From a virus: a DNA stretch of 27,797 nt. Below the pieces are notes generated by a model. The model saw only the letters and a program-made list of their open reading frames with translations, did not search any database and had not been told where the DNA came from. Shown piece by piece: positions 1 to 27,797 of the stretch. Position numbers and translations under genes: made by a program. The stretch spans positions 1 through 27,797 of the IMG/VR virus record IMGVR_UViG_3300035698_020630; one strand, 5' to 3'. Positions within the stretch are counted from its first letter, which is position 1, and every line of letters starts with the position of its first letter.

Positions 1-42
1 GTCATGGATTGGTGGGCATATAAAGCAGATGTGAACATTTAA
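1..42 (+). CDS. C-terminal end of a virion protein, probably major capsid protein (partial)
   Basis: The window opens inside a reading frame that ends with VMDWWAYKADVNI and TAA. Too little is left to assign a family by sequence. It lies directly before connector and nozzle genes, and the other end of the window holds TerL and the portal start. In P22-like phages the gene in this slot is the coat protein, so major capsid protein is the positional guess. It could also be another head protein. Confidence 0.4.
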   Translation, partial: VMDWWAYKADVNI

Positions 43-51
43 AAAAAAGAT

Positions 52-70
52 GGGGGGATTTATTCCCCCC
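52..70 (-). terminator. G6/C6 hairpin after the first gene, with A-run on its left
   Basis: Six G, a seven-base loop ATTTATT, and six C form a perfect stem just after the stop codon at 40-42. On the plus strand no U-run follows. On the minus strand the hairpin is followed by a run of eight T (complement of 41-48), which is the classical intrinsic terminator layout. It may still slow or protect plus-strand transcripts after the abundant coat message. Confidence 0.5.
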
Positions 71-89
71 GTCATGTATAAAGGAGCCT

Positions 90-482
90 ATGAGCGTATC
101 AATTAAATCAGGTGAATACCTAACGAGACCGACTAACAAGAAGTTATCGGATTCAGAAAAAAAAGAAGCAGCTAAAAAGATAGCAGCAGCTAAAGAAAAA
201 GACTCAGTAATAGTCTCAGGTGTATTTAAAAATATAGAGAGTCCTGGTAGCTCCGTTCAATTTTGGTTTAAAAAATATGAAGAGCCACCGATTTACTATG
301 AATTTCTTGATGGACAACGTTATGAAATCCCTAGAATGGTAGCAGAACACTTAAATACAGGAACGAGACAAAAAACACATGAATATCCTCAAGCTGTGTG
401 GGAAGGGAAGCAGGTTCCTATTATTACCCCTACAGGAAAAACAAAGGATCGGTTTTTGTTCGTGGAAGCAGCAGGAATTTAA
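90..482 (+). CDS. Conserved phage protein, likely virion-associated
   Basis: A 130-residue protein with an AAGGAG ribosome site 3-4 bases before the ATG. Residues 20-38 are a charged helix rich in Lys and Ala (KKEAAKKIAAAKEKD). The rest looks like a beta-rich domain (VSGVFKNIESPGSSVQFWF, then YEFLDGQRYEIPRMVAEHLN). It lies between the presumed coat gene and the connector, four bases before the next start. From memory, proteins with the YEFLDGQRYEIP-type stretch follow coat genes in other short-tailed phages, but I cannot name a role. Head decoration or head completion would fit the position. Confidence 0.6.
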   Translation: MSVSIKSGEYLTRPTNKKLSDSEKKEAAKKIAAAKEKDSVIVSGVFKNIESPGSSVQFWFKKYEEPPIYYEFLDGQRYEIPRMVAEHLNTGTRQKTHEYPQAVWEGKQVPIITPTGKTKDRFLFVEAAGI

Positions 483-485
483 AAG

Positions 486-1505
486 ATGAGCACATTAATC
501 GCACCGCAACTCTCTAATATTATGGATCGGACGAGGCGTTATTGTGCCTCTCCAAGCATCCAGCAACTTACTGATCAAGAGGTTATCGATGCGATTAATA
601 CCTTTTATCTCTGGGATATGCCCTCTCACCTGAAGCTTTTAAGCTTAGAATTCACGAGAACAGTTTTCACGGAGCCCAATGTTGATGTCTATGATTTTGA
701 CACGACAAAGTACTACGACATCCAGCCCCCGGTTTATTTCTCAGGATACGAAGGACAATACATCCAGTCTAAGAGTTCTTTTTATGGTGTCTGGCCTAAG
801 CTAAAGCAGAAGCAAAACCTGGCTACTGGAGACGGTGCATTAACCAGCTTTACATTTACCATTCCTGCAACTCCTGTACTTAGGTCTATGAGCGACAATA
901 CCTCTATCGATCAAGAATACGAGGTGATTATCACATCACAAGACTCAAGCGGCAACTCAATGACTCTTGTAGATATTCCGGACACAGCAACCACAGGGAA
1001 CATTTACTATGATGTGGCTGGAACTCTAACACAAAGTGTAGGATCCACCATTAACTACATTACGGGAGTAGTAACAGTCATCTTTCCTTCTGCTCCAGGA
1101 AATGCCATACCAATTGTAGTACAATCCACTCCTTATGTGGCATCTAGACCCCAAACCGTATGGTTATTTCAGAATAAACTTACTCTTAGACCTGTTCCAG
1201 ACGACGTTTATGAGATGATTATGACTGTGATTATAAGACCTACTGAACTTCTACAAGCAACCGACCAGCCGATTATACAAGAATGGTGGACGCTTCTAGC
1301 AATGGGAGCAGCGAGAGTAATTCTACAAGAAAGACTAGATAGAGATCAGATATCCATTTTAGAACCGTTCTTCCAAGAGCAAAAAGCCTTGGTAGAATAT
1401 AGAACGCTAACCCAATTGGGAAATCAGCGAACCCAGACATTATTTACAGGCCCCCAAGGTAACCAGTTTGGGCTTTACAATGCACTCCAAGGAGGAGCCT
1501 CATGA
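486..1505 (+). CDS. Head-tail connector (P22 gp4 / T7 gp11-like adaptor), with an inserted beta domain
   Basis: A 339-residue protein. The N-terminal part (1-110) and C-terminal part (215-339) resemble adaptor proteins that ring the portal. Both are helical, with QLTDQEVIDAINTFYLW near the start and EWWTLLAMGAARVILQERLD near residue 265. Between them (about 112-215) is a Thr/Ser/Ile-rich beta segment, longer than in the usual adaptor of about 160-200 residues, so I infer an inserted Ig-like or fibre-docking domain. Gene order (coat, connector, nozzle) supports the assignment, which otherwise rests on weak motif similarity. The stop overlaps the next start (ATGA). Confidence 0.55.
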   Translation: MSTLIAPQLSNIMDRTRRYCASPSIQQLTDQEVIDAINTFYLWDMPSHLKLLSLEFTRTVFTEPNVDVYDFDTTKYYDIQPPVYFSGYEGQYIQSKSSFYGVWPKLKQKQNLATGDGALTSFTFTIPATPVLRSMSDNTSIDQEYEVIITSQDSSGNSMTLVDIPDTATTGNIYYDVAGTLTQSVGSTINYITGVVTVIFPSAPGNAIPIVVQSTPYVASRPQTVWLFQNKLTLRPVPDDVYEMIMTVIIRPTELLQATDQPIIQEWWTLLAMGAARVILQERLDRDQISILEPFFQEQKALVEYRTLTQLGNQRTQTLFTGPQGNQFGLYNALQGGAS

Positions 1506-1663
1506 GTGAGTGTACCTATTGCAAAATAGAATTCAAAAAGAATTCAAAATGTAGGCAGTGCTCTCCTTTATGTAGAATCTTAGGAAATGTAGAAGAAAAA
1601 TATGGTATCACGAGAGGATATCTATATAATATAAAATCCAGGAAAGCATGGGCGCATATCTAA
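1502..1663 (+). CDS. Small zinc-ribbon-like protein (53 aa)
   Basis: Starts in an ATGA overlap with the connector gene, with a strong AAGGAGGAG ribosome site at 1489-1497, so translational coupling is likely. The N-terminus carries C4-x2-C7 and C17-x2-C20 pairs (CTYC and CRQC) plus C24, a plausible four-cysteine zinc site. The C-terminal half (GNVEEKYGITRGYLYNIKSRK) resembles a short helix-turn-helix or basic nucleic-acid-binding segment. Function unknown. A small regulator or nuclease fragment inside a virion operon is unusual, and an eroded HNH-type reading frame is an alternative. Confidence 0.6.
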   Translation: MSECTYCKIEFKKNSKCRQCSPLCRILGNVEEKYGITRGYLYNIKSRKAWAHI

Positions 1664-1682
1664 AACAAGGGAAATTAAAATA

Positions 1683-2261
1683 ATGAGTTTATACACAAAT
1701 GACATACCCCAGCCCAATGACAGGCCTTCCGATTCCCAAGGAGAAATGCTTTCTAACTTCCAAGCTCTCAAAGTGTTCATGGATAGAAATCATGTTGCTA
1801 TTGTTGATCCCACAACTAATGTTGGAGAAGGAAAGCACAAATTCCTTCAGATGCCAGAACAAAACCCCTCGCCTTCTACACTCGATAATGAAGGGGCACT
1901 TTATACAAAAGAAAAAAGCAGCAGAGCCACTCTATACTGGAGACCTCAAAGTGATGGGACAGAAGTACAACTTACGAACTTAAACCCTTCAATAGGAGCA
2001 AATGGATATACCTTTTTGCCTGGAGGAATGCTTCTTCAATGGGGAAGGGTAGGTTTTTCTGGCTCTTCGGTTACTGTATCCTTTCCCACAGCGTTTACTG
2101 CCATATATAGCGTCACAACTAATCTTATAAATACCAATAATAACCATGCTGGAAGAACCTTTAATACAGGAACTTTGAGTAATGGCAGTTTTTCTTTTTA
2201 TGTGAGTAACTCGTTTCCTCAAGCCCAATTAAGTTGGATGGCAGTAGGGACTAAAGTCTAA
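1683..2261 (+). CDS. Tail fibre-like protein with C-terminal receptor-binding-type domain
   Basis: 192 residues, ribosome site AAGGGA before ATG. Residues 1-95 are an N-terminal part with the pattern NDIPQPNDRPSDSQGEML. Residues about 107-192 (GYTFLPGGMLLQWGRVGFSG, VSFPTAF, a final LSWMAVGTKV) match what I know of gp53-like C-terminal domains of phage fibres: small trimeric beta domains ending in an aromatic strand with an IG- or VG-type terminus. The stop overlaps the start of the nozzle gene (TAATG). Likely a short fibre or appendage attached at the tail. Host receptor unknown. Confidence 0.65.
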   Translation: MSLYTNDIPQPNDRPSDSQGEMLSNFQALKVFMDRNHVAIVDPTTNVGEGKHKFLQMPEQNPSPSTLDNEGALYTKEKSSRATLYWRPQSDGTEVQLTNLNPSIGANGYTFLPGGMLLQWGRVGFSGSSVTVSFPTAFTAIYSVTTNLINTNNNHAGRTFNTGTLSNGSFSFYVSNSFPQAQLSWMAVGTKV

Positions 2262-4438
2262 TGTCAGTTAACCGCTTTTTAATTGCACCATACTCCGTCG
2301 GTCTTGAGAGAGACATGGCTTCATGGCTTATTCCAGAGGATGCTTTTAGCTCCTTGGAAGATGCATTTATCTTCAGAGGAAGGATAAAAAAGCGATTCGG
2401 CTTTAGAATGATGGGTAATACCACGGTCGATAATCCACAGCTTAACTCTAGGCTAAGAATAAATCTAGGAACGACAGGTGGAGCTGGATCACTATCTGGA
2501 ACGGTGCCAGGAACGATATTTAAAATAGGTCAGATGTTTTCAGTAGGTGACAGCATCTTCACAGTTAACGCCACAGGAACACCAGCTGCGACTCTGGCAG
2601 TAGGAACAGGAACAGCTACATTTGATACCACTACGGGCGCTTATGCGATTACTGCTTCAGAGCTTACGACAGCAGTCTACTTTTATCCTTCCGATCCTGT
2701 GATGGGCCTAAGAACTAGAGAAAATAACTCTATCAACGAAGAAACAGTCATTGCCTTTGATACTCAATTTGCTTATGAGAGATCTGGCGGAGCCTGGACA
2801 CGTCTCGGAACGGGGGCTGTAAATACATGGACAGGAACAAACAGTGATTTCTTTTGGACTGCTAACTATCAAGGAAGCGTCAGTTCCTTAACTAACATGT
2901 ATGTCTCTAACTTTAATTTCAGTATAGGAGGAGCGACAGCTGATAATATACGATATTTACCTTCCACAGGATCTACTTTTGTGGCTTTACGCCCTCAGCT
3001 TAATGTTGGAGCCACTAGATACTTGGAAACTGGGAGGATAGTCCTCTCGTTCAAGGATAGACTGATAGTATTCAATACGATCGAAAGCAATACGGGAGTA
3101 TTCTCTCAATATAATAACCGTTGCAGATTTTCACAGAACGGCGACCCTTCAAGTGCTACAGTTTCTTGGCTTGACGATACACCTGGCAGAGGAGGATTCA
3201 TTGATGCGTATACTAAACAAGCAATTGTCAGCGCAGAGTTTATCAAAGACAGGCTTATTGTCTATTTCGAAAGATCTACCTGGGAGCTTGTTTATACAGC
3301 TAACCAGATCTTGCCTTTCAGATGGCAGAAAATTAACACAGAGCTTGGAGCAGAATCTACCTTCTCCAAAGTTCCATTTGATAAAGCTATCCTATCAGTA
3401 GGAAATAGAGGTATACAGGCATGTTCTGGTGTAGATGTAGAGCGGATTGACAACAAAATCCCAGACGAAGTCTTCTCTATCCATAACGGCAATGACGGTC
3501 CAAAAAGAGTCTACGGAGTAAGGGACTATTATACAGAAAACGTCTACTGGACTTATCCAGATTTCATAAGTAACCCCACTTTCCCAAATAGACTTTTCGT
3601 ATATAATTATAACAACAATACTTGGGCAAAGATTAAAGATACCTTCACTTGTTTCGGATACTTTCAACCGACTGATGATACCCAATGGCAGACGCTAGGA
3701 TATAGCACATGGGCCTCTTGGAATGATCCCTGGAATTCATCTTTCTTACAGTCTGGTTTTGAAACCATTGTTGCAGGAAACCAGCAAGGATATACTGTTC
3801 TATTAGACCGTGACAAAAGCTCTAACGATGAATTCTACCAAATTACCGATGTATCAGCTAACCTTCTAACGGTAATCAATCATAACTTTGAAGTCGGAGA
3901 TTATTTCCAATTTAAGCACGCGAACGGTCTGGATGTTGAGGATATCATTACAAGAATCGAAGTGGTTACAGATGCTGATACGGTACAAATAAGTGTAACA
4001 CCTGTTGGAACCTACACTGGAGGAGCAACCCTCAAACGAGTAAGTAATATTAACATATTAACTAAGCGATACAACCCTTTCATTAAGGAGGGAATTGGTT
4101 TTAATCTTCCTTATGTAGATTTCTTCGTGGACAAAACATCGGTAGGGGAGTTCTCCATTGATATGTTTACAAATGAAAGCGATATATCAATTAGAAACAG
4201 CCCAAATGCCATCCCTGGAACTGACGTACTGACTACAGCACCTATACTTCTAAAGACGAATGAAGCCTATCAGGATAGATTATGGCATCGTTTTTATACC
4301 TACATGACGGCTTTTAACATTCAATTTCGCTATTACCTAAGCGATGCGCAGATCAGAGATGAATCAATAGCTTTTTCGAATATAACAATCCACGCCATTA
4401 TACTGAACGCAACACCAGCAGAGAAGGTGGTATCATGA
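2261..4438 (+). CDS. Tail nozzle / tail tubular protein B-like (P22 gp10 / T7 gp12 type)
   Basis: 725 residues, close to the usual length of nozzle proteins of short-tailed phages. The N-terminus (RFLIAPYSVGLERDMASWLIPEDAFSSLEDAFIFRGRIKKRFG) describes the typical opening where a list of surface positions is followed by a basic turn. The middle (about 255-430) has the propeller-like strand pattern: IVLSFKDRLIVFNT, CRFSQNGDPSS, VSAEFIKDRLIVYFERSTWEL, and VYGVRDYYTENVYWTYP. It is followed by the nozzle-type FVYNYNNNTWAKIKDTFTCFG segment. It would form the end of the short tail below the connector. It overlaps its neighbours on both sides, in line with an assembly operon. Confidence 0.7.
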   Translation: MSVNRFLIAPYSVGLERDMASWLIPEDAFSSLEDAFIFRGRIKKRFGFRMMGNTTVDNPQLNSRLRINLGTTGGAGSLSGTVPGTIFKIGQMFSVGDSIFTVNATGTPAATLAVGTGTATFDTTTGAYAITASELTTAVYFYPSDPVMGLRTRENNSINEETVIAFDTQFAYERSGGAWTRLGTGAVNTWTGTNSDFFWTANYQGSVSSLTNMYVSNFNFSIGGATADNIRYLPSTGSTFVALRPQLNVGATRYLETGRIVLSFKDRLIVFNTIESNTGVFSQYNNRCRFSQNGDPSSATVSWLDDTPGRGGFIDAYTKQAIVSAEFIKDRLIVYFERSTWELVYTANQILPFRWQKINTELGAESTFSKVPFDKAILSVGNRGIQACSGVDVERIDNKIPDEVFSIHNGNDGPKRVYGVRDYYTENVYWTYPDFISNPTFPNRLFVYNYNNNTWAKIKDTFTCFGYFQPTDDTQWQTLGYSTWASWNDPWNSSFLQSGFETIVAGNQQGYTVLLDRDKSSNDEFYQITDVSANLLTVINHNFEVGDYFQFKHANGLDVEDIITRIEVVTDADTVQISVTPVGTYTGGATLKRVSNINILTKRYNPFIKEGIGFNLPYVDFFVDKTSVGEFSIDMFTNESDISIRNSPNAIPGTDVLTTAPILLKTNEAYQDRLWHRFYTYMTAFNIQFRYYLSDAQIRDESIAFSNITIHAIILNATPAEKVVS

Positions 4439-4986
4439 CATTTAACTCAGGAGATGTGGGAAGTTACTTACCGACTACTGAGATTTTCGAAGCTGATGAT
4501 GTAGGAGAACTAAATAAACATCTTTCATCAGTAGTCAATGATATGTCTCTTGTGATCAACCAAAAAGACTCAGGAATCTATGATACAGATACACCAACAG
4601 CTGGGGCTCCGGTTAAAGCTGTAAATTTCGTGAACGGTCAGAGCTGGTTTCCTAACGCTACTCCTCCTTCAGGGCAGCCCACAGGAATAAGAAGACAAGT
4701 ATTCCGTAAGGTAGTCAACTTCGGTGCGCTTCCTAATACAGGGACGAAGTCTGTTGCTCATAATATAGTCACAAATCAAAACTTTTCATTCACACGGTTC
4801 TATGGAGTAGCTACCGAACCAGGAGCTTCAACTGTTAACACAGTGATACCAATCCCTCATGCCTCCACAATCTTAGCCCAAAATGTTGTTTTACAATTAT
4901 CAGCCACGCACGTAATTATAACTACAGGGGTTAATAGGACGGCATTTACAAAAACGTATGTTGTATTAGAATGGATTGTGAATTAA
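4435..4986 (+). CDS. Tail-associated protein with beta-rich C-terminal domain
   Basis: 183 residues, start overlapping the nozzle stop (ATGA). The N-terminal half (TTEIFEADDVGELNKHLSSVVND) looks helical. The C-terminal half from about residue 88 begins RKVVNFGALPNTGTKSVAHN and ends TYVVLEWIVN. This strand pattern is shared by many phage fibre and appendage proteins. Its slot after the nozzle corresponds to P22 gp26 (tail needle), but the sequence lacks the long coiled coil of a needle. I therefore call it a tail-end or fibre-like protein, not a needle. Confidence 0.5.
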   Translation: MTFNSGDVGSYLPTTEIFEADDVGELNKHLSSVVNDMSLVINQKDSGIYDTDTPTAGAPVKAVNFVNGQSWFPNATPPSGQPTGIRRQVFRKVVNFGALPNTGTKSVAHNIVTNQNFSFTRFYGVATEPGASTVNTVIPIPHASTILAQNVVLQLSATHVIITTGVNRTAFTKTYVVLEWIVN

Positions 4987-5011
4987 ACTAAAGTTTAAAA
5001 TAGGAGGCATT

Positions 5012-5182
5012 ATGCCTAGTCTTTCAGATATGATCTTCGGCTCTAAGCCAAAAACAAAACAAGTACCTACTATTAATCCTCAGCAACAGGATTTACAATC
5101 AGAATTGTTAAAGATGTTAGGGCCTTTACTTGGACAAGGGGGAGGATTCCTTAGCGGCCTATTTGATCAGAGTCCAGAATGA
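5012..5182 (+). CDS. N-terminal part of a split conserved virion protein (ends at in-frame TGA)
   Basis: 56 codons with an AGGAGG ribosome site before ATG. The sequence MPSLSDMIFGSKPKTKQ followed by a Gln-rich and Gly/Leu-rich stretch matches, from memory, the N-terminus of a single-piece phage protein of roughly 200 residues in which FGSKPKTK is typical. The frame stops at TGA 5180-5182, and the next three bases are an in-frame ATG. Together with 5183-5614 it makes one continuous frame of 200 sense codons. It may be read through, reinitiated, or broken by mutation or sequencing error. Confidence 0.6.
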   Translation: MPSLSDMIFGSKPKTKQVPTINPQQQDLQSELLKMLGPLLGQGGGFLSGLFDQSPE

Positions 5183-5614
5183 ATGGAGAAATTCGCAGCT
5201 CCCTACAGAAGACAATTTGAAGAGCAAACGATTCCTGGAATTGCAGAAAGGTTTAGCGAGGGAGATGCTCAGAGAAGTTCGGCCTTTGGTCAACAACTTG
5301 GTGCAGCAGGTGCAGGGCTGGAAGAAAATCTAGCCTCACTTCAAGGCCAGCTCTCTACCCAGGGTCTTAGCGCTTTAATGGGACTGCTCGGTCAAGGTCT
5401 AACACCAACTCAAAACACCACGTATCAGCCTGGAGGCGGAGGTTTTTTACAGCCATTCTTAGGAGGACTTGGAGGAGCATTACCCGGTCTTTTCTCTGGA
5501 AATCCTCTAGCAGCTTTATCAGGTCAATCAAGAGGAGCAAGCGCTGCTTCAATGCCAGGCGGAGGCGCCTCAAGTCAATATGGATTATCTAACTTCATGC
5601 AGGGAGGTTTCTGA
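5183..5614 (+). CDS. C-terminal part of the split conserved virion protein
   Basis: 143 residues in the same frame as 5012-5182, beginning at the ATG that directly follows its TGA. The first residues (MEKFAAPYRRQFEEQTIPGI) are, in remembered relatives, internal to one protein (fEAPyRRQFEEeiiPGIAERF). The segment SSAFGQQLGAAGAGLEENLA is the family's other marker. A Gly/Ala/Pro-rich tail follows. No good ribosome site precedes this ATG, so translation probably depends on the upstream part. It lies in the slot of P22 gp14/gp7 between tail and ejection genes. The stop overlaps the next start (TGATG). Confidence 0.6.
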   Translation: MEKFAAPYRRQFEEQTIPGIAERFSEGDAQRSSAFGQQLGAAGAGLEENLASLQGQLSTQGLSALMGLLGQGLTPTQNTTYQPGGGGFLQPFLGGLGGALPGLFSGNPLAALSGQSRGASAASMPGGGASSQYGLSNFMQGGF

Positions 5615-6909
5615 TGAGTTTCATAGTACTACCACGAGAAGAAAACATCGGTGAGACATTCGGAAAAGGTCTCTCTCAAGGACTTTTAGCCCAGCAACAA
5701 AGACAGCAGTCATTATCCGATAGAATGGGGATGCTAGGTGCGGAACAAGGATATCTTTCGCAAAGAGAGATGGCTTTGGGAAAACAAAAAGCTGAAAGTA
5801 GTCTCGCAGAAAAACTCCTTGCCTCTCAACAAAAGCTAGAAGAAAAAGGAAAAAGAGAGGAAGCTTTTACTCAATTGGGACTAGATCCAGCCTTAGCTTC
5901 TTTAGATCCTAGGATAGGAGCCGAATATGTCAAAGAAAAAATGTTTGGCCAATTCTTCGGCGAGGGAGGCGGTTTAGGCGGAGTATCTGCCCCCCAATCA
6001 GGTTTAGGCGGCGTGATGTCAGAAGGGCCAGCCCCCCAAAGACAGGCAACAGAAGAAGTTTCAGCAATAGAAAGTGGTCCTGGATTTAGTGAAAGATCTA
6101 CTGAAGAGGTTTCAGAATCAATTCAACAGCCAAGAAACCGAATCGAATCAATGACAGATTCTCAATTAAACCAGTTGGTTTCTCATCCCCGTGTAGGGAA
6201 AAGTGCAGAAGCAGAAATAAAAAGAAGAAGTGAAGTCAAAAAAGAAGAAAATATCCAAAAAAGAGCAACGCGGGCGGAAAAGATTGGATTTCATAAAGAA
6301 ACTTTAAAATTCGATGAAGAATTAGAGTCTCAGGGTAAAATTGGAAAAAAGCAATTGCAAACGACAGCATCCATTAGAAAAGCAATAGAATCAGGAAGCA
6401 TTCGCCCTACTAGTATGGCAAACATCTTCAGAAAATTTGGTCCGGTAGGTGAGGGTATAGCGGAAGCTTTTTTAAATAAAGATGAAGCTGCTCTGAATGC
6501 TTCAATTCCTCAGTTGTTAGAGGGATGGAAGCAAGTTTTTGGCGTGAGACTTACAGATGCAGATTTGAAATTATTAGAGGCTAAATTACCTTCGATTGGA
6601 AAAACTCAGGAAGCTAATGATGCCGTATTGGATGTTGTAGATAAATATGCAGAAGATGCTGTTAAAAGAGCTACAATCGGCAGTGAAATAAAGAAAGAAA
6701 ACCAAGAGCTGAGACCGTTAGGATACGCAAGATTAGTAGAGGAAAGATTTGAGGAAGGAAACACAAGCCTTGATAAAGAACTTAAAAAATCAGAATTACC
6801 GATAGTTAAAGGTTCCACATATTTGTTACGACAAGATGGAGAAATAATTTCTGTTCCTAATGAAAGGGTTAATGAAGCGAGAAAATCAGGTTATGAGGTT
6901 CTAAAATGA
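5614..6909 (+). CDS. Coiled-coil virion protein, probable DNA-ejection protein
   Basis: 431 residues, coupled by TGATG overlap. Residues 15-95 are Gln/Glu/Lys-rich helix (GLLAQQQRQQSLSDRMG and following) that should form a coiled coil. Residues 110-170 are Gly/Pro/Ser-rich and low complexity. The remainder is helical with a domain (about 245-345) ending near LEAKLPSIGKTQEANDAVL. This type of domain is seen in large internal proteins of podoviruses. No enzyme motif is visible. The position, before the last gene of the assembly block, matches P22 gp20. Family assignment is by context only. Confidence 0.5.
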   Translation: MSFIVLPREENIGETFGKGLSQGLLAQQQRQQSLSDRMGMLGAEQGYLSQREMALGKQKAESSLAEKLLASQQKLEEKGKREEAFTQLGLDPALASLDPRIGAEYVKEKMFGQFFGEGGGLGGVSAPQSGLGGVMSEGPAPQRQATEEVSAIESGPGFSERSTEEVSESIQQPRNRIESMTDSQLNQLVSHPRVGKSAEAEIKRRSEVKKEENIQKRATRAEKIGFHKETLKFDEELESQGKIGKKQLQTTASIRKAIESGSIRPTSMANIFRKFGPVGEGIAEAFLNKDEAALNASIPQLLEGWKQVFGVRLTDADLKLLEAKLPSIGKTQEANDAVLDVVDKYAEDAVKRATIGSEIKKENQELRPLGYARLVEERFEEGNTSLDKELKKSELPIVKGSTYLLRQDGEIISVPNERVNEARKSGYEVLK

Positions 6910-8240
6910 GCTTTGATCCTTTTGGAACGGTTTATAGGAAAGAGACGGAACTAGAAACAGAAGAAGAATTTCAAGATCCATTTGGAACGGTGGTCAAAAA
7001 AAAAGAAACAACTGAAGAGGAAGAAGTACCCGTTCAATCAGAGGCAATAGAAGAAGGAAGAGATCCTAGATATATAGGAAGAGTAGCAAAAGGATTAGCA
7101 AAGTCCCCAGGATTTTTTGGAGATGTTTTATCTTTATTTGGAATTGAACAACCAGAGGTTTTGCCTGGTCAACAAGCTATGAGACAAAGAGAAGCTGAAG
7201 CATCCCCTGAAGATCTTATATGGATGACCGATGATGATGTCTTACCTCAATACTCCCCATTAGCAACTTCTAAACAATTAGGTGATTTTGGTGAAGAGCT
7301 TGGCTTGCCAAAAGGAGATCCTGAAACCTTCGGAGAAAAGGCAGCAGAATACGGAAGTGAATTTTTAGGAACTGGGTTATTGACAGGGGGATTTGGAAAA
7401 GGGGCTACGGCTTTTAAAACAGCTATCAAACCATTCGTGAGTTCTTTTATTCCAGGAGCAGCTCTTGCAGGAGCTGAAATGCTAGAATTACCTAATTGGG
7501 CCCAAGCCTTAGCAACAATTGGCGCATCTTTAGCTACACACAGGGCTACAGGTAAATCTTTAAATCAAATGACCAATGATACGTTTAAAAAAGCCAAATC
7601 TCTACTCCCTGAAACTGCCAAGGTTAGTTCTAAAGACATTGAAGGAAAGTTAGCTCCAATAAAAAAGGAACTTTTGAAAGGAGGGTTGGCCCCTTCTGAA
7701 AAAGCCGTTTTAAATGCAATTGAACAGGTTGAAGGAAAAATAGTAAGTGGTCAAATCCCCGTAGATAATCTAACCGCATTAAAAAGAAGCTTTAACGAAA
7801 ATATTCGATCAATAGAAGTAGCTAAACAACCACGAGCAAAGACACTCATAAAATCAATAAATAAAAGTTTAGATAATTCAATAGAGAACTATGGAAAAAC
7901 ACAAAACCCAGAATTCCTAAAACTTTATAGAGAAGCGAATAGCGCGTATAAAGGCTTGAACGAAAGCAAAGCCATAGAGAATTTCCTTAAAAATAAGATC
8001 GGTCCTTTAGCTCATGTGGGAGCAGCATTGAGTTTATTAACAATCCCTAATATAGGAAGCGCAGCCTTAGTGGGTGCTAGTGCAAAAGGAGCAGAAACAT
8101 TATTTTCATTGAGGAACAAAGGATTACGACAACTATATGGAAATGTGCTAAAGCAAGCGTCAAAAGAAAATGTTGGAGCAACTAAAAAGGCAGTAGAAAA
8201 GTTTAATAGAGAATTAGAAAAAGCAAATGAAAGCGAATAA
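6906..8240 (+). CDS. Probable DNA-ejection / internal virion protein
   Basis: 444 residues, four-base overlap with the previous gene. The first 35 residues hold two copies of DPFGTV (residues 4-9 and 24-29) followed by acidic stretches, possibly a short recognition tag for packaging into the head. Hydrophobic Gly/Ala-rich segments lie at about 150-205 and 365-395 (for example FIPGAALAGAEML and HVGAALSLLTIPNIGSAALV), as expected for ejection proteins that cross or line a membrane channel. The middle is helical. It is the last plus-strand gene before a strand switch, in the slot of P22 gp16. Confidence 0.55.
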   Translation: MSFDPFGTVYRKETELETEEEFQDPFGTVVKKKETTEEEEVPVQSEAIEEGRDPRYIGRVAKGLAKSPGFFGDVLSLFGIEQPEVLPGQQAMRQREAEASPEDLIWMTDDDVLPQYSPLATSKQLGDFGEELGLPKGDPETFGEKAAEYGSEFLGTGLLTGGFGKGATAFKTAIKPFVSSFIPGAALAGAEMLELPNWAQALATIGASLATHRATGKSLNQMTNDTFKKAKSLLPETAKVSSKDIEGKLAPIKKELLKGGLAPSEKAVLNAIEQVEGKIVSGQIPVDNLTALKRSFNENIRSIEVAKQPRAKTLIKSINKSLDNSIENYGKTQNPEFLKLYREANSAYKGLNESKAIENFLKNKIGPLAHVGAALSLLTIPNIGSAALVGASAKGAETLFSLRNKGLRQLYGNVLKQASKENVGATKKAVEKFNRELEKANESE

Positions 8241-8246
8241 CTGTAT

Positions 8247-8345
8247 TTAAGGCCCACAACCTCCTGTGGGAAAATCGTCTTCGGCTTTTGTTACAATCCA
8301 GTGACTATAGGCCAAAACTAATCCAAAAAATATTAAAAAAGCCAC
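8247..8345 (-). CDS. Tiny membrane peptide (32 aa), GTG start
   Basis: On the minus strand, GTG at 8345 is preceded by AAGGAGG (complement of 8351-8357) with five bases of spacing, and by a good promoter at 8372-8400. The product begins MAFLIFFGLVLAYSHWIV, a single membrane helix, then TKAEDDFPTGGCGP. The signals before it are stronger than for most genes here, which is why I accept so short a gene. Function unknown. Candidates are a holin-like or exclusion peptide, or a toxin-like peptide paired with the regulator upstream. Confidence 0.6.
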   Translation of the reverse strand: MAFLIFFGLVLAYSHWIVTKAEDDFPTGGCGP

Positions 8346-8371
8346 AACACCCTCCTTACGGTTAACGAACT

Positions 8372-8400
8372 ATTATACCACAACAAACAATAACAAACAA
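8372..8400 (-). promoter_or_regulatory. Sigma-70-type promoter for the 32-aa peptide, spacer shared with the 21.5 kb promoter
   Basis: On the minus strand, TTGTTT (complement of 8395-8400), a 17-base spacer, then a perfect TATAAT (complement of 8372-8377). The spacer starts with GTTATTGTTTGTTGTG (complement of 8379-8394), identical to the spacer of the promoter at 21500-21528. Confidence 0.65.
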
Positions 8401-8405
8401 GAAGA

Positions 8406-8558
8406 TTACTTTTCTTCTTCTATTGTCTTAACCTTTCCTTCCATGTAGTCCATCAGGATTCTCTCCATAAGCTGTTTCATCGTCAAACCATTGCTGAAAG
8501 CAAGTAGTTTAAATTTTGTGTGCACTTCGTCGTAGACGTCTATCACTAATCTCTTCAT
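8406..8558 (-). CDS. Ribbon-helix-helix (Arc/CopG-like) small DNA-binding protein
   Basis: 50 residues from the ATG at 8558. The layout is a short strand (MKRLVIDV), helix (YDEVHTKFKLLAFSNG), turn and second helix (TMKQLMERILMDYMEG), the order of the Arc/MetJ/CopG fold, in which dimers bind DNA with paired strands. The frame runs back to a TTG at 8594, but those 12 residues (GSKINCCILVL) do not suit the fold, so the ATG is preferred. No ribosome site is seen. A promoter-like pair at 8566-8594 would give a nearly leaderless message. It lies just upstream of the 32-aa peptide gene and its promoter, so it may regulate it. Confidence 0.7.
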   Translation of the reverse strand: MKRLVIDVYDEVHTKFKLLAFSNGLTMKQLMERILMDYMEGKVKTIEEEK

Positions 8559-8565
8559 TAAAACC

Positions 8566-8594
8566 AGAATACAACAATTAATTTTTGAACCCAA
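8566..8594 (-). promoter_or_regulatory. Possible promoter of the ribbon-helix-helix gene
   Basis: On the minus strand, TTGGGT, 17-base spacer, then TATTCT ending seven bases before the ATG. Matches to consensus are only moderate. If used, the message would start at or within a few bases of the start codon. Confidence 0.3.
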
Positions 8595-8653
8595 CTAGTA
8601 TTAAATATTCAGAGGTTGTAGAGTGAAACTTAAATTAAAACAGGAGGCTCATC

Positions 8654-10978
8654 ATGAGCGACGGAAGTTTCTTACCCGAAAATAGTTTTGTTACAAACTC
8701 AGCTTATGGGGTTCAAAGTTCAGGAATCGTAATTCCACCACAAGCAATCAAGAGAGCCAGAGCGCCAATTTCAACAGATGTAAACTACCCGCTTGGTCAG
8801 TTTTGGTTTGATACTGTTACGGGAACCTTTTATCAGCACGCAGGAAGTGGAAGTTGGGATACAGGTGGAAATAACGTAGCTTCTGCCACTGTATACGGCA
8901 TTGTCCTTTTGACAGATAATGATGCCCCAGTAGCAACCGTAGCAACAAAAGCCTATGCAGATGCTCTTGCTATTGCAGGTGCACCAGATGCATCAGAGAC
9001 AGTAAAAGGGATTGCAGAGATTGCCACAACAGCCGAAGCGGTTGCCGTGACAGACGACCTTAGAATTGTCACTCCCGCTAAAGTAGGGGATATCTTCGCA
9101 GCACCTCCTGCCCTAGGAAGCGGAACACCAGCAGCAGGTAGCTTTAGCACGTTAGCAGCTACAGGAGCAGTAGACTTTGATGCAGGCGGATCATTTGAAA
9201 GTGGAGGAACTACAATCGACATTGGAGCTGATGCCTCGGCGGATGCAATCAATGTTGGTACAGGAGCAGCAGCCCGAGTTATTACCATTGGTAATGTTAC
9301 GAGTTCTACACAGGTTGTTCTTAATTCCGGTACTGCTGGCATTGCATTGGCTTCAACAGGAGCGGGAGATATTACGATTAATTCTGACGACACTCTTCTC
9401 TTGGATTCCGATGGAGTTTTAGAACTTAATTCGTCAGCGGGTGTAATAGGAATCGGTAATGATGATATTGATCAAAATATCAATCTCGGAACAGATGGAG
9501 AAAGAATAACAGCAATAGGATCTAACAACGGAGCTGCTGAACTTGCTTTAGAAGCAGGGTCGGGCGGTATCGGGATTGCAGCTACAGCTTCTGCAACGAC
9601 CGTGAGCATAGGTAACAAAACGGGCGCTAGCGCTCTAGCGTTTTCATGTGGAACAGGCAATTATGTTTTGGATGGTGTAACGAATTCGACTTATACGGTT
9701 GGTGCTTCTACTACCTCAGGGACACTTTTACTGGGAGGTTCTGCGCAAACTGGAAATATGACAATTGGTTCATCTTCAGCAACTAACGCTTTACGTATTG
9801 CAAATGGTTCAGGAGCAACAACTGTTTCAATTGCAGCAGTTCAAGTTGCAGGAGCAGTTAATGTTGGAACTGCAATGACCACAGGAACAATTACAATCGG
9901 AGGCTCGGGTTTACAGACAGGTACGGTTTCGATTGCCCCAGGTACAGGAGCGCAAGCAGTAGATATTGCAACAGGTGGAACAGGAATTAAAACTGTTTCT
10001 ATAGCTACAGGAGCAGTTGCAAACGTAGTAAATATTGGAAGTGCTTCAGCAGGAGCCATTGCAGTAGACACAGCAGCAGGAATTTCACTCGATGGAGCAA
10101 CAGCTTCAAACTTCACAGTTTCAGGAGCTACAGAGGATTTAACCCTCCAATCTTCAGCAGGTCGAGTAGTTGTAAAAGGTGAAGAAGCAGCAGTTTCAGC
10201 AGTGGAACTCGTATCAGCAGCAGGGGGAATTTCAGCATCTAGCGCCCTTCAACTAAGCTTAATTTCTAGTGAAGCAGCGGTTGCAGATTCTGTAAGAATC
10301 CAAGCAAGTGCGGCAGATGGAGGAATTGATTGCGATGCAGGAACGGGCGGAATAGCGATAGACACAACAGGCGGTTTAAGCCTACAAGGTGCAGCAGCCT
10401 CAGACTATAGTGTCTCTGGAGCAGGAATTGACCTTACTCTAGCATCAGCAGCAGGACGAGTAATCGTTAATGGTGAAGAAGCAGCAGCTAATGCAATCAC
10501 GCTTTTATCAGCAGCTGGTGGAATAGATGCAGATGCGGCTTTAGAAATTAATATCGCATCAAGTCAGGCAGCAGCGACAGCAATTTCTTTTGATGCAAGC
10601 GATGCAGCAGGAGGAATGACAATTTCAGTAGGTACAGGAAATGTTAATCTTGACGGTGATTTTAGCTTCACAACATCAGGAAATAAAATCCTAAGTGCAA
10701 ATGTCGGTTCAGGAGCAGCAGCAGGAGCGAATAGCTTTGGTACAGGTACATTAGTGGGGGGAACTCTTACAGTTTCTACTACAGCAATCACCGCAAGCTC
10801 TATTGTTTATTTGACTAGGCAATCTGTAGGTGCAACAGGAGCGGCAGCGCTTGGTGAACTTTCAGTAGGAACGATTGTTAATGGAACTTCTTTTGTTATC
10901 AATTCATGGTCACAAGCAGACGCCACAGCATTGGCAGCAACTGATGTTAGCTCAATCGGTTATATGATCGTTAACTAA
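8654..10978 (+). CDS. Large repetitive fibre / adhesin-like protein
   Basis: 774 residues, ribosome site AGGAGG. Residues 1-75 are a fibre-type N-terminal segment (RARAPISTDVNYPLGQFWFD, then TGTFYQHAG). Residues 75-150 include the KAYADA element often seen in tail fibres. Residues about 150-690 are a long chain of short strand repeats rich in Ala, Gly, Ser and Thr (VSIGNKTGAS, MTIGSSSATN, VNIGSASAGA), likely a beta-helix or trimeric beta-prism shaft. Two 98-residue repeats occupy 476-573 and 574-671. A compact C-terminal domain (about 690-774) ends SIGYMIVN. It is the first gene of the fibre block and is followed by a terminator. Confidence 0.65.
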   Translation: MSDGSFLPENSFVTNSAYGVQSSGIVIPPQAIKRARAPISTDVNYPLGQFWFDTVTGTFYQHAGSGSWDTGGNNVASATVYGIVLLTDNDAPVATVATKAYADALAIAGAPDASETVKGIAEIATTAEAVAVTDDLRIVTPAKVGDIFAAPPALGSGTPAAGSFSTLAATGAVDFDAGGSFESGGTTIDIGADASADAINVGTGAAARVITIGNVTSSTQVVLNSGTAGIALASTGAGDITINSDDTLLLDSDGVLELNSSAGVIGIGNDDIDQNINLGTDGERITAIGSNNGAAELALEAGSGGIGIAATASATTVSIGNKTGASALAFSCGTGNYVLDGVTNSTYTVGASTTSGTLLLGGSAQTGNMTIGSSSATNALRIANGSGATTVSIAAVQVAGAVNVGTAMTTGTITIGGSGLQTGTVSIAPGTGAQAVDIATGGTGIKTVSIATGAVANVVNIGSASAGAIAVDTAAGISLDGATASNFTVSGATEDLTLQSSAGRVVVKGEEAAVSAVELVSAAGGISASSALQLSLISSEAAVADSVRIQASAADGGIDCDAGTGGIAIDTTGGLSLQGAAASDYSVSGAGIDLTLASAAGRVIVNGEEAAANAITLLSAAGGIDADAALEINIASSQAAATAISFDASDAAGGMTISVGTGNVNLDGDFSFTTSGNKILSANVGSGAAAGANSFGTGTLVGGTLTVSTTAITASSIVYLTRQSVGATGAAALGELSVGTIVNGTSFVINSWSQADATALAATDVSSIGYMIVN
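10079..10666 (+). repeat. Two tandem 98-codon repeats inside the large fibre gene
   Basis: The unit 10079-10372 (from GISLDGATASNFTVSG) is repeated at 10373-10666 (from GLSLQGAAASDYSVSG). Aligned marks in both units are LTLxSxAGRVxVxGEEAA, then LxSAAGGI, then SSxAA. The repeats keep reading frame, and the copies have diverged. Confidence 0.75.
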
Positions 10979-10995
10979 GTAAGATTGTTAAAAAT

Positions 10996-11021
10996 ACCCC
11001 TTGAGAAATCTTGGGGTTTTT
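10996..11021 (+). terminator. Intrinsic terminator after the large fibre gene
   Basis: ACCCC and GGGGT arms with an inner GA/TC pair and a GAAA loop, followed by TTTTT, 18 bases after the TAA of the fibre gene. An A-run upstream can pair with the T-run and lengthen the stem. Confidence 0.75.
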
Positions 11022-11087
11022 GCAAACCTAAAAGCTTATGTATTCATCGTAAGATGTGATATAAATAAAAATTAAAAGGAGCAAAAC

Positions 11088-11282
11088 TTGTTCGAGCAAA
11101 AAACCCACTACGAAGTCACAAAAAACGAAAAGACTTACACTTTTATTTGCGATAGCGACAGTCCTCTAGGTGCTCTTCATGACGTGTTGTGTGAGATAAA
11201 AGGGGCAGTAGTAGAAAAAATACAAGCTGTGATAGAGGCTGAACAAAAACCTAAAGAGGAAAAAATAAATGACCACGAATAA
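11088..11282 (+). CDS. Small hypothetical protein, TTG start
   Basis: 64 residues. The start is TTG with a well-spaced AAGGAG six bases before it. A TATAAA at 11060-11065, after the terminator, could be the -10 of a new promoter, though no good -35 is seen. The protein has an acidic/basic mixed sequence with a likely helix (GALHDVLCEIKGAVVEKIQAVIEAEQ) and no motif I recognise. Its end overlaps the next gene by 14 bases in another frame, which suggests coupled translation. Confidence 0.65.
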   Translation: MFEQKTHYEVTKNEKTYTFICDSDSPLGALHDVLCEIKGAVVEKIQAVIEAEQKPKEEKINDHE

Positions 11283-11601
11283 ACAAAAAGCACGTTTTGA
11301 GACTCAAAGGTCAATAGATGCCTCCACTTTTACGGGAGCCTATATTGTTTTTGGACCAATCCTAACTGTAAATCCAGCTCTTATTATTCTTCAAAACACG
11401 ACTGATGTAGATGTAATACTTTCTGACGATGGAGTAAATGACGGAGTAACGATTCCGGTGGGTACCTCTATGGTTTTGGATCTAAGAACAAATAGAACTC
11501 CTCAGGGATCAGATCTTTCTTTTTCAGTAGGAACACAATTTTATGTAAACGGTGCAGCTGGTACAGGAAATCTGTACATGTCTGTGATATATGCGAGTTA
11601 A
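11269..11601 (+). CDS. Small beta-rich virion-type protein
   Basis: 110 residues. The central part (LIILQNTTDVDVILSDDGVN, then TIPVGTSMVLDLRTN) has the alternating strand pattern of small phage structural proteins that cap or join fibres. I recall similar proteins next to fibre genes in other phages, without an assigned role. It is linked by overlap to the upstream gene and followed after two bases by the next start. Confidence 0.5.
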   Translation: MTTNKQKARFETQRSIDASTFTGAYIVFGPILTVNPALIILQNTTDVDVILSDDGVNDGVTIPVGTSMVLDLRTNRTPQGSDLSFSVGTQFYVNGAAGTGNLYMSVIYAS

Positions 11602-11603
11602 AA

Positions 11604-12122
11604 ATGAGCCAAATTTATAAAGCAATTTCAAGTTCTCCCTCAGTTGCAACAACTTATGTTACTGATTCAGGGTCGGCAACTCCCGCAGCAAATATTCTCA
11701 ATGTTCTTGGAACTGATGGTGTCACAACTTCTGGTTCTGGAAACACGGTAACTGTTTCATTGGAAGATGCCAATACTGCTACAGGTCAAACTGTAGGAGC
11801 TGTAACCGACGTTATTACATTTTTTACATTCACAGCTACTCCGGGTGTATATGCGTTTCGTGTCTCTTGTGCAGGATTTGTTTCAGCCGGAACCGATACT
11901 AATGATGGTTGCGGGTATTTCTTCACAGGCGCTGTAAGAAGTGATGGAGCTGCGGCAACCCTAATCGGAATCGAGGATAAATTCGTAGTAGAAGACACTT
12001 CCCTATTAGCCGCCAATGCCACTCTTGGTGTTTCTGGCAATTCTTTAACTCTAACTGTCCTAGGCGTAGCCGGAGACACGATCGAGTGGAATATTTTAAC
12101 TAATGGAATAATTGCAACTTAA
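11604..12122 (+). CDS. Fibre-like protein with TDSGSATP-type motif and beta C-terminus
   Basis: 172 residues. Residues 18-55 (YVTDSGSATPAANILNVLG, then GVTTSGSGNTVTVSLEDA) match a segment found in many phage fibre and adhesin proteins. A close variant (FPTDSGTAAPTANALTIAGG) is in the 13333-15030 protein of this window. The C-terminal domain (about 65-172) is predicted beta and carries two Cys. It probably forms a trimeric fibre or fibre tip. Confidence 0.6.
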   Translation: MSQIYKAISSSPSVATTYVTDSGSATPAANILNVLGTDGVTTSGSGNTVTVSLEDANTATGQTVGAVTDVITFFTFTATPGVYAFRVSCAGFVSAGTDTNDGCGYFFTGAVRSDGAAATLIGIEDKFVVEDTSLLAANATLGVSGNSLTLTVLGVAGDTIEWNILTNGIIAT

Positions 12123-12130
12123 GGAAAAAA

Positions 12131-12316
12131 ATGAAGAAGCAAGGTTTTAATTCAAAATTAGATGAGTCTCTTGGCGTTAGAAATGGAAAAAAGAAGCAGT
12201 CGCTAAAATCTAGAAGGGACGAAAGTAAGGGAATGGAGAAAGCTTCAAAGAAAAAAGCTTATTCAGCCGTAAAAACCATGGATAAGGGAAGCCGAAAGAA
12301 GGCAAAGAAAAAGTAA
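12131..12316 (+). CDS. Lysine-rich small protein (61 aa)
   Basis: 19 Lys and 4 Arg in 61 residues. The motif QGFNSKLDESLGVRNGKKKQ near the N-terminus and SRRDESKGMEK in the middle form an internal echo (DES-(L/K)G). From memory, proteins with this KLDESLG...RRDESKG pattern occur beside structural genes in unrelated phages. The charge suggests binding to packaged DNA or another polyanion, but this is inference. The stop overlaps the next start (TAATG). Confidence 0.6.
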   Translation: MKKQGFNSKLDESLGVRNGKKKQSLKSRRDESKGMEKASKKKAYSAVKTMDKGSRKKAKKK

Positions 12317-12528
12317 TGCCAAAGAGTAATTGGATTCAGAAGGCTGTAAAGCCTAAAAACAAAGGGGCCTTAAGAAACAAGGCTTCTAAAGCAGGTCTTC
12401 TCAAAAAAGGAGAGAAGTTATCTTCTTCCGATCTGTCTAAGCTTAGCGCTAAAGCCAAAAAAACGGGCGACAAAAAAACCTTAAAGCAAGTGAACCTTGC
12501 TAAAACACTAGGGAAATTAAGAAAATGA
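12316..12528 (+). CDS. Second lysine-rich small protein (70 aa)
   Basis: About 20 Lys in 70 residues. The N-terminus MPKSNWIQKAVKPKNKGALR and the end NLAKTLGKLRK match, from memory, a widespread small phage protein of unknown role that often sits next to the KLDESLG type. Probably helical and nucleic-acid binding. Overlaps both neighbours, so it is made together with the fibre genes. Confidence 0.6.
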   Translation: MPKSNWIQKAVKPKNKGALRNKASKAGLLKKGEKLSSSDLSKLSAKAKKTGDKKTLKQVNLAKTLGKLRK

Positions 12529-13325
12529 GTGGTTTTGACAATGGCGTATTAAAAGTTAACCGAAATGAAGTCGGTGTAAAAGCTAGGTTCTTTTATGCTG
12601 CCAATGAAGCAGAAGAATTCGACCTATTTAACTCTGATGGATCTCCTGAAAGCGTGGTTGCCGCGGATAAAGGATCGATTTGTTCCGATACAACTAACGG
12701 CACTCTGTATGTTAAAACAACCGACACGGTAAATACTGGATGGGAAGAACTCCAAAAAGGAAGTTTAACAATTCCTATTACAGTTCCAAATGGAGGCACA
12801 GGATTAACATCGCTAACTGATGGCGGAATCATGATTGGCTCAGGAACAGCAGCAGTTACAGTTCTAGGCCAGGCAACTAACGGACAGATTCCCATTGGAT
12901 CAACAGGAGCAGACCCTGTATTAGCAACAATAACTGCTGGTACTGGAATGGCTATTACAAACGGTGCTGGAACCATATCTATTAACTCTCTTAGTGGGGG
13001 GTTTGCATGGAACGTAATTACAGGAACATCACAAACGCTTTTCACTGGAAATGGTTACTTTGCTAATAATGCAGGTACTAGAATTGACTTCAATCTAGGC
13101 GGATTATCCACGGGAGATGCATGGAAAGTGGTTGGTAATGGCGCCGCAGGATGGAGAATCAATGTTAACGGAGGGACTAAAATAATTCGCTTCGGATCGG
13201 CTGTGACAACTGTGACAACTGGTTATATTGAATCCACTAACCAATATGATTGCTGTGAACTAGTTTGCTTTGATCCTAATACAGTTATGGTGATAAATAG
13301 TGTAGGAAATCTTACGGTAGTATAA
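12525..13325 (+). CDS. Tail fibre-like protein, C-terminal domain shared with the next gene
   Basis: 266 residues. Residues 1-75 include the DKGSICSDTTNGTLYVKTTD stretch typical of fibre N-terminal regions. Residues 80-155 hold the common repeat type PNGGTGLTSLTDGGIMIGSG and NGQIPIGSTGADPVLATI. Residues 160-266 (WNVITGTSQT, GNGYFANN, AGWRINV, then YDCCELVCFDPNTVMVINSVGN) are a domain found again at the end of the 13333-15030 product. It is probably the receptor-contacting tip. The same type of tip is known from many phage fibres. Confidence 0.7.
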   Translation: MSGFDNGVLKVNRNEVGVKARFFYAANEAEEFDLFNSDGSPESVVAADKGSICSDTTNGTLYVKTTDTVNTGWEELQKGSLTIPITVPNGGTGLTSLTDGGIMIGSGTAAVTVLGQATNGQIPIGSTGADPVLATITAGTGMAITNGAGTISINSLSGGFAWNVITGTSQTLFTGNGYFANNAGTRIDFNLGGLSTGDAWKVVGNGAAGWRINVNGGTKIIRFGSAVTTVTTGYIESTNQYDCCELVCFDPNTVMVINSVGNLTVV

Positions 13326-13332
13326 GGGAAAT

Positions 13333-15030
13333 ATGGCTTATCAAAATAGTTCGGGAATAAATGTATCAGGTGTAGTTTCAGCCGATGGATCAGGCGCTTT
13401 TAATGGTCGTACTCTCACAGGGACTACTGATTTCATAGACGTTACAAACGGAGACGGTGTTTCGGGTGCACCCACATTTTCAATTGCTTCAAACTTTGAA
13501 AGAACCGGTATGGATTCTTGGAACGGATCCGTCTTAGAGACGGCGACGGTTACCGTTACCTCTGATGGAGCTACAATCACATGTTCTGTAGAAAAATCTG
13601 GAGGAGGTAATCTTAATGTTGTTTTCTCAGATGGATATTATGCCTGGACAACAGCGCCGGATACAGTGACTTTAACCGCTGGTTCAGATACTTCTCCACA
13701 AATCAATTATGTTTATTTGCTTCAATCGAATAAGACGCTTACGTCAAGCACGGCTGGATGGCCAGCGACAGAACATGCTCCAATGTGTACTGCATACTGT
13801 CAAAGTGCAGCATCTTTGCAAACTGAAGGGCCATATAAAGTTCACGTATGGACTGACCACGTGACAAAAACAAATAACCAAGGCCATATCTCAGATATTA
13901 ACTTTTGGATTCGCCAGCAACCAGCTACGTGGGTAAGTGGAGTTACACAAACCTACTCGATCTCTGGAGGTGGACCAGAAAATGTTATTTTGACTACTTC
14001 AGCCGGAGTTATCCTACAGCTACATGACCATGTTTTTCCAGCTTTTTCAGGAACTCCAGACGTATATGTAGTCAATAACAGTGTAACGCCTTACACCGTA
14101 GTCACAGATTTAAATGCAATTGCAGCTGACTCTACCGGAACAACATTAGTAGGAAGATATTATTCATTAGTTATTTGGGGATGTGTCTCAGAGGATACAG
14201 GAGATTGTAAGCTATTCTGTAATCTGCCTAGTGGCTCTTACAATAACTCTGCAGGAGTTGAGACTGATGCGGATAACTACGCTGATTACTCAATCCCAGC
14301 AGATTTCACAGGAACAGGATTTCTAATTTCAGAATGGAAACTTAGGCAACAAGGTGGACAATCATTCACTTCAATCGAGGAAATTGATTTAAGAGGATTA
14401 CTACCATCCTTGACTGCAGGTGGAGGAGGAGCAGCAAATAGTGAGTTTGTTGATAATGTCTTTAGAATCCTTGATGATGGAGATAGTACTAAAGAGATAG
14501 CCTTTCAAGCTGACCAAATCACTACTGCGACAACACGAACTATTACGATGGTTGATGCAGATCTTGATTTAGCAACAGTATCAAATTCCTTTCCCACTGA
14601 TTCAGGGACAGCCGCACCAACAGCTAATGCTTTAACGATTGCGGGAGGAACTGGGGTTAATACCTCAGCTTCGGGTACAACGGTCACCATTAACAGTACG
14701 GGCGGAGGATTAAGCTGGACCGAAGTGACAGGAACAACTCAAACAGCAGTCGTAAATAATGGGTATATTACAAATAATGCAGCTAAGGTTGTGGTCACTA
14801 CACCAGCAACAGCAGCAGTGGGCGAAGTAATTGCTTTAGCCGGAAAAGGCGCAGGCGGGTGGACATTAAGAGCAGATGGAACTCAAGTGATTCGTGTTGG
14901 TACTGGTTTAACAAGTGCTGGTGGCGATGTTGACTCTACTGATGATCATGATTCTATTGAAATTATATGTATCACGGCAAATAGTATTTGGGTTACAAGA
15001 TCAATAGTAGGCAGTGTCACACTAACTTAA
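13333..15030 (+). CDS. Multidomain tail fibre / adhesin
   Basis: 565 residues. The N-terminus MAYQNSSGINVSGVVSADGS is a divergent copy of the anchor shared by the three fibre genes downstream. Residues about 60-360 are a beta-rich body with several Cys and an IPADFTGTGFLISEWKLRQ stretch. Residues 371-415 (EFVDNVFRILDDGDSTKEIA, then TTRTITMVDADLDL) are a known recurrent fibre segment. Then comes a TDSGTAAPTAN segment, and residues 460-565 are the tip domain shared with the previous gene. The domain mix suggests assembly by recombination. Confidence 0.7.
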   Translation: MAYQNSSGINVSGVVSADGSGAFNGRTLTGTTDFIDVTNGDGVSGAPTFSIASNFERTGMDSWNGSVLETATVTVTSDGATITCSVEKSGGGNLNVVFSDGYYAWTTAPDTVTLTAGSDTSPQINYVYLLQSNKTLTSSTAGWPATEHAPMCTAYCQSAASLQTEGPYKVHVWTDHVTKTNNQGHISDINFWIRQQPATWVSGVTQTYSISGGGPENVILTTSAGVILQLHDHVFPAFSGTPDVYVVNNSVTPYTVVTDLNAIAADSTGTTLVGRYYSLVIWGCVSEDTGDCKLFCNLPSGSYNNSAGVETDADNYADYSIPADFTGTGFLISEWKLRQQGGQSFTSIEEIDLRGLLPSLTAGGGGAANSEFVDNVFRILDDGDSTKEIAFQADQITTATTRTITMVDADLDLATVSNSFPTDSGTAAPTANALTIAGGTGVNTSASGTTVTINSTGGGLSWTEVTGTTQTAVVNNGYITNNAAKVVVTTPATAAVGEVIALAGKGAGGWTLRADGTQVIRVGTGLTSAGGDVDSTDDHDSIEIICITANSIWVTRSIVGSVTLT

Positions 15031-15039
15031 GGAAAAGAG

Positions 15040-15657
15040 ATGAAAATTATTTATAACGGAAATGAAGTCTACGAACTCAGCGAAACTCAAAAGAAGGTGA
15101 TCAGGAATGATATCCCCTCAGAAAAGTTTGATTCTGATATGACACGTCGGTGCAAGTACTGGCTTGAGGTTCCAAGTGAAAAAGATGCGAACAAAAATAA
15201 AGATAAATATAAAGAAAATCTTCAGAAGAATGGTAAAACCTCTGTCCCAACTGACTCTCTTAAATTAGCGGTGTCTAATGCTGAAGAATTCCCGTGTCCA
15301 TGTGGCTACTCAGATATTGAAGCTAGACAATGTACAGTCGGAGATCAATCTTTTGAATTCTCAGCGAATCACCAAAAAGTTTGGCGTAAGACTCAAGAAA
15401 GTATGCAACAAGACCGGACCGCTGAAGAGTATGTAATGCTGGAAGAAAAAACCCTTGGCGACCGGATGGCTTGGGTTCTAAAGCATAAATACGAAAGATG
15501 CCTAGCGAGATTAAAGCTTGTCTGGATGCCTAAGCTTTTAGAAAGAGGTATTGATGAAGTCCCGGCAGATGATGAAGCTCTGGCAGAATTAATCTTTTCA
15601 CAAGCCGACTACAAAAATAGATCAGAAAGAGAGTTAGAATCAAAGGAAGTGAAATAA
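15040..15657 (+). CDS. Conserved phage protein with a Cys-containing central insert
   Basis: 205 residues, ribosome site AAGGA. The N-terminus (MKIIYNGNEVYELSETQKKV) and C-terminus (MAWVLKHKYERCLARLKLVW, then LIFSQADYKNRSERE) match, from memory, a shorter phage protein of about 100 residues that sits among fibre genes. Between them is an extra part of about 95 residues with FPCPCGYSDIEARQC. The pieces DMTRRCKYWLE and DRMAWVLKHKYE look like an echo of each other, so part of the insert may be a duplication. A fibre chaperone or assembly role is possible but unproven. Confidence 0.55.
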   Translation: MKIIYNGNEVYELSETQKKVIRNDIPSEKFDSDMTRRCKYWLEVPSEKDANKNKDKYKENLQKNGKTSVPTDSLKLAVSNAEEFPCPCGYSDIEARQCTVGDQSFEFSANHQKVWRKTQESMQQDRTAEEYVMLEEKTLGDRMAWVLKHKYERCLARLKLVWMPKLLERGIDEVPADDEALAELIFSQADYKNRSERELESKEVK

Positions 15658-16349
15658 TGGTTTACAACAACGCAATAAACTTAGATGACTCAGGCATTAT
15701 AACAGCTGATGGGTCAGGCGGCTTTACAGGTAGTACAGTAACTCAATATGGAGTGTTGGTTGGCGATGCGTCCAATACAGTGGCATCTACAGCAGTAGGA
15801 ATAGCCGGCCAAATTTTAAGAAGCAACGGAGCAGGAGTTGCACCAACATTTCAAGCAGCAGGAGGAGCAGGAGGTTTAGTTTTTATCTCTTCATCAACTG
15901 CATCGGCTGGGGATTTAGAAGTAGCTTTAACAGGAGGGTATAAAACTTATATGTTTGTTGTAAGCAATTTCCAAAATGCGACATCGAATGGACATCTTGA
16001 AATGGTACTGTCAGATGATGATGGAGTTTCTTATAAAACCACATCATATAATCATGGTTTTCAACACAACGGATGGAACTCGGCAACAATAACCAATTAC
16101 TCACCAGGAGACGCATGTACTCTTATAATAAGAAGTGGTGGAGCCGAAGGAGCCGGAAATTTCTTTGTGGATGTAGGGTCAGTAGCAGACAACCCCCAAA
16201 TTTGGGGAATGGGCAATTATACAAATGGAATGGGATACCATGGGGGAGGATACAGCGGGGATATCCTGGTAGATAAAGTAAAATTTCAAGTAGCTACAGG
16301 AACACTAGCAACAGGTACTTTTCTATTATACGGACTCGCATCAAGTTAA
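15657..16349 (+). CDS. Tail fibre-like protein, shared N-terminal anchor, unique C-terminus
   Basis: 230 residues, TAATG overlap with the upstream gene. Residues 1-32 (MVYNNAINLDDSGIITADGS, then FTGSTVTQYG) are the anchor shared with the next two fibre genes. A short linker of the AGQILRSNGAGVAPTFQAAGG type follows. The C-terminal domain (about 76-230) has a jelly-roll-like pattern (YKTYMFVVSNFQNA, then VDKVKFQVAT and LLYGLASS) unlike those of its neighbours. The gene ends inside the left copy of a 107-bp direct repeat. Confidence 0.65.
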   Translation: MVYNNAINLDDSGIITADGSGGFTGSTVTQYGVLVGDASNTVASTAVGIAGQILRSNGAGVAPTFQAAGGAGGLVFISSSTASAGDLEVALTGGYKTYMFVVSNFQNATSNGHLEMVLSDDDGVSYKTTSYNHGFQHNGWNSATITNYSPGDACTLIIRSGGAEGAGNFFVDVGSVADNPQIWGMGNYTNGMGYHGGGYSGDILVDKVKFQVATGTLATGTFLLYGLASS

Positions 16350-16452
16350 CAAAAACACCTACATGAAGATAGAAGAAAGTTACGAAGGAAAGCCAGCTCT
16401 TTACATTTTCTTGGTAAGCTTGTTCTGCATAATAGCTTTGATCGTAGGAGGA
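16346..16452 (+). repeat. 107-bp direct repeat, left copy
   Basis: Matches 18443-18549 at 105 of 107 positions by direct reading. The two differences are A/G in AGCC[A/G]G and C/T three bases to its right in the next codon. The repeat spans the fibre stop codon, almost all of a tiny membrane-protein gene, and the GTAGGAGGA ribosome site of the following gene. Confidence 0.9.
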
Positions 16453-16479
16453 AAATTATGGCTTACAACAACGCACTAA
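16363..16479 (+). CDS. Tiny membrane protein, copy 1 (38 aa)
   Basis: Begins MKIEESYEGKPALYIFLVSL and has one membrane helix (about residues 13-29), then VGGKLWLTTTH. The last eight codons overlap the start of the downstream fibre gene in another frame. No clear ribosome site. It is supported by the nearly identical copy at 18460, where one of the two base changes is silent and the other is Ala to Val. The unique end suggests this copy is a duplicated fragment joined to the fibre leader. Possible holin-like or small membrane regulator. Confidence 0.45.
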   Translation: MKIEESYEGKPALYIFLVSLFCIIALIVGGKLWLTTTH

Positions 16480-17312
16480 ATTTAAACACTACAGGAGTTG
16501 TGACAGCTGATGGGTCAGGCGGCTTTACAGGTAGTACCGTAACCCAATATGGAACAGTTGTTGCATTAGCCAGTGACGGAATTTCTTCAGTAGCTCCTTC
16601 AGCAACTTCAGGAATTCCGTTAATCTCACAAGGTTCTTCGGCTAACCCAACTTATGGAACAGCTGTGGTAGCAGGAGGAGGAACAGGACGTGTTTCACAC
16701 ACCGCATATTCTGTCCTTTGTGGAGGGACAACAACTACAGCGGCTCAACAATCTGTTGCTAGTGTTGGGACTTCAGGACAAATCTTACTATCAAATGGAG
16801 CAGCCCTACCCTCATTTCAGACAATCGGAGGAGCTACATTCGCCTCTGCATTTAATGCATACCAAGGATCTACAGACGCAAACGAAACAGGGGACTCAAC
16901 AAGATACATTTTAGGAGATACCGATGTTGGTACTGCTTTAACAGAACGAATTGATACGGGATCAGATTTTGTAACTGGATCATCCACCGGGGCAACATAT
17001 ACAGCACCTTTTGACGGAAGCCTAAAGCTAAATTATTTTATACTTTTGCAAGATGTCGCCACTAATCATGATTTGACCTTAGCTATAATAACGAGCAACG
17101 AAGACTACGAATATGGAGATTATGGTACAGGCGCTTCTGGGACTGGGTATATCTCTGGGAATTTCCCTATTTCTTGGTGTATGTTAACGGATATGGATGC
17201 AGCAGACATTTGCACTTTCGAAGTTTTTTGTAATTATGGATCAAAAGTAATAGATATTTTTGGATCAGGCACCGTACCTAGGACAGTAGTCTCAGGATTT
17301 TTAATACCTTAG
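16458..17312 (+). CDS. Tail fibre-like protein with C1q-like C-terminal domain, copy A
   Basis: 284 residues. Its ribosome site GTAGGAGGA comes from the 107-bp repeat. Residues 1-32 are the shared anchor. Residues 33-127 hold the fibre repeat type AVVAGGGTGRVSHTAYSVLC and SVGTSGQILLSNGAALPSFQ. Residues 130-284 (SAFNAYQGSTDANETGD, ILGDTDVG, then TYTAPFDGSLKLNYFILLQD) resemble C1q/TNF-type jelly rolls, which form trimers. It is a close paralog of 17322-18161, with near-identical DNA at both ends. Likely receptor-binding. Confidence 0.7.
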   Translation: MAYNNALNLNTTGVVTADGSGGFTGSTVTQYGTVVALASDGISSVAPSATSGIPLISQGSSANPTYGTAVVAGGGTGRVSHTAYSVLCGGTTTTAAQQSVASVGTSGQILLSNGAALPSFQTIGGATFASAFNAYQGSTDANETGDSTRYILGDTDVGTALTERIDTGSDFVTGSSTGATYTAPFDGSLKLNYFILLQDVATNHDLTLAIITSNEDYEYGDYGTGASGTGYISGNFPISWCMLTDMDAADICTFEVFCNYGSKVIDIFGSGTVPRTVVSGFLIP

Positions 17313-17321
17313 AGGAAAATT

Positions 17322-18161
17322 ATGGCTTACAACAACGCACTAAATCTAGACATCACAGGAGTTGTGACAGCTGACGGGGACGGCACTTGGACAGCAAGTA
17401 CAGTGACTCAATATGGAACAGTTGTTGCAGGTGCTACCAATACTATTTCCTCAGTAGCTCCTTCAGCAACTTCAGGAGTGCCTTTTATTTCACAAGGTTC
17501 TTCCGCAGACTCTGCTTATGGAACAGCTGTGGTAGCAGGAGGCGGAACAGGACGAGCAACACAAACCGCTTATGCTGTATTGTGCGGAGGGACAACAACT
17601 ACCGCAGCTCAACAATCAGTTGCAAGTGTTGGAACAAGCGGGCAGGTTTTGACATCTAATGGAGCAGCCGCGTTACCTACTTTTCAGGATGCACCAACGG
17701 GTATAACTTCTGCATTTAATGCATACCAAGGAACTACAGACGCAAACGAAACAGGAGATGGAACAGCTTTCTTTCTTGGCGATACGGATGTTGGAACAAC
17801 TCTTACAGAAAGGATAGATCTAGGGGGTGATTTCACCCCTGGAGCATCAGGAGGAGCAGTTTACACGGCTCCAGAAGATGGCAGTTTACAAATAGATTAT
17901 TTCATCCTGATACAAGGCTTAAATACATCGCATACAATCACGTTAGATATTATATCTAGTAACGAGACATACACATATGGAAACTATGGATCAGGATATA
18001 TAAATGCTAACTTCCCAGCAACAGTCACGATTTTGACAGATATGGACTCAGCGGACACATGTACTTTTGATGTTGTAGTCTCATCTTCAACGAAAATAGT
18101 CGATATTTTTGGATCTGGCACCGTACCTAGGACAGTCGTGTCAGGGTTTTTAATAACTTGA
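17322..18161 (+). CDS. Tail fibre-like protein with C1q-like C-terminal domain, copy B
   Basis: 279 residues, AGAGGA ribosome site. The domain order is the same as in copy A: anchor 1-32, linker with VAGGGTGRATQTAYAVLCGG, and a jelly-roll-type C-terminus from ITSAFNAYQGTTDANETGD. The two copies match closely at the N-terminus and in the last 17 residues (FGSGTVPRTVVSGFLI), but the middle of the C-terminal domain has diverged. Two fibres with different binding surfaces would result. The stop lies one base from the stop of the opposite-strand gene. Confidence 0.7.
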   Translation: MAYNNALNLDITGVVTADGDGTWTASTVTQYGTVVAGATNTISSVAPSATSGVPFISQGSSADSAYGTAVVAGGGTGRATQTAYAVLCGGTTTTAAQQSVASVGTSGQVLTSNGAAALPTFQDAPTGITSAFNAYQGTTDANETGDGTAFFLGDTDVGTTLTERIDLGGDFTPGASGGAVYTAPEDGSLQIDYFILIQGLNTSHTITLDIISSNETYTYGNYGSGYINANFPATVTILTDMDSADTCTFDVVVSSSTKIVDIFGSGTVPRTVVSGFLIT

Positions 18162-18162
18162 A

Positions 18163-18405
18163 CTAATCGTTCTTTTTCCCAAAATCCTTATATTCGCTGA
18201 GTATCACTTCTGCTTCATGAATTTCACCTTCAATGTAATAAAGCTGTTGTATGTCTAAATCATTTTGCAATGAGCTGAGACACATATACCTAGCAATCTG
18301 TAGGTCTTTAATCTCACGGGAGAGAAAATCCTCAAATTTGTCGCAGTGAGCATAGCTAAAAAAAAGAAGAGGCATTAATAAAAAAATATAAAACGTCTTG
18401 GACAC
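18163..18405 (-). CDS. Small secreted protein, GTG start
   Basis: 80 residues. The start GTG has AAGGA six bases before it. Residues 1-20 (MSKTFYIFLLMPLLFFSYAH) are a signal peptide; cleavage near residue 19-21 would leave a 60-residue mature helical, acidic protein with Cys at 21 and 42. The region before Cys21 (SYAHC) is not a good lipobox. The gene lies between the repeat-flanked fibre cassette and the small membrane genes. A periplasmic exclusion or lysis-related role is possible but not shown. Confidence 0.65.
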   Translation of the reverse strand: MSKTFYIFLLMPLLFFSYAHCDKFEDFLSREIKDLQIARYMCLSSLQNDLDIQQLYYIEGEIHEAEVILSEYKDFGKKND

Positions 18406-18442
18406 TAAAATTCCTTTTGTTGTAGGTTAGAGTTTAACAAAT

Positions 18443-18549
18443 TTAACAAAAACACCTACATGAAGATAGAAGAAAGTTACGAAGGAAAGCCGGTTCTTTA
18501 CATTTTCTTGGTAAGCTTGTTCTGCATAATAGCTTTGATCGTAGGAGGA
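18443..18549 (+). repeat. 107-bp direct repeat, right copy
   Basis: Second copy of the repeat at 16346-16452, with 2 differences in 107 bases. It covers most of the membrane-protein gene 18460-18561 and supplies the ribosome site for 18552-18752. Confidence 0.9.
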
Positions 18550-18561
18550 GTATGTATTTAG
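18460..18561 (+). CDS. Tiny membrane protein, copy 2 (33 aa)
   Basis: Starts MKIEESYEGKPVLYIFLVSL, with one membrane helix, and ends IVGGVCI. Overlaps the start of the following membrane-protein gene by ten bases in another frame. The ribosome site is weak. Because its end leads naturally into another small membrane gene, this is probably the original copy and 16363-16479 the derived one. Two adjacent one-helix proteins could be parts of a lysis module. Confidence 0.5.
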   Translation: MKIEESYEGKPVLYIFLVSLFCIIALIVGGVCI

Positions 18562-18752
18562 GTTCTTCGGACGAAAGGCTTTGGATGGGGCAATTTCTTA
18601 TGATAATAGGCATCTTGTTCTTACTAGCAGTTTTGGGGTTTACCTCCTCAATAGTGTGGCACAAAGACAACCCTATTGAGGAAGTTGCAGAAACATTAAT
18701 ATATCTGCAAACAGGCTTAGAGATCGATCTTATCTGTGAGAGCCAGGATTGA
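18552..18752 (+). CDS. Small membrane protein with conserved NPIEE tail (66 aa)
   Basis: GTAGGAGGA stands directly before the ATG. Residues 14-34 (FLMIIGILFLLAVLGFTSSI) form a membrane helix. The cytoplasmic-type tail HKDNPIEEVAETLIYLQTG, then LEIDLICESQD, matches a pattern (DNPIEE..E..I...TG..IDL) I recall from small phage proteins near lysis genes. The role of that family is unknown to me. The 3' end overlaps the opposite-strand gene 18730-18861. Confidence 0.6.
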   Translation: MYLGSSDERLWMGQFLMIIGILFLLAVLGFTSSIVWHKDNPIEEVAETLIYLQTGLEIDLICESQD

Positions 18753-18861
18753 TACACAAACTCGGATCAACAGTATATGTGCCATCAGAGTATACGATTA
18801 CACTCGCATTTAAACCGGTAAACATACACATTACAGCCATGGTCAATAATAAATATTTCAT
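18730..18861 (-). CDS. Short secreted peptide (43 aa)
   Basis: Starts in an ATGA overlap with the stop of 18858-19127 and has AAGGA seven bases before it. Residues 1-19 (MKYLLLTMAVMCMFTGLNA) are a textbook signal peptide ending in LNA, leaving a mature peptide of 24 residues that starts SVIVYSDGTYTVDPS and holds one Cys. Too small for an enzyme. A lysis, toxin-like or exclusion peptide is possible. Its 3' end overlaps the plus-strand gene 18552-18752. Confidence 0.6.
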   Translation of the reverse strand: MKYLLLTMAVMCMFTGLNASVIVYSDGTYTVDPSLCINPGSHR

Positions 18862-19127
18862 TCCATATCCTTTTTATATTTTTCGATCAGTTCGTTAAAG
18901 TTTCCAGTGAAACCATCTTTAGAGAGAGAAAAGGATTTAGAGAAATCAATCTCGATTCCCTTTTCAGTTATTTCAGAAAAAACGGAAGAGTGTTTCTCCA
19001 AAATATCTAAAAAAGCAGCATTTAGCATATCTGCAAAATTGGACTTACATTGGCCTTCGTGCTTGATTTCAGCTGTTTCACTGTTAAAGCATTGCTCTTT
19101 TTTCAGGAGATCTAAAAATCGCGACAT
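18858..19127 (-). CDS. Small hypothetical protein (89 aa)
   Basis: The start ATG at 19127 has AAGGA five bases before it. The frame stays open to a GTG at 19220 that would add a hydrophobic N-terminus, but no ribosome site precedes that codon. The product MSRFLDLLKKEQCFNSETAE and the following residues are helical and charged, with two Cys (13 and 27) and a tail GNFNELIEKYKKDME. No family recognised. Coupled to the secreted peptide gene downstream. If the longer form were made, it would be an anchored or exported protein. Confidence 0.55.
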   Translation of the reverse strand: MSRFLDLLKKEQCFNSETAEIKHEGQCKSNFADMLNAAFLDILEKHSSVFSEITEKGIEIDFSKSFSLSKDGFTGNFNELIEKYKKDME

Positions 19128-19202
19128 AAGTTTCCTTGTGATGGTTAAGTTTTTAGGGTACGATATCTGAAAAAATACAATTAGGCAAAGGAAAAAGAGG
19201 CC

Positions 19203-19337
19203 ATGCACAATATATTTCACGTAAGCATTATCATACTAGCCTCCTTTTTTGTCCTATGCGTCTATCTTAATTTGAGAATGGCAAAAGACGATTACCAGCT
19301 AATAGAAGAAGAGTTCCAAGAGGACAAATCAGACTAA
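19203..19337 (+). CDS. Tiny membrane protein (44 aa)
   Basis: An AGAGG ribosome site stands two bases before ATG 19203, after a purine-rich GGAAAAAGAGG run. Residues 5-24 (FHVSIIILASFFVLCVYLNL) form one membrane helix, followed by an acidic tail RMAKDDYQLIEEEFQEDKSD. The gene lies on the plus strand, back-to-back with minus-strand genes on both sides. A possible promoter is TTGTGA (19136-19141), 17 bases, TACGAT (19159-19164). Size and topology suit a holin-like or inhibitory peptide, but no family is recognised. Confidence 0.55.
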   Translation: MHNIFHVSIIILASFFVLCVYLNLRMAKDDYQLIEEEFQEDKSD

Positions 19338-19340
19338 AGG

Positions 19341-20204
19341 TCAGTCTTTGACTTCTATTTTACAGTAAGGGATTCCCTGTTTTTTATACTTACCAACGTC
19401 TATCCCATCAGCAATCATTTTTTTGTAGTCATAGGATTCCCTACCTTCTACCTGAGTAAATCGCAGGCCATGAGCTTTCCAGTTACCATCATCACCCAAG
19501 TCAATGAGAAGAGGTTTTATCTCTTTTAGGACCTTTTCATTTTCCTTAATAATTCTTTGACATTCAATGTAATTCTCGAAAATTGGAATATGATCAGGGA
19601 ATTTGAATTCAACATGCTCTCTTGGGTCTTCTGGAGCAATGTCTTGTGTGAAGTTAATCCAAAACGCAAGAGCAGCTTCTTTTAAGCGCTCTATGAAGTC
19701 TTCGTTGCGCTCGATGATGATTTCATACATCTCACTTGACTCCGGCCAGTACACGCAAAATATAGCTGTTTTAGCGCCTGTGTTATATAGCTGCCATTGC
19801 ACCTGAGCTTCATAGTAGTCATGCATTTGACCTAGAGCTGTCCATTCAAGGAGGCCTTTTTTGTAAGGCACTTTGATCTCAAGTACTTCTTCTGTTTCCT
19901 CATCGTATCCATCAAGTGAAGCATAAAAGAAATCAAACTCCTCGTGCTGAACGACAATTGGCCTGAAGTTTTTGTTGTTAACCTTGTTATGCTTGTCGCG
20001 AGCCTCTGCTTCATAAGTAGAACCCCTGATCATTGCTGTATTTACAAATATAGGGGGTGCTAACCCCTTTTTCTCGTTGTAAACGTCAATTGCTTTCCTG
20101 AACGGATTCATCCCAGCAATTGCAGATATGTCCGAAGCGCCTATTCCTGTTTTTCTGAAAGCAAGCCACTCATCCGAGCCTTGCAAATAATCTTTTCGTT
20201 TCAT
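19341..20204 (-). CDS. YqaJ-type viral recombinase / lambda-exonuclease-like nuclease
   Basis: 287 residues. The protein opens with GSDEWLAFRKTGIGASDISA, the YqaJ family signature. PD-(D/E)XK residues are visible: E65 in GSTYEAEAR, D98 in ASLDGYD, and E109-I-K111. QVQWQLY at about 134-140 is the family's Gln motif. It is a 5'-3' exonuclease that makes 3' single-stranded ends for the ERF annealing protein encoded just upstream, together forming a recombination pair for phage DNA. The C-terminal part (about 205-287) is helical with a small beta end. AGGA precedes the ATG. The core looks intact. Confidence 0.92.
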   Translation of the reverse strand: MKRKDYLQGSDEWLAFRKTGIGASDISAIAGMNPFRKAIDVYNEKKGLAPPIFVNTAMIRGSTYEAEARDKHNKVNNKNFRPIVVQHEEFDFFYASLDGYDEETEEVLEIKVPYKKGLLEWTALGQMHDYYEAQVQWQLYNTGAKTAIFCVYWPESSEMYEIIIERNEDFIERLKEAALAFWINFTQDIAPEDPREHVEFKFPDHIPIFENYIECQRIIKENEKVLKEIKPLLIDLGDDGNWKAHGLRFTQVEGRESYDYKKMIADGIDVGKYKKQGIPYCKIEVKD

Positions 20205-20232
20205 ATTATCAGTTCCTAAATATTTGTGGTTT

Positions 20233-20272
20233 AATCCCAGGTCTAGCCATCACTAGGCTTGGGATTTTTTTT
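20233..20272 (+). terminator. Strong intrinsic terminator, plus-strand orientation, inside the ERF/YqaJ junction
   Basis: Arms AATCCCAGGTCTAG (20233-20246) and CTAGGCTTGGGATT (20253-20266) pair along 14 positions with two G-T pairs and a CCATCA loop, followed by T-rich 20265-20272. The U-run is only on the plus strand, while genes around it are minus-strand. It would stop rightward transcripts coming from the fibre and membrane-gene region. The minus-strand RNA can also fold it, and the ERF stop codon lies within the stem. Confidence 0.85.
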
Positions 20273-20900
20273 GCTTTGTGTTTAAAATATGCTTATACGA
20301 CCTTTCAAATTCTGATGCTGGAAGACACTCGATAGACTTTATTCCCATAGAAGATAACATTCTTTCCCTAAGCTCAGGCATTCCTTCAAGTCCCTTTTCT
20401 AACATAGCTACTTGAGAAGCACTTACAAATGCCTGAGGAGATTGAGATTTACCATCATCATCCTCTTCTAAAGAAGAAGCTACCCCAACAACAGAAGCAT
20501 AATTGTATCTTCTTAAGTAGGTTATACAGCTACCTAAACTTTGAATGTCTGCCTTTGTAGTATTAATAGGCATTTTAGATTCAATCCACTGACCTGATGA
20601 ATGACAGAGCCGTGTATAGAGATACATCGATCTATCACCATTAGACATTACACGTTGGATTACAGACAAACCATTTTTAGCCAAAAAAGGCCTGGAGGCT
20701 TTGAAAAAGGAACTTAAAGTACTATAGGTACTTTTAAAAAAAGGGTTAGCGCTATTGTGATTAGCTATCTCCATTTCTCCCTGTGCTTTAGCAAGAGCCC
20801 CGAATAATAAATCTAATTGATCTGATTCGAATTTAGCCTGATGATTAATTGGAATCACACCCACACTCTTTCCTTCTTCTGAAATTACAACTTCTGACAT
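20253..20900 (-). CDS. erf: ERF-family single-strand annealing protein
   Basis: 215 residues with the ERF core at about 26-145: [46 protein letters not shown], and [20 protein letters not shown]. These are the marks of P22 Erf-type proteins, which bind single strands and anneal them. The C-terminal tail (150-215) is variable. A GAGGAG ribosome site precedes the ATG. It sits between an HNH gene and YqaJ, and its final codons (KKSQA) form part of a terminator-like hairpin. The first 56 bases overlap the end of the HNH gene. Confidence 0.93.
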
Positions 20901-21471
20901 TTATTTTCTCCTCACATTTTAAACATTTTATTTCATAAAATTTATTTTCTAATCTTTCTGTTATTTCCCAGTTATTTGAAATCTCTCCTAAATGAATTGA
21001 ATTCCTTCTATTTCTTTGCTGTTCTTTTTTTGAGGCCCAACGACAATTTTCTTTGCAGTAATTCCCATTATTATCAATTCTATCAAGAGTTAAATTATCT
21101 GGTTTAGCTCCCATATCCTCAAAAAAACAAATAAAACTATCCCTCCATCTATCACAAACGCTTATTCCTCTTTTCCCGTAGTAAGCATGAAAACGATGAG
21201 AAGCATTGAAACAACGTTCTTTCATTTGAATATAGATAGAGTATTCCGATGAATTACTCATGTTATGCTTGATTCTATCTTTTCTCCTACTGCACTCAGG
21301 GCATTTATGAGATAGCCCTCGTAAAAGATTAGTTTCCCATATCACCTTTTCTGAACCACACGTGCATTTACAGCGCCATGTAGCTTTATTATTTACGTAA
21401 TCTGGTAATGTGGATATTACAGTCCATTGACCAAAGCATTTACCATTTAACATCTTAACTTTCTTTTTCAA
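20845..21471 (-). CDS. HNH-type homing endonuclease with flanking zinc-binding segments
   Basis: 209 codons from a TTG at 21471 that has GGAG five bases before it; an ATG at 21453 is the alternative. Upstream in the same frame is only promoter sequence. An N-terminal zinc-ribbon-like part has CKCTC and CPEC. The centre has [13 protein letters not shown] and [18 protein letters not shown], the signature of phage HNH proteins that cut near their insertion site, and then QQRNRRN. The C-terminus has CLKC and ECGC. It is inserted before ERF and overlaps its start, so the intruder may have shifted the ERF leader. Confidence 0.8.
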
Positions 21472-21499
21472 AAAAACTCCAAATAACTTAATAAACACT

Positions 21500-21528
21500 A
21501 ATATAACACAACAAACAATAACCGTCAA
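21500..21528 (-). promoter_or_regulatory. Sigma-70-type promoter for HNH/ERF/YqaJ
   Basis: On the minus strand, TTGACG (complement of 21523-21528), 17 bases, TATATT (complement of 21500-21505). The spacer begins GTTATTGTTTGTTGTG (complement of 21507-21522), identical and in the same phase as in the promoter at 8372-8400. Confidence 0.7.
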
Positions 21529-21538
21529 TAACAAGATG

Positions 21539-21769
21539 TTAGACTTGATTGTTTAGGAGTTGCATATATCCTTTAGTTGTTGAGTCTAAAAGATCTTTAA
21601 ACAGGCTTAAGTTATCGTTCCATTCTCCTAGACCAGAGTCTAAGGCGATACGTTCTGATAGATATCCAATCATGGACATTATCTTTTTGTCTTTGGGTAA
21701 ATCCAAGCTGTGTAAAAACTCATCGAGCTTATACGTCGCTTTTATTGTTTCGTAATCTTTATCTATCAT
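21539..21769 (-). CDS. Small hypothetical early protein (76 aa)
   Basis: Starts [20 protein letters not shown], overlapping the stop of the upstream gene (ATGA). The protein is acidic and mostly helical, with [19 protein letters not shown] in the middle. No family recognised. As part of the leftward early operon before the recombination genes, it could be an accessory recombination or anti-host factor. It ends just before the promoter of the HNH gene. Confidence 0.6.
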
Positions 21770-21987
21770 TTAAGGACCTTTAGATTTGGGTTTTCATCTG
21801 GGATTGAAATATCAAAATAACCAGCGACATCTTCCAGAGATGAAATTATATTGTTTAGGTCTTTGTCGTTATATAAAATATCAATAAATGTTTCCATCAT
21901 TTCTTTTCCTAGATCATGATTGGGAATTGATTCTACATGAATCCATTCAGGGTATCTGTCTGTTTCGCAAAAGTCTTCGTAGTACAC
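21766..21987 (-). CDS. Small acidic hypothetical protein (73 aa), first gene of leftward operon
   Basis: GTG start with AAGGA nine bases before it. The product (MYYEDFCETDRYPEWIHVES, then HDLGKEMMETFIDILYND) is strongly acidic and helical in its second half. No family recognised. It is the first gene after the divergent promoter region and overlaps the next gene. Small acidic first-in-operon proteins of phages often act on host defence or recombination enzymes, but here that is only a suggestion. Confidence 0.55.
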   Translation of the reverse strand: MYYEDFCETDRYPEWIHVESIPNHDLGKEMMETFIDILYNDKDLNNIISSLEDVAGYFDISIPDENPNLKVLK

Positions 21988-22014
21988 GATAGTGATTCCT
22001 TTTTGTTTGTTTAG

Positions 22015-22043
22015 TTGTATTCTAACTCAATAACATATATCAT
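22015..22043 (+). promoter_or_regulatory. Possible rightward promoter overlapping the leftward one
   Basis: TTGTAT, 17 bases, TATCAT. The -35 is weak. It overlaps the leftward promoter so closely that both could not be occupied at once, which would make the region a switch. It would start a short leader for 22084-22272. Confidence 0.35.
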
Positions 22044-22048
22044 ATCAA
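22019..22048 (-). promoter_or_regulatory. Leftward promoter of the recombination operon
   Basis: On the minus strand, TTGATA (complement of 22043-22048), 18-base spacer, TAGAAT (complement of 22019-22024), five of six matches in each box. Predicted start near 22012, giving a leader of about 25 bases with AAGGA. Confidence 0.55.
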
Positions 22049-22083
22049 GTGAAAATAACACAAATAAACACAAAGGAACAAAT

Positions 22084-22272
22084 ATGAGCGATACAGAATG
22101 GCTTACAGTAGAGGATGTAATAGCGAGCTACCCGTTTTCAAGAGGGGTTTTTAGGCTGATGCTTTTTAAGAGAGATTCCAACGGACTGTCTATTGCTGTA
22201 AGGAAGATAGGAAAAAAGATTTACTTAAGGAAAGATCTTTTAGACAAATGGATTGACGATCAGGTTGAATAG
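22084..22272 (+). CDS. Excisionase-like helix-turn-helix protein
   Basis: 62 residues from ATG 22084, which has AAAGGA seven bases before it; the frame upstream of this Met is leader sequence. The sequence MSDTEWLTVEDVIASYPFSR, then VRKIGKKIYLRKDLLDKWID, is the pattern of small MerR-like/HTH_17 proteins such as excisionases and Cox-type regulators: a helix-turn-helix followed by a two-strand wing. No integrase is in the window, so a regulatory role at the divergent promoters is more likely than excision. It is the first rightward early gene. Confidence 0.75.
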   Translation: MSDTEWLTVEDVIASYPFSRGVFRLMLFKRDSNGLSIAVRKIGKKIYLRKDLLDKWIDDQVE

Positions 22273-22277
22273 AAAAC

Positions 22278-22331
22278 GAGGGGCAGGTGTGTAATCCTAC
22301 CCCTCAACCATAAGGAGATTGCGTGATCTCC
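22278..22331 (+). other. Double stem-loop element i
   Basis: Hairpin 1: GAGGGG-c-AGG, loop of eight, CCT-a-CCCCTC (22278-22305), with one C-A mismatch. Hairpin 2: GGAGAT, TGCGTG, ATCTCC (22314-22331), perfect. Eight bases separate them. This is the first of four such pairs in the replication region. Hairpin 2 includes an AAGGAG that precedes a GTG. Confidence 0.7.
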
Positions 22332-22440
22332 AAAAAAACTTAAGTGCATTGACTCATATAGAACTTGACCATGAAACTGAGGTGTCATGTTACTTGAGAT
22401 CTTATGAATTTTTTATTTTTGAGTAAACAAAAAAGAACAC

Positions 22441-22467
22441 ATCCTTTAGTTTTGATAGTTAAAGGAT
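22441..22467 (+). promoter_or_regulatory. Hairpin that hides the ribosome site of the next gene
   Basis: ATCCTTTA (22441-22448) and TAAAGGAT (22460-22467) are perfect complements with an 11-base loop. The right arm is the ribosome site of the ATG at 22473. In RNA it could shut translation until melted or bound by a protein. Confidence 0.6.
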
Positions 22468-22472
22468 AAAAT

Positions 22473-22835
22473 ATGCTTATAAACCTAGAAGACGCAAGTA
22501 AAAATATAACTATACCAAGTGTTGTCTACTCGTTAAATTTGTCTCTTGGGGCCATCTCTTTGTATGGTTATTACCTGATGATTGCAGACGAAAATGGAGA
22601 AGTCATAAAAACCAACTTTGAAATCTCCAATGTACTCCGAATTACCTCTAGAACTATCTTGAGCTATCGACGCGAACTTGAGAAGGAAATTCACAAAGAC
22701 GGGAAGTCTCTTATTCAAGTCGAAAAGCAAGTAAACGGCAGGACACATACGGTAAAAGTAATAGATATCAATGAAGAAAACGAAAGCTTTTTTAGCGCTT
22801 TAAACAAAAAGGGCCCTCAAGAAAGAGAGCCCTAA
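22473..22835 (+). CDS. Helix-turn-helix protein of replication-initiator type, small paralog 1
   Basis: 120 residues. The segment ITIPSVVYSLNLSLGAISLY, then YYLMIADENGEVIKTNFEIS and TSRTILSYRRELEKE, has the order strand, helix, helix-turn-helix seen at the N-terminus of phage replication organisers and DnaD-like proteins. A Lys-rich wing (IQVEKQVNGRTHTVKVI) follows. No C-terminal domain is present. Translation may be controlled by the hairpin over its ribosome site. Its stop lies inside double stem-loop ii. Likely a regulator of replication or of its own operon. Confidence 0.6.
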   Translation: MLINLEDASKNITIPSVVYSLNLSLGAISLYGYYLMIADENGEVIKTNFEISNVLRITSRTILSYRRELEKEIHKDGKSLIQVEKQVNGRTHTVKVIDINEENESFFSALNKKGPQEREP

Positions 22836-22856
22836 CTATGTTAAACAGGTCTGTTT
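22810..22856 (+). other. Double stem-loop element ii
   Basis: Hairpin 1: AGGGC-c-CTC, AAGAAA loop, GAG-a-GCCCT (22810-22833), again with a C-A mismatch three pairs from the loop. Hairpin 2: AAACA, GGTC, TGTTT (22843-22856 with one inner pair opened). It overlaps the end of the upstream helix-turn-helix gene and precedes a small gene at 22903. Confidence 0.6.
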
Positions 22857-22902
22857 CCATTGTACTACGAACAAAACAAACCAAACAAAAAGTAGATTCA
22901 TT

Positions 22903-23055
22903 ATGATCCATTATAGAACAATAAGTCAACATAAAAATAACAACATAATTAATTGTTATCCTAAAACGCACTCACAAGTATCTGTCGAGGCATTTTTGTA
23001 TAATTTAACAAAAGAAGATCAGGAAAAGGATTGCTCCAAATTATGGTACAAATAG
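22903..23055 (+). CDS. Small hypothetical protein (50 aa)
   Basis: Begins MIHYRTISQHKNNNIINCYP and ends TKEDQEKDCSKLWYK. The start has a weak GTAG element 9 bases upstream, in the same place as GTAGG before the two larger genes of this series, and it too follows a double stem-loop and an A/C-rich leader. These parallels are my main reason to call it. It may be a shortened relative of the neighbouring helix-turn-helix genes; residues 26-45 look helical. It fills most of the otherwise empty stretch 22836-23174. Confidence 0.4.
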   Translation: MIHYRTISQHKNNNIINCYPKTHSQVSVEAFLYNLTKEDQEKDCSKLWYK

Positions 23056-23100
23056 CGTTTATCTTTCGGAAAAACACGAGAGCAATTAGAATAAAAAAAA

Positions 23101-23149
23101 AGCGGCTGTAACAAGCAGCCGCTAATTCCGAGTTACAATAAAGTAACTC
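23101..23149 (+). other. Double stem-loop element iii
   Basis: Hairpin 1: AGCGGCTG, TAACAAG, CAGCCGCT (23101-23123), perfect, preceded by nine A, so it is also a minus-strand terminator. Hairpin 2: GAGTTAC, AATAAA, GTAACTC (23130-23149), perfect. The linker is AATTCC. The layout is nearly the same as in element iv, with different stem bases. Confidence 0.8.
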
Positions 23150-23174
23150 TATACTCAACAAAAGTAGGTACAAT

Positions 23175-23567
23175 ATGAATCATACAAGCACTTTAAGTCA
23201 AGATCAAGAAACATTTGAGATATATGAAGAAAAACCAGATCACTACTATAGAACAGAAATACCAAATATTATATTTGATTTGGGTTTAGATCCCATTTCT
23301 TTTAAGTTGTACCTTTCTCTAAAAAAGCTTGTTGGTAATGAAGGATATTGCACAGACTCAAACGCCTCGATAGGTTTCCTGGTAGGGGAAAGTGATTTTA
23401 TAATAAGAAAGCACAAAAAAATCCTAGCAAAACCATTTCTTCTTTTGGGAAACATGCCATTAATCAAGATTACTAAAAGGAAAATAGGTAACAGACCGAA
23501 CGAAACCGATCTTGTAACACTCACTCCTATTTGGCGTGTAAGTGGCGATTACCTTTCAAGAAAATAA
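23175..23567 (+). CDS. Helix-turn-helix protein of replication-initiator type, small paralog 2
   Basis: 130 residues. YRTEIPNIIFDLGLDPISFK, then LYLSLKKLVGNEGYCTDSNA and SDFIIRKHKKILAKPF, match the winged-helix N-terminal domain of phage replication proteins. The residues EGYCTDSNASIGFL parallel FGYCTASDAQLAKM of the 23667 protein. It lacks the long tail of that paralog and ends after the wing (TDLVTLTPIW). Its leader holds double stem-loop iii and GTAGG. A truncated initiator acting as regulator or loader is plausible. Confidence 0.65.
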   Translation: MNHTSTLSQDQETFEIYEEKPDHYYRTEIPNIIFDLGLDPISFKLYLSLKKLVGNEGYCTDSNASIGFLVGESDFIIRKHKKILAKPFLLLGNMPLIKITKRKIGNRPNETDLVTLTPIWRVSGDYLSRK

Positions 23568-23589
23568 AGAAACAAATAGAATAAAAAAA

Positions 23590-23638
23590 ACGACTGGTGA
23601 CAGCCAGTCGTAATTCCGGGTTACTGATTTTGTAACCC
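23590..23638 (+). other. Double stem-loop element iv
   Basis: Hairpin 1: ACGACTGG, TGACAG, CCAGTCGT (23590-23611), perfect, preceded by an A-run (minus-strand terminator form). Hairpin 2: GGGTTAC, TGATTTT, GTAACCC (23618-23638), perfect. The linker AATTCC and the flanking AGAATAAAAAAAA match element iii. Confidence 0.8.
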
Positions 23639-23666
23639 CCAACCTAAAAAACGTAGGACCATACTA

Positions 23667-24524
23667 ATGTATAACACCCCTTCTAGTCAAGATCAAGTTA
23701 ACAATAATGAAAAAGAACTATATTTACCAAAATTTTGTCTTGTTCCCCTTTCCGTCCGAGAAGATAGAAAAGTCCCAGATTCAGCAAAAATCTATTTAGG
23801 CGAAATAAATGTGTTAACCAATAAATTTGGTTACTGTACTGCTTCAGATGCCCAGCTCGCTAAAATGAAAGGTGTTTCTGTCGCAACTATAAAATCTTGG
23901 CATACCGTCCTAGAAAAAAGAGGTCATATCAAAAGAGACACATGGAAAGAACATATTCGAACAGAAAGAGGGGTCGAAGTGAGGTCACGAAGGAAACTAT
24001 TTGTCTTTGATGACGTTTCAAAAAAAGATGCTGAAGGCCAGATTTCTATACCTCGCAGTGAAGGCCAGATTTCTAGACCTCGGAGTGAAGGCCAGAATTC
24101 TGGCCCCATAACAAAAGAACTACAAAACAAGAATAACAACAAACCCGACTCACCAAAGGTTGTTGTTGTTTTTTCTTCTCTGGAGAGGTTAGGTTTAAAA
24201 GACAGTTATTCTTCAAGAATCTCTAAAGAATATTCTGAGAAGGAGGTAGACTTAGCCGTCTCAAGAGTCGAGAGTCAATCAACAATCGACAACCCAGCGG
24301 GATCGCTAACCTACTGGCTCAAAAATCCTGATAAGTACGAAGACCCGAAAGTAAATCCCCTTTGGGAGTCCAGAAGATCATATTCTAAAGAAATAAGTGA
24401 AAGGCGCCGAGAATGCTATGCCTTCTGTCCAGTTAAAGACTCTTTATTTTACTTTTCTGGAGCTGTTGAGACTGAATACAAAATCAAAGCAGCAAATGAA
24501 TTTTGGGAAGAGCAGGCAATGTGA
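23667..24524 (+). CDS. Replication initiator-like protein (HTH N-terminus, NPAG-type C-terminus), carries the candidate origin
   Basis: 285 residues. The winged-helix part is at 20-118: LPKFCLVPLSVREDR, FGYCTASDAQLAKMKGVS, and TIKSWHTVLEKRGHIKRDT. Residues 122-148 are a tandem repeat (AEGQISIPR, SEGQISRPR, SEGQNSGPI) in a region that is polar and probably disordered. Residues 160-235 contain VVVVFSSLERLGL and NPAGSLTYWLKNP, a motif typical of phage and plasmid initiators. It probably binds the repeats in its own gene and recruits the host helicase, as lambda O does. The GTAGGA leader site is far from the ATG. Confidence 0.7.
   Translation: MYNTPSSQDQVNNNEKELYLPKFCLVPLSVREDRKVPDSAKIYLGEINVLTNKFGYCTASDAQLAKMKGVSVATIKSWHTVLEKRGHIKRDTWKEHIRTERGVEVRSRRKLFVFDDVSKKDAEGQISIPRSEGQISRPRSEGQNSGPITKELQNKNNNKPDSPKVVVVFSSLERLGLKDSYSSRISKEYSEKEVDLAVSRVESQSTIDNPAGSLTYWLKNPDKYEDPKVNPLWESRRSYSKEISERRRECYAFCPVKDSLFYFSGAVETEYKIKAANEFWEEQAM
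24033..24167 (+). other. Candidate replication origin: three iteron-like repeats, A-rich tract, inverted repeat
   Basis: 27-base units start at 24033, 24060 and 24087 (GAAGGCCAGATTTCTATACC, GAAGGCCAGATTTCTAGACC, and a third ending in the perfect palindrome GGCCAGAATTCTGGCC at 24090-24105). Each core is a full or partial palindrome. Positions 24106-24143 are A-rich with few T or G. Then AACAACAAACC (24135-24145) pairs with GGTTGTTGTT (24158-24167). This order matches the lambda origin within gene O. Confidence 0.65.
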
Positions 24525-24559
24525 TTGAACTTAAAAAAAAGACAATATAAAGTAAAAGT

Positions 24560-24817
24560 ATGAAGCTACAAATTCTTGAGTTTAAGCGTTGCACCCGAGA
24601 TGGGGCTAAGATCTATGGAAACCTGAAGATCTCAATCAACGAAAGTTTTCACTGCTGGCTAACAGTTCTCAAGAGCGAGAAGTTTGGATTCTTCTTTCGA
24701 TATCCAAGCTCTTTCATCGAGGGAAAGTTTGAGCCAAGCTTTGAGTTTAAGAAAGGCGACTTCCAAAAAGAAGCTTACACAACGCTCAAAGATCAATTCA
24801 AACAGGAGCACGGGTGA
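24560..24817 (+). CDS. Small hypothetical protein upstream of RusA (85 aa)
   Basis: The sequence GNLKISINESFHCWLTVLKS, then FGFFFRYPSSFIEGKFEPSF, is a beta-strand pattern with a faint likeness to SpoVG-type single-domain DNA-binding proteins, too weak to name. No clear ribosome site; a TTGAAC (24525-24530) and TATAAA (24546-24551) stand 15 bases apart just before the ATG, so the message may be leaderless. It overlaps RusA by four bases, so it belongs to the DNA-processing group. Confidence 0.6.
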   Translation: MKLQILEFKRCTRDGAKIYGNLKISINESFHCWLTVLKSEKFGFFFRYPSSFIEGKFEPSFEFKKGDFQKEAYTTLKDQFKQEHG

Positions 24818-25218
24818 ACTATTCGTTTGAGATAAATCAAGCTCCAGTGCCCCAGGCGCGGCCACGGGTCACGAAATGGGGGACTTATGACCCAAAAGCG
24901 AAAGAGAAGAAGCAATTCAAGACAGAGATACGCGAGAAGTGGCCTCACAGTCTCCTTAACGGTCCATTAAGGGTTGACATGACATTTGTTATGCCTATTC
25001 CAAAAAGCCTCTCAGAGGTCAAGAAAAGGGCTTTAAGAGGCAAGCCTCACATCAAGCGTGGGGATTTATCCAATATATACAAATTTATTGAGGATTGTAT
25101 GACTGACATCGTATATGTGGATGATTCTTTAATTTGGGATATTAAAATAAAAAAGATCTATGGAATAAATCCTAAGATATTTGTAATGTTAGAGACAACT
25201 GAAGATCAGGAGCCATGA
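24814..25218 (+). CDS. rusA: RusA-like Holliday-junction resolvase
   Basis: 134 residues, GTG start in a GTGA overlap, with AGGAG before it. The N-terminus NQAPVPQARPRVTKWGTYDP is the RusA opening. The acid cluster is HIKRGDLSNIYKFIEDCMTD followed by VDDSLI, with D84, D94 and D103/D104 as candidate metal ligands and K90 as the conserved lysine. RusA dimers cut four-way junctions, here probably to debranch replicated DNA before packaging. It fits with ERF and YqaJ. Length is near the usual 120 residues. Confidence 0.92.
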   Translation: MNYSFEINQAPVPQARPRVTKWGTYDPKAKEKKQFKTEIREKWPHSLLNGPLRVDMTFVMPIPKSLSEVKKRALRGKPHIKRGDLSNIYKFIEDCMTDIVYVDDSLIWDIKIKKIYGINPKIFVMLETTEDQEP

Positions 25219-25430
25219 TGAAAATGAAATTGACCTTCGAAGGAGACTACTTTGAAGACGGAGAAGAAATTGAAATTATACTTGCATCTAAAGAACATAT
25301 TTGTGTTATTTTAAAAGCTAAAGAGTTTATCAGATCTAAGATCAAGTGGGATGAATCTTTAACTGAAGAATCTGAAGCGATGCTCCGTGAGCTAGATAAA
25401 CTTTTGCATATAAACGAAAACTTTTATTAG
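25215..25430 (+). CDS. Small conserved RusA-neighbour protein (71 aa)
   Basis: Starts MMKMKLTFEGDYFEDGEEIE and continues HICVILKAKEFIRSKIKWDE. From memory, small acidic phage proteins with this strand-helix pattern (MKLTFE...ED.EE...A......L..F...R.KIK) often follow RusA, without known role. Overlaps RusA by four bases (ATGA). It is probably a helper of DNA processing or just co-transcribed. Confidence 0.6.
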   Translation: MMKMKLTFEGDYFEDGEEIEIILASKEHICVILKAKEFIRSKIKWDESLTEESEAMLRELDKLLHINENFY

Positions 25431-25437
25431 GATGTAA

Positions 25438-25659
25438 ATGGTAGCAGGATCTTCAGAGTTAAAAACATTTAGACCAAACTACAAAACGATTGACATAGAA
25501 AAGTTTGATGAACTTGTCGATAAAGGCCTAAATTGCAAAGAAATAGCTAAAGAAATGAATATTAGCCAAAATTGTTTTGGTATTAAGTTTAAAAAACATT
25601 TCGGCATTTATCCTTCAGTTTATGTAGCGAAGAAAAGAAATAAATATAGAAGCAAATAA
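25438..25659 (+). CDS. Small helix-turn-helix protein (73 aa)
   Basis: An AGGATG element precedes the ATG. GLNCKEIAKEMNISQNCFGI is a clear helix-turn-helix, followed by KFKKHFGIYPSVYVAKKRNK, which resembles the second helical unit of AraC-like proteins. The size allows only one DNA-binding unit. It lies between the RusA block and terminase, so a late-gene switch or a packaging-site recognition role could be considered. Confidence in DNA binding is good; in role, low. Confidence 0.65.
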   Translation: MVAGSSELKTFRPNYKTIDIEKFDELVDKGLNCKEIAKEMNISQNCFGIKFKKHFGIYPSVYVAKKRNKYRSK

Positions 25660-25666
25660 GGGAAAT

Positions 25667-26200
25667 ATGGCACACCCAGGCGGACGCCCACGAACAACAA
25701 CACCAGAAACAGCCGACCTTATAGAGTTAGGAAATGAGCTTGTTCATTGGGCTACCAGACCTCTTTCTGAAGATGAAGTTCCAGCATCAAGATGCCGATT
25801 TTCACAGTGGTACGGACTAATAAAAAATATTAGGCATAAAGACTGGGATTTGATGGTTGAAAAAAAAGAGTTTCAGAGTTATTACGAAAGAGCACAGATT
25901 GCATTGGCTGAAAGATTTATCAATGCAGGAAATAAAGATCAGATAAAAGAAAGCATAGCTAACAGATTCTTAAGGATTTACGCTCCAGAAGTCAAAAAAG
26001 AAGAAAACGAAAAAATAAAATATGAGGCTGAAATCAAGAAGAAATTAGACGACGAAAGCTCTCAAAAAATAATCATTGAAAAAGATCAACAGCTGGTTGA
26101 ACTAACGCAAAGGCTGATGGACGCAGAAGACTTGATCAACGATCTTCAAAAGAATCTAGGCTCACAATCCCACAAAACATCACTTGAAGCTTCCCTTTAG
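25667..26200 (+). CDS. terS: Terminase small subunit
   Basis: 177 residues. The start MAHPGGRPRTTTPETADLIE is typical of small terminase proteins of P22-like phages. The following helices (WATRPLSEDEVP, FSQWYGLIKNIRHKDWDLMV, FQSYYERAQIALAERFINAG) make the DNA-recognition part, and IANRFLRIYAPE is a common mark of this group. Residues 115-165 are a charged coiled coil. It selects phage DNA for packaging and hands it to TerL, whose gene overlaps by 17 bases. Confidence 0.82.
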   Translation: MAHPGGRPRTTTPETADLIELGNELVHWATRPLSEDEVPASRCRFSQWYGLIKNIRHKDWDLMVEKKEFQSYYERAQIALAERFINAGNKDQIKESIANRFLRIYAPEVKKEENEKIKYEAEIKKKLDDESSQKIIIEKDQQLVELTQRLMDAEDLINDLQKNLGSQSHKTSLEASL

Positions 26201-27467
26201 CAAAAAACAAATACTCAGCTACACCAATTCGAATGCCCGTCTCAATGTTTGGGAGGGAGCAGTCCGTTCTGGTAAGTCATTTGTATGCCTTATGCGCTTC
26301 TTGAAGGAGCTCAAGGACGGACCGAAAGGCAATTACGTTATATGCGGACGAACAGAGCGTACGATCAAGCGTAATATCATTGACCCTATATTTGAGATTT
26401 TAGGCGAAAACATCCATTACCGCCAAGGGATCGGCGAGCTCAAGATTCTAGGCAAAAAGGTTTATCTAGTAGGGGCATCTGACGAGAGGGCAGAGGGAAA
26501 GATTCGAGGAGCAACCTTTGCAGGAGCTCTAATCGATGAGGTCTCACTTATCCCGGAGAGTTTCTTTCAGATGCTGTTGTCCCGTCTTTCGATAACTGAC
26601 TCTAAGCTCTTTGCCACCACCAATCCTGACTCTTTTTTTCACTGGCTTAAGGTGAAATTTCTGGATAGAGAAGATGAGCTAAATATTAAAAGATTTCATT
26701 TTACGCTAGATGATAACCCATCATTGTCAAAAGAATTTGTAGAAAGTATAAAAAAAGAATATAGAGGTTTATGGTATAAAAGATTTATTGAAGGCTTATG
26801 GGTTCTAGCAGAGGGCGCTGTTTATGATTTCTTTGATGTTTCTTTACATACAATCGAAACATCGTTAGTAAGAGGTATTGAATATATCGTCGGTGTTGAT
26901 TATGGAACAACTAATCCAACAGCTTTTTCTCTTATCGCAATCGATAGATCTAAATCTCCCCTCTGTTGGTTGGAGCGTGAATACTATTACGACTCGGCCG
27001 CGGAGCTTTCTCAAAAGACAGACTTTGAATTTGCTCAAGATCTTAAAACATTCATTCAAGGATTAAACGTCAGAGCAATATATATTGATCCGGCTGCAGC
27101 TAGCTTCAAGGCTGAGCTAAATAGGCAAGGAGTCTACAATATCATAGACGCAAACAATGACGTTCTAAATGGAATTCGTTTTGTTTCTACAATGATAACC
27201 ACAGGTGATTTTAAGATTGGAAAGTATTGTAAGCATACGATCAAAGAGATAGGTTCGTATTCCTGGGATGAGAAGGCAAAGAATTTAGGAATTGATAAAC
27301 CTAAAAAATCGCATGATCACATCCTGGATAGCATTAGATATAGTTTATTTACACATTTCAAGAACATGTCACAAGACGATGATCTAAGCGCGAGTGATAT
27401 TAGGCAGCTTGAAAGACCTTGGCAAAACGATTTCTTTGCTACCCCTAATAACGCTCGTGTCTGGTGA
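26184..27467 (+). CDS. terL: Terminase large subunit (packaging ATPase and nuclease)
   Basis: 427 residues, TTG start without a clear ribosome site, so coupled to TerS. ATPase: Walker A GAVRSGKS (25-32), Walker B GALIDEVS with D118 E119, coupling motif ATTNP (144-148). Nuclease: D239 in VGVDYGTTNP, D302 in IYIDPAA, D382 in HDHILDSIRY. All three acidic residues of the RNase-H-like fold are present. Length is normal. It translocates DNA into the procapsid through the portal encoded next and cuts it. Confidence 0.95.
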   Translation: MKLPFSKKQILSYTNSNARLNVWEGAVRSGKSFVCLMRFLKELKDGPKGNYVICGRTERTIKRNIIDPIFEILGENIHYRQGIGELKILGKKVYLVGASDERAEGKIRGATFAGALIDEVSLIPESFFQMLLSRLSITDSKLFATTNPDSFFHWLKVKFLDREDELNIKRFHFTLDDNPSLSKEFVESIKKEYRGLWYKRFIEGLWVLAEGAVYDFFDVSLHTIETSLVRGIEYIVGVDYGTTNPTAFSLIAIDRSKSPLCWLEREYYYDSAAELSQKTDFEFAQDLKTFIQGLNVRAIYIDPAAASFKAELNRQGVYNIIDANNDVLNGIRFVSTMITTGDFKIGKYCKHTIKEIGSYSWDEKAKNLGIDKPKKSHDHILDSIRYSLFTHFKNMSQDDDLSASDIRQLERPWQNDFFATPNNARVW

Positions 27468-27500
27468 AAAAAAAGAAAAAGGTTTACCTTTCCGCATTAT

Positions 27501-27529
27501 TTGATTTATGTTAAAAATTAGATTAAAAT
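27501..27529 (+). promoter_or_regulatory. Possible promoter before the portal gene
   Basis: TTGATT (27501-27506), 17 bases, TAAAAT (27524-27529), nine bases before the portal ATG. Five of six bases match in the -10. The transcript would begin at most a few bases before the start codon. Confidence 0.35.
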
Positions 27530-27538
27530 GGGATTACT

Positions 27539-27797
27539 ATGATTTTAAAGGAAGACGGTTATCAAGAGGGAACTCACTGGATAGAAAAAGAGATGAGCTC
27601 CGTCTGGAATGACAGCTTCACCACTTATCAGTCTTGGCAATTTGCCGCGGATATCGACACTCGATTCAGTTTTGGTGACCAAAGCCTCTACGGCCGCTAC
27701 TTCCAAAACGTAGTAAACCCCACCGAATACCAGTTCAACTTCAATCACATCTTGAAAGTGATCAACATGATCTCGGGCTACCAGATTAAGAACAGAA
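27539..27797 (+). CDS. Portal protein, P22 gp1-like (N-terminal part, runs off the window)
   Basis: 86 codons are present. The opening (MILKEDGYQEGTHWIEKEMS) leads to FNHILKVINMISGYQIKNR, the sequence that marks P22-type portals, usually with NMISGYQRKNRK. The full protein would be about 600-700 residues and form the dodecameric ring through which TerL drives DNA. Only a weak GGGA precedes the ATG. The next genes, outside the window, should be scaffold and coat, leading back to the coat end at the window start. Confidence 0.8.
   Translation, partial: MILKEDGYQEGTHWIEKEMSSVWNDSFTTYQSWQFAADIDTRFSFGDQSLYGRYFQNVVNPTEYQFNFNHILKVINMISGYQIKNR

Follow-up and report, generated by a model that had tools for sequence, protein, structure and literature searches.

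Four tandem minus-strand terminator elements before initiator-related genes of an environmental phage: probable OOP-like antisense RNA genes

The OOP RNA of bacteriophage lambda is among the classical small RNAs; what it does in replication has been disputed for decades. In plasmids, counter-transcribed RNAs (R1 CopA, the ColIb-P9 Inc RNA, and the RNAs of pT181 and pIP501) control rep genes. Folded between its known end points, the 77-nt lambda OOP RNA forms two stem-loops, the second of which is a U-tailed terminator. The length of 77 nt is confirmed in the literature (PMC3349717). Lambda pO directs synthesis of this short leftward RNA, which is antisense to cII and acts through RNase III; pO activity lowers transcription from pR, and loss of pO impairs replication (PMC3985674). 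When present together, oop and the origin can silence replication, and the oop sequences of lambdoid phages share a conserved stretch of 33 bp (PMC3349717). Antisense RNAs are also known from other phages, an example being sar of P22 (PMC12197685).

The DNA analyzed here, referred to as the window, is the whole 27,797-nt stretch of virus record IMGVR_UViG_3300035698_020630. The original prediction described four double-hairpin elements (i–iv) among its replication genes and stated that no named family resembles them. The latter proved incorrect, since their layout matches that of pO-oop-tO, located before lambda gene O (PMC3985674, PMC3349717). We propose, with a probability of roughly 70%, that the elements are four tandem lambda-OOP-like antisense RNA genes, encoded on the minus strand before initiator-related genes (Table 1).

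The hairpin pairs were located where they had been predicted, the second hairpin of element ii being weak. Compared with dinucleotide shuffles, the folding of elements i, iii and iv was far above chance and that of ii modestly so (z-scores for i/ii/iii/iv of -4.6/-1.8/-6.6/-4.8 on the plus strand and -4.2/-2.4/-5.4/-3.0 on the minus strand); the modest value of ii is explained by its second hairpin, which has only five pairs. Element ii folded much better on the minus strand (-20.2 versus -15.6 on plus). The features said to be common to iii and iv (A-run, AATTCC linker, spacing and GTAGG motif) are indeed present in both, and the compensating changes between them were confirmed: when the stems are aligned inward from their outer ends, 7 of the 15 pairs have both bases altered, and every pair remains intact. 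Such changes affect 6/8 pairs of hairpin 1 and 1/7 pairs of hairpin 2, and the differences in hairpin 1 may represent replacement rather than stepwise change. The double hairpins are not an artefact, and the suggestion that a folded molecule is under selection finds support.

By sequence, the four elements cannot be aligned with one another (alignable sequences number two or three). No match was obtained when region 22000-24600 was compared by blastn with 50,697 phage records, lambda among them, or when the DNA pattern of elements iii and iv was run on viral contigs. No Rfam family reached its gathering cut-off; this says little, because lambda oop itself does not match any Rfam family either.

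Each of the four elements is closed on the minus strand by a U-tailed intrinsic terminator. Within 22250-23680 (1.43 kb), four minus-strand terminators with dG <= -12 were observed versus 0.13 expected (mean of 150 shuffles; largest shuffle count, 2), while there were none on the plus strand. The minus-strand U-run had been predicted for iii and iv, where it is indeed found, but it is not limited to them. The suggested role as minus-strand terminators likewise holds, yet these terminators appear to end dedicated RNAs with promoters of their own.

Table 1. Positions of observed and predicted features (window coordinates; repeats of relatives are given by locus)
Feature	Position	Strand	Remarks
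Hairpins, element i	22278-22305 + 22314-22331
Hairpins, element ii	22810-22833 + 22843-22857		second hairpin weak, 5 bp
Hairpins, element iii	23101-23123 + 23130-23149
Hairpins, element iv	23590-23611 + 23618-23638
Terminator stem i	22306-22277	minus	dG -18.9, then U-run
Terminator stem ii	22833-22810	minus	then U-run
Terminator stem iii	23123-23101	minus	then U-run
Terminator stem iv	23611-23590	minus	then U-run
Weak candidate promoter i	22399..22427	minus	TTTACT-17-TAAGAT; 74 nt before start of gene 22473
Putative promoter ii	22900..22929	minus	TTGACT-18-CATAAT; above 99.5% of control starts
Putative promoter iii	23172..23201	minus	TTGACT-18-CATATT; start in top 1% of controls
Putative promoter iii, alternative	23207-23179	minus	TTGATC-17-TATGAT; overlaps; best-scoring site at iii
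Putative promoter iv	23661..23690	minus	TTGACT-18-TAGTAT; top 1% of control starts
Predicted antisense RNA i	22270..22392	minus	about 123 nt; terminator and fold
Predicted antisense RNA ii	22803..22893	minus	about 91 nt; terminator and fold
Predicted antisense RNA iii	23093..23165	minus	about 73 nt; two stem-loops
Predicted antisense RNA iv	23583..23654	minus	about 72 nt; two stem-loops
62-aa HTH_17-like gene	22084..22272	plus	Pfam HTH_17 E=0.003, below cut-off; upstream of element i
SD-pairing hairpin	22441..22467	plus	ATCCTTTA...TAAAGGAT; pairs with SD of gene 22473
120-aa protein	22473..22835	plus	alignment: weak similarity to initiator N-terminal domain
50-aa ORF	22903..23055	plus	codons 8-9 (SQ) = -35 of promoter ii
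130-aa RTEIPN-family initiator-like protein	23175..23567	plus	relatives and alignment
285-aa replication initiator, O-like/DnaD-like	23667..24524	plus	PHROG 19658 replication initiation E=1e-10
Three 27-bp direct repeats, candidate origin iterons	24032..24112	plus	inside 285-aa initiator gene
Iteron-like repeats of relatives	L034 5088-5154; L035 5385-5483; L036 5423-5466; L043 1100-1166; L046 3383-3455

Promoter-like sites directed leftward were found at elements ii, iii and iv, ending 3, 3 and 6 nt before start codons 22903, 23175 and 23667, respectively; their -10 boxes reach the start codon of the gene that follows, and that of promoter ii takes in its complement. Against a control set of 194 further start codons from the retrieved loci, the starts of ii–iv ranked in the top 1%. 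The same script placed lambda pO (TTGAGT-17-CATAAT) with its end 3 nt ahead of the O start codon and gave it a score below those of ii–iv. It should be noted that the three putative promoters are not independent events, because their -35 box is a Ser-Gln codon pair common to the three genes. The candidate at element i did not exceed shuffles (p=0.37), which counts against the antisense reading.

According to the proposed mechanism, each element would fire leftward from a promoter, which in ii–iv sits at the start codon of the gene downstream. The resulting transcript, predicted at ~72–123 nt, would fold into stem-loops, halt at its own U-tailed terminator, and be fully complementary to the stretch of mRNA between two replication genes. 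It could pair with passing early mRNA, leading to RNase III cutting between the genes, and/or the opposing promoter could slow rightward transcription, as described for lambda pO/oop; how much of each initiator-type protein is made, and when, would be set in this way. We infer RNA synthesis from the terminators, their strand and the fact that they recur in relatives, together with the promoter-like sites, all of which are read from the sequence. A role of the RNA mainly as an SD blocker was dropped for ii–iv, the predicted RNA start covering the SD only partly.

The predicted RNAs overlap the upstream gene by ~33 nt in the case of ii (gene 22473) and by 3 nt in the case of i, while those of iii and iv do not overlap it. 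Exact complementarity between the predicted RNAs and one another's leaders is at most 9 nt, and therefore each would probably act mainly on its own leader. Cross-duplexes of iii and iv are also weaker, at about -50 kcal/mol compared to -126 and -133 kcal/mol with their own leaders.

The genes following elements i–iii encode shorter, initiator-related proteins, and element iv precedes the 285-aa initiator, which matches O-like and DnaD-like families as well. Neither the 120-aa protein nor the 50-aa ORF gave a family hit; the latter may be a remnant initiator paralogue. In the module, Erf and RecE-like genes form a block on the minus strand; on the plus strand there follow the small HTH gene, the genes of initiator type and then RusA. 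Elsewhere in the window, the tail-fibre-like proteins of three adjoining genes (15657-18161) have segments in common, repeated at the N-terminus and in the middle (AYNNALNL..., GTSGQ). The large terminase gene lies near the right end, and past it neither a portal nor a capsid gene was recognised (window 1-27797); the phage genome is probably incomplete in this contig.

Iteron-like repeats of 22-27 bp were observed inside the initiator gene, in the same gene part, in the window and in 5/5 relatives tested; by analogy with lambda O they are likely to be the origin. Their position bears on a further possibility, namely that the hairpins are DNA or single-strand origin elements serving as priming or initiation sites. 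The hairpins do lie in a replication module, beside the candidate origin, but the candidate iterons sit inside the initiator gene, outside the elements, and both the polarity of the terminators and the promoters would be left unexplained, which makes this explanation very improbable. Priming sites and plus-strand RNase processing sites, both among the roles originally suggested, found no support.

A search with the 130-aa protein identified a family with an RTEIPN motif (relatives L037-L080), whose matches to PHROG replication-initiation families are weak to moderate only, and which appears to be unnamed. The leaders of its genes are mostly 100-250 nt long and rich in inverted repeats, without a common sequence. 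Antisense terminators (dG <= -12, <= 260 nt upstream) were found upstream of 18 of the 27 family genes, three of which come from the window, compared to 19/222 other genes and, among other tandem genes separated by gaps of 60 nt or more, 6/62. For sense terminators, the counts were 1/27 family genes and 16/222 other genes. Between the terminator and the gene start, the best minus-strand promoter exceeded shuffles (Fisher p=0.0026, 22 loci; p=0.021 without the window loci), while plus-strand promoters in the same intervals showed no excess (p=0.92). Half of the relatives do not have an outstanding antisense promoter, which counts against the antisense reading.

These data also bear on whether minus-strand or bidirectional terminators alone are present, blocking stray antisense transcription without any dedicated small RNA. 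The terminators are indeed the strongest signal, and the promoters are weak in many relatives. However, the lambda-like position of the sites at ii–iv, the enrichment of minus-strand promoters between terminator and start codon, and the extra stem-loop kept upstream of the terminator all argue for more than termination, and we regard this alternative as unlikely.

It was also considered that the hairpins act as plus-strand leader structures, for translation control or for cutting and stabilising the polycistronic mRNA, in which case hairpin symmetry and A-rich leaders would account for the minus-strand features. In agreement with this, the SDs of family genes are less accessible than those of controls (median 0.31 versus 0.49, p=0.0006), and long plus-strand stems with G-U pairs occur in L046/L049/L052, L043 and L060. 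An SD-masking stem is present in several relatives (e.g., L040, L044, L046 and L051) and at window element i, after which the SD of gene 22473 has an accessibility of 0.09. However, the SDs following ii, iii and iv are open (0.50-0.62), the A-run precedes the hairpin and no T-run comes after it, and the C-A mismatch reported for hairpin 1 of i and ii does occur on the plus strand, being a G-U wobble on minus. Explaining the elements by the mRNA leader alone thus seems improbable. Over all hairpins the G-U wobble bias is a lean only (27 versus 20), which counts against the antisense reading.

The relatives that can be aligned, L046, L049 and L052, have a terminator helix in which 30/30 cells are paired on the minus strand, compared to 27/30 on plus, and a single pair is changed on both sides; their covariation does not exceed shuffles, three sequences being too few for a covariation test. 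A longer plus-strand stem, read from the alignment (TTAATCAGAGTGA with TCATTCTGATTAA in L046), has double changes that stay paired and G-U pairs on plus, as expected if leader mRNA and antisense RNA are both selected. The minus strand folded better in 17/22 regions, a count biased by the choice of regions.

The original prediction had turned on whether homologous elements exist in related phages. Homologous loci were found, and they keep the architecture, not the sequence; by sequence, the elements have no close relatives. The high-GC relatives L070, L074 and L077 do not carry the element, which counts against the antisense reading. Initiator homologues in phages of Gram-positive bacteria (Lactobacillus, Staphylococcus and Acetoanaerobium) lie in tight operons without a leader; the feature is therefore not universal. 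Relatives recognised through terminase and tail proteins were not found to encode the initiator, and with the relatives as query no match was obtained in the plasmid collection or by phage tblastn.

Several loci carry further structures. Long-range plus-strand stems of ~20 bp lie directly before the initiator start in L048 (2865-2960) and L060 (2795-2945); the stem of L060 is followed by TTTTT and may thus be an attenuator of transcription instead of an antisense unit. Large inverted repeats precede a small gene upstream of the initiator in L034 (4109-4242), and in L036 (4440-5005) the initiator comes after a short paralogue of its N-domain that has a structured leader of its own. Series of initiator-type genes with structured leaders recur (L034, L036).

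More tentatively, we suggest that RTEIPN initiator genes with internal iterons form a wide unnamed class in which each gene would have its own antisense RNA and structured leader; the window would then be a four-fold array whose hairpins diverged against cross-talk, amounting to plasmid-like dose control in phages. The window phage may control its replication genes by four OOP-like RNAs rather than one. The same layout, occurring without sequence similarity before initiator genes of environmental phages, suggests a general solution, and an array of largely non-crossing RNAs offers a natural test of RNA pairing versus opposing transcription.

Among known systems, plasmid counter-transcribed RNAs resemble the elements in that an antisense RNA (predicted here) lies within the structured leader of an initiator gene, and in the SD-masking stem of window element i and some relatives; they differ in that the window locus is a phage early operon and the leaders of iii and iv do not have such a stem. 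P22 sar likewise belongs to a phage early region and is a small cis-antisense RNA, as predicted here, but its target is an antirepressor gene, not replication genes. Lambda OOP is closer. It shares (i) a leftward promoter at the initiator start (ii–iv at -3, -3 and -6 versus -3 in lambda), which element i does not convincingly match, (ii) a short RNA (predicted 72-123 nt versus 77 nt) with two stem-loops, the last a terminator, although the second stem of element ii deviates, (iii) an O-like initiator with internal iterons, here after element iv, and (iv) a setting with a minus-strand Erf/RecE block and RusA. In contrast, lambda has one unit and the window four in series; the 3' part of OOP overlaps the end of cII, whereas iii and iv are wholly intergenic and no cII homologue was shown in the window; and similarity to lambdoid oop sequences was not detected. 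Because of this lack of sequence similarity, and since the predicted RNAs iii and iv have no overlap with the gene upstream, descent from lambda OOP is not established. By analogy, the best reading is that the elements would function like lambda OOP, as a variant of that arrangement.
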